In this document: positions 1 to 40,269 of the stretch, one piece after another | How positions within the stretch are numbered: position 1 is the stretch's first letter | Layout: the number at the start of each line of letters is the position of its first letter | Assembly: GCA_022841665.1 (NCBI GenBank) | Contig: JALHRB010000033.1 | Location: 1-40,269, forward strand | Origin: Pseudolabrys sp. | GTDB taxonomy: Bacteria > Pseudomonadota > Alphaproteobacteria > Rhizobiales > Xanthobacteraceae | Length of the DNA: 40,269 nucleotides | Reading direction: 5' to 3' | Made by a program: the position numbers and the translations under genes | The notes under the pieces: generated by a model | What the model saw: only the letters and a program-made list of their open reading frames with translations | What the model was told of the DNA's origin: nothing | Databases searched by the model: none

Positions 1-1
1 C

Positions 2-610
2 CCGAAGATCGCCGACCGCGTCGGCGGCGACGCCGCGGCGCCCTCGAGCGCCAACGCGCCGGCCGCCGCCGTCGCGCAGAAGGTCGTGCTCTACGACGAG
101 GACCCCAACGATCCGCAGGGCAAGCGCTATGTCGGCTCGGCGATCTGGCGCACCGAGACGGTGTCGCCCGGCCCCGGGCTGGCGCCCGAGCTCGCCGTGC
201 GCGCCGACGTGGAGATTCCCGAACGCCGCCTGCGCATGACCTGGTCGCTTCGCCGCAACACCGACAAGGCGCTGCCGGCCAGCCACACCATCGAGATCCT
301 GTTCTCGGTGCCCGCCGACTTCGCCGAGGGCGGCATCGGCAATGTCCCGGGCGTGCTGATGAAGCAGAACGAGCAGGCGCGCGGCGTGCCGCTCGCCGGC
401 CTCGCGGTGAAGGTGACCAACGGCTATTTCCTGGTCGGCCTGTCCGCCGTCGAGATCGACCTGCAGCGCAACGTGCAGCTGCTCAAGGAGCGCGACTGGT
501 TTGACATTCCGGTGGTCTACACCAGCGGCAAGCGCGCCATCCTCGCGGTCGAGAAGGGCACGCCGGGGGCGCGCGCCTTCGAGGAAGCCTTCCGGGCCTG
601 GGGACAGTAG
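2..610 (+). CDS. C-terminal part of a conserved hypothetical protein
   Basis: The reading frame is open to the left edge, so the start lies outside the window; an internal GTG at 86 is not a convincing start. The visible 202 residues begin with an Ala/Pro-rich, low-complexity linker and continue into a compact domain of alternating beta strands. That domain has recognisable stretches such as VLYDEDPND, a GKRYVGSAIWRTE segment and an EILFSVPADF segment, and ends in AFRAWGQ. I do not recognise a named family. The arrangement (linker, then a C-terminal beta-rich domain) is what one sees in rhizobial proteins with an N-terminal membrane or cytoplasmic part, but that part is not in the window. A 258-base spacer separates it from the next gene. 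Confidence 0.7.
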   Translation, partial: PKIADRVGGDAAAPSSANAPAAAVAQKVVLYDEDPNDPQGKRYVGSAIWRTETVSPGPGLAPELAVRADVEIPERRLRMTWSLRRNTDKALPASHTIEILFSVPADFAEGGIGNVPGVLMKQNEQARGVPLAGLAVKVTNGYFLVGLSAVEIDLQRNVQLLKERDWFDIPVVYTSGKRAILAVEKGTPGARAFEEAFRAWGQ

Positions 611-868
611 CGTCCGACGCTGCTTGGCGCGCGTTGCCGCGCGTATTTTTCTGCAATCTGCTTTAATCAACGAGAGCAAGAAAGCGGCGTGAATCTGCGG
701 AAATAGCGGGTTTTACGGACCGGCATACCGATTGGTGAACGGTCGGTCATCGCCGAGCGCACTAATTCATATCGCAATTTACGGATGTTTATCGGGGCTG
801 CCGGATACTGGCACTCGCGTGCGGGCAGAGTCGCGCCGCGCGCCAGCGCCAGAAGGGCGAGACCGGCA

Positions 869-1987
869 ATGTCGCAAGCCGCTTTAAACATCGACGTCGT
901 GCGCGAGATCGAGACCTCACTGCGCGACGGCTCCGAAGCGAAGCGCCAGGAGATCCTGCGGCGGGTCACCGATCTCTATTTCGGCGGCTTCGCGGGTGTC
1001 TCCGAACAGGCGACGGCCGTGTTCGACGACGTCATGTGCCACCTTATCAATCACGTCGAGAGCCGCGCGCTGGTCGAGCTGAGCGCGCGCCTGGCGCCGG
1101 TGGCCAATGCCCCGTTGCAGACGATCCGCCGCCTGGCGCGCGACGACGCGATCGAAGTATCGGCTCCCGTCCTGGCGCAGTCGCCGAGCCTCAACGACAC
1201 CGACCTCATCGAAATTGCCAAGACCAAGAGCCAGGCGCACCTCGCCACCATCGCGCGCCGCACGCACATCAACGAGGCGGTGACGGAGGCGCTCGTCGAC
1301 CACGGCAATGCGGACGTCGCCACCGCGGTGGCCTCGAACGCGGGCGCGCAGATCTCGAACCTGACCATGGCCAAACTGGTCGTGCGCGCGGAAGGTGACG
1401 AGCGGCTGACGGGCGCGATCTCCCAGCGCGCGGACATTCCGCGCCCGCTGTTCCGGCATCTCATGGCGCAGGCGACCGAAGCCGTGCGGGCAAGACTGCT
1501 GGCGCTGGCCGCGCCCGAGCACCGCGCCATGATCCAGGAGGTGCTGGACGGCCTCGCCGCGCAGGCCGGGGTCAACACCGCCAGCGTGCAGACGCACGAG
1601 GAGGCGCAACGCATCGTCGCCTCCTTCAGCCAGGACACCAGGCTCACCCGCACGAAGCTTTCCAGCTTCGCCGCCGGCAGACGCGTGGACGCGATGATCG
1701 CGGCTTTGTCGGTGCTGAGCGGGCTGCCGGTCGCCGACGTCTATCGCCTGTTCCAGGCGCCTTCCGCCTTCGGCCTCTTGTCGCTCTGCCGCTCGATCAT
1801 GCTCGACTGGAACGCCGCCTCGGCCGTGATTGCTACCCGCCCGGACGGGTTGGAGGCGGAGGGCGAATCCTTCGGGGATCTGTACTCCCAGTATGAAGCG
1901 CTGTCGGCCGCCGCCGCGCAGCAGCTCATCCGCCACTGGAAACACCGCGTAGCGGCGCCAATTCACAGAACACATACGGGTAACTAA
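869..1987 (+). CDS. DUF2336 family protein, first tandem copy
   Basis: This 372-residue, all-helical protein resembles the alphaproteobacterial DUF2336 family, whose molecular role is not established. It has repeated helical units (for example around SARLAPVANAPLQ and DLIEIAKTKSQAHL) that look HEAT-like, and no transmembrane segment or signal peptide. The frame is open from 785, but I place the start at ATG 869 (MSQAALNIDVVREIE), because from there it aligns end to end with its neighbour, which starts MTPKNPLIREIE. An AAGGGCGAG stretch lies upstream of this ATG. The two genes lie 88 bp apart in the same direction and share many exact segments, such as ALVDHGN and LCRSI-LDWN, so they arose by tandem duplication. 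Confidence 0.85.
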   Translation: MSQAALNIDVVREIETSLRDGSEAKRQEILRRVTDLYFGGFAGVSEQATAVFDDVMCHLINHVESRALVELSARLAPVANAPLQTIRRLARDDAIEVSAPVLAQSPSLNDTDLIEIAKTKSQAHLATIARRTHINEAVTEALVDHGNADVATAVASNAGAQISNLTMAKLVVRAEGDERLTGAISQRADIPRPLFRHLMAQATEAVRARLLALAAPEHRAMIQEVLDGLAAQAGVNTASVQTHEEAQRIVASFSQDTRLTRTKLSSFAAGRRVDAMIAALSVLSGLPVADVYRLFQAPSAFGLLSLCRSIMLDWNAASAVIATRPDGLEAEGESFGDLYSQYEALSAAAAQQLIRHWKHRVAAPIHRTHTGN

Positions 1988-2075
1988 ATATTTATCCGTC
2001 AACTACAAGCTGTGCCCGGGTTGCGGACGAAGGCTCAGTCATAGAGGGCGCCGAGATTGCGTCCCGGAGGCGATT

Positions 2076-3188
2076 GTGACACCGAAAAACCCACTCATCC
2101 GCGAAATCGAGTCCGCGCTCAACAGTGGCTCGAGCGAAAAGCGCCGGGCGATTTTGATGAGCGTGACGGATCTTTTCGTCATGGGCGCCACGCGCTACGC
2201 CGAGGAAGAGACGCGCGTTTTCGACGACGTGATCCAGCGATTGATCGATCGCGTGGAAACCGCCGCGTTAGCCGTTCTCAGCGCGCGGCTGGCGCCGCTC
2301 GAAAACGCGCCGCTCGGCACCATCCAGCGGCTTGCCCGCAACGATGCGGTCGAGGTCGCCGCGCCAGTTCTCAATCAATCGGTGCGGCTGAGCGACGCCG
2401 ACCTGATCGAGATCGCGTCGACCAAGAGCCAGGGGCACTTGACGCATATCGCGCGCCGGCCGCGGCTGAACACCGCCGTTACGGAGGCGCTCGTCGACCA
2501 CGGCAATCTCGACGTCGCCAACGAAGTCGCGTCGAACGCCGGCGCCCAGCTCTCGCAGCTGACGGTCGCCAAACTCGTCTTGCGCGCCGACGGCGACGGC
2601 CGGCTTGCGGAATCGCTGGCGCGCAGAGCCGAGATCTCGCCGGCGATGTTCCGGCGCCTGATCGCGCAGGCGACCGATGCGGTGCGGCAAAGGATGCTGG
2701 CATCGGCGCCGCCGCACCTGCACGCCGCGATCAACAAGGTGCTGAGCGAGATATCCGCTCAGATCGCCAGACCGGCGCAAGCGCCGCGAAACTACGCGGA
2801 GGCCCAGCGGATCGTCGGCCGCTTCAGCCAGGATACCGACCTGACCCGCATGAGAATTCTGGAATTCGCCGATGCCGGCCGGGTCGCGGAGACGATTGTC
2901 GCGCTGTCGGTGCTGAGCGGCGTGCCGATTGCGCATGTCGAGAGGCTCACCGAGGAAGAGAGCGGCTTCGGCTTGATGGTCCTGTGCCGGTCGATCGTGC
3001 TGGACTGGAATACAGTGCAATCCGTGCTGACCATGCGCGAGGGTGCGCTGGCGGACGCGTGCTATGACGAGTTGTGCGAGCAATATGCCGAACTGTCCGT
3101 CGCGTCGGCGTCGAGATTGATTCACTTCTGGTCGGGCCGCCGCGGAGTCAGCGAGAAATTCCGGCCGCGCCCCACGATAAAAGAATAG
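2076..3188 (+). CDS. DUF2336 family protein, second tandem copy
   Basis: This is a 370-residue paralogue of the preceding gene, colinear with it over the whole length, with conserved blocks such as SARLAPLENAPLGTIQRLARNDA and IEIASTKSQGHL. It starts at GTG 2076 with a GGAGG ribosome binding site at 2066-2070, five bases upstream. The protein is helical and probably cytoplasmic. The C-terminal 60 residues keep the LCRSIVLDWN block shared with copy one, then diverge and end in a basic tail. A strong hairpin terminator starts at its stop codon. The family has no assigned biochemical activity that I can name, and nothing in the neighbourhood assigns one. Confidence 0.85.
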   Translation: MTPKNPLIREIESALNSGSSEKRRAILMSVTDLFVMGATRYAEEETRVFDDVIQRLIDRVETAALAVLSARLAPLENAPLGTIQRLARNDAVEVAAPVLNQSVRLSDADLIEIASTKSQGHLTHIARRPRLNTAVTEALVDHGNLDVANEVASNAGAQLSQLTVAKLVLRADGDGRLAESLARRAEISPAMFRRLIAQATDAVRQRMLASAPPHLHAAINKVLSEISAQIARPAQAPRNYAEAQRIVGRFSQDTDLTRMRILEFADAGRVAETIVALSVLSGVPIAHVERLTEEESGFGLMVLCRSIVLDWNTVQSVLTMREGALADACYDELCEQYAELSVASASRLIHFWSGRRGVSEKFRPRPTIKE

Positions 3189-3215
3189 GCCGGGCTTTTC
3201 AGCCCGGCCTTTATC
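3188..3215. terminator. Bidirectional intrinsic terminator between DUF2336 and rpoH
   Basis: A 9-bp perfect stem (GGCCGGGCT at 3188-3196, AGCCCGGCC at 3201-3209) with a TTTC loop is followed by TTTAT. On the opposite strand it is followed by TATTCTTTT. It can therefore stop both the plus-strand DUF2336 transcript and the convergent rpoH transcript. Confidence 0.85.
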
Positions 3216-3235
3216 ATTTCGCCTGGTAACTTTGG

Positions 3236-4150
3236 CTAGTGCGCGGCGATGGCGCCGGCGGCTTGCGCCGACGGCTGCTCGATGGCGGCGAGGCGGGATT
3301 TCACCGCCTTCTGCACCTTCTCGAAGGCGCGCACCTCGATCTGGCGCACGCGCTCGCGCGAGACGCCGAACTCGGCCGCCAGATCCTCGAGCGTGATCGG
3401 GTCGTCGGCCAGCCGGCGCGCCTCGAAGATGCGGCGCTCGCGCTCGTTGAGCACGTCGAGCGCCGTCATCAGCGCCTTGTGGCGGTTCTCACTCTCCTCG
3501 CTGTCGGCGAGGATGCGTTCCTGGCTCGGCGCGTCGTCCACCAGCCAGTCCTGCCACTCGCCCGACTCGCCGTCGTCGCGGATCGACGCGTTGAGCGACG
3601 CGTCGCCGCCGAGGCGGCGGTTCATGTCGATCACGTCCTGCTCGGTGACGCCGAGACGCTTGGCGATGATCTGCACTTGGTCGGGCCGCAGATCGCCTTC
3701 GTCGAGCGCGGAAATCTTGCTCTTCGCCTTGCGCAGGTTGAAGAACAGCTTCTTCTGGTTGGCGGTGGTGCCCATCTTCACCAGCGACCACGAGCGCAGG
3801 ATGTATTCCTGGATCGCGGCCTTGATCCACCACATGGCGTAGGTGGCCAGCCGGAATCCCTTTTCCGGCTCGAAGCGCTTCACCGCCTGCATCAGGCCGA
3901 CATTGCCTTCCGAGATCACCTCGGAGATCGGCAGGCCGTAGCCGCGATACCCCATGGCGATCTTGGCGACGAGACGCAGATGGCTGGTGACGAGCTTGTG
4001 CGCGGCTTCGGTGTCGCCGTGCTCACGCCAGCTGCGCGCCAGCATGTACTCTTCCTGCGGTTCCAGCATGGGGAACCGGCGGATTTCTTCCAGATAGTGT
4101 GAAAGACCGGATTCGGCTTTCAATGCCGGCAATGCGGCGGTACGGGCCAT
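3236..4150 (-). CDS. rpoH: RNA polymerase sigma-32 factor RpoH (heat-shock sigma factor)
   Basis: RpoH directs RNA polymerase to heat-shock promoters (chaperones, Lon, small heat-shock proteins). The 304-residue product has sigma region 2 (SHLRLVAKIAMGYRGYGLPISEV, then a GFRLATYAMWWIKAAIQEYI-type segment), the diagnostic RpoH box QKKLFFNLR at residues 132-140, and a region 4 helix-turn-helix (FGVSRERVRQIE). The frame is open further upstream to 4372, but ATG 4150 is the start: it has GGAGG at 4159-4163 and gives the usual MAR..LPAL N-terminus of alphaproteobacterial RpoH. The C-terminus ends in an Ala/Gln-rich tail. It lies downstream of rluD on the same strand across 340 bases, so it probably has its own promoter. 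Rhizobia often carry several rpoH genes; which paralogue this is cannot be told here. Confidence 0.96.
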   Translation of the reverse strand: MARTAALPALKAESGLSHYLEEIRRFPMLEPQEEYMLARSWREHGDTEAAHKLVTSHLRLVAKIAMGYRGYGLPISEVISEGNVGLMQAVKRFEPEKGFRLATYAMWWIKAAIQEYILRSWSLVKMGTTANQKKLFFNLRKAKSKISALDEGDLRPDQVQIIAKRLGVTEQDVIDMNRRLGGDASLNASIRDDGESGEWQDWLVDDAPSQERILADSEESENRHKALMTALDVLNERERRIFEARRLADDPITLEDLAAEFGVSRERVRQIEVRAFEKVQKAVKSRLAAIEQPSAQAAGAIAAH

Positions 4151-4490
4151 GACAGCGCCCTCCTTCAGTTGCCCCCGTTTTATCGGCAGGCGGTGGTTCG
4201 CCGCCGCTCCCCGAGCCGACGGCAAAGTCCTCTCATTCGCAGGTGCAGCATACCGAACCCGGCCGGGGAAAGGAAGTATTCCGCCGGTCACGTCGCCGTG
4301 TGCTTCCCGCAGCACCCCGCAGGATTTCGGCAATCCCTTTGGAATGATTGAGTTTTTGCGTCGTGGTCGCACCCTGGTGTCAGGGCGCGTGGGGGTAACA
4401 TGCGAAATGGCCCGGTGTTCCGGGGTTCGGCCGTGAAAAGCTTGTAAGGTGGGGGAGGTCCAGCCCGATATGGGGCTTGGAAACCGGAAA
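4151..4490 (-). other. Intergenic region upstream of rpoH
   Basis: This 340-base spacer between the end of rluD and the start of rpoH holds the rpoH ribosome binding site (4159-4163) and presumably its promoter. I found no convincing TTGAC/TATAAT or sigma-32-type pair on the minus strand. Open frames here lack ribosome binding sites and family resemblance. Confidence 0.5.
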
Positions 4491-4499
4491 TCAAGCCCC
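4472..4499 (-). terminator. Hairpin overlapping the rluD stop codon
   Basis: GGGGCTTG (4472-4479) and CAAGCCCC (4492-4499) form an 8-bp perfect inverted repeat with a 12-base loop. On the minus strand it begins inside the last codons of rluD and includes the stop codon. No T-tract follows, so it may be an mRNA 3'-end stabiliser or a weak terminator. Confidence 0.45.
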
Positions 4500-5501
4500 G
4501 GCGGCGAGCGCCTGGCGCAAGCGGGCGAGATCGGCGGGCAGGGGAGCCTCGAATTCCATCACTTCGCCCGTCTCAGGATGTTCGAAGGCGAGCCGCTCGG
4601 CATGCAGCGCCTGCCGCCCGAGCGCAGCGAGCGCCGCGCGCGCCTGCTCGCCGAGCCGGCCGGCCTTGGTCTTGAAGCCGGTGGCGTAAGTTTCGTCGCC
4701 CAGGATCGGATGGCCGATGTGCGCGAGGTGCACGCGAATCTGGTGGGTGCGGCCGGTCTCCAAGGTGCAGGCGAGCAGGCTCGCCACCGGTTTGCCGTGA
4801 TCTTTCGCAGAATCTTGGCCGGCGTAAGTCTCGACCAGCTCCCAATGTGTCACCGCGGCGCGCCCGCCTTCGCGGACCGCGCGCTTTTCGCGCGCATGCG
4901 GATGGCGGTCGAGCGGCGCGTCGATGGTGCCGCGGGGGCGGCCGGGCGCGCCCCAGACGAAAGCGAGATAGCCGCGCTCGATCGGGCCTTCCGACTTGTT
5001 CTCGAACTGCTTGCTCAGCGCGCGGTGGGCGCGGTCGTTCTTGGCCACCACCATCAGCCCGGTGGTGTCCTTGTCGAGCCGGTGCACGATGCCCGGCCGC
5101 TTGACGCCGCCGATGCCAGATAGGCTGTCGCCGCAATGCGCGATCAGCGCATTGACCAAGGTGCCGGTGGCGTGGCCGGCGGCCGGATGCACCACCAGGC
5201 CCTTCGGCTTATCGATGACGATGAGGGAAGCGTCCTCATAGATGATGTCGAGCGGGATCGCCTCGGCGGCGGGCCGGGGCGCTTCCGGCGCAGGCAGCGT
5301 CACCACGATGGTGTCGCCGGAATTGACCTGGATGGCCGGATCGCGGATTGTCCGCGCCTTGACGGACACCTGTCCGTCGAGGATCAGCGCCTTCAGGCGC
5401 GAGCGCGACAGCGCGGGGATGCGCGCCGCCAGCACGCGGTCGAGCCGCCCGCCGGGCTCGCCCGGGGCGATGGTCACGATCTCGGTGGCGCTCTGCGTCA
5501 T
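4491..5501 (-). CDS. rluD: RluA-family 23S rRNA pseudouridine synthase, probably RluD
   Basis: This enzyme isomerises uridine to pseudouridine; family members modify 23S rRNA, and RluD acts in helix 69. The 336-residue product has an N-terminal S4 RNA-binding domain (about residues 18-65: GGRLDRVLAARIPALSRSRLKALI). The catalytic domain carries the signature IVHRLDKDTTG, with Asp143 in HRLD the expected catalytic residue, then ETGRTHQIRVH and HPILGDETYA. The start ATG 5501 faces the divergent small membrane protein gene across only 39 bases. RluC and RluB/E-like relatives are possible alternatives; the S4 domain plus the overall length favour RluD. Confidence 0.88.
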   Translation of the reverse strand: MTQSATEIVTIAPGEPGGRLDRVLAARIPALSRSRLKALILDGQVSVKARTIRDPAIQVNSGDTIVVTLPAPEAPRPAAEAIPLDIIYEDASLIVIDKPKGLVVHPAAGHATGTLVNALIAHCGDSLSGIGGVKRPGIVHRLDKDTTGLMVVAKNDRAHRALSKQFENKSEGPIERGYLAFVWGAPGRPRGTIDAPLDRHPHAREKRAVREGGRAAVTHWELVETYAGQDSAKDHGKPVASLLACTLETGRTHQIRVHLAHIGHPILGDETYATGFKTKAGRLGEQARAALAALGRQALHAERLAFEHPETGEVMEFEAPLPADLARLRQALAAGA

Positions 5502-5502
5502 A

Positions 5503-5538
5503 TTGTAAGGCTTCGACGACTTGTAAGGCTTCGACGAC
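5503..5538. repeat. Exact 18-bp tandem duplication in the divergent rluD spacer
   Basis: TTGTAAGGCTTCGACGAC occurs twice in immediate succession (5503-5520 and 5521-5538). It fills almost the whole 39-base gap between the two divergent start codons. Both copies are identical. Confidence 0.95.
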
Positions 5539-5540
5539 CG

Positions 5541-5894
5541 ATGTCAGACGACGACGAAAAACCGCTCGATCCGCAGGCCGCCGCCTTCATGGCGAAGGTG
5601 AAGCGGCTGATGATGATCGCCAGCCTGACCACCTTCCTCGCGGTCGGGGTGGTGCTCGCCGTCATCGGCTATCGCGTTTATCACTGGCAGGGAAGCGCCC
5701 CGCAAGCCGGCGCCGATGCGGCCCCGCACCTGCCGGTGGGCGCCAAGGTGCTGTCCACGGCGGTCGGCGACGGCCGCGTCGTGCTGACGGTGGAGAATGC
5801 CGGCGCCATCGAGCTTTTGAGCTTCGACGCCGCCACCTTAAAGCCGCTCGGGCGGGTGCGGCTGGCGCCAGCGCCCGAGGTGCCGCGGCGCTAG
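5541..5894 (+). CDS. Small single-pass membrane protein (DUF6476-like)
   Basis: This 117-residue protein has a short acidic cytoplasmic N-terminus (MSDDDEKPLDPQ), one transmembrane helix at about residues 23-45 (MMIASLTTFLAVGVVLAVIG) and a C-terminal periplasmic part with a small beta-rich domain (VGDGRVVLTVENAGAIELLSFD). A short membrane protein of this layout is often found next to rluD in rhizobia; I believe it matches DUF6476, but this is from memory. The start ATG 5541 is just downstream of the 18-bp tandem repeat, whose second copy supplies TAAGG at 5524-5528. Function is unknown. A tRNA gene follows 67 bases downstream. Confidence 0.75.
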   Translation: MSDDDEKPLDPQAAAFMAKVKRLMMIASLTTFLAVGVVLAVIGYRVYHWQGSAPQAGADAAPHLPVGAKVLSTAVGDGRVVLTVENAGAIELLSFDAATLKPLGRVRLAPAPEVPRR

Positions 5895-5905
5895 GCCTCC
5901 CGCGC

Positions 5906-5934
5906 TTGCATGGGGGCCGGATCGAGGCTATCTC
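5906..5934 (+). promoter_or_regulatory. Possible promoter of tRNA-Glu
   Basis: TTGCAT (5906-5911) and TATCTC (5929-5934) are separated by 17 bases and lie 27 bases upstream of the mature tRNA 5' end. Both boxes are imperfect matches to the housekeeping consensus. Confidence 0.35.
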
Positions 5935-5961
5935 CGGGGTCTCGATACTTCTTGGCCTAAA

Positions 5962-6037
5962 GCTCCCTTCGTCTAGCGGCCCAGGACGTCGCCCTCTCAC
6001 GGCGAAAACAGGGGTTCGAGTCCCCTAGGGAGCGCCA
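5962..6037 (+). tRNA. tRNA-Glu (anticodon CTC)
   Basis: The acceptor stem GCTCCCT (5962-5968) pairs with AGGGAGC (6027-6033). The D-arm is GTCTAGCGGCCCAGGAC. The anticodon loop CTCTCAC (5994-6000) carries anticodon CTC at 5996-5998. The T-arm is AGGGGTTCGAGTCCCCT, and CCA is encoded at 6035-6037. The sequence follows the standard bacterial tRNA-Glu pattern, with CTC replacing the usual TTC, so it reads GAG codons, which are abundant in this GC-rich genome. It is 76 bases including CCA, with no intron. Confidence 0.96.
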
Positions 6038-6054
6038 TCATCTCCGCCCAACGC

Positions 6055-6087
6055 AAAAAAGCCGGCGCCATCGGCGCCGGCCTTTTT
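6055..6087. terminator. Terminator after tRNA-Glu
   Basis: GCCGGCGCC (6061-6069) and GGCGCCGGC (6073-6081) form a 9-bp stem with a 3-base loop. It is preceded by AAAAAA and followed by CTTTTTG. It can end the tRNA transcript and, in the other direction, the minus-strand 27-residue peptide transcript. Confidence 0.88.
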
Positions 6088-6108
6088 GTCCGCGCGTTTT
6101 CCCCTTCG

Positions 6109-6192
6109 TCAGCGCCAGAACAGCGCGAGCAGGATGATGATCGGCAGCGGGACGCCGAGGATCCAGAGCAAAGCACCACGTCCAAAGCCCAT
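6109..6192 (-). CDS. 27-residue hydrophobic membrane peptide
   Basis: This short gene encodes a 27-residue peptide starting MGFGRGALLW and ending LLALFWR. From residue 8 to 26 it is one hydrophobic segment with two prolines (VPLP), so it is probably a single-pass inner-membrane microprotein. The gene reality rests on an ideal ribosome binding site (GGAGG, then CAATC, then ATG), the compact hydrophobic product, and a terminator just after the stop. I recall similar very short ORFs in related genomes but cannot name a family. It lies 76 bases downstream of the hydrolase gene on the same strand and may be read through from it. Confidence 0.7.
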   Translation of the reverse strand: MGFGRGALLWILGVPLPIIILLALFWR

Positions 6193-6267
6193 GATTGCCT
6201 CCATTCGATTGTGGGGCTTAACGCGCAGGGGCCCTTGCGTGTTCCACCTGCAAACGGAGGCGCTGTT

Positions 6268-7143
6268 TCAGAGCGGCGGGGTGGCGATGTCGTCTTCCTG
6301 CGCGGCCACCTGCGTCGTCTCCGGCGGCTCGATCTTGCGCGTGCGGTGGCGCTCGAAGAAGGCGAGCATCTGCGCGCGGCTGTCCTCAGTGGCGGCCTTG
6401 TCGAAGCCGATGAGTTTGCCGAGGTAGCGCTGCTGGCCGATCGGCAGGTCGAAGGAATGCGCGGCGTTGCGGTACTCGACCAGCTTCAGGTGCGCGCCGA
6501 CCGCGCGCTTGCCGCGGCACTGCCAGGCCGGCACCCAGTCGTCGCGCTGGCCGGCGAAGATGATGAGCGGCGCACTCAGCTTCACGCGCCGGCCGCCGAG
6601 CGAGCCGCACCAGGGATAATAGGCGGCGACAGCGCGATAGCCGCGCTTGCTTTTGGCCTTGGCCGCGTTGATGGCGACGCTGCCGCCGTTGCTCTGGCCC
6701 ATCAGGAAGGTGTTGTCGGCATCGACGAAAGGCTGCGCCTGCAGATAGCGCAGCGCGTCGAACGCGTCATGGGTGCGGTAGCCAAGCGCGCGCGTAAGTC
6801 TGGGGATGCTTTCGCAGATGACGCCGCCGCCGGTGCCGCGCGTGCCGAAGCTGTCGAGGTTGAGCACGACATAACCGGCTTCGAGCAAGGCGGTTGCGTG
6901 CAAATGCAATCCGTCCAGCACTGCGGGCTGCCAGCCGCCGCAGCCGTGCATCAGCACGACGGCGGGGAAGGGGCCTTCGCCCTTCGGCTTGAACAATTCC
7001 GCGTGCAGATGACTGGCGCCGACCGGCCGCGTCGCCTTGATCGACACGATTTCGTAACCGGCGGCGGGCGTGACGATGCTCGCGGCCAGCAGCAAAGCCG
7101 GCAGCCACCGCAGATGCTTCTTGCTTCCAGACTTCCAAGCCAT
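6268..7143 (-). CDS. Secreted dienelactone-hydrolase-like alpha/beta hydrolase
   Basis: The 291-residue product starts at ATG 7143 with a signal peptide (KKHLRWLPALLLAASIVTPAAG, cleaved near residue 28-30), so it acts in the periplasm. The frame is open to 7272, but upstream residues lack coding character. The alpha/beta hydrolase fold is shown by VVLMHGCGGW (oxyanion region), the nucleophile elbow MGQSNGG with Ser151, an acid candidate Asp201/202 in GQRDDWVP, and His229 in NAAHSFD. Dienelactone hydrolase relatives often use Cys; here it is Ser, suggesting an esterase. The substrate is unknown. It is a single gene, divergent from the PqqD-like operon across about 450 bases. Confidence 0.82.
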   Translation of the reverse strand: MAWKSGSKKHLRWLPALLLAASIVTPAAGYEIVSIKATRPVGASHLHAELFKPKGEGPFPAVVLMHGCGGWQPAVLDGLHLHATALLEAGYVVLNLDSFGTRGTGGGVICESIPRLTRALGYRTHDAFDALRYLQAQPFVDADNTFLMGQSNGGSVAINAAKAKSKRGYRAVAAYYPWCGSLGGRRVKLSAPLIIFAGQRDDWVPAWQCRGKRAVGAHLKLVEYRNAAHSFDLPIGQQRYLGKLIGFDKAATEDSRAQMLAFFERHRTRKIEPPETTQVAAQEDDIATPPL

Positions 7144-7595
7144 GCGACCCCCGATGAGGACATGCGGGTACGGTCGTCCAGCGGCGAGCACGCCGCCGGC
7201 TGAGCCGGCGCGCTCACGATCTGCTCGTTCAAGTCTTCTTCCGTGTCTTGGCGGCAAGACCGCCCGGCCCACTGGTCAGCCGCGCGTCTTCCTGTTGTCG
7301 GCGCCCGGCGGCGAATTCGCACGCGGGCGCCGGCATTTCATTGCGCCGGGCTAGATCGCTTGGTCGCTGACACCGTGCCGTTGTGAAGCCGCGCCAACCG
7401 GGAGCGACCGTTTGTCTCGGACGTGCCGCACCATCTTCCCTTCGCGAGGGCCAAGCCTTGCACCATTTGCTTCATGAGGGAAGCGGCGCTCGTCTTAACG
7501 ATGGTACGCAAATCCGCATTGATGTCAGAACCGTACCACCGCGCCTTTGAATTATTCCCTATGGTGATCCGTAAAATACGAGATGTGTTGGTGAA
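7144..7595. other. Divergent spacer between the hydrolase and the PqqD-like operon
   Basis: This 452-base region is GC-rich near the hydrolase and visibly AT-richer from about 7490, as expected of a promoter. It contains a 7-bp inverted repeat, TGGTACG (7502-7508) and CGTACCA (7532-7538), about 60 bases before the operon start. No clear -35/-10 pair was found. The only open frame on the plus strand (7423-7677) runs into the PqqD-like gene in another frame and lacks a ribosome binding site. Confidence 0.5.
7502..7538. promoter_or_regulatory. Candidate operator upstream of the PqqD-like operon
   Basis: TGGTACG at 7502-7508 and CGTACCA at 7532-7538 are perfect inverted copies with a 23-base centre. 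The position and symmetry fit a regulator site, but no known consensus is matched. Confidence 0.25.
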
Positions 7596-7880
7596 ATGCG
7601 TAGTCAAAGCGAAACTCAGGCGGAGCACGTCGACCGCGCGTCGCGATTTCGTTTTTACGGCGATCAGTTCCTGTTGAATACCGTTTCCGGAAAATTTTAC
7701 CGTTTGACGCCGACCGCCGCCTTCATCTTGCGTGCGCTGTTGGCCGGCAAGAATAATGACGAACTCGGTGCAATCGTCGAGCAACGCTACGGCGTCGACC
7801 GTCCGCGCGCGGTCCGTGACGTCGAGCTGTTTCTGTCCGAGCTGCGTTCGCTCGGAATTATCGAAAATCCGAGTCATTAA
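7596..7880 (+). CDS. PqqD-like protein (stand-alone RiPP recognition element fold)
   Basis: This 94-residue protein has the PqqD layout. An N-terminal beta hairpin (FRFYGDQFLLNTVSGKFYRL) resembles the strands that bind a leader peptide. A helical part follows with TAAFILRALLAGKNNDELGAIVEQRYGV and a final helix VRDVELFLSELRSLGIIE. PqqD-fold proteins (RiPP recognition elements) hold precursor peptides for modifying enzymes. No PQQ genes are nearby, so this is not PQQ biosynthesis. It starts at ATG 7596 with only a weak ribosome binding site and ends three bases before the ATP-grasp gene, so the two are co-translated. It may instead bind another small partner; that is inference. Confidence 0.8.
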   Translation: MRSQSETQAEHVDRASRFRFYGDQFLLNTVSGKFYRLTPTAAFILRALLAGKNNDELGAIVEQRYGVDRPRAVRDVELFLSELRSLGIIENPSH

Positions 7881-7883
7881 CCA

Positions 7884-8963
7884 ATGACCGACGTCACCGT
7901 CGCGATCACCGGGCTGCACCGCGGTGATAATCCGCAAGCGGGCGCGTCGGTTATCCGCAGCCTGCGCCGTGTCCTGCCGGACATCCGCGTCGTCGGACTT
8001 TCATACGATCCGCTGGAGAGTGCGCTCTACAGCCGCGGGATCGACCGCGTTGACGCCACCTACCTGCTGCCCTTTCCGATGAAGGGGCCGGAAATGCTGC
8101 TCGACCGGCTCACTTACATTCACAGGAAGGAGAAGCTGCGTATCGTTATTCCTTGCCTCGACTCCGAGATTCTCAACTTCATGATGATTTCCCCCGAGCT
8201 CAAGGACATGGGGGTTGCCGCCATGCTGCCGAGCCCGTCCGCGTTCGAGTGGCGGGCCAAGGAAAATCTCGCCGGCTTCTGCCGGCTGCATTCGATCTCG
8301 ACGCCGCGCACGTATGCCGCGCAGGACGTCGCCACCCTGGCGCGTTATGCCGAGGAGATCGGCTATCCCGTCTACGTAAAGGGAAAGTACTACGAGGCCT
8401 GGCTCGTCTATTCGGCGATCGAGCTGGCCGAACGGTTCGACGAGATCGCGCGCGTATGGGGCACGCCCATCCTGGTGCAGGAGGCCTTGTTCGGCGACGA
8501 GTTCGACGTGGTCGGCCTGGCCGACGCTTCCGGCGGCATGGTCGGACACTGCGCGATCCGCAAACTGCTGCGCACCAAGAACGGCAAGGGCTTCGGCGGC
8601 ATCGTCGTCAACGACCCCGAGATCGACCGCACGGCGCGCCGCATTATCAAGGCGCTGCGCTGGACCGGCCCCTTCGAGATCGAGTTTCTCAAGGCGCCCA
8701 ACCGGCCGCACATGCTGTTCGAGATCAATCCGCGCTTTCCCGCCTGGATCGATTTCCCCTCGCAGATCGGCTGCAACCTGCCGCTTCGTCTCTACGAGAC
8801 GCTGCTCGGCAAAAAGCCGAGCAAGCTCGAGGTCTGCGACGCCGGTCAGATGTTCATCCGGCACAGCGTCGACCTGGTGGGCGATATCTCCGAGCTGGCC
8901 AAGCTGTCGAGCGACGGCGAATACGTGGCCGGTTCACTGTCCAAGGTGGAGGCGAGAGCATGA
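7884..8963 (+). CDS. ATP-grasp ligase (CarB-like, unassigned substrate)
   Basis: ATP-grasp enzymes join a carboxylate to an amine or thiol through an acyl phosphate. The 359-residue product has an N-terminal Rossmann-like pre-ATP domain (MTDVTVAITGLHRG). The ATP-grasp core has Lys126 (RAKENLAGFC) and Lys166 (YPVYVKGKYYEA), a hinge at VQEALFGDEFDVV, and metal ligands in FEIEFL (Glu265, Glu267) and FEINPRF (Glu280, Asn282, with Arg284). All core residues expected for activity seem present. It resembles carbamoyl-phosphate-synthase-like and amino-acid ligases, not D-Ala ligase or PurK. Its stop overlaps the next start (ATGA at 8960-8963), indicating tight coupling with the PLP decarboxylase. The likely job is amide formation on an amino acid or peptide. 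Confidence 0.88.
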   Translation: MTDVTVAITGLHRGDNPQAGASVIRSLRRVLPDIRVVGLSYDPLESALYSRGIDRVDATYLLPFPMKGPEMLLDRLTYIHRKEKLRIVIPCLDSEILNFMMISPELKDMGVAAMLPSPSAFEWRAKENLAGFCRLHSISTPRTYAAQDVATLARYAEEIGYPVYVKGKYYEAWLVYSAIELAERFDEIARVWGTPILVQEALFGDEFDVVGLADASGGMVGHCAIRKLLRTKNGKGFGGIVVNDPEIDRTARRIIKALRWTGPFEIEFLKAPNRPHMLFEINPRFPAWIDFPSQIGCNLPLRLYETLLGKKPSKLEVCDAGQMFIRHSVDLVGDISELAKLSSDGEYVAGSLSKVEARA

Positions 8964-10387
8964 GCCCGTACGATTTTCCCACGATCTCGAGCGAGCTCGG
9001 CCGCTCGCCGGAAGCCGCCATCGACCGCAATTACTATTCGCGCGGCGCCTTCGTGCCGCCCTTGCCCGCCATCGACGGCATCGACGTCAACCGGCTGGTG
9101 CGCGAGTTCGGTTCGCCTTTGTTCGTGTTCTCGGAGCGTGACTTGCGCGCCAAGGCGCGCCGCGCCAAGGAAGCCTTCGGCAGCCGCTACAAGAAGAGCG
9201 CCTTCGCCTGGTCCTACAAGACCAACTATCTCAACGCCATCTGCCGGATATTTCATACCGAAGGCTGGCTCGCCGAAGTCGTTTCCGATTTCGAGTACGA
9301 GAAGGCGCGCGCGCTCGGAAATCCCGGCAAGGACATCATCTTCAACGGCCCGCACAAGCCGCGCGCGGTGCTCGAACGCGCGCTCGCCGAAGGCGCGCTG
9401 GTGCATATCGACAATTGGGACGAGCTCAACCTGATCGAGGAGTTGGCGCGCTCGCTGAAGAAGCCGGTCGACGTGGGCATCCGGGTCTGGCTCGACTGCG
9501 GCATTCGCCCGATCTGGACCAAGTTCGGCTTTGCGCTGGCCAATGGCGAGGCCGCGCATGCCGCCGCCCGTGTGATCAAGAACCCGAAGCTCAACCTGCA
9601 CACCATCCACACCCATATCGGCACATATATTCTGGCGCCGGAAGCCTACCGCACGGCGACGCAGAACCTGGTCGCGTTGCGCGAGCAGCTTTTGCTCGAG
9701 CACGATCACCTGGTGCCTTGCCTCAATCTCGGCGGCGGCATTCCGTCCAACAGCCTGCTGCACGGCATGGCCAAGCCGGCGGAGCACGTTATCCACCCGA
9801 TCGAGGACTACGCGGAAGCGATCACGGGCGTGCTCAACAATTTGCCCGAGAATCGGAAGCCTTGGCTGCGCATGGAGATGGGACGGCATTTGGTCGACGA
9901 GGCCGGCTACCTTTTGACCTCGGTCGTCGCCATGAAGGGGCACGACCGCCCGACTCCGACCACGACCGACCTGTCCGCCCGCACCGCCAAGGAGTGGCTG
10001 CTGCTGCAGGAGGATTCCAAGCGCGGCATCGTGGTCGATGTCGGCGTCAATTTCCTCTACACCGCGGCCTGGTTCGAGATCGGCGTCTGGCCGGCGCGGC
10101 TGGTCAACACGCCGGCCATCCCGACGCGCCTCTACGGCAACCTGTGCATGGCGATCGACGTGATCCGCGAGACCGTCGACCTGCCGACGCTCGACGTCGG
10201 CGACGTGCTCACGCTGCATCCGGTCGGCGCCTACAATTTCACGCAGTCGATGCAGTTCATCGACTATCGGCCGGCGGTCGTGCTCATCGCCGACAACGGC
10301 AAACCCGAGCTCATCCGCCGCCGGGAAATACTGGCCGACATCAATGGCCCGGAGCTTCTACCCGCGCGTTTGGCGCGCAAGACGTGA
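8960..10387 (+). CDS. Fold-type III PLP-dependent decarboxylase (LysA/DapDC-like)
   Basis: This 475-residue protein has the alanine-racemase-type barrel followed by a C-terminal beta domain, as in diaminopimelate, ornithine/arginine and carboxynorspermidine decarboxylases. Visible motifs are the PLP lysine Lys87 in WSYKTNYL, TKFGF (187-191), HTHIGT with His219, the glycine loop LNLGGGIP (255-262), EMGRH (306-310, normally EPGR), the C-terminal Cys396 in GNLCMAID, and GAYNF with Tyr425. A 50-residue N-terminal extension precedes the barrel. It is not an obvious housekeeping LysA because of its divergence and operon context. It starts at ATG 8960, overlapping the ATP-grasp stop. The substrate is unknown; an amino acid or its ligated derivative is the natural guess. 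Confidence 0.88.
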   Translation: MSPYDFPTISSELGRSPEAAIDRNYYSRGAFVPPLPAIDGIDVNRLVREFGSPLFVFSERDLRAKARRAKEAFGSRYKKSAFAWSYKTNYLNAICRIFHTEGWLAEVVSDFEYEKARALGNPGKDIIFNGPHKPRAVLERALAEGALVHIDNWDELNLIEELARSLKKPVDVGIRVWLDCGIRPIWTKFGFALANGEAAHAAARVIKNPKLNLHTIHTHIGTYILAPEAYRTATQNLVALREQLLLEHDHLVPCLNLGGGIPSNSLLHGMAKPAEHVIHPIEDYAEAITGVLNNLPENRKPWLRMEMGRHLVDEAGYLLTSVVAMKGHDRPTPTTTDLSARTAKEWLLLQEDSKRGIVVDVGVNFLYTAAWFEIGVWPARLVNTPAIPTRLYGNLCMAIDVIRETVDLPTLDVGDVLTLHPVGAYNFTQSMQFIDYRPAVVLIADNGKPELIRRREILADINGPELLPARLARKT

Positions 10388-10432
10388 CCGGCGCCGCGCC
10401 AGGGAGGCCGTCCTCTTTCCGGAGCGCGTAAC

Positions 10433-12607
10433 ATGGTTCGCCTGCGCTTTCTTGCCCTCGCTCTCGGCAACCCGTTCATGATCAAGTCGCCGTGGATCGC
10501 CGGCCTGCTCTGGCTGGCGCTTCTGCGCGACATCCGCTTTCCGATCTTCGCCTTCATTGGCCTGGTGGTGGCTGAGGGGGTCGCCTGGGCCCTCGGCACC
10601 GGCGAGAAGGTGAAGCGGGAAGGGGCCCTGCGCGCCAATGCGATCTTCGCCTCGCTCGCGGTGGCTTGGCTGACAACGGGCAGCGACGCTACCCTGGAAG
10701 TCCAGCTCGCCGTCGAAATCTGCGCTGCCATCGCCGCCGCGCTGATCGCCGCCGCCTTCGTGCGCGGCCTGCGCGACACCATCCTGCCGCCGCTCGGCTG
10801 GGGCTTCTGCTTAGTCGCCGGTTTCCTGATCACGTTGTTCTCCGCCTGGACGCATACCGCGCTGTCGGAGACGCTCGACTGGCCGCGGCCGCTCGACGCG
10901 CTCGGCTGGGTGGAGTCGTTCTTCCGCTCGCTCGGCATGCTGCTGTTCCTGCCCAAGGTGGAGTCGGGCGTGCTGGTGGCGCTCGCCATCCTGCTCTGGT
11001 CGCGGTTGATGCTGCTGACCGGCATCGTCGGCTGGATCGGCGGCATCGCACTCGGCCTCGCGCTCGAGCGCATGGGGCTCAATTACCAGTGGCTACTGGC
11101 CGCGCATAATTACTTTCTCGCCGGCATGGTGCTCGCTTCGGTGTTGTTCCTGCCCGGCCGCGGCACCGTCTTCATCGCGCTCGCCGCCGGCATCGCCGCC
11201 TCGGCGCTGTCCGCCTATTTCCAGTATCTTTTTCCCGGCTCGGCTTACGCCTTCCTGCCGATACCGGCGATGCTGTCGATCTGGCTCGGCGTCGGCGCGC
11301 TGCTGCTGCGCGACGACAGCGGCTATTTCCGCCGCAATATGGCGGCCGACATCCCGCCGGAGATCGCGTGGTGGAATGCAGCCTACTGGAGCGAGCGCTT
11401 CGGCGTGAACGAGCCGCTGCTCGGCGTTCCGCTCGCGGGGCCGGTGCAGCTCACGCAAGGTTTCGACGGGCTGCTCAGCCATGTCGGCCGCTGGCGCCAC
11501 GCGCTCGATTTTCAGCGCCCGGTGCCGGCGGGGCCGGCCGCTGCGGCGGCGGGCACGATCTGGGAAGCGCCGGTTTACGCGCCGGCCGGCGGCATCGTCG
11601 AGCGCACGCGCGCCGACGTCGCCGACAATCCGCTCGGCATCTCCAACTTCGCCGATATGTGGGGCAACTACGTCATCATCCGCCTCGACCGCGGCGGCTG
11701 GGCGCTGCTCGCGCATTTCCGGCAGGGCACCGTGGCGGTGGCTACCGGCATGCGGGTCGAGCCCGGCACTTATCTAGGCCTCGCCGGCAATTCAGGCCGC
11801 TCGCCCGCGCCGCACTTGCATATGCACGCGCAGTCCTCGTCCGAGGTGAGCGCCTCGACGCAACCGTTTCGCCTGGCGAACTTCCTCTCCGCCGTCGGAC
11901 CGGCGCCGCCGCCGGCTTTCACGCGCTGGAACGCCGCGGCGGTGCCGGCGGTCGGATCGGTGGTCGAGGCTGCGCGCTTCAATCCAACGGTGCACCGCGC
12001 CGTCACCAGCGTGGCGCCGGGCACCACGGTGTGGCGGGTCGAAACCGAAGGCACCATCCCGCGCCAGTACCGCGGCTATCACACCGGATCGGCGGTGCGT
12101 GTGCGCATCTTCATCGACGAATTCGGCCGCCATGTTTTCAAGTCGCATAACAACGGCGCGCTGATCGCGGCGGCCGATACCGATGCCTGGCGGCTGGTGG
12201 AATTGCGCAGCGTCGGCTGCCCGCTGCTGAAGCTGATCGCCTTCGGCACGCCGTCGATCCCTTATGCCGCCCACACGACGATGGACTGGATCGAACCGGC
12301 CCCGCTGCTGCAGACCGGCCCCGACGGCTGGTTCTCGCTGTTGATCTCGCCCTACCGCACGCACCCGTTTTCATATCTCATGTGCACTTGCACGGCGGTG
12401 CCGGACGACTTCAGCCCCACGCTGACGATCGAGGCCAAGCCGGTCATTCCGCGCCGCGGCGTTCCGGCAAAGGTCGTCTGCCACCTCGAGATCCTACGCG
12501 GGCCGGTGAAAGTCGAGGCCGTGTTCGACGACGGCAAAATTACTTTCAGTATGTTTTCATTCGAACCGGGCCTCCCGTTTGAGCGGCGCGACAAGCGGCG
12601 CAGCTGA
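10433..12607 (+). CDS. Urea-channel-like 10-TM protein fused to an M23 metallopeptidase domain
   Basis: The 724-residue product has two parts. Residues 1-295 contain about ten transmembrane helices in two similar halves. SPWIAGLLWLALL, LRANAIFASLAVAWL and LPPLGWGFCLVAGFL in the first half correspond to SGVLVALAILLW, HNYFLAGMVLASVLF and YAFLPIPAMLSIWLG in the second. This is the pseudo-twofold pattern of urea transporters. Residues 340-490 form an M23 (LytM-like) peptidase with RWRHALDF (His356, Asp359) and SPAPHLHMH (His461, His463), the zinc ligands. The remaining 230 residues are beta-rich. Ribosome binding site GGAG is at 10421-10424. It follows the PLP gene by 45 bases. M23 domains cut peptidoglycan cross-links or other peptides outside the cytoplasm, so the operon may export and process a product. 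Confidence 0.8.
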   Translation: MVRLRFLALALGNPFMIKSPWIAGLLWLALLRDIRFPIFAFIGLVVAEGVAWALGTGEKVKREGALRANAIFASLAVAWLTTGSDATLEVQLAVEICAAIAAALIAAAFVRGLRDTILPPLGWGFCLVAGFLITLFSAWTHTALSETLDWPRPLDALGWVESFFRSLGMLLFLPKVESGVLVALAILLWSRLMLLTGIVGWIGGIALGLALERMGLNYQWLLAAHNYFLAGMVLASVLFLPGRGTVFIALAAGIAASALSAYFQYLFPGSAYAFLPIPAMLSIWLGVGALLLRDDSGYFRRNMAADIPPEIAWWNAAYWSERFGVNEPLLGVPLAGPVQLTQGFDGLLSHVGRWRHALDFQRPVPAGPAAAAAGTIWEAPVYAPAGGIVERTRADVADNPLGISNFADMWGNYVIIRLDRGGWALLAHFRQGTVAVATGMRVEPGTYLGLAGNSGRSPAPHLHMHAQSSSEVSASTQPFRLANFLSAVGPAPPPAFTRWNAAAVPAVGSVVEAARFNPTVHRAVTSVAPGTTVWRVETEGTIPRQYRGYHTGSAVRVRIFIDEFGRHVFKSHNNGALIAAADTDAWRLVELRSVGCPLLKLIAFGTPSIPYAAHTTMDWIEPAPLLQTGPDGWFSLLISPYRTHPFSYLMCTCTAVPDDFSPTLTIEAKPVIPRRGVPAKVVCHLEILRGPVKVEAVFDDGKITFSMFSFEPGLPFERRDKRRS

Positions 12608-12622
12608 GCCGGCTTGTCGCGC
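12586..12622 (+). terminator. Hairpin across the stop codon of the M23 fusion gene
   Basis: GCGCGACAAGC (12586-12596) and GCTTGTCGCGC (12612-12622) pair perfectly. The stem can continue inward through CGGC/GCCG with one bulge. The stop codon TGA (12605-12607) lies in the hairpin. No T-tract follows, so this may be a factor-dependent end or an mRNA stabiliser. Confidence 0.55.
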
Positions 12623-12931
12623 GCACGATGTCCACATCTATAAATTAACGGCGCGTTCAACACGCAAACGCGTGCGCGCATCGCCGGGATGATTCGCGGT
12701 CTTTCATGCTGCGCGCCAATGCGAATTTGTTTTTGCGCGGGTGTGCGGCCCGGCGCGCTGCGGAAGCAAAATTGAAAAGTGGTATTACAATTATACCGAG
12801 CGATACGGCCACCACTTATCGCGTCGATTGAATGCCCCCACACCCACGCCTAGCGTTTTTGCGTGCGATTCGTGTCGCACATCGCTTCGGAATGCAGCGC
12901 GAACACGTCTCAAACATTTGGGTGGGTTCGA
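12623..12931 (+). other. Intergenic region upstream of the BcsS-like gene
   Basis: This roughly 310-base region marks the end of the PqqD-like operon. It holds an AT-rich patch at about 12765-12800, including GGTATTACAATTATACC (12781-12797; arms GGTAT and ATACC), a possible promoter or operator for the downstream gene. No well-spaced -35/-10 pair could be assigned, and no coding sequence was seen. Confidence 0.4.
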
Positions 12932-13735
12932 ATGGCGTCCAATCAAAACCGGACTGGATTTGTTGCGCGGTGCGTCAGGGTCGCGCGCGCCGCGGCCTGC
13001 GCCGTCTGCGCTGTGGCCGCGCCCGTCGCCGCCCACGCCGCCGACACGGCGGTGAAGGCGAGGCCCCCCCCGGCGGCGCCCGTCAAGATCTACAGCACGG
13101 TGCTGTTCGGCGGCTTCGACTACCGCAAGGACAGCTACTACGGCTACGGCGGCATCGTCGCCGCGTTGAACGGCAACATCGCCACCGACGGCTTCCTGGT
13201 GCGCGCGATGGGTCTCTACAATCCCTACAGCTACACCTCGACCGCGGTGGCCGGCGGCATTGTCGACGGCAAGATGAGCGCCGGCGAAGCGATGATCGGC
13301 TACCAGAAATATTTCCCGGGCGTGACCGCGCGGCTGTTCGTAGGCGTGGACTACGAACATCACAAGCTGTCGCCGAGCAATCCGCTCGATCGCAACGAAG
13401 GCACGCACTGGGGCGTGCATGCGCGCGGCGAACTGGAAGCGCCGTATCTCTCGCAGTGGTACTATAACCTCCATGGCAGCTACGGCTCCGCTACCCAGCG
13501 CTATTGGGTGCGCGGCCGCGTCGGCTATAATTTCGCCGGCGTCATTGTCGGCCCCGAGGGCCTCGCCACCGGCAACTGGGTCTCGAACGAACAGCGCGTC
13601 GGCGGCTTCCTGATGTTCAGGAGCCCGCAACTGGCGCCCTTCGAAGTGTCGTTCTCGGGCGGCTATTCGCAAACCGACGATATCCGCGGCGGCAAGAGCG
13701 GCTACGGGACGGTCGAGCTTTCGGTGGCGTTCTGA
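12932..13735 (+). CDS. bcsS: BcsS-like outer-membrane beta-barrel protein
   Basis: The 267-residue product begins MASNQNRTGF, with a basic stretch and a signal peptide ending VAAPVAAHAAD (cleavage near residue 38). The mature part alternates short polar turns with aromatic beta strands (VLFGGFDYRKDSYYGYGG, NLHGSYGSATQRYWVRGRVGYNF) and ends in SVAF with a terminal Phe, as in outer-membrane barrels. The pattern matches BcsS, found near cellulose genes in alphaproteobacteria, but no bcsA/bcsB genes are in the window, so the role is open. The frame is open from 12863; ATG 12932 is chosen because it gives a normal signal peptide. Confidence 0.6.
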   Translation: MASNQNRTGFVARCVRVARAAACAVCAVAAPVAAHAADTAVKARPPPAAPVKIYSTVLFGGFDYRKDSYYGYGGIVAALNGNIATDGFLVRAMGLYNPYSYTSTAVAGGIVDGKMSAGEAMIGYQKYFPGVTARLFVGVDYEHHKLSPSNPLDRNEGTHWGVHARGELEAPYLSQWYYNLHGSYGSATQRYWVRGRVGYNFAGVIVGPEGLATGNWVSNEQRVGGFLMFRSPQLAPFEVSFSGGYSQTDDIRGGKSGYGTVELSVAF

Positions 13736-13777
13736 ACGCGTGAACTCGTGCCAATGCTGGGCGCGGAGGGCAGGGCG

Positions 13778-15361
13778 ATGCGCTACGGCGGCAAGCTTCG
13801 GTGCTTCGGCTTCGTCATCGCGACGGCAATGCTGCTCGTGGCCACGCCGGCGCAAGCGCAAAGGCCGCCCGCGGGCGGCCAATCGGTCCTGCGCGTCGTG
13901 CCGCATGCCAATCTTACGCTGCTCGATCCGACCTGGACGTCGATCTACATCACCCGCAACCACGGCTACATGATCTACGACACGCTCTTCGCCGTCGACG
14001 CGGAGGGTAGGCCGAAGCCGCAGATGGTCGATAGCTGGACCACGTCGCCGGACGGCATGACCTGGACCTTCAAGCTGCGCGACGGCTTGAGGTGGCACGA
14101 TGGCGCGGCCGTCACCGCGGAGGACTGCGTCGCTTCGCTCAAGCGCTGGGGCAAGCGCTCGGGCGTCGGCCAGCAACTGTTCGACGAGATCGCGGACATT
14201 TCAGCGAGCGATGCCAAGACCATCGCGATGACGCTCAAGCGCCCTTACGCCTACGTGCTGGACGCGCTCGCCACCCTGTCGTCCTACGTGCCCTTCATGC
14301 TGCCGAAACGGCTGGCCGAGATCGACCCTGCCAAGCCGGTCGAGGAGCAGATCGGCTCCGGGCCTTTCATCTTCAAGAAGGACGAATTCGTTCCCGGCGA
14401 ACGCGCCGTCTATATCAAGAACACCGCTTACGTGCCGCGTTCCGAGCCGCCGTCCTGGGCGGCCGGAGCCAAGCTGGCCAAGGTCGATCGCGTGACCTGG
14501 ACGCGCTACCCCAGCCAGGAGAAGGCGATCGAGGCGCTCATCGCCAACCGCGTCGACTACATCGAGGAGATCGCCCCGCGCTTCGTGCCACGCCTGGAGC
14601 GGCGCGCCGACATCGTGATCGGCAAGACCGGCCCGGAGCCCTTCGTCGGCATGGCGCGCTTCAACCACCTGGTGCCGCCGTTCAACCGGCCGGAGGTCCG
14701 CCGCGCCGTGATGATGGCGATGAACCAGACCGACTACATGAACGCGGCCATCGGCGTGCAAAGATACTGGAACACCTGCTACTCGGTCTTCACCTGCAAG
14801 AGCCCGTACGCGAACGAAGCCGGCAGCGACTTCCTCAAGAACGGCACCATGGCGGCGGCCAAGGCCGCGCTCGACGCCGCCTATGACGGCACGCCCGTCG
14901 TGCTGCTGAACGCCGTCGACATTCCGGTAGTCGCCGCCTTCAATCGCGTCACCGCCGACAAACTGCGCCAGCTCGGCATCACGGTGGTGATGCGCAACAC
15001 GACCTGGGCCGAGATGACGCTCAAGCGCGCCGACCGCAGCGGCTGGAACATTTTCCACACCTTCTGGTCGGGCGTCGACCTCGGCAACCCGGCGCACATC
15101 GCCTATTCGGGCGATCCGGTGAACGGCTGGTTCGGCTGGCCGGACGACAAAGAGCTGGAGGACTTGCGCGCGCGCTTTGCCGTCGAGCCCAGCGCGGACG
15201 AGCGCAAGAAGCTCGCCGCCCGCATCCAGGAGCGCATCTGGGCGGTCGGCGCGTCGGCCTATCTCGGCGAGTTCCACCTGCCGGTGGCCTTCCGCAAGGC
15301 GGTCGAGGGCGCCATCGTCGCGCCGGTGCAGTTCTACTGGAACATGTCGATCAGGCGGTAG
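13778..15361 (+). CDS. ABC transporter substrate-binding protein, family 5 (oligopeptide/dipeptide type)
   Basis: The 527-residue product starts at ATG 13778, which has GGAGG at 13765-13769; upstream in-frame starts at 13748 (GTG) and 13754 lack one. A signal peptide ends ATPAQAQ. The mature protein has the family 5 layout: LRVVPHANLTLLDPTWT, YDTLFAVDAEGRPKPQMVDSW, LRDGLRWHDGAAVTAEDCV, and FNRPEVRRAVMMAMNQTDY. Such proteins bind peptides, nickel chelates or sugars in the periplasm for an ABC importer. No permease or ATPase gene is adjacent, so its partner must be elsewhere. It follows the BcsS-like gene by 42 bases and may share its transcript. Confidence 0.9.
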   Translation: MRYGGKLRCFGFVIATAMLLVATPAQAQRPPAGGQSVLRVVPHANLTLLDPTWTSIYITRNHGYMIYDTLFAVDAEGRPKPQMVDSWTTSPDGMTWTFKLRDGLRWHDGAAVTAEDCVASLKRWGKRSGVGQQLFDEIADISASDAKTIAMTLKRPYAYVLDALATLSSYVPFMLPKRLAEIDPAKPVEEQIGSGPFIFKKDEFVPGERAVYIKNTAYVPRSEPPSWAAGAKLAKVDRVTWTRYPSQEKAIEALIANRVDYIEEIAPRFVPRLERRADIVIGKTGPEPFVGMARFNHLVPPFNRPEVRRAVMMAMNQTDYMNAAIGVQRYWNTCYSVFTCKSPYANEAGSDFLKNGTMAAAKAALDAAYDGTPVVLLNAVDIPVVAAFNRVTADKLRQLGITVVMRNTTWAEMTLKRADRSGWNIFHTFWSGVDLGNPAHIAYSGDPVNGWFGWPDDKELEDLRARFAVEPSADERKKLAARIQERIWAVGASAYLGEFHLPVAFRKAVEGAIVAPVQFYWNMSIRR

Positions 15362-15378
15362 GCTGGCGAAACAGAAAC

Positions 15379-15412
15379 GCCGCGCCGGTCTCTTCGGTGA
15401 GATCGGCGCGGC
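15379..15412 (-). terminator. Terminator between the substrate-binding protein gene and lon
   Basis: GCCGCGCCG (15379-15387) pairs with CGGCGCGGC (15404-15412). The stem extends inward through five more pairs (one G-U) to a TTCGGT loop. On the minus strand it is followed by TTTCTGTTTC, so it fits lon best; it may also act weakly on the convergent gene. Confidence 0.7.
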
Positions 15413-15433
15413 GCGTGCTTTGTCGCTTGCGCG

Positions 15434-17896
<2,463 letters not shown>

Positions 17897-18304
17897 TTAG
17901 TACCCCACTTTCTGAAGGGTGATGACCAGGCATCCGTCCGCCATCGCGCGCCGCACCGACGCATAGCGCCCGGCCGGCAAAGGCACGCGCCGCTCGAAGC
18001 GGCCTTGCGGCAGCTCGAGCCGGTGGATCACCGCGGTGCGCAAGCTGGCCGGCAGCACCCGGCTGCCCGCCACGACCAGATCGGCGCCGTCGATTGCGGC
18101 CTCGACCCGTTCGGGGTCGACGCCCGGCAGCGCCATCAGCACTTGCACCTCGCGCTCCGTCTCCAGCACGTCGACCGGCGGCTCCCAGGCCGGAAGCCGC
18201 GAAACCGCGCGCGCCGGCCGGAAGAACGCGCGATGCATGCGCTCGGCGCGGGCCAGCATTTCGCAGGCCTCCGACCACATCCAGTCGTTGGAGACGTTCG
18301 CCAT
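17897..18304 (-). CDS. Hsp20/alpha-crystallin family small heat-shock protein
   Basis: This 135-residue protein holds unfolding proteins in a refoldable state. It has a short N-terminus, then the alpha-crystallin domain from about residue 42 (PPVDVLETEREVQVLMALPGV, VEAAIDGADLVVAGSR, LPQGRFERRVPLPAGRY). It ends with ADGCLVITLQKVGY, a variant of the usual NGVLTITLPK signature. The C-terminal I-x-I tail used for oligomer assembly is missing, so its oligomer may be small. The start ATG 18304 is preceded by AAAGGTG. It is the first gene of an hsp20-lon operon and has an RNA hairpin over its ribosome binding site. Confidence 0.85.
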   Translation of the reverse strand: MANVSNDWMWSEACEMLARAERMHRAFFRPARAVSRLPAWEPPVDVLETEREVQVLMALPGVDPERVEAAIDGADLVVAGSRVLPASLRTAVIHRLELPQGRFERRVPLPAGRYASVRRAMADGCLVITLQKVGY

Positions 18305-18308
18305 CGAT

Positions 18309-18345
18309 CACCTTTCCGCCTTCATTTGATAGCGGGCGGCGGAAA
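18309..18345 (-). promoter_or_regulatory. Hairpin over the hsp20 ribosome binding site (possible RNA thermometer)
   Basis: On the minus strand, TTTCCGCC (18345-18338) is the inverse complement of GGCGGAAA (18320-18313), giving an 8-bp stem with a 17-base loop. The 3' arm overlaps the GGAAAGG that serves as ribosome binding site for ATG 18304. Melting on heating would free it. It resembles ROSE-type control in principle, but the ROSE sequence itself is not seen. Confidence 0.4.
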
Positions 18346-18495
18346 TTCAATGACGGGCGGGACAGGGCCGCGGTTCGCGGCCGGGTGGTACGCGGAGAGG
18401 GCGTGAATAGCGGGCAAAACCGCACAATCGCCACGAACCCTTCAGCGGGGTGTCGCATTGCCAGGATGGGGGTGCGGGAACGAAAGGATCGAGTC

Positions 18496-18732
18496 ATGCC
18501 CCGACCCAGCGGCCTGCCCAAGCGATTTCCAGCAGGCTCCAAATACGTCGTCGAAAGCCACGGCGGCTTCGTCCGCCGCTTCGTCGAACTTCCCGGTGGC
18601 CGCAAGCTCAAGCTCGCCAGCCGCAAGGCGCAGACCTGCGACTGCATGGACACCAGCCTGGTGCCCGGCCTCGGCCATGGCGAGGCGCGAAGGCCGGTCC
18701 GCCGCCGCCTGCGCGCGCTGGCGCGCGCTTAG
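18496..18732 (+). CDS. Small basic hypothetical protein
   Basis: This 78-residue protein starts MPRPSGLPKRFPAGSKYVVE and is rich in Arg and Lys, with a C-terminal run RRPVRRRLRALARA. A pair of nearby Cys residues (TCDCMD) in the middle could bind metal. ATG 18496 has an AAGGA ribosome binding site at 18484-18488. The frame is open far upstream without coding character, so the short form is preferred. It is divergent from hsp20 and lies about 100 bases before the flavoprotein gene. I do not recognise a family; nucleic-acid binding is only a guess from the charge. Confidence 0.6.
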   Translation: MPRPSGLPKRFPAGSKYVVESHGGFVRRFVELPGGRKLKLASRKAQTCDCMDTSLVPGLGHGEARRPVRRRLRALARA

Positions 18733-18836
18733 CGAGACAGAAGTCCCAAGCTCCGATCCGGCCGGGAACTATCCTTCGGCTGACAACGCCCGCCGCAACG
18801 ACTAAGACCACGGGCGTCTCGGAGGGCAACAGGGCG

Positions 18837-20081
18837 ATGGCGGGGGGCACGGTAATTGTCGGCGGCGGGCAGGGCGGTTACCAGACCGCGGCCTCGCTGC
18901 GTGAAGCGGGCTACGGCGAGCGGATCGTCATCGTCGGCGAAGAGCCGGAGCTGCCCTATCAGCGGCCGCCTTTGTCCAAAGCCTATCTGCTCGGCGACAC
19001 CACCGCCGAGCGCCTGCACTTCCGCCCGGCAAATTTCTACGAGAAGCACGCGATCGAGGTCGTCACCGGCACGCGCGTGACCGGGATCGAGCGCGCCGCC
19101 GCGCGCGTGACGCTCGCCTCCGGCACGGCGCTTGATTACGACCATCTCGTGCTCGCCACCGGCGCGCGCAACCGCAAGCTGCCGGTCGAAGGCGCAAACC
19201 TCGACGGCGTGATGTACCTGCGCACGCTCGCCGAGGCCGATTCCATCAAGGCGCATTTTGCGGCCGCGGCCAACATCGTCGTCGCCGGCGCAGGCTTCAT
19301 CGGCCTCGAGCTCGCGGCGGTGGCCAGCAAGCTCGGCAAGTCCGTGCATGTGATCGAGCCCTTGGCGCGCGTGATGAGCCGTGCAGTGACCCCGGCCGTC
19401 TCGCAGTTCTTCGCCGAGGCGCATGCCGCCTTCAGCGTCAACCTGCTGCTCAATACGCGGCTGCAATCGATCGCGGGCGCCAAGGGCCGCGTCACCGGCG
19501 TAACGCTCGGCGATGGCCGCAACCTGCCCGCCGATCTGGTGCTGGTCGGCATCGGCATCGAGCCCGCCGCCGATCTTGCGCAGGCTTGCGACCTGCCGGT
19601 GGCGAACGGCATTGTCGTCGACGCGCGGCTCCTAACCGCCGACGCGAAGATTTCCGCCATCGGCGACTGCGCCAGCTTTCCCTGCGATGGCGGCATGCTC
19701 CGCCTGGAATCGGTGCAGAACGCGGTCGACCAGGGGCGCTGCGTCGCCAAACGCATCGCCGGGCAGCCGGCGGACTTCCATGCCGTGCCCTGGTTCTGGA
19801 GCGATCAGCGCGATCTCAAATTACAGATGGTCGGCTTGACCGCGGGCTGCGACCGCACCGTGATGCGCGGCGATCCGGCCGCGCGCGCCTTCTCGGTGTT
19901 CTGCTTCCGCGGCGAGCGACTCATCGGCATCGAGTCGATCAATAAGGCCGCAGATCACATGTTCGGCCGCCGCCTTCTCGCTTCCGGCGAGACGGTGACG
20001 CCGGAGGAGGCGGCCGATCCCGGCTTCGACCTCAAGGCCCGGCTTGCCCGCATCGCGCAGGCGGAGAAAGCCGCCCTCTAG
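18837..20081 (+). CDS. FAD/NAD-dependent ferredoxin-reductase-like oxidoreductase
   Basis: The 414-residue protein has an N-terminal FAD-binding motif VIVGGGQGGYQTAASLREAGY, followed by the PPLSKAYL segment seen in rhodocoxin, putidaredoxin and other oxygenase-coupled reductases. A second nucleotide-binding motif, VVAGAGFIGLELAAV, binds NAD(P)H. AIGDCASFP near residue 280 completes the FAD site. A C-terminal reductase domain has PWFWSDQRDLKLQMVGL. It probably passes electrons from NADH to a small iron-sulfur protein for a P450 or Rieske oxygenase, but no such partner is in the window. ATG 18837 is chosen because the GxGxxG motif starts four residues later; GGAGG lies at 18821-18825. Confidence 0.9.
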   Translation: MAGGTVIVGGGQGGYQTAASLREAGYGERIVIVGEEPELPYQRPPLSKAYLLGDTTAERLHFRPANFYEKHAIEVVTGTRVTGIERAAARVTLASGTALDYDHLVLATGARNRKLPVEGANLDGVMYLRTLAEADSIKAHFAAAANIVVAGAGFIGLELAAVASKLGKSVHVIEPLARVMSRAVTPAVSQFFAEAHAAFSVNLLLNTRLQSIAGAKGRVTGVTLGDGRNLPADLVLVGIGIEPAADLAQACDLPVANGIVVDARLLTADAKISAIGDCASFPCDGGMLRLESVQNAVDQGRCVAKRIAGQPADFHAVPWFWSDQRDLKLQMVGLTAGCDRTVMRGDPAARAFSVFCFRGERLIGIESINKAADHMFGRRLLASGETVTPEEAADPGFDLKARLARIAQAEKAAL

Positions 20082-20167
20082 CCGGATTTGTGCGGTGTTG
20101 CGCCCGGGCAGGCCCTTCTGTACTTTTCGCCGTCCGCAGAAAGCGTGCATATCGGTGCAGGTCATTC

Positions 20168-21052
20168 ATGCAGCTTTTCACCACGGCCGAAGCCGCCGCC
20201 TATCTCCGTCTCAAGGAGCGCAAGATCTATGAGATGGTGGCCGAAGGCACGGTGCCCTGCACCAAGGTGACCGGCCGCTGGCTGTTTCCCAAGGCCGAGC
20301 TCGACCACTGGCTGGCGGCGAGCGTCACCCGGCCGGACGGCCTAGCGCGGCCCGAGCCCGCGCCCATCGTCGGCGGCAGTCACGACCCGCTGCTCGAGTG
20401 GGCGCTGCGCGAAAGCGGCTCGGGGCTCGCGACCTTGGCGGTCGGCAGCGAAGCCGGCCTCGACCGGTTCGCCGCCGGCGAAACCGCGGCGGCCGCCATT
20501 CATCTGCACGCGCTGGACGATCCCGACGCGGACGCCAACACCGCGGCGGTGAAAAGTCGCGGCGAGCTGCGCGACGCGGTGATGATCGGTTTTTGCCGGC
20601 GCGAGCAGGGGTTCCTGGTGGCGCCCGGCAATCCCCTGAAGATCGGCGCGCTCGACGACGTGCTGGCCAAGCGCGCGCGCGTCGCGCTACGGCCGAAGGG
20701 TGCGGGCGCGCAACTGCTGCTGCTGGCGCTGTTGCATCGCGCGAAGGCCACGCTCGACCAGCTCAATCCCGCCACGCCCGTCTGCCCGACCGGGCCCGAC
20801 ATCGCGCAGGCGATCCGCGCCGGCCGCGCCGATACCGGCGTCGCCACGCGCTCGGTCGCGCTCTCGGCCGGGCTGGATTTCGTCCCGCTGGTGTGGGAGG
20901 CGTTCGACCTGGTGGTGCGCCAGCGCGACTACTTCCATGCGCCACTGCAAAAGCTGTTCGGCTTCCTGCGTTCGGATGAGTTTGCCGCTCGTGCCAAAGA
21001 GATGGGCGGCTTCGACCTCACCGCCGCCGGCAGCGTGCGCTTCGTGAACTGA
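20168..21052 (+). CDS. One-component regulator: excisionase-type HTH plus periplasmic-binding-like domain
   Basis: The 294-residue product begins with an excisionase/MerR-type winged helix (residues 2-50: QLFTTAEAAAYLRLKERKIYE, then GRWLFPKAELDHWL). The rest (about 65-294) resembles the PBP-like domain found with molybdate or tungstate genes (GFLVAPGNPLKIGALDDVL, RPKGAGAQLLL, GRADTGVATRSVALSAGLDFVPL). There is no signal peptide, so it acts in the cytoplasm as a ligand-sensing DNA-binding protein; an oxyanion or cofactor ligand is plausible. The frame is open from 20090, but ATG 20168 starts directly at the HTH. It lies between the flavoprotein and DUF971 genes, all in the same direction. Confidence 0.82.
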   Translation: MQLFTTAEAAAYLRLKERKIYEMVAEGTVPCTKVTGRWLFPKAELDHWLAASVTRPDGLARPEPAPIVGGSHDPLLEWALRESGSGLATLAVGSEAGLDRFAAGETAAAAIHLHALDDPDADANTAAVKSRGELRDAVMIGFCRREQGFLVAPGNPLKIGALDDVLAKRARVALRPKGAGAQLLLLALLHRAKATLDQLNPATPVCPTGPDIAQAIRAGRADTGVATRSVALSAGLDFVPLVWEAFDLVVRQRDYFHAPLQKLFGFLRSDEFAARAKEMGGFDLTAAGSVRFVN

Positions 21053-21072
21053 ACGCTGCCTGAAAGACACCA

Positions 21073-21453
21073 ATGACCGATCCGCAAGTCTGGCCGAACG
21101 AACTGCGCCTGCATAAGGGCGGCAAGACGCTGACTGTTTCCTTCGACAGCGGCGAGCGCTTCGACCTGGCGGCCGAATACCTGCGCGTGAAAAGTCCGAG
21201 CGCGGAAGTGCAGGGTCACTCCGCCGAGGAGCGCAAGACGGTGCCCGGCAAACGCGACGTCGCCGTCATCGAGGTGCTGCCGGTCGGCAACTATGCTGTC
21301 CGCCTGGTGTTCGACGACCTGCACTCGACCGGCATCTTCGGCTGGGACTACCTGCTCGAACTCGGCCGCAACCACGCGCGCTATTGGCAGGAATATCTCG
21401 ACGAACTCGCTGCCAAGAACATGACGCGCGATCCGCCGGCGCGGCGCAAATAA
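21073..21453 (+). CDS. DUF971 (gamma-butyrobetaine-hydroxylase-like N-terminal) domain protein
   Basis: The 126-residue protein has the DUF971 pattern: WPNELRLHKGGKTLTVSFDSGERFDLAAEYLRVKSPSAE early, VGNYAVRLVFDDLHSTGIFGWDYL in the middle, and a final helix. This domain also forms the N-terminus of gamma-butyrobetaine hydroxylase; stand-alone forms are often linked to iron-sulfur or molybdenum cofactor genes, though their reaction is unsettled. It begins 20 bases after the regulator gene and is probably in the same operon. No Cys zinc cluster of the hydroxylase type is visible. Confidence 0.88.
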   Translation: MTDPQVWPNELRLHKGGKTLTVSFDSGERFDLAAEYLRVKSPSAEVQGHSAEERKTVPGKRDVAVIEVLPVGNYAVRLVFDDLHSTGIFGWDYLLELGRNHARYWQEYLDELAAKNMTRDPPARRK

Positions 21454-21523
21454 ATCTCAAGATGGCTTGCCATTCGTAGCTCGCGACAATCCGCGCAGCC
21501 GTCGCCCGTTGGGCTTTGGCGGG

Positions 21524-21554
21524 CATTCTTCACTCGCTTCGCGAGCGAAGAATG
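21524..21554. repeat. Long palindrome at the 3' end of tRNA-Val
   Basis: CATTCTTC (21524-21531) and GAAGAATG (21547-21554) pair, and so do CTCGC (21533-21537) and GCGAG (21541-21545), with one mismatch between them and a 3-base loop TTC. It overlaps the encoded CCA of tRNA-Val. No T-tract is present; it could be an extragenic palindrome used as a 3' end. Confidence 0.7.
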
Positions 21555-21627
21555 GTGGGCGGTGTAGGGATTGAACCTACGACCCCACCCGTGTGAAGGG
21601 TGTGCTCTCCCGCTGAGCTAACCGCCC
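21553..21627 (-). tRNA. tRNA-Val (anticodon CAC)
   Basis: On the minus strand the acceptor GGGCGGT pairs with ACCGCCC. The D-arm is GCTCAGCGGGAGAGC, the anticodon arm is CACCC-TTCACAC-GGGTG with anticodon CAC (21595-21593), and the T-arm is GTAGGTTCAATCCCTAC. CCA is encoded at 21555-21553. It is 72 bases without CCA and has normal structure. A very good promoter lies just upstream. Confidence 0.96.
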
Positions 21628-21642
21628 GGTCGCAATGACGCG

Positions 21643-21672
21643 ATATAAAGAGGGCCGGGCGACCAGTGTCAA
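21643..21672 (-). promoter_or_regulatory. Promoter of tRNA-Val
   Basis: On the minus strand TTGACA (21672-21667) is followed after 18 bases by TTATAT (21648-21643). The mature tRNA starts 16 bases further on. This is the best housekeeping promoter match in the window. Confidence 0.78.
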
Positions 21673-21721
21673 GCGAGGCTTTCCCGTCCCGGCGAAGCCG
21701 CCGGAACGGGCGCCAACAGCG

Positions 21722-23014
21722 TCAGTTCCGGGTTTTCGGGTCGTCGGCGTGCACGCGCGAGGCGTGCGTCTGCAGCGCCCGGATGCGGTCGGCGAGGTTG
21801 CCGGCGCCCGCTTCGGCGCCGAGGTCGACGGTGCCGTGGCTGGTGATGGCGGCCGGCGCGGCATCGCGCGCGGTCTCGGCCGCAAGCAAGGTCTCGATGG
21901 TCGAGTTGGGGCCTTCCAGCGCCGAGGCAAGGCGGGCGACTTCGGCCGCGACGTCGTTGATGCGCTCGCGCAGCAGCGCGTTTTCCACGCGCTCGGACGC
22001 CCAGTTTTCTTCCGCCTCGCGCTTCATGTTGCCGAGTTCGCGCGCCAGCCGGTCGCGCTCTTCGCGCGTGCGCTCGATCTCGGCGGTGAGCTGGGCGTTC
22101 TCGGCCTTGAGCTTCTGCGTGGCCGAGGAGGTGCGGCCGTCGAGCTCGGCGATGGCCGCGCGCAGGTCGGCTTCGGTCTTGCGCGCGGTCTCGATGTCGC
22201 CGCGCAGGTGCTTGAGTTCGACGTCGCTTTCGGCGAGGAGGCGGGTCTGCTCGCCGAGCCGGATTTCCAGATCGTGCGCGCGCTGGCCGAGGATCTGCGC
22301 CTCGGTGGTCTGCGCCACCAGCGCGTGCTCGAGTTCGGCGACGCGGCGGCCGAGGTTCTCGACCTTGCCGCGCTCCTCGCTGAGTTCCTGCGTCGCAGCC
22401 TTGAGCTCGACGCGCTCGCTGTCGCGGCGGTCTTCCACCGCCTTCAATTCGCTGCCGGCTTCATTGAGCCGGTCCTTGAGCGCCTCGACCTGCGCCTTGA
22501 GCGCGACGATCTCGACCTTCTGCGCTTCCGCCTGGCTGGAGCGCTCGTCGAGCGCGCCGATCATCTGCGCCAGTTCGGCTTCCTTCGCCGACAGCGCGCG
22601 CTGGGCTTCCAGCATGCTGCTGGTCTTGACTGCGAATTCCTCTTCCGTGGCGCGCAGCTGATCGCGCAGCGCCTTGTCGCGCGCTTCCAGCGCGAAAATG
22701 GTGGCGGTCTTCTCGCCGAGCTCGATCTTGAGCCGGTTGATGGCGTCGCCTTTCTTGCCCAGTTCGGCAAGCTGGCTGGTGCTCCTGGTCTTGAGCTGCT
22801 CGACGCTCATTTCCAGGCGCCGCGTCGACATCGCGAATTCGGCGCGCAACTGATCCTTGTCGGCCTGGATCTCCGCCATCGACAGCGGCGTGGCCGCTTC
22901 GAGGCGGCGCATGGTGAGGCGCACGGCGCGCGAATGCACGAGGGGGACGATGACGAGCCCGATCAGGGCCGCGACCAGGAAGCCGATCCCGAAAAACATG
23001 ATCGGTTCAATCAT
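21722..23014 (-). CDS. Membrane-anchored long coiled-coil protein
   Basis: The 430-residue product starts at ATG 23014 (GGAGG on the minus strand at 23028-23024); the open frame to 23077 is non-coding. One N-terminal transmembrane helix (FFGIGFLVAALIGLVIVPLV, residues 7-26) is followed by about 340 residues of nearly continuous heptad coiled coil, rich in Glu, Lys, Arg, Ala and Leu (for example LKAQVEALKDRLNEAGSELKAVEDRRD). An Ala-rich tail ends DDPKTRN. The layout suggests a cytoplasmic tether or spacer at the inner membrane, somewhat like RmuC without its nuclease domain. I recognise no named family; the function is unknown. Confidence 0.85.
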   Translation of the reverse strand: MIEPIMFFGIGFLVAALIGLVIVPLVHSRAVRLTMRRLEAATPLSMAEIQADKDQLRAEFAMSTRRLEMSVEQLKTRSTSQLAELGKKGDAINRLKIELGEKTATIFALEARDKALRDQLRATEEEFAVKTSSMLEAQRALSAKEAELAQMIGALDERSSQAEAQKVEIVALKAQVEALKDRLNEAGSELKAVEDRRDSERVELKAATQELSEERGKVENLGRRVAELEHALVAQTTEAQILGQRAHDLEIRLGEQTRLLAESDVELKHLRGDIETARKTEADLRAAIAELDGRTSSATQKLKAENAQLTAEIERTREERDRLARELGNMKREAEENWASERVENALLRERINDVAAEVARLASALEGPNSTIETLLAAETARDAAPAAITSHGTVDLGAEAGAGNLADRIRALQTHASRVHADDPKTRN

Positions 23015-23173
23015 GAAACGACGCCTCCAACTCACCCTGCCCGCGGTAGCCCCGCGGAAACCATGACATGGAGGCAATCGCCCCCGCCAGCGCTACCCGA
23101 GATTAACCTAAACCCGGGGCGTCGTCGCGGACGCGTGTGTGCACCAGTGGGAGTTAAGGAAGCATGGCGCCGT

Positions 23174-23767
23174 TCAGAACGGGTTCCAGGTCGCGTGCGG
23201 CGTAAACTTCAGGTAGCCGATACTGGCTCCGAGCCTTAAGCCGACGCCGGAGCGAATGGGAACGATGACGATGTTGTTGGCGGTGAGGGCGGTCATGCCG
23301 AAGCCGCCGATAAAATAGGCGGAGCCGTCGATGCCGCCGAAGCGCTGGTAGATCGAGTCGGTGGCCGGCAGGTTGTAGACCAGCATCATGGTACGGGCGC
23401 CTTCGCCGCCGTAGTCGAAGCCGATCGACGGGCCTTCCCAGAACACGCGGCGGTCGCCGGCATTCTTGGTGTAGAGCTTGCCGTCGCCGTAGCGCAGGCC
23501 GACGATGAAGGCGCCGCCGCCCTCCTGGCCGAGGATGTAGCCGTTCGGCTGGCCCCAGCGGCTGACGGCCTTTTCGACGACCTCTGCCAAGCCGCGCGAC
23601 ACTGTGCCGAAGAACTTGTGGCCGGTGCCGACGATTTCCTGCGCCGTGAACGTGCCGCTGCGCCGCTGCTGTTGGGGCGGTGGGGGCGCCTGTTCCTGCG
23701 CCAGGGCAGGCGCGCCGAGGGCGAACAAGCATAGGGTCAGGACGGCAAGGCGCAGGAAAGCGCGCAT
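23174..23767 (-). CDS. eipA: EipA-like DUF1134 periplasmic protein
   Basis: This 197-residue protein has a signal peptide (MRAFLRLAVLTLCLFALGAPALAQ) and a Gln/Pro-rich linker. The DUF1134 domain has TAQEIVGTGHKFFGTVSRGLAEVVEKAV, GQPNGYILGQEGGGAFIVGLRYGDGKLY and GPSIGFDYGGEGA. In Brucella the homologue EipA is a periplasmic beta-barrel-like protein that supports envelope integrity and is reported to be under CtrA control; a TTAACC half-site lies at 23800-23805 upstream of this gene. ATG 23767 gives the signal peptide and has GGAG upstream. It is divergent from the YHS-like gene. Confidence 0.88.
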   Translation of the reverse strand: MRAFLRLAVLTLCLFALGAPALAQEQAPPPPQQQRRSGTFTAQEIVGTGHKFFGTVSRGLAEVVEKAVSRWGQPNGYILGQEGGGAFIVGLRYGDGKLYTKNAGDRRVFWEGPSIGFDYGGEGARTMMLVYNLPATDSIYQRFGGIDGSAYFIGGFGMTALTANNIVIVPIRSGVGLRLGASIGYLKFTPHATWNPF

Positions 23768-23876
23768 CGAGGGCTCCGTGAAGGCTGGGAAGCACCCGTT
23801 TAACCGGATGCTCATGTCGGCGGTCCTAGGGTGGCGTGCCTGTAGGTTCCGAATCGCTCGAATGTCGCCAAGAACT

Positions 23877-24377
23877 ATGACTGCAGCACGGCAGCGGCGG
23901 AAGCCAAGCCCGGCCCTGGCCGTGCTTTTCGGGCTTTTCATCGCCTGTGGTATTTCGGCACCGGTTAGTGCCCAGATGGCGCTGGTCGGCCCGCTGGTCA
24001 TCAATGCCGACAGCGGGCTGGTCATCAGCGGCTTCGACCCGGTCGCCTATTTCACCGACGGCAAGCCCGTGCCCGGCAAGCCCGCCTACGAGGCGACTTT
24101 GGCCGGTACGATCTGGCGCTTCAGCAACGAGGGCAACCGCGCTGCCTTCCTGCAGGACCCCGACATCTATGCGCCGCGCTTCGGCGGCTACGACCCGGTC
24201 GCGATCGGCCGCAACCGTTCGGTGGCCGGCCACCCGCAGGTCTGGGCGGTGGTCGGCGAGCGGCTCTATCTCTTCTATAGTGCGGCCGAGCGCGACGCCT
24301 TCCAGGCCGATCCCGGCCGCGCCATCGAGGCGGCGGAGCGCAAGTGGCCCGAGGTCGCGCGCACACTCGGCCGCTGA
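23877..24377 (+). CDS. Exported YHS-domain-like protein
   Basis: This 166-residue protein has a basic N-terminus (MTAARQRRKPSPA), a hydrophobic signal segment ending SAPVSAQ, and a YHS-like domain (SGFDPVAYFTDGKPVPGKPAYEATLAGTIWRFSNEGNRAAF, then YAPRFGGYDPVAIGRNR). Such domains are small, cysteine-poor metal-associated modules; in exported form their role is unknown. ATG 23862 in the same frame is an alternative start; neither has a strong ribosome binding site. The stop is one base from the convergent cysQ stop, leaving no room for a terminator. Confidence 0.78.
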   Translation: MTAARQRRKPSPALAVLFGLFIACGISAPVSAQMALVGPLVINADSGLVISGFDPVAYFTDGKPVPGKPAYEATLAGTIWRFSNEGNRAAFLQDPDIYAPRFGGYDPVAIGRNRSVAGHPQVWAVVGERLYLFYSAAERDAFQADPGRAIEAAERKWPEVARTLGR

Positions 24378-24378
24378 C

Positions 24379-25212
24379 CTACTCCTGAACGATGGAAGAC
24401 GCTTTCGCCGGATCGCCCCAGGCGATGAAGGCCGGCACACGGAAATTTTCCGCGACGCGGCCATAGGCCAATGGCCCACCTTGTGGCGTGACGACAACGC
24501 CGCCGGCCGCCGTCAGCAGCGCCTGCCCGGCCGCGACGTCCCATTCGCAGACCGTGGACAGCCGCGGATAGACATCGGCCGCCCCTTCCGCAAGTTGGCA
24601 GAACTTGATCGCCGAGCCCGAGGGCTGGCGCGCGATCGGCTCGAGCCGGACCAGGAAGGCTTGCGTGTCCGCATCGAGATGCGAGCGGCTCATCACCGCC
24701 ACCGCGCCCTGCGCCGGCCAGCGCCGCGCATGGATCGGCTCCGGGCGCTCGGCGCAATCGGGCAGAAGGCGGAGGCGTTCGGCCTTGTGTCCGACCACGC
24801 CGCGCCAGATGAGGCCGCGGTTTGGCGCGGCGATGACGCCGGCAACCGGCGTGCCTTGCGTGACGATGCCGACATTGACGGTGAACTGGTCCGAGCCGGC
24901 GATGAATTCCTTGGTGCCGTCGAGCGGATCGACCACCAGGAAGCTTGCGCCCAGCGTCGGGCGCGCGCCGCGGCTGGCCATCTCCTCGGCCACCACCGGC
25001 ATGCCCGGCAGAAGCCGCGACAGGCCGTCGAGGATGATCGCTTCCGACGCTTCGTCGGCGGGCGTGACCGGCGACTGGTCGGCCTTGAGACGCTGCGCGA
25101 CGCCTTCCGCCGCGATCTTGCGGATCACCGCGCAGGCGCGGGCAATGATGGCCGTCAGATCGTCCAGCAGCCCAACGGCGTCGGCTGCGCGAAGCTCGGA
25201 ACTTGCGCCCAC
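24379..25212 (-). CDS. cysQ: 3'(2'),5'-bisphosphate nucleotidase CysQ
   Basis: CysQ removes the 3' phosphate of PAP/PAPS, limiting a toxic by-product of sulfate assimilation. The 277-residue protein has the inositol monophosphatase fold, with the metal site VAEE, the signature DPLDGTKEFI, and EWDVAAGQALLTAAGG at the C-terminal Asp. It starts at GTG 25212 with an AAAGGGA ribosome binding site; the open frame continues far upstream as a shadow of chpT. It is divergent from chpT across 126 bases. Confidence 0.92.
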   Translation of the reverse strand: MGASSELRAADAVGLLDDLTAIIARACAVIRKIAAEGVAQRLKADQSPVTPADEASEAIILDGLSRLLPGMPVVAEEMASRGARPTLGASFLVVDPLDGTKEFIAGSDQFTVNVGIVTQGTPVAGVIAAPNRGLIWRGVVGHKAERLRLLPDCAERPEPIHARRWPAQGAVAVMSRSHLDADTQAFLVRLEPIARQPSGSAIKFCQLAEGAADVYPRLSTVCEWDVAAGQALLTAAGGVVVTPQGGPLAYGRVAENFRVPAFIAWGDPAKASSIVQE

Positions 25213-25338
25213 GCTGAGAGTCCCTTTCCGGTCCGGCGGTCCTTGGCGGTCGCCCGGGTGCGGTGTATCAGCGCGAATACCGGCGCGCCAAGCGATTCGC
25301 CGCCGGCGGCACCCTGCACGCCCTGCGGAGACCAGTCC

Positions 25339-25971
25339 ATGTCCGGCACTTCTATCGATGCGCTCGACCTCGCCGCCCTGCTGTGCTCGCGGGTGTGCCA
25401 CGACCTGATCAGTCCGGTCGGCGCCATCGTCAACGGGTTGGAAGTGCTGGCGGAGGCCAAGGACGAGGACACCAAGACCTTCGCGCTCGACCTGATCAGG
25501 AAGAGCGCCGGCACGGCCTCGGCCAAGCTGCAATTCTGCCGCATCGCCTTCGGCGCCGCCGGCTCGGCCGGCGCGCAGATCGACACCGGCGACGCCGAGA
25601 AGATCACCCGCGGCTTCCTCGAGGACGACAAGACCAAGATCGTCTGGACCCTGCCGCGCGTGCTGATGGCCAAGAACCGGGTCAAGCTCCTGCTCAACAT
25701 GGTGCTGATCGCCGCCCAGTCGATCCCGCGCGGCGGCAAGCTCACCGTCGATCCGATCGGCAGCGGCGAGACCATAGGCTTCAAGGTGACCGCCTCCGGC
25801 ACCAACGCCAAGGTGCCGCCGAACGCCCCGCTCTTGTCGGGCGAGACCGGCGCGGAAGGGCTCGACGCCCATCGCATCCAGCCCTTCTATGCCGGGCTTC
25901 TGGCCAAAGCCTGCGGGCTCAAGGCCGGCATCGCCACCGAGGGCGAGGCCGTCGTCGTTACCGCCCAATAA
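25339..25971 (+). CDS. chpT: Histidine phosphotransferase ChpT
   Basis: ChpT takes phosphate from the CckA hybrid kinase and gives it to CtrA and CpdR. The 210-residue protein forms a histidine-kinase-like dimer: the helical hairpin has His21 in VCHDLISPVGAIVNGLE, and a degenerate ATPase-like C-terminal domain runs from about residue 80 (KNRVKLLLNMVLIAAQSIPRGGKLTV) without ATP-binding motifs. GGAG lies at 25326-25329 before ATG 25339. It precedes cheA by 150 bases on the same strand, and the target CtrA is encoded 10 kb away in the same window. Confidence 0.93.
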   Translation: MSGTSIDALDLAALLCSRVCHDLISPVGAIVNGLEVLAEAKDEDTKTFALDLIRKSAGTASAKLQFCRIAFGAAGSAGAQIDTGDAEKITRGFLEDDKTKIVWTLPRVLMAKNRVKLLLNMVLIAAQSIPRGGKLTVDPIGSGETIGFKVTASGTNAKVPPNAPLLSGETGAEGLDAHRIQPFYAGLLAKACGLKAGIATEGEAVVVTAQ

Positions 25972-25987
25972 GGCGGCGCGCGAGCGG

Positions 25988-26002
25988 TTAACCAAGCGTT
26001 AA
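25988..26002 (+). promoter_or_regulatory. CtrA-binding site upstream of cheA
   Basis: TTAA (25988-25991), seven bases CCAAGCG, then TTAA (25999-26002) is an exact TTAA-N7-TTAA box. A -10-like TTAAAT follows 16 bases later at 26019-26024, a spacing typical of CtrA-activated promoters. Confidence 0.7.
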
Positions 26003-26043
26003 TGCCGCGCGATCGGGCTTAAATCCGCAACTAAAATTAAACG

Positions 26044-26110
26044 CTTCACCGACACACTGGCCCCGCTCCCAAAGGGGCAAGTGGGGACAGGTCATAGCCT
26101 GTCGGTGAAG
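26044..26110 (+). promoter_or_regulatory. Structured leader of cheA masking its ribosome binding site
   Basis: CTTCACCGACA (26044-26054) and TGTCGGTGAAG (26100-26110) form an 11-bp perfect stem. It encloses a GCCCC/GGGGC hairpin and an alternative ACAGG (26087-26091)/CCTGT (26098-26102) hairpin that competes with the outer stem. The right outer arm contains the GAAGG used as ribosome binding site for ATG 26122. The region looks like a cis-acting RNA switch. Confidence 0.6.
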
Positions 26111-26121
26111 GCGTAATTTTC

Positions 26122-28731
26122 ATGGATGACCTGCTTCGGGAGTTCGTGACCGAGACCAACGAGAGTCTCGACGTCGTCGACGTCGAGCTCGTGCGTTTCG
26201 AGCAGGATCCCAACAACGCCAAGATTCTCGATAACGTCTTCCGCCTGGTCCACACCATCAAGGGGACCTGTGGATTCCTCAGCCTGCCGCGGCTCGAAGC
26301 GCTCGCGCACGCTGCCGAGTCGTTGATGGGCAAATTCCGCGACGGCGCGCACGCGACCAGCGAAGCGGTCACGCTCATCCTCGCCACCATCGACCGCATC
26401 AAGCAGATTCTGGAATCGCTGGAGAACGAGCAGCGCGAGCCGGACGGCGCCGACGACGATCTGATCGCGCAGCTTCACCGCATGGTGGAGAAGGTCGCCG
26501 CGCCGGTGACCGCGTCGCAGCAGGCCGTCGGCACGCTGGCGCCGCAGGTGCTGGAGCGTCCGCTGCTGCCGGGTGAAAATACGCTCGACGAACTCGAACG
26601 CGCCTTCCGCGACACCAAGGTCGATCCGCCGGCCAAGCGCGCCAAGCCGCAGGCGGTCGCCGACACGGTGAAGGACGACGAGCAGGCCAAGAATGGCGGT
26701 CAGTCGATCCGCGTCACCGTCGACACGCTCGAGCACCTGATGACCATGGTCTCGGAGCTGGTGCTCACGCGTAACCAGCTGCTGGAGATCGTGCGCCGCC
26801 ACGAAGAGTCCGAATTCAAGACGCCGTTGCAGCGCCTGTCCAACGTCACCGCGGAGCTGCAGGAAGGCGTGATGAAGACGCGCATGCAGCCGATCGGCAA
26901 TGCCTGGCAGAAGCTGCCGCGCATCGTGCGCGACCTGTCCAACGAGCTCGGCAAGCAGATCGACCTGGAGATGCAGGGCGCCGAGACCGAGCTCGACCGC
27001 CAGGTGCTCGACCTGATCAAGGACCCGCTCACCCATATGGTGCGCAACTCCGCCGACCACGGGCTGGAGACGCCGGACGAGCGGCGCGCGGCCGGCAAGC
27101 CGCCGCATGGCCACATCCGCCTCTCGGCCTATCACGAGGGCGGCCACATCAACATTCAGATCGCCGACGACGGCCGCGGCCTCGACACCGAACGGATCAA
27201 GGCCAAGGCGGTGGCGCAAGGGCTGGTCGCCGAGGCCGACGCCGAGAAGCTGTCGGAAGCGCAGATCCACAAATTCATCTTCTCGCCCGGCTTCTCGACC
27301 GCGGCCAAGATCACCAGCGTGTCCGGCCGCGGCGTCGGCATGGACGTGGTGCGCAACAACATCGACCAGATCGGCGGCACCATCGACGTGAAGTCGGTGG
27401 CGGGCGTCGGCCTGAGCTTCACCATCAAGATCCCGCTGACGCTCGCCATCGTCGCCGCGCTGATCGTGGAGTCGGGCGGCGACCGCTTCGCCATTCCGCA
27501 ATTGTCGGTGGTCGAACTGGTGCGCGCGCGCACCGGCGGCGACCACCGCATCGAGCGCATCAAGGACACGCCGGTCCTGCGCCTGCGCAACAAGCTCTTG
27601 CCGCTGACGCGCCTTAGCCAGTTGCTCGGCATCGAGCCGACCAAGGGCCGCGAGCTGGAGAACGGCTTCATCGTGGTGACGCAAGTCGGCAGCCGCACTT
27701 TCGGCATCGTCGTCGACGCGGTGTTCCACACCGAAGAAATCGTCGTGAAGCCGATGTCGAGCAAGCTGCGCCACATCGCGATGTTCTCCGGCAACACCAT
27801 TCTCGGCGACGGCTCGGTGATCATGATCATCGATCCCAACGGCGTCGCGCAGGCGCTCGGCAGCACGGTCACCTCGCAGATGGCGGACGCCGAAGCCGAG
27901 GCGCGCCACGTCGCCGCAAACGAGGAAGCCACTTCGCTGCTCGTGTTCCGCGCCGGGTCGCCGCAGCCGAAGGCGGTGCCGCTGTCGCTGGTCACGCGGC
28001 TGGAGGAAATCGACGCCCGCAAGATCGAGATGTCGAACGGCCGTCACATGGTTCAGTACCGCGGCCACCTGATGCCGCTGGTTAGCATGGACGACAACGT
28101 GCGCGTGAAAGGGGAGGGCGCCCAGCCGCTGCTCGTCTTCTCCGACGGCGTGCGCTCCATGGGCCTCGTGGTCGATGAGATCGTCGACATCGTCGAGGAC
28201 GCGCTCGACATCCAGGTCGCCGGCGACAATTCGGGCGTGCTCGGCTCGGCCATCGTCAAGGGTCAGGCCACCGAAATCATCGACGTCGGCCACTTCCTGC
28301 CGCTTGCCTTCGCGGACTGGTTCCGCCGCAAGGACCAGCCGGCGCAAGCCGCCCGCCGCTCGGTGCTGCTGATCGACGACTCGCCGTTCTTCCTCAACAT
28401 GCTGCGCCCCGTGCTGCAGGCGGCCGGTTACGAGGTGACCGCCGCCGGCTCGGCGCAGGAGGCGCTGGCGATGATCAATGACGGACGCCGTTTCGACGTC
28501 GCCGTCACCGATGTCGAGATGCCGGACATGGACGGCTTCCAGTTCACCGAGGCGGTGCGCGCCGATCCGCAGACCGCCGACATGCCGGTGATCGCGCTGT
28601 CGTCGGTCGTGTCGGTGGAGGCGGCCGAACGCGGCCGCCGCGCCGGCTTCTACGATTATGTCGCGAAGTTCGACCGCCAGGGGCTGATCGCGGCGCTCAA
28701 GGAGCAGACCGAGATCGGTCGGGCAGCGTGA
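26122..28731 (+). CDS. cheA: Chemotaxis hybrid histidine kinase CheA with two CheW domains and a receiver
   Basis: CheA phosphorylates CheY and CheB in response to chemoreceptors. The 869-residue product has an HPt domain (His44 in VHTIKGTCGFL), a linker that seems too short for a separate P2 domain, and a dimerisation helix pair near 193-250. The kinase domain has the N box LTHMVRNSADHGLE, DDGRGLD, and GRGVGMDVVRNNI. Two consecutive CheW-like domains (about 450-590 and 600-735) follow, then a C-terminal receiver domain (about 748-869) with phospho-acceptor Asp797 (TDVEMPDMDGF) and Lys in YVAKFD. The extra CheW and receiver resemble hybrid CheA of alternative chemosensory classes. A GTGA overlap joins it to cheW. 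Confidence 0.96.
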   Translation: MDDLLREFVTETNESLDVVDVELVRFEQDPNNAKILDNVFRLVHTIKGTCGFLSLPRLEALAHAAESLMGKFRDGAHATSEAVTLILATIDRIKQILESLENEQREPDGADDDLIAQLHRMVEKVAAPVTASQQAVGTLAPQVLERPLLPGENTLDELERAFRDTKVDPPAKRAKPQAVADTVKDDEQAKNGGQSIRVTVDTLEHLMTMVSELVLTRNQLLEIVRRHEESEFKTPLQRLSNVTAELQEGVMKTRMQPIGNAWQKLPRIVRDLSNELGKQIDLEMQGAETELDRQVLDLIKDPLTHMVRNSADHGLETPDERRAAGKPPHGHIRLSAYHEGGHINIQIADDGRGLDTERIKAKAVAQGLVAEADAEKLSEAQIHKFIFSPGFSTAAKITSVSGRGVGMDVVRNNIDQIGGTIDVKSVAGVGLSFTIKIPLTLAIVAALIVESGGDRFAIPQLSVVELVRARTGGDHRIERIKDTPVLRLRNKLLPLTRLSQLLGIEPTKGRELENGFIVVTQVGSRTFGIVVDAVFHTEEIVVKPMSSKLRHIAMFSGNTILGDGSVIMIIDPNGVAQALGSTVTSQMADAEAEARHVAANEEATSLLVFRAGSPQPKAVPLSLVTRLEEIDARKIEMSNGRHMVQYRGHLMPLVSMDDNVRVKGEGAQPLLVFSDGVRSMGLVVDEIVDIVEDALDIQVAGDNSGVLGSAIVKGQATEIIDVGHFLPLAFADWFRRKDQPAQAARRSVLLIDDSPFFLNMLRPVLQAAGYEVTAAGSAQEALAMINDGRRFDVAVTDVEMPDMDGFQFTEAVRADPQTADMPVIALSSVVSVEAAERGRRAGFYDYVAKFDRQGLIAALKEQTEIGRAA

Positions 28732-29198
28732 GCGCCATGCAGGAAACATCAACCCACACCGTCAACGAATACGTCACCGCCATGATCGGCGGCCAGCTCT
28801 TCGGCCTGCCGATCCGCAGCGTGCAGGACGTATTCCTGCCGGAGCGCATCACCCGCGTGCCGCTGGCGCAGCCGGAGATCGCCGGCGTGCTCAACTTGCG
28901 CGGCCGCATCGTCACGCTCATCGACATGCGCCGCCGGCTCGGGCTCGAGGCGCGCACCGACGAGGGGCCGAGCATGGCGGTCGGCGTCGAGATGCGCGGC
29001 GAATCCTACGGGCTCCTGATCGACAGCGTCGGCGAGGTGCTCAAACTCGACGACGCGGCGCGCGAGCCGAACCCGATCAATCTCGACCCGCGCCTGGCGC
29101 GGGTGTCGGCCGGCATCCACCGGCTCGACGGGCAGTTGCTGATGGTGGTCGACGTCGAGCGCGTGCTCGACATCGGTGCGACGACGATCGCGGCCTAA
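28728..29198 (+). CDS. cheW: Chemotaxis adaptor CheW
   Basis: CheW links chemoreceptors to CheA. The 156-residue product has the typical two-barrel fold: VTAMIGGQLFGLPIRSVQDVF, then ITRVPLAQPEIAGVLNLRGRIVTLIDMRRRLGL and YGLLIDSVGEVLKL. The first possible start GTG 28728 overlaps the cheA stop (GTGA); ATG 28737 is an alternative. It is a stand-alone protein in addition to the two CheW domains inside CheA. Confidence 0.95.
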   Translation: MSAMQETSTHTVNEYVTAMIGGQLFGLPIRSVQDVFLPERITRVPLAQPEIAGVLNLRGRIVTLIDMRRRLGLEARTDEGPSMAVGVEMRGESYGLLIDSVGEVLKLDDAAREPNPINLDPRLARVSAGIHRLDGQLLMVVDVERVLDIGATTIAA

Positions 29199-29252
29199 AG
29201 TGGCCGGGACCAAGGAACTGGGACGGCGAAAGAACATCATGAGGGCAGTGCG

Positions 29253-29618
29253 ATGAAAACGTGTCTGGTTGTGGACGACTCCAGCGTCATCAGGAAGGTG
29301 GCGCGGCGTATCCTGGAAGGCCTCGAATTCGAGATCGTGGAAGCGGAGGACGGCGAGCAGGCGCTCGAGTCGTGCCGGAAGAAATTGCCGGAGGCGATCC
29401 TGCTCGACTGGAACATGCCGAAGATGGACGGCTACGAGTTCCTGCGCTCGCTGCGGCGGCTGCCGGGCGGCGACGCGCCGAAGGTCGTGTTCTGCACCAC
29501 CGAGAACGACGTCGCCCATATCGCGCGCGCGCTGCACGCCGGCGCCAACGAGTACATCATGAAGCCGTTCGATCGCGAGATTGTCGAGGCGAAATTCCAG
29601 GAGGTTGGGCTGCTCTGA
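29253..29618 (+). CDS. cheY: Single-domain response regulator CheY
   Basis: CheY is a 121-residue receiver that carries the signal to the motor. Residues DD (8-9), phospho-acceptor Asp52 (LLDWNMPKMDG), the Thr region CTTEN (81-85) and Lys104 (MKPFD) are all present. ATG 29253 follows a GAGGG ribosome binding site. It lies 54 bases after cheW and 30 before cheB. Confidence 0.95.
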   Translation: MKTCLVVDDSSVIRKVARRILEGLEFEIVEAEDGEQALESCRKKLPEAILLDWNMPKMDGYEFLRSLRRLPGGDAPKVVFCTTENDVAHIARALHAGANEYIMKPFDREIVEAKFQEVGLL

Positions 29619-29648
29619 GCATATAACGCCAAACCAGGGCTCGCCCGC

Positions 29649-30797
29649 ATGAACCTCGCCGTCGCAACGCCGCCGTCCGCCGCCGCCCTCAAGCGGCGCC
29701 TCCGCGTCATGGTCGTCGATGACGCCATTGTCGTGCGCGGCCTGTTTGCGCGCTGGATTGAGGCGGAGCCCGATCTCGAACTCGTCGCTTCGCTGCGCAC
29801 CGGGCGCGAGGCCGTCAACCAGCTCGAGCGCGCCAATCCCGACGTGGTGGTGCTCGACGTCGAGATGCCCGAACTCGACGGCATCGCCGCGCTGCCGCTG
29901 CTGCTGGAGAAGAAGAAAGACCTCGTGGTCATCATGGCCTCGACGGTCACGCGCCGCAACGCCGAGATCAGCTTGCGCGCGCTCTCGCTCGGCGCCGCCG
30001 ACTACATTCCGAAGCCCGAGACCCAGCGCGAGGTCACGGGTTCGGCCGATTTTCACCGCGACCTGATCGAGAAAATCCGCCAGCTCGGTCTGCGTGCGTG
30101 CCGCCTCGGCCTGCCGCACCTGCACGGCGCGACGCCCGTCAAGGCGGCGACCTATCATCACACCCATGCGCACCCCGACGTGCCCGTCGTTCTGCGCGCG
30201 ATGCCGCTGACGGCGCCGCGCGTGCTGGTGGTCGGCGCCTCCACCGGGGGGCCGCAGGCGCTCAACCGGGTGATCGGCAACATCGCCGCCGTCGTCGAGC
30301 GCGCGCCCGTGCTGATCACCCAGCACATGCCGCCGACCTTCACCGCCATCATGGCCGAGCATCTGGCCCGCATCGCCCATTGCCCGGTGCACGAGGGACA
30401 AAACGGCGAGGAGGTCAACGCCGGCACGGTGTATATCGCGCCCGGCGGCAAGCACATGAGCGTCACGCGCCGCGACGGCATCGCCGTGATTGCGGTCGAG
30501 GACGGGCCGCCGGTCAATTTCTGCAAGCCGGCGGTCGATCCGCTGTTCACGTCGGCGGCGCAGGTCTGGGGCGGCAAGGTGCTGGCGCTGGTGCTCACCG
30601 GCATGGGCGCGGACGGGCTGGCCGGGGCCAAGGACATCGTCGCCGCCGGCGGCCACGCGCTGGCGCAGGACGAGCCGACCAGCGTCGTGTGGGGCATGCC
30701 CGGCCAGGTCGCGCATGCCGGGCTCTGCTCGGCGGTGCTGCCGGTCGACGACATCGCCGGCAAGCTCAACCGGCTGTTTGCGGGGGAGCGCGCGTGA
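29649..30797 (+). CDS. cheB: Chemoreceptor methylesterase/response regulator CheB
   Basis: CheB removes methyl groups from chemoreceptor glutamates when phosphorylated. The 382-residue product has a receiver (Asp70 in [14 protein letters not shown]), a Pro/His-containing linker (about 155-190), and the methylesterase domain with Ser198 in [11 protein letters not shown], His in ITQHMPP, and Asp in TGMGADG. Its stop overlaps the cheR start (GTGA). Confidence 0.95.
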
Positions 30798-31660
30798 CCC
30801 CGACGGATTTCGACTTCCTGCGCAAGCTCTTGAAGGACCGGTCCGGCCTCGTGCTGGCCGGCGAGAAGCAGTATCTGGCCGAAAGCCGTCTGCTGCCGGT
30901 CGCCCGCCGCCATGGCATGACGACGCTGGCCGAGCTGGTCGAGCGGCTCAAGCTGACGCCGGGCCTGCTGACCGGCGAGGTGGTCGACGCCATGACCACC
31001 AACGAGACCTTCTTCTTCCGCGACAGGATCCCGTTCGAGCACCTGACCGAGACCGTGATGCCGGCGCTGATCGCGGCGCGCGCGCGCGAGAAGCGCATCC
31101 GCATCTGGTGCACCGCCGCCTCCACCGGCCAGGAGCCTTATTCGATCGCCATGGCGCTCAAGGGCATGAGCGCGGCGCTGGCCGGCTACCGCGTCGACAT
31201 CCTCGCCACCGACCTGTCCGCCGAGGTGCTGGAGCGCGCGAAGAACGGCATCTACAGCCAGTTCGAGGTGCAGCGCGGGCTGCCGATCCAGTTGCTGGTG
31301 AAATTCTTCAGCAAGCACGGCGAAGCCTGGGAGATCGCGCCCGAGATCCGCGGCATGGTGCAGTTCCGCACGCTCAACCTGCTCAACGACTTCACGCCGC
31401 TCGGCCGCTTCGACCTCGTGTTCTGCCGCAACGTGCTGATCTATTTCGACCAGGCCACCAAGATCCAGGTGCTCAACCGCATCGCGCCGCAGATGCCGGA
31501 CGACGGCTACCTCATTCTCGGCGCCGCCGAAACGGTGGTCGGCCTCACCGACGCGTTCAAGCCGTATACCGAGAAGCGCGGGCTCTACATCCCGAACGCG
31601 GCCGCGCGCAACGCGGCGCGCGAGGCCTCGAACGTGCTGCGCTTTGCGGTGAAGGTGTAG
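30794..31660 (+). CDS. cheR: Chemoreceptor methyltransferase CheR
   Basis: CheR methylates chemoreceptor glutamates with S-adenosylmethionine, opposing CheB. The 288-residue product has an N-terminal helical domain ([17 protein letters not shown]), the [10 protein letters not shown] motif, the SAM site [17 protein letters not shown], and [14 protein letters not shown]. It starts at GTG 30794, overlapping the cheB stop, and ends the che operon in this window. No chemoreceptor or cheD gene is adjacent. Confidence 0.95.
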
Positions 31661-32261
31661 GAAAAACGCTCCTTCCGCCCGGTTCAATTTTCAAACAGCC
31701 CAAGCCAACGCTCCGCCGCCCCTGTTGTTTGCGCGGCCCGGGATGGCCGGTCGTCTCTTGTCCCCCTCAACCGAGGGGATGGAGCGCCGCGAGGCGCTTC
31801 CAACAGACCGCGCTTCTTGCGAAACGCGCCGCCCTTCGGCGAAGGGCGGGCGCCCCGCGGCGCTCCACTGCGGCGTTCTTCTTAAGTCCCCGGGGACCGA
31901 TCTTCCGGGCGGCATGACCGGGAGGCGGGTCACGCCTCCCATCCGGACGGCTCCCGCCGCCCTTCGTCTTCCGCCAGCGTCCAGCCCCAGTTCGGGGGCG
32001 GCCGGTCGTAGTGCCGGCGGACGGTTGGCCCGGGGCCTCCCGATCCCGCGGTTACAAGCCGCAGCAGCGGGCGCCGCATCCGTTCCTGCCATCGGCATGT
32101 CTCGCGACGACACCCCTCGACGGACCGGACCGAAGGAATATAGGCATATCGTGCCGGGCGTGTAAAGGACTATATTCAGAAAGGGCGTTATGCGAAAAAT
32201 TGCTGGAATCTCAGGTGCTTAAGCCCACGGAGCCGCCACCCGGTCGAAAGTGGGAGGGATT
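31661..32261. other. GC-rich intergenic region with several hairpins
   Basis: This 600-base stretch after cheR has no coding sequence I can support. It holds strong inverted repeats: CGCCCTTC (31830-31837) with GAAGGGCG (31841-31848), and GGGAGGCG (31920-31927) with CGCCTCCC (31933-31940). Open frames on both strands are Arg/Pro/Ala-rich and lack ribosome binding sites. I have the impression of having seen related sequence between genes in other rhizobia, so it may be a dispersed repeat. Confidence 0.45.
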
Positions 32262-32450
32262 TTATCTTGGGTTTTGTCTTGGGTCGATCCCGGCGATTTC
32301 GACCGCGGCCTTGAGCAGCACGAAGGAGATGAGCGGCACGTTGGCCGCGTCGGCCTCTTCGGCGAGCCGCAGCAGCGCGGCGACGGTGATCTTGTAGGTG
32401 TCCGCCGGCTTGTCCGGCGGCAGGTGCGGGAAGCGGCCTTCGACGATCAT
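32262..32450 (-). CDS. Small hypothetical helical protein
   Basis: This 62-residue protein starts MIVEGRFPHLPPDKPADTY and continues with an amphipathic helical region (ALLRLAEEADAANVPLISFVLLKAAVEIA), ending DPRQNPR. The composition is normal for a gene, the start ATG 32450 has AAGG nearby, and the hydrophobic face is regular. Similar short proteins with the phrase ADEAN-PL are common in rhizobia, but no function is known. It is divergent from the winged-helix regulator gene. Confidence 0.6.
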   Translation of the reverse strand: MIVEGRFPHLPPDKPADTYKITVAALLRLAEEADAANVPLISFVLLKAAVEIAGIDPRQNPR

Positions 32451-32564
32451 CGGCCTTGGCCTCCGGGCGCGCGGGCGTCTCCCGCGCGCGAGCGCGGCTG
32501 TGCTAGCGTTGCCCGCGCGGGATTCTTTCGGGCCTGCGCGGCATGGTGACGGTAACGCGACTTC

Positions 32565-32593
32565 TTGATCCTAATATACCTTAGGTTTAATAT
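32565..32593 (+). promoter_or_regulatory. Promoter with internal operator for the winged-helix gene
   Basis: TTGATC (32565-32570) and TAATAT (32588-32593) are 17 bases apart. The spacer carries the inverted repeat CCTAA (32570-32574) and TTAGG (32581-32585), a likely site for the regulator itself. The -10 box ends just two bases before ATG 32596, so either the mRNA is leaderless or translation starts at ATG 32629. Confidence 0.55.
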
Positions 32594-32595
32594 CG

Positions 32596-32949
32596 ATGCA
32601 AGCCGATCCTGGCCGCGCGCTGCTCCGGATGTTCGTCGAGCGCATCATCAACGCGACGTTTCCCCGTGAGACGGCGGCCGCGCGCTTGCAGCAGGTCGGC
32701 CTGTTCACGCTCATTTACATGCTGCAGGACGAGAAGGAGCCGGTAACCGCAGCGCGGCTTTCACAGATGACCGGGTTGGCGGACGGGCAAATTCTCAATC
32801 ATCTGCGCAAGCTGACGAAGCTCGAATTGGTCGAGCGCGTGCAGATATTGAACAAGCAGGGCAGGGGCCGCGCTTTCCATCTCGCCATCAAAAAGAACGC
32901 AAAAGCGCGGCGGCTGGTGCAGGCGATTGAGGGGACGAAGAAGAGGTGA
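32596..32949 (+). CDS. MarR-like winged-helix transcriptional regulator
   Basis: This 117-residue protein has a short N-terminal helix (RALLRMFVERIINATF), a winged helix at about 35-105 (VGLFTLIYMLQDEKEPVTAARLSQMTG, recognition helix QILNHLRKLTKLELVERV), and a basic C-terminus. It lacks the extra dimerisation helices of full-length MarR, so it is a minimal form. An inverted repeat in its promoter suggests autoregulation. The likely start is ATG 32596, but the position of the promoter leaves ATG 32629 (MFVERII) possible. It lies just before the DUF262 gene. Confidence 0.75.
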   Translation: MQADPGRALLRMFVERIINATFPRETAAARLQQVGLFTLIYMLQDEKEPVTAARLSQMTGLADGQILNHLRKLTKLELVERVQILNKQGRGRAFHLAIKKNAKARRLVQAIEGTKKR

Positions 32950-32960
32950 GAGGAGGCTAT

Positions 32961-32993
32961 ATGGCGTCCGACTCAAAAACTCTCGCGCTGTAG
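32961..32993 (+). CDS. Ten-codon mini-cistron between the regulator and the DUF262 gene
   Basis: ATG 32961 is preceded by a perfect AGGAGG (32951-32956) and reads MASDSKTLAL before a stop. It may be the remnant of a gene truncated when the DUF262 gene arrived, or a translated leader. Only the strong ribosome binding site argues for translation. Confidence 0.3.
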   Translation: MASDSKTLAL

Positions 32994-33036
32994 TTGGGGG
33001 CCGGCTATTTTGTCTACCTGTCGGGGGAGGTACTAG

Positions 33037-35385
33037 ATGCAGCCTACGAAGCAAAGCGTTCATCAGATATTTGATATATCGCGAAGGCTGGTAGTTCCGC
33101 TCTACCAACGCGCTTATGTATGGGATCTTGAAAAACATTGGGAGCCGTTTTTCGGCGACATCCGCAGTCAAGCCTGTAATTGCATTTATGGAAGTGATGT
33201 GCCGGGACATTTTCTCGGGCCAATCGTAACTCAGGCGGAAATGGTGAGCGCAGGCGGTCACCCGCGCTACAATATTATCGACGGACAGCAGCGGCTGACC
33301 TCATTACAAATTTTTCTAAAAGCTTTGCATCTTATTGCTGCGGATATGAAGCATTGGGCTGCCGGTGAATTCGAGAGACTGATTCGGAATCCAGCGCGAA
33401 CACACATAGGTCCGGAAGAAGTTTACAAAGTGTGGCCAACTAACGCTGATCAAAAGGCCTTTCAGCGCAACATGGACATAAAGAGTGCTGAACAAATATC
33501 CGCGAATCCAAATACGCCTACGGCAACGAAATTGGACCAAGCATTCAGCTACTTCTATTCTGCTCTACAGGCTTTCGTAAATGGCCAAGAGGGTGACCAA
33601 ACCGACCCTCGGCTGTTGGCGGTGTCGGCAGAAAAAAGGCTGGAGGCTCTTCAGCAGGCTCTCACATCTCGACTGTATTTTATCGTTCTAGAATTAGAAT
33701 CTGCTGATGACCCTCAAGTAATATTTGAGACGCTTAACGCGCGCGGTGAGCCGCTGCTCCCGTCCGACCTTATCAGAAATGATCTTTTTTTAAGGGCCCT
33801 GCGTGAAAAACTAGATGCCGACGCTCTTTATCGTAAGTTTTGGTCGGAGTTCGAAGAGAAAAAATTAGCGAACAATGAAAATAGCGAAGATCGCTTCTGG
33901 CACGTGATGGAAACGCAAGGAAGGCTTTATCGGCCGCGGATAGATTTGTTCGTCTTCCACTGGCTCTCGATGAAGCGGACAATATCCCAGCAGCACGATG
34001 AATTGCTAATTGGAAATTTGTATAGAGAATTTAAGAAGTGGACCGAGCGTCAAAAACTATCCGCTCAAGAAATCTTTGAAGATTTGGCCCAGAGCCGCGC
34101 CAATTATGAGCGTCTTCTTTCGGGAGACACTAATGGTCGCATTTCGGTTACGGCAGCGCGGTTGAGGGCAATTGACACCGGTACGGCGCATCCGCTGCTC
34201 CTTTTTCTGATTGGAAAGTACTGTCTTGATATTTCTAACCCTGAATTCGAAAGAGTTCTCACTATTCTAGAAAGCTATTTGGTCAGGCGGCTTCTTACGA
34301 ATGGCACGACAAAGAACTACAACCGAACCTTCCTTAACCTACTAGCGAAGGTATCAAGTGCGGACGAGATTACATCAATCGCGGAATTGGTTGAGACCGA
34401 ATTGTCGTCGCTGAAGGGCTCTACGGTCGAATGGCCGGACGACGATCTTTTGAAGAAAGGCATTTTGGACAACCCAATTTACGTCAAATCGAGGCCGGGA
34501 CGAGTACGTATGGTACTTGCAGCTATAGAGAACAGAATTCGTGCATTGAGTGGATCAAAAACAGAAGAGTTGTTGGCCAATGATGATCTGAGTATAGAGC
34601 ACTTTCTTCCACAAGAGTTCTCGCTTGAAGAGTACCCATATGCGAATGATTTCGACTTTCAGAATGAGCCGAAAGAGATCGCCCGAGATCGACTTTTGGA
34701 TACGTTGGGGAACTTGACCTTGCTTACTCAGCCGCTCAACTCTGCAGTGAGTAATGGTCCTTTCCTAAAAAAGCGCCATGAAATTGTTGAGCACTCTGTC
34801 CTGCGACTGAACAAGTTTTTGAGCGGAAGCGCAGCACCAACCATTTGGAATGAAACTAACATCCACTCACGGGCACTCGAGTTATTTGCCCATGTCAAAG
34901 AGATATGGCCAGGGCCAGTGAAAACTACTGCAGTCGAAAAGGCAGCGCGCGCAGTTACAAGCAATAAAATAATCGAGGAAAAGAGGGCTTCGATCATGAG
35001 TGCGTTGAGCGGGCGCGAGGGACAAGCATTCCTTAACGTGAGCGGCGCCCTCTTCCGTACCAACGATGACGGCATTCGGGCCGTGTGCACGCTATCTAAA
35101 CGGTACGATGAAACTCGAAGGCCACCATATTGGTACGGATATTCGCCGCAGTGGAAGGAGTATTTGTCAAAAGGCAACAAGTCTTATTTCGTCTTGGGAT
35201 GTATGGATCGAGCCGTCGCTTATGCGATCCCCACGGTAGAATTGGAAAAAGTATTGAGCAGCTTGTATCGAACGCCCGATAGGCACTGGCATATTGATTT
35301 ACAGGAAAATGGAAGCAATGTGCTCGAATTAGCTATTCCGGATGGATCGAAGTTTGATCTAGAGCGATTTAGTTTCAGATTATAA
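33037..35385 (+). CDS. DUF262/DUF1524 (GmrSD-type) putative defence endonuclease
   Basis: The 782-residue protein has an N-terminal DUF262 domain: VVPLYQRAYVW (19-29) and IIDGQQRLTSL (80-90), the latter a ParB-like nucleotide-binding motif. A DUF1524 HNH nuclease domain follows, with SIEHFLPQ (His522) and LGNLTLLTQPLNSAVSN (557-573). The last 120 residues form another domain (PPYWYGYSPQWKEYL, SYFVLGCMDRAVAYAIP). Relatives include GmrSD, which cuts glucosylated phage DNA, and SspE and BrxU. Base composition is clearly AT-richer than every neighbour, and rare-type AT codons abound, indicating transfer. GGAGG at 33026-33030 serves ATG 33037. No methylase or other defence gene is adjacent. Confidence 0.88.
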   Translation: MQPTKQSVHQIFDISRRLVVPLYQRAYVWDLEKHWEPFFGDIRSQACNCIYGSDVPGHFLGPIVTQAEMVSAGGHPRYNIIDGQQRLTSLQIFLKALHLIAADMKHWAAGEFERLIRNPARTHIGPEEVYKVWPTNADQKAFQRNMDIKSAEQISANPNTPTATKLDQAFSYFYSALQAFVNGQEGDQTDPRLLAVSAEKRLEALQQALTSRLYFIVLELESADDPQVIFETLNARGEPLLPSDLIRNDLFLRALREKLDADALYRKFWSEFEEKKLANNENSEDRFWHVMETQGRLYRPRIDLFVFHWLSMKRTISQQHDELLIGNLYREFKKWTERQKLSAQEIFEDLAQSRANYERLLSGDTNGRISVTAARLRAIDTGTAHPLLLFLIGKYCLDISNPEFERVLTILESYLVRRLLTNGTTKNYNRTFLNLLAKVSSADEITSIAELVETELSSLKGSTVEWPDDDLLKKGILDNPIYVKSRPGRVRMVLAAIENRIRALSGSKTEELLANDDLSIEHFLPQEFSLEEYPYANDFDFQNEPKEIARDRLLDTLGNLTLLTQPLNSAVSNGPFLKKRHEIVEHSVLRLNKFLSGSAAPTIWNETNIHSRALELFAHVKEIWPGPVKTTAVEKAARAVTSNKIIEEKRASIMSALSGREGQAFLNVSGALFRTNDDGIRAVCTLSKRYDETRRPPYWYGYSPQWKEYLSKGNKSYFVLGCMDRAVAYAIPTVELEKVLSSLYRTPDRHWHIDLQENGSNVLELAIPDGSKFDLERFSFRL

Positions 35386-35393
35386 GGGCACCT

Positions 35394-35421
35394 AAAAAAC
35401 CCCGGAGCTTTCGCCCCGGGG
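35394..35421 (-). terminator. Intrinsic terminator, minus strand
   Basis: CCGGGG (35421-35416 on the plus strand) and CCCCGG (35400-35405) form the stem; on the minus strand TTTTTT follows directly at 35399-35394. It faces away from the DUF262 gene and therefore belongs to a minus-strand transcript. Confidence 0.75.
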
Positions 35422-35560
35422 CTAAGTTGGGAGGAGAGAGCCCGACAGGGGCTCAGTCAAGATGTACGCAGACGCAACAAGGGGGAGAGCCGTTGGCAAC
35501 CCGTTGACGCTGCGATGACCGAAGTCCGGAAGTGGCGTGCGCTAGCTCACTAAAAACGAA
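35394..35560 (-). ncRNA. Candidate small RNA downstream of ctrA
   Basis: Read on the minus strand, this stretch has a hairpin GAGCCC-CTGTC-GGGCTC (35454-35438), then an unpaired CTCCTCCC (35436-35429), then a terminator hairpin CCCCGG/CCGGGG with TTTTTT. Hairpin, exposed anti-ribosome-binding-site CU-rich loop and terminator are the layout of alphaproteobacterial regulatory RNAs such as the alpha-r14 family. The 5' end is a guess; no promoter was found. Confidence 0.4.
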
Positions 35561-35587
35561 AGCCGCGACTTGGAAGAAAAACAAATC

Positions 35588-35621
35588 GTCAAAAACGAAA
35601 CGGGGCGCTCGATGCGCCCCG
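35588..35621 (-). terminator. Terminator of ctrA
   Basis: On the minus strand CGGGGCGC and GCGCCCCG (35621-35614 and 35608-35601) form an 8-bp stem with a 5-base loop, followed by TTTCGTTTTTG. It lies 12 bases after the ctrA stop. Confidence 0.88.
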
Positions 35622-35632
35622 CTGTATCCGTC

Positions 35633-36334
35633 TTAGGCGGGGATCCGCGCCTCGTCCTCGCTCGGCTCGCGCAGCACGTAGCCGCGGCCCCACACCGTCT
35701 CGATGTAGTTCTTGCCCGAGGAGGCGTTGGCCAGCTTCTTGCGCAGCTTGCAGATGAAGACGTCGATGATCTTGAGCTCCGGCTCGTCCATGCCGCCGTA
35801 GAGATGGTTGAGGAACATCTCCTTGGTGAGCGTCGTGCCCTTGCGCAGGGAGAGCAGCTCGAGCATCTGGTATTCCTTGCCCGTCAGGTGCACGCGCTGG
35901 CCGCCGACCTCCACCGTCTTGGTGTCGAGGTTGACCACCAGGTCGCCGGTGTTGATGACCGACTGGGCGTGGCCCTTGGAGCGGCGCACGATGGCGTGGA
36001 TGCGGGCGATCAGCTCGTCCTTGTGGAACGGCTTGGTCATGTAGTCGTCGGCGCCGAACCCTAAGCCCTTCACCTTGTCCTCGATGCCGGCGAGGCCGGA
36101 CAGGATCAGAATCGGGGTCTTGACCTTGGACACCCGCAGCGAGCGGAGAACCTCGAAACCCGACATGTCGGGGAGGTTCAGGTCCAGGAGGATGATGTCG
36201 TAGTCGTACAGCTTGCCGAGATCGACGCCTTCTTCCCCGAGGTCCGTCGTGTAGACGTTGAAACTCTCGGATTTGAGCATCAGCTCGATAGATTGAGCGG
36301 TGGCGCTGTCGTCTTCAATGAGGAGAACGCGCAT
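35633..36334 (-). CDS. ctrA: Cell-cycle response regulator CtrA
   Basis: CtrA is the master cell-cycle transcription factor of alphaproteobacteria; phosphorylated through CckA-ChpT, it controls division, flagella and chemotaxis. The 233-residue product has a receiver with Asp51 ([15 protein letters not shown]), Lys101 ([14 protein letters not shown]), and an OmpR-type winged helix from about 130 ([39 protein letters not shown]). The C-terminus EDEARIPA ends in two small hydrophobics, as needed for ClpXP recognition in relatives that end in Ala-Ala. It is divergent from fliI across 627 bases. Confidence 0.97.
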
Positions 36335-36416
36335 TTAAGTCCCCTTCTCGCCGCAGCCGGGCCTTAGGTCAGCGCCGCAAAGGCGGCGAGTTAAAAAAAA
36401 CGCTGTGGGACAAACT

Positions 36417-36456
36417 GATTCGACACTATCGGCGTATGGTTAACAAAACCTGATTC
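36417..36456 (-). promoter_or_regulatory. GANTC and CtrA half-site cluster upstream of ctrA
   Basis: Two GATTC sites (36417-36421 and 36452-36456) match the CcrM methylation sequence GANTC. They flank a TTAAC CtrA half-site (36440-36444). In Caulobacter the ctrA promoter is likewise controlled by CcrM methylation and by CtrA itself. Confidence 0.5.
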
Positions 36457-36775
36457 TCACTGGCAAGCGCGCCGTAGCAGGGGCGCGCCGAATCACCGTA
36501 AGATGTTGCCATTGAGTGGTTTTTTCGCCACTTGCGCGGTTTGTGCCCCTTCCGAAGAGCCGGCGGTAGCCGGCGCTGCAATCGCCCTTTCCGTCCCGGC
36601 CGGGCGATTCGATGGCCGCTTGTCCCATGGACGATGACCCAATGATTAACGACGCGGGTAAACAACGGGTTAAAGGCGGGGGTCTGCCGGTAAGCCTAAG
36701 GGCGGGTTTACGGCCTTTTTCCGTCTTTCCGGCCGCACGCGCCTCGACAGGTTCCAAATTCACGGTTGGGGCGTG
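36457..36775 (+). other. Spacer between ctrA and the fliI palindromic element
   Basis: No gene was recognised. It contains a near CtrA box TAAA-N7-TTAA (36659-36673) and a TTAAC at 36646-36650, so CtrA control of the fliI side is plausible. The frame from 36612 runs through the palindromic repeat and is not a gene. Confidence 0.4.
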
Positions 36776-36805
36776 CGGGCGCACGCTCGCCACGCACTCT
36801 CTTTA

Positions 36806-36930
36806 CCTCCCCCTGCAAGGGGGAGGTCGCCCGGCGAAGTCCGCAAGGACGCAGGCGGGCGGGTGGGGGTCTCGCTTCGAGCGTCTGCAAGGCGACCCCC
36901 ACCCCAACCCTCCCCCTTGCAGGGGGAGGG
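36806..36930. repeat. Palindromic repeat element upstream of fliI
   Basis: Three inverted repeats are nested here: CCTCCCCCT (36806-36814) with AGGGGGAGG (36818-36826); GGTGGGGGTC (36862-36871) with GACCCCCACC (36894-36903); and CCCTCCCCCT (36908-36917) with AGGGGGAGGG (36921-36930). Outer hairpins are near copies of each other. It is of the type of dispersed intergenic palindromes common in rhizobia. It ends 31 bases before fliI. Confidence 0.7.
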
Positions 36931-36961
36931 AGCGCGCTGTGCAGGCGGCGAAGCAGACGGG

Positions 36962-38305
36962 ATGACCATGAAAGCCCTGGCCGAGCAGATCAGCGATCTG
37001 GACGGCGTCGAGATCTACGGCCGCGTGGTCGGCGTGCGCGGGCTGATGGTCGAGGTGGCCGGTCCCATCCACGCCATGTCGGTCGGCGCGCGGCTGACCC
37101 TCGAGACGGGACTAAGCCCCGGCATCCCCTGCGAGGTGGTGGGGTTCTCCGGCGGCCACGCGCTGGCCATGCCGTTTGCGGCGCTGGAAGGCGTGCGGCG
37201 CGGCTGCCGCGCGGTGGTCTCCACCTCGGCCGGGGCGGTGCGACCGTCGGAAGCCTGGCTCGGCCGTGTGCTCAACGCCATGGGCGAGCCGATCGACGGG
37301 CTCGGGCCGCTGCCGCCGGGGCCGGCGCCTTACCCGTTCCGCTCGTCGCCGCCGCCGGCGCACGCGCGCCGCAGAGTGGGCGAGCCGCTCGACCTCGGCG
37401 TGCGCGCCATGAACACCTTCATGACCTGTTGCCGCGGCCAGCGCCTGGGCATCTTCGCCGGCTCCGGCGTCGGCAAGTCGGTGCTGCTGTCGATGCTGGC
37501 GCGCAACGTGCACGCCGACATCTCGGTGATCGGCCTGGTCGGCGAGCGCGGCCGCGAGGTGCAGGAGTTCTTGCAGGACGATTTGGGCCCGGCGGGCCTG
37601 GCGCGCTCGGTGGTGGTGGTCTCGACGTCGGACGAGCCGGCGCTGATGCGCCGCCAGGCGGCGTACCTGACGCTCGCCATCGCCGAGTTCTTCCGCGACC
37701 TGCACAAGGACGTCCTGGTGCTGATGGATTCGGTCACGCGCTTCGCCATGGCGCAGCGCGAGATCGGGCTCTCGGCCGGCGAGCCGCCGACCGCCAAGGG
37801 CTATACGCCGACGGTATTCACCGAGCTGCCGCGGCTCTTGGAGCGGGCGGGGCCGGGCACCGACGAGGGCACCATCACCGGCATCTTCACGGTGCTGGTG
37901 GACGGCGACGACCACAACGAGCCGGTGGCGGACGCGGTGCGTTCGATCCTCGACGGCCACATCGTGATGGAGCGGGCGATCGCCGAGCGCGGGCGCTATC
38001 CGGCCATCAACATCTTGAAGTCGGTGTCGCGCACCATGCCGCGCGCGGCCGATCCGGCCTTCGTGCCGGTGATTTCGCGCGCGCGCCAGGTGATGGCGAC
38101 CTACGCCGACATGGAGGAACTGATCCGGCTCGGGGCCTACCGCCCCGGTTCCAGCGCCGAGGTGGACGAGGCCATCGCCCTGCACAAGCCGCTGGAGGCC
38201 TTCCTCGGCCAGGGCAAGGAAGAATCGACCACGCTCGCCGCCGGCTACCAGCGGCTGGAGGAGATCCTCAAAGGCCTCGAGCCCGAGGCCAGCGAGCGCG
38301 CCTGA
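36962..38305 (+). CDS. fliI: Flagellar export ATPase FliI
   Basis: FliI powers or regulates protein export through the flagellar type III apparatus. The 447-residue product has the F1-beta-like fold: an N-terminal beta barrel ([19 protein letters not shown]), Walker [27 protein letters not shown], Walker [21 protein letters not shown], and a C-terminal helical region. ATG 36962 has no classical ribosome binding site; ATG 36968 is an alternative start. A palindromic repeat lies just upstream. fliJ follows after 215 bases. Confidence 0.96.
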
Positions 38306-38520
38306 GATTTTTACCCTTCGTTAACGCGTCGGCGCCGCCGAGGCCTGTTTTTTGATGGGCTTAGCGTTTCGACAGGTGTGCATGGACCTGTGGCTGGAAA
38401 CCGAAAACTAACGTTATTGCGCCAGATTGAGCCCACTGAACGTCCGGGGCCGCCCGGAGCGGGCCGAAGAATTCGGCCATGCGCGGCGGAAATTCGGGGC
38501 TTCGGGGGAGTATTTTGTCG
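38306..38520 (+). other. Spacer between fliI and fliJ
   Basis: These 215 bases hold a TTAAC half-site in TTCGTTAACG just after the fliI stop and the fliJ ribosome binding site (GGGGGAG at 38505-38511). No gene or clear terminator is visible. Confidence 0.4.
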
Positions 38521-38946
38521 ATGAAGTCACGCGAAACCCTCATCCGACTGAAGAAGTTTCAGGTCGACGAGAAGCGGCGCAAGGTGGCCCAGATCGAGGC
38601 CATGATCGCCGAATTCGCCCGCATCGGGGCCGAGCTCGACCGCGAGATCAAGCTCGAGCAGGACCGCGCCGGCATCCACGATCCCGGCCACTTCGCCTAT
38701 CCGACCTACGCCAAGGCGGCGATGACGCGCAAAGAGAACCTCAAGCGCTCGACCGACGAGCTGCGCGTGCAGCTCGACGACGCCAAGGCCATGCTGGGCG
38801 AGGCCTTCGAGGAATTGAAGAAGGTCGAGATGCTCGATGAGCGCGACCAGCAGCGCGAGAAGGCGGAAGCCAACGCGCGCGAGCAGGCCGAGCTCGACCG
38901 CATCGCGGCGCTGCGCTACAGCGGCGCCGGCGGCGTGCGGATTTAG
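38521..38946 (+). CDS. fliJ: Flagellar export chaperone FliJ
   Basis: FliJ is the coiled-coil stalk protein that binds the FliI hexamer and the FlhA gate. The 141-residue product starts MKSRETLIRLKKFQVDEKRRK, and almost all of it is helical with heptads (IEAMIAEFARIGAELDREIKL, then KKVEMLDERDQQREKAEANA). The open frame begins at 38479, but ATG 38521, with GGGGGAG upstream, is the start. Its position after fliI is typical. Confidence 0.9.
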   Translation: MKSRETLIRLKKFQVDEKRRKVAQIEAMIAEFARIGAELDREIKLEQDRAGIHDPGHFAYPTYAKAAMTRKENLKRSTDELRVQLDDAKAMLGEAFEELKKVEMLDERDQQREKAEANAREQAELDRIAALRYSGAGGVRI

Positions 38947-38976
38947 CTCGGGGGCATTTCGATAGCAGTTTTGCAG

Positions 38977-39006
38977 CGGCGCCCTTGCGGCGCCGTTGCC
39001 GTTTTT
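38977..39006 (+). terminator. Terminator after fliJ
   Basis: CGGCGCC (38977-38983) and GGCGCCG (38989-38995) form a 7-bp stem with loop CTTGC; TTGCCGTTTTT follows. It ends the fliI-fliJ transcript before the convergent small gene. Confidence 0.78.
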
Positions 39007-39020
39007 ACGCCCGCGCCGCG

Positions 39021-39341
39021 CTACTTCTTCGCCGCCGGCTCGGCCTTCGCCTTCACTTGCGCCAGCTCGCCTTCCAGCTTCGCCACCGCCGCTTTCAACG
39101 CGGCGATTTCGGCCTTGGCGGCGGCCGCCTCGCGGGCGGCGGCGGCAAGCTTGCCATTGGTGTCGCGCGTCTGCTTGAGCAGCGCCTGATGCAGGAATTC
39201 GACATTGGCTTGCAGGCAACCGGTGCGGCGCTCCATCTGCTTTTCAGCGCCGCAGGCTTCCAGGCCGCGGATATCCTGCGCCGGTGCGGCCGACGACAGG
39301 GCCGTCAGCAGGATCGCCGCAGCGCAGAGATGACGGACCAT
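39021..39341 (-). CDS. Small exported coiled-coil protein
   Basis: This 106-residue protein has a signal peptide (MVRHLCAAAILLTALSSAAPAQ), a segment with two cysteines (ACGAEKQMERRTGCLQ) that could form a disulfide, and a C-terminal Ala/Lys/Glu coiled coil (AAKAEIAALKAAVAKLEGEL). ATG 39341 has GGAG upstream. It lies between fliJ (convergent) and the lysozyme-like gene (same strand, 25 bases upstream). No family is recognised; the periplasm is the likely place of action. Confidence 0.72.
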   Translation of the reverse strand: MVRHLCAAAILLTALSSAAPAQDIRGLEACGAEKQMERRTGCLQANVEFLHQALLKQTRDTNGKLAAAAREAAAAKAEIAALKAAVAKLEGELAQVKAKAEPAAKK

Positions 39342-39366
39342 GGCCGGCTCCTCGGTGTCGCGCCGG

Positions 39367-40269
39367 TCAGAACGCCGACGCCAGTTCGCGCGCGCCGGGC
39401 GACTGCGCGCCGCGCGCCATCAGCCGCTCCATGTCGGCGATCAGGCCGGCGACCGTGGCGGTGCGGCGCGCGACCGGGTTGCGCTCATAGCCGATCTGCT
39501 GGAAGAAGTTCGAGGTCGGTACCTTCTCGCGCAAAGCCTGCGGCATGGTCACCATGTCGATGCCGTTGCCGTCGCCGGTGAGGTTCATCAGCTCGAGCTC
39601 GGCCGCGCTCAAGAGCCGCGTGTGGCCCTTCATCTTGGCGAACTGCACCGAGGTGGTCAGCTTCTGCACTTGCAGCAGCGGGCCGAGGTCGAGATCGAGC
39701 ACGGCCGCGTGGATGCCCCAGCCGCCTTTGGTGGTCTTGGCCAGCTTGTCCTGCTCGCTCCAGCGCTGCGGCACCGTGCGGGCGTAGGCGATCATGCGCT
39801 TGAGCGCCTCGATCTTGCGCTCCATCGCGCGCTTGCTCTCGCCGCGCAAGGTCGCCGACTTCATGCGCAGCGTGGACAGATAGTGATTGCCGGATTCGGC
39901 GAGCAGCGAGAGCGTGTTGGTCGAGAGCAGCTGATTGTAGCCGACCGCCGGCGAGACCGGCTTCGGCCGCGTCGGCGTGACGCCCGACTGCATGTCATAG
40001 GTGCCGTTGCCGCCGGTCTCGAAGGCGTAGACGCCGATGATCTGCTCGCGCGTCAGCCCGGCCGCCAGCGCGGCGCGCGCATAAGCGCGCTTGAATTCGG
40101 CCTCGTTCTGCGGCCGGTTCGGCACGAAGCCGAACTCGTCGGCCGCCGCCCTGAGGAAATCGGCGACCACCGGGATGTAAGGCTGGTCCGGCGGCGGCTT
40201 GTCCGGCGCCTGCGGATCGACCGGGCGCGGCGGGCCGGTGTATTGCGGCGGCTGCGTCAGCACGTAGTC
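39367..40269 (-). CDS. Partial lysozyme-like protein (5' end outside the window)
   Basis: The frame stays open to the right edge (DYVLTQPP...), so the GTG at 40263 is probably internal. The visible 300 residues start with a Pro-rich stretch (PPQYTGPPRPVDPQAPDKPP), then a helical domain with VYAFETGGNGTYDMQSG and AVGYNQLLSTNTLSLLAE. This resembles the transglycosylase/lysozyme fold, with a possible catalytic Glu in FETGGNGT and a GYNQLL segment like the GLMQ motif of SLT enzymes. It may act on peptidoglycan near the flagellar export genes. This is inference from motif shape; no named family is assured. Confidence 0.65.
   Translation of the reverse strand, partial: DYVLTQPPQYTGPPRPVDPQAPDKPPPDQPYIPVVADFLRAAADEFGFVPNRPQNEAEFKRAYARAALAAGLTREQIIGVYAFETGGNGTYDMQSGVTPTRPKPVSPAVGYNQLLSTNTLSLLAESGNHYLSTLRMKSATLRGESKRAMERKIEALKRMIAYARTVPQRWSEQDKLAKTTKGGWGIHAAVLDLDLGPLLQVQKLTTSVQFAKMKGHTRLLSAAELELMNLTGDGNGIDMVTMPQALREKVPTSNFFQQIGYERNPVARRTATVAGLIADMERLMARGAQSPGARELASAF

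What the first reader, a model, noticed from the sequence alone, without database searches (positions are those of the whole stretch)
7596..12607. Undescribed-looking operon: PqqD-like peptide binder, ATP-grasp ligase, PLP decarboxylase and urea-channel/M23 fusion
Four genes in one direction with gaps of 3, -4 and 45 bases. A stand-alone PqqD-fold protein usually presents a peptide or carrier to modifying enzymes; an ATP-grasp enzyme forms amides; a LysA-like enzyme decarboxylates an amino acid; the last protein has a channel and a peptidase domain. No PQQ, lasso or graspetide genes are nearby. The set would fit a pathway that ligates and decarboxylates an amino acid on a small carrier, then exports and trims it, or one that modifies peptidoglycan peptides. 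Seen: motifs and spacing. Known: family activities. Inferred: the joint pathway.
Basis: partly seen in the sequence, partly recalled or inferred. Interest (0 to 1): 0.82.

Follow-up and report, generated by a model that had tools for sequence, protein, structure and literature searches.

The report
Conserved operon with leader-tagged decarboxylase
The four genes form a module found in many bacterial phyla in which a decarboxylase carries a tail resembling the leader peptides of ribosomal peptide natural products, next to a gene for the kind of small protein that normally binds such leaders; the pathway's product is still unknown.

Summary
In detail: four genes on one strand, gaps 3, -4 and 45 bases. 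The set is not chance: in 80 named loci from nine phylum-level groups, ATP-grasp and decarboxylase occur in 80, PqqD in 79, and UT-M23 in all 74 not cut by a contig end.

New finding: 100 of 100 decarboxylase relatives begin with [Y/W]xxPx[I/L/V/M], the motif that discrete lasso-peptide RREs bind (PMC13381572). It occurs in 19 of 980 other called ORFs, in 0 of 10 readable LysA-family paralogues, and is gone in one orphan copy lacking the partners. The PqqD Asp placed where LppB bonds this Tyr is kept in 80 of 80 Tyr-tail loci and lost in 6 of 14 Trp-tail loci, one event.

The Cys loop resembles N-citrylornithine decarboxylase, not DAP decarboxylase. Loop charges place M23 in the cytosol.

Most likely PqqD docks the decarboxylase to the ATP-grasp ligase; they make an N-acyl diamine that leaves through the UT channel. 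Docking is well supported by sequence; substrate, product and export are inferred. The open papers searched hold no description.

The parts
6268..7272 (-). Dienelactone-hydrolase-like protein with a hydrophobic N-terminal stretch (by eye); conserved neighbour in the window's clade only
   Evidence: PF01738 E 5e-15; found in 13 of the 14 other clade loci tested (L038, L040-L048, L050, L052, L118; not in L039, whose upstream side is cut); no hit at E <= 1e-10 in the other loci of L038-L144
7596..7880 (+). Stand-alone PqqD-fold protein (RiPP recognition element, RRE), 94 aa
   Evidence: PF05402 E 8e-14; best NCBIfam hit lasso_PqqD_Strm E 2e-13, below its cut-off; homologue beside the ATP-grasp in 94 of 96 loci searched by HMM
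7884..8963 (+). ATP-grasp ligase, 359 aa, carbamoyl-phosphate-synthase-like
8960..10387 (+). Alanine-racemase-fold PLP decarboxylase; loop C395-M396-x-I398-D399, lysine K86 (numbered without the initiator Met, as in alignment A2)
   Evidence: Pfam and NCBIfam; nearest solved sequence N-citrylornithine decarboxylase 7kh2 E 8e-47; these residues invariant in the 38 of 38 sequences aligned
8969..9001 (+). Leader-like tail (residues 4-14 counted from the initiator Met) with the [Y/W]xxPx[I/L/V/M] RRE-binding motif
   Evidence: Motif in 100 of 100 relatives, 86 distinct 18-mers; 19 of 980 other called ORFs; 0 of 10 paralogues with a readable N-terminus
10433..11395 (+). Urea-transporter domain (aa 1-321); the LPxLSLPF and LPF slot motifs common in the wider family are changed here
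11405..11896 (+). M23 metallopeptidase domain (aa 325-488) with H350, D359, H428, H461, H463
11897..12607 (+). C-terminal beta-rich part (about aa 489-724), no Pfam match
12863..13735 (+). BcsS-type protein (cellulose-associated family, beta-barrel by eye)
   Evidence: PF17036 E 1e-42; among loci L038-L144 found only in L118, i.e. G011
13748..15361 (+). Family-5 extracellular solute-binding protein; conserved neighbour in the window's clade
   Evidence: PF00496 E 4e-60; near the operon in 12 of the 14 other clade loci tested; not in L038 and L039, each cut on one side

Best explanation
The operon encodes a cytoplasmic ligase-decarboxylase assembly organised by an RRE. The stand-alone PqqD protein binds the YxxPxI tail at the N-terminus of the decarboxylase, as lasso-peptide RREs bind precursor leaders, and brings the enzyme to the ATP-grasp ligase. 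The ligase forms an amide on a diamino acid (lysine, ornithine or similar) with an unknown acid. The decarboxylase then removes the alpha-carboxyl group of the N-acyl diamino acid, as FigC/FslC does on N-citrylornithine, giving an N-acyl diamine. The membrane protein places an M23 peptidase on the cytoplasmic side of a urea-transporter-type channel, so it may cut the product or the tail and let a small amide out. In many loci a TPR protein and a barrel-like protein follow; in the window's clade a hydrolase and a solute-binding protein lie close by. Shown by sequence: co-conservation, tail, the covarying Asp, loss of the acid that binds the distal amine, intact M23 site, charge bias. Inferred: docking, reaction order, substrate class, export.
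For: Order and content kept across phyla. Tail in 100 of 100 decarboxylases, 19 of 980 other called ORFs, 0 of 10 readable paralogues; absent in the orphan copy of G080. [Y/W]xxPx[L/V/I/F/A] is the motif of discrete lasso RREs, and LppB D70 bonds its Tyr and N33 holds its Pro kink (PMC13381572, passages and section 10). In our PqqDs two positions with the same 37-residue spacing as N33 to D70 (91 of 94 sequences) are mostly Asn and Asp; the Asp is present in 80 of 80 Tyr-tail loci and 8 of 14 Trp-tail loci. Cys loop C-M-x-I-D in 38 of 38 aligned; DAP decarboxylases C-E-[S/T]-G-D; FigC C-M-Q-H-D, where M355 replaces the acid that holds the side-chain amine. A second operon, UT-M23 and TPR with an Orn/Lys/Arg-type decarboxylase and another ATP-grasp-like protein, in G084 and G112. 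M23 site 63 of 63. Positive charges favour the side of the termini in 55 of 63 UT-M23 proteins, 1 opposite, 7 ties.
Against: No binding was measured and no complex was modelled. The D70 and N33 equivalence rests on spacing, not on an alignment with LppB. The Asp loss is one nested event on the tree, and 8 of 14 Trp-tail loci keep the Asp. The N33-like position is Ser or Thr in 14 of 80 Tyr-tail loci, and is Thr in the window. The tail has a second conserved part (NKFG) that docking alone does not explain and that is replaced in the window's clade. No substrate was identified; FigC's citrate-facing H357 is Ile here. UT channels pass very small molecules, so an acyl diamine may be too large, and the slot motif is changed in the window's clade. 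G100, G164 and G204 have no UT-M23 beside the decarboxylase. Eleven unfused UTs show the same charge bias in only 9 of 11, with equal mean charge on both sides (5.0 against 5.5). In eight loci PqqD is the end of a longer, regulator-like protein, which could mean gene control.
Confidence: 0.5

Rival explanations
1. The tail is not only a docking site but a RiPP-like substrate: PqqD presents it to the ATP-grasp enzyme, which modifies or loads it, the fused decarboxylase acts on the attached group, and the M23 peptidase releases a peptide or loaded fragment.
For: Leader motif plus a second conserved block NKFG in most relatives; no separate precursor ORF with the strict motif in the loci fetched by then, and no small ORF of 20-90 aa with the looser motif in the window; ATP-grasp and a peptidase beside an RRE; M23 predicted cytosolic.
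Against: NKFG is absent from the window's clade, so no single modified residue is shared; the tail does not vary as RiPP cores usually do (general knowledge).
Confidence: 0.2
2. Carrier-bound pathway like butirosin BtrI-BtrJ-BtrK or LysW: PqqD is a covalent carrier that the ATP-grasp loads with an amino acid, which is then decarboxylated and released.
For: BtrK decarboxylates glutamate bound to an 87-aa carrier (PMC7857480 passage); BtrK is among the solved relatives.
Against: The aligned PqqD proteins share no C-terminal residue, lysine or serine site (by eye); the family matches are peptide binders.
Confidence: 0.07
3. Peptidoglycan remodelling: the enzymes make or trim a DAP-like peptide side group and the M23 domain acts on the wall.
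For: M23 site intact, fold near wall peptidases; LysA-like enzyme; TPR and barrel-like partners in many loci.
Against: Loop charges put M23 in the cytosol; the DAP-binding Glu is Met in 38 of 38 aligned; a separate LysA over the family cut-off in 5 of the 8 tested genomes that carry the tailed enzyme.
Confidence: 0.12
4. Citrate-type siderophore route like rhizoferrin.
For: Nearest solved sequence is N-citrylornithine decarboxylase.
Against: FigC's citrate-facing His is Ile here; the ligase is ATP-grasp, not an NIS synthetase.
Confidence: 0.04

Closest known systems
Lasso peptide leader-RRE recognition (discrete B1 proteins such as FusE/FusB1, PbaB1; LPP LppB)
   Same: Stand-alone PqqD-fold protein with a [Y/W]xxPx[I/L/V] leader, and Asn and Asp at the 37-residue spacing of the positions that hold Pro and Tyr
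   Different: The leader sits on a decarboxylase of about 475 aa, not on a short precursor; no lasso cyclase among the genes scanned
FigC/FslC N-citrylornithine decarboxylase with its NIS synthetase (rhizoferrin)
   Same: Decarboxylase family, Met next to the catalytic Cys, GAYN motif; ligase plus decarboxylase logic
   Different: Ligase family differs; no citrate-facing His; added tail and PqqD
Butirosin BtrI-BtrJ-BtrK
   Same: Small protein with an AR-fold decarboxylase acting after a ligation step (PMC7857480 passage; that BtrJ is an ATP-grasp ligase is recalled)
   Different: PqqD is not an acyl carrier; no loading site seen
Urea transporters dvUT, UT-B
   Different: C-terminal M23 and beta-rich parts; slot motif changed in the window's clade

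Membership tests
RRE-leader pair (discrete lasso type) | Stand-alone PqqD-fold protein | tested here: met
   PF05402 over its cut-off, 52.1 against 23.4 bits
RRE-leader pair (discrete lasso type) | [Y/W]xxPx[L/V/I/F/A] in a leader | tested here: met
   100 of 100 decarboxylase tails carry [YW]xxPx[ILVM], 85 Tyr and 15 Trp
RRE-leader pair (discrete lasso type) | Measured binding | not testable with these tools
   No complex prediction or assay available
Lasso peptide gene cluster | Lasso cyclase and leader peptidase | tested here: not met
   None among the four core proteins and three neighbours scanned; farther genes were not scanned
Lasso peptide gene cluster | Short precursor peptide | tested here: not met
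   Strict tail pattern: only decarboxylases (the one hit flagged, L087, is a decarboxylase tail). Looser pattern in ORFs of 20-90 aa: none in the window, scattered matches in other loci
Diaminopimelate decarboxylase (LysA) | Glu next to the catalytic Cys | tested here: not met
   C-M-x-I-D in 38 of 38 aligned against C-E-[S/T]-G-D; 199 bits against a cut-off of 298
N-citrylornithine decarboxylase (FslC/FigC) | Met at 355 and His at 357 of the Cys loop | tested here: not met
   Met present, His replaced by Ile
Urea transporter | UT fold | tested here: met
Urea transporter | Slot motif LPxxTxPF (recalled) | tested here: not met
   Seen as LPxLSLPF in many relatives, changed in the window
M23 peptidase | Zinc ligands and catalytic His | tested here: met
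   H350, D359, H428, H461, H463 in 63 of 63; their roles are recalled from the family
LysW/BtrI-type carrier pathway | Conserved loading site on the small protein | tested here: inconclusive
   No shared site seen in the PqqD alignment, by eye only

The most novel reading that the evidence does not exclude
The decarboxylase is its own RiPP-like substrate: its N-terminal tail is presented by PqqD, loaded or modified by the ATP-grasp ligase, the fused PLP domain decarboxylates the attached group, and a peptidase built into a membrane channel cuts the product free on the cytoplasmic side and lets it out.
Probability: 0.18. Interest if true: 0.95.

Novelty: categorically new. Interest (0 to 1): 0.8.

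Why it matters
RREs are known as the parts that catch RiPP precursors. Here a stand-alone RRE seems to have an enzyme as its partner, in a module found from Bacteroidota and Cloacimonadota to Myxococcota, Planctomycetota and Pseudomonadota. If true, orphan PqqD-like genes could make sense without any precursor peptide, and leader motifs could be used to find enzyme partners. The fusion of a urea-type channel to a peptidase predicted to lie inside the cell is odd by itself and can be tested. Which metabolite so many bacteria make this way is an open, directly testable question.

Tried and rejected
PqqD as covalent carrier: no shared site seen in the PqqD alignment (by eye). Separate precursor peptide: none with the strict motif; the looser small-ORF scan gave scattered matches in loci L038 and up with no evident pattern and none in the window. 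Disulfide test for a periplasmic M23 domain: two Cys columns are both Cys in 25 of 63, one alone in 19, neither in 19, so inconclusive. Defence system: no PADLOC match for the four proteins. C-terminal part of UT-M23: no Pfam match in four relatives; the structure comparison barely tested it. Plasmids: 24 records with a match, the 20 rows shown at most 27.6% identical. Asp covariation as independent support: the Trp tail and the Asp loss each need one change on the tree, so I count one event. An early reading of TPR fused to UT-M23 was dropped for L138 after reading the frames; the L115 case was not settled. Of 11 paralogues read, L162 is cut at its N-terminus and I leave it out (0 of 10); L163 has an internal stop. 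L038, L002 and L144 appear to be the same contig.
Full report
OBSERVATION. Pfam and NCBIfam give PqqD, ATP-grasp, an alanine-racemase-fold decarboxylase and a urea transporter fused to Peptidase_M23. A separate LysA over the family cut-off occurs in 7 of 10 genomes tested, and in 5 of the 8 among them that carry the tailed enzyme (G011, G020, G041, G053, G160); in G000 itself (95% complete, 125 contigs) none passed the cut-off. So the operon enzyme is unlikely to be the housekeeping LysA, but this is not shown for the window's own genome.

CO-CONSERVATION. Within the window's genus the ATP-grasp is patchy: 3 of 24 genomes, own included, have a match better than E 1e-170; three more have only weak matches. 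In 299 genomes sampled from the phylum it occurs in 37 at E <= 1e-30. All 37 also have the decarboxylase at E <= 1e-90: by the coordinates, 36 have the two genes side by side on one contig, and in G108 one ATP-grasp copy ends at a contig edge with the start of a decarboxylase after it. UT-M23 is found in 32 of the 37. Of the five without it, G216 and G237 lie on contigs of 4278 and 3343 bases that end at the decarboxylase, while G100, G164 and G204 have none beside the decarboxylase. Conversely, full-length UT-M23 without this ATP-grasp occurs in G084 and G112 (below), and contig-edge pieces in G211 and G212. In these 80: ATP-grasp 80, decarboxylase 80, UT-M23 74 with the other six cut by contig ends, PqqD 79 with L053 the exception. 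By record title they include Proteobacteria, Bacteroidetes, Chlorobi/Ignavibacteria, Cloacimonadota, Planctomycetes, Verrucomicrobia (Chthoniobacter, recalled), Armatimonadetes, Myxococcota and Melainabacteria.

WIDER UNIT. A cluster of TPR proteins of about 206 aa stands in 56 of the 80 named loci, and a second, TPR-plus-barrel-like cluster in 30 (c4 and c5). Among the 20 proteobacterial stretches a TPR hit stands in 16 (not in L118, L124, L125, L131). Signal-like N-termini and the word barrel are readings by eye for c5, c12 and c24, which have no barrel family match. The window's clade is one group on the ATP-grasp tree (15 members, support 0.997). It has a DLH-like hydrolase and a family-5 solute-binding protein close by: both in 12 of the 14 other clade loci tested, DLH alone in L038, neither in L039, the last two being cut on one side.

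THE TAIL. Every decarboxylase read to its upstream stop carries [Y/W]xxPx[I/L/V/M] ahead of the catalytic domain: 85 of 100 with Tyr and 15 with Trp (recount with position check, 86 distinct 18-mers). Most add G-x(1-3)-NK[F/Y]G; the window's clade has ELG and a later RN instead. Among 980 other called ORFs of 100 aa or more in the named loci, 19 have the bare motif in their first 45 residues and 10 of these also the following Gly. Among 16 LysA-family genes fetched from the same genomes, the five operon copies have it; of the eleven others none has it, but one (L162) is cut at the N-terminus, leaving 0 of 10. G080 holds a homologue (E 1.5e-157) with no ATP-grasp, PqqD or UT-M23 in the 18 kb around it, and its N-terminus lacks the tail (the PqqD search method found 94 of 94 in a positive control). 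PMC13381572 (passages and section 10) describes [Y/W]xxPx[L/V/I/F/A] as the motif of discrete lasso RREs. PMC12710340 (sections 6 and 7) reports a broad W/Y/LxxP group that includes PqqD and FusE; the word decarboxylase does not occur in its main text, nor in that of the RRE-Finder paper PMC7470986 (passages only).

COVARIATION. In LppB, D70 bonds the leader Tyr and N33 holds the Pro kink. I placed these in our 94 aligned PqqDs by motif; the spacing is 37 residues in 91 of 94, the same as 33 to 70, but LppB itself was not aligned. The Asp position is Asp in 80 of 80 Tyr-tail loci; in the 14 Trp-tail loci it is Asp in 8, Ala in 3, Ser in 2 and Gly in 1. The Asn position is Asn in 66 of 80, Ser in 9 and Thr in 5 of the Tyr-tail loci, and Asn in 14 of 14 Trp-tail loci. 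Trp tail and Asp loss each take one change on the tree: consistent with contact, but one event.

ENZYME CHEMISTRY. The nearest solved decarboxylase by sequence is N-citrylornithine decarboxylase. [quoted passage not shown] In this family the loop is C-M-x-I-D, with Met and Ile invariant in the 38 of 38 aligned. I infer a diamino acid whose distal amine is already acylated, by a group unlike citrate. The ATP-grasp model is closest to 2pn1 (function unknown), with PylC and an L-amino acid ligase lower among many ATP-grasp enzymes; this fits an amide ligase but names no substrate. In G084 and G112 a UT-M23 gene and a TPR protein stand beside an Orn/Lys/Arg-type decarboxylase (PF01276) and a 500-aa protein, which in G084 has weak similarity to pyruvate carboxylase (E 4e-6) and an ELNPR motif; no PqqD was found there. 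The pairing of a ligase-like protein and an amino-acid decarboxylase with UT-M23 thus seems to have arisen more than once.

MEMBRANE PROTEIN. The model (pLDDT 92.7) shows a whole UT fold and an M23 domain. Loop charges favour the side of the two termini in 55 of 63 fused proteins, with 1 opposite and 7 ties; with the termini counted, 63 of 63. Eleven unfused UTs favour the same side in 9 of 11, but their mean charge is equal on both sides (5.0 against 5.5). I assigned loop sides from the repeat symmetry. So M23 is probably cytoplasmic; this is inference.

PqqD FUSIONS. In eight of the fetched proteobacterial loci PqqD is the C-terminal part of a 263-276 aa protein. Of four scanned, three match TetR_N, two over the cut-off (L122, L129) and L124 just below it; L128 shows PqqD only. 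So the RRE may also serve gene control there.

LITERATURE LIMITS. Only open-access papers were searched. The amidoligase survey that I recalled as a possible earlier description is not held, so an earlier report cannot be excluded.

Noticed in passing
L121, L122, L123, L124, L126, L128, L129, L135 (unnamed proteobacteria): PqqD is the C-terminal part of a 263-276 aa protein; in three of four scanned the N-terminal part matches TetR_N, two over the cut-off. The RRE may sense the decarboxylase tail for gene control.
   Followed up: partly
L138 and L139 (G084, G112): Alternative operon: UT-M23 and TPR with an Orn/Lys/Arg-type decarboxylase (PF01276 in both) and another ATP-grasp-like 500-aa protein, without PqqD.
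   Followed up: partly
L172 (G080), 9128-15689: A tail-less homologue of the decarboxylase sits beside a 975-aa protein, an AAA-type ATPase and a protein that looks like a TIR domain (labels by eye), suggesting reuse in another system.
   Followed up: partly
window 12863-13735: A BcsS-type protein (cellulose-associated family) lies between the operon and the solute-binding protein gene; among the loci tested only G011 shares it.
   Followed up: partly
window 13748-15361: The conserved family-5 solute-binding protein gene is followed by a long ORF on the other strand that reads as Lon protease (by eye), so no ABC permease gene is next to it on that side.
   Followed up: no
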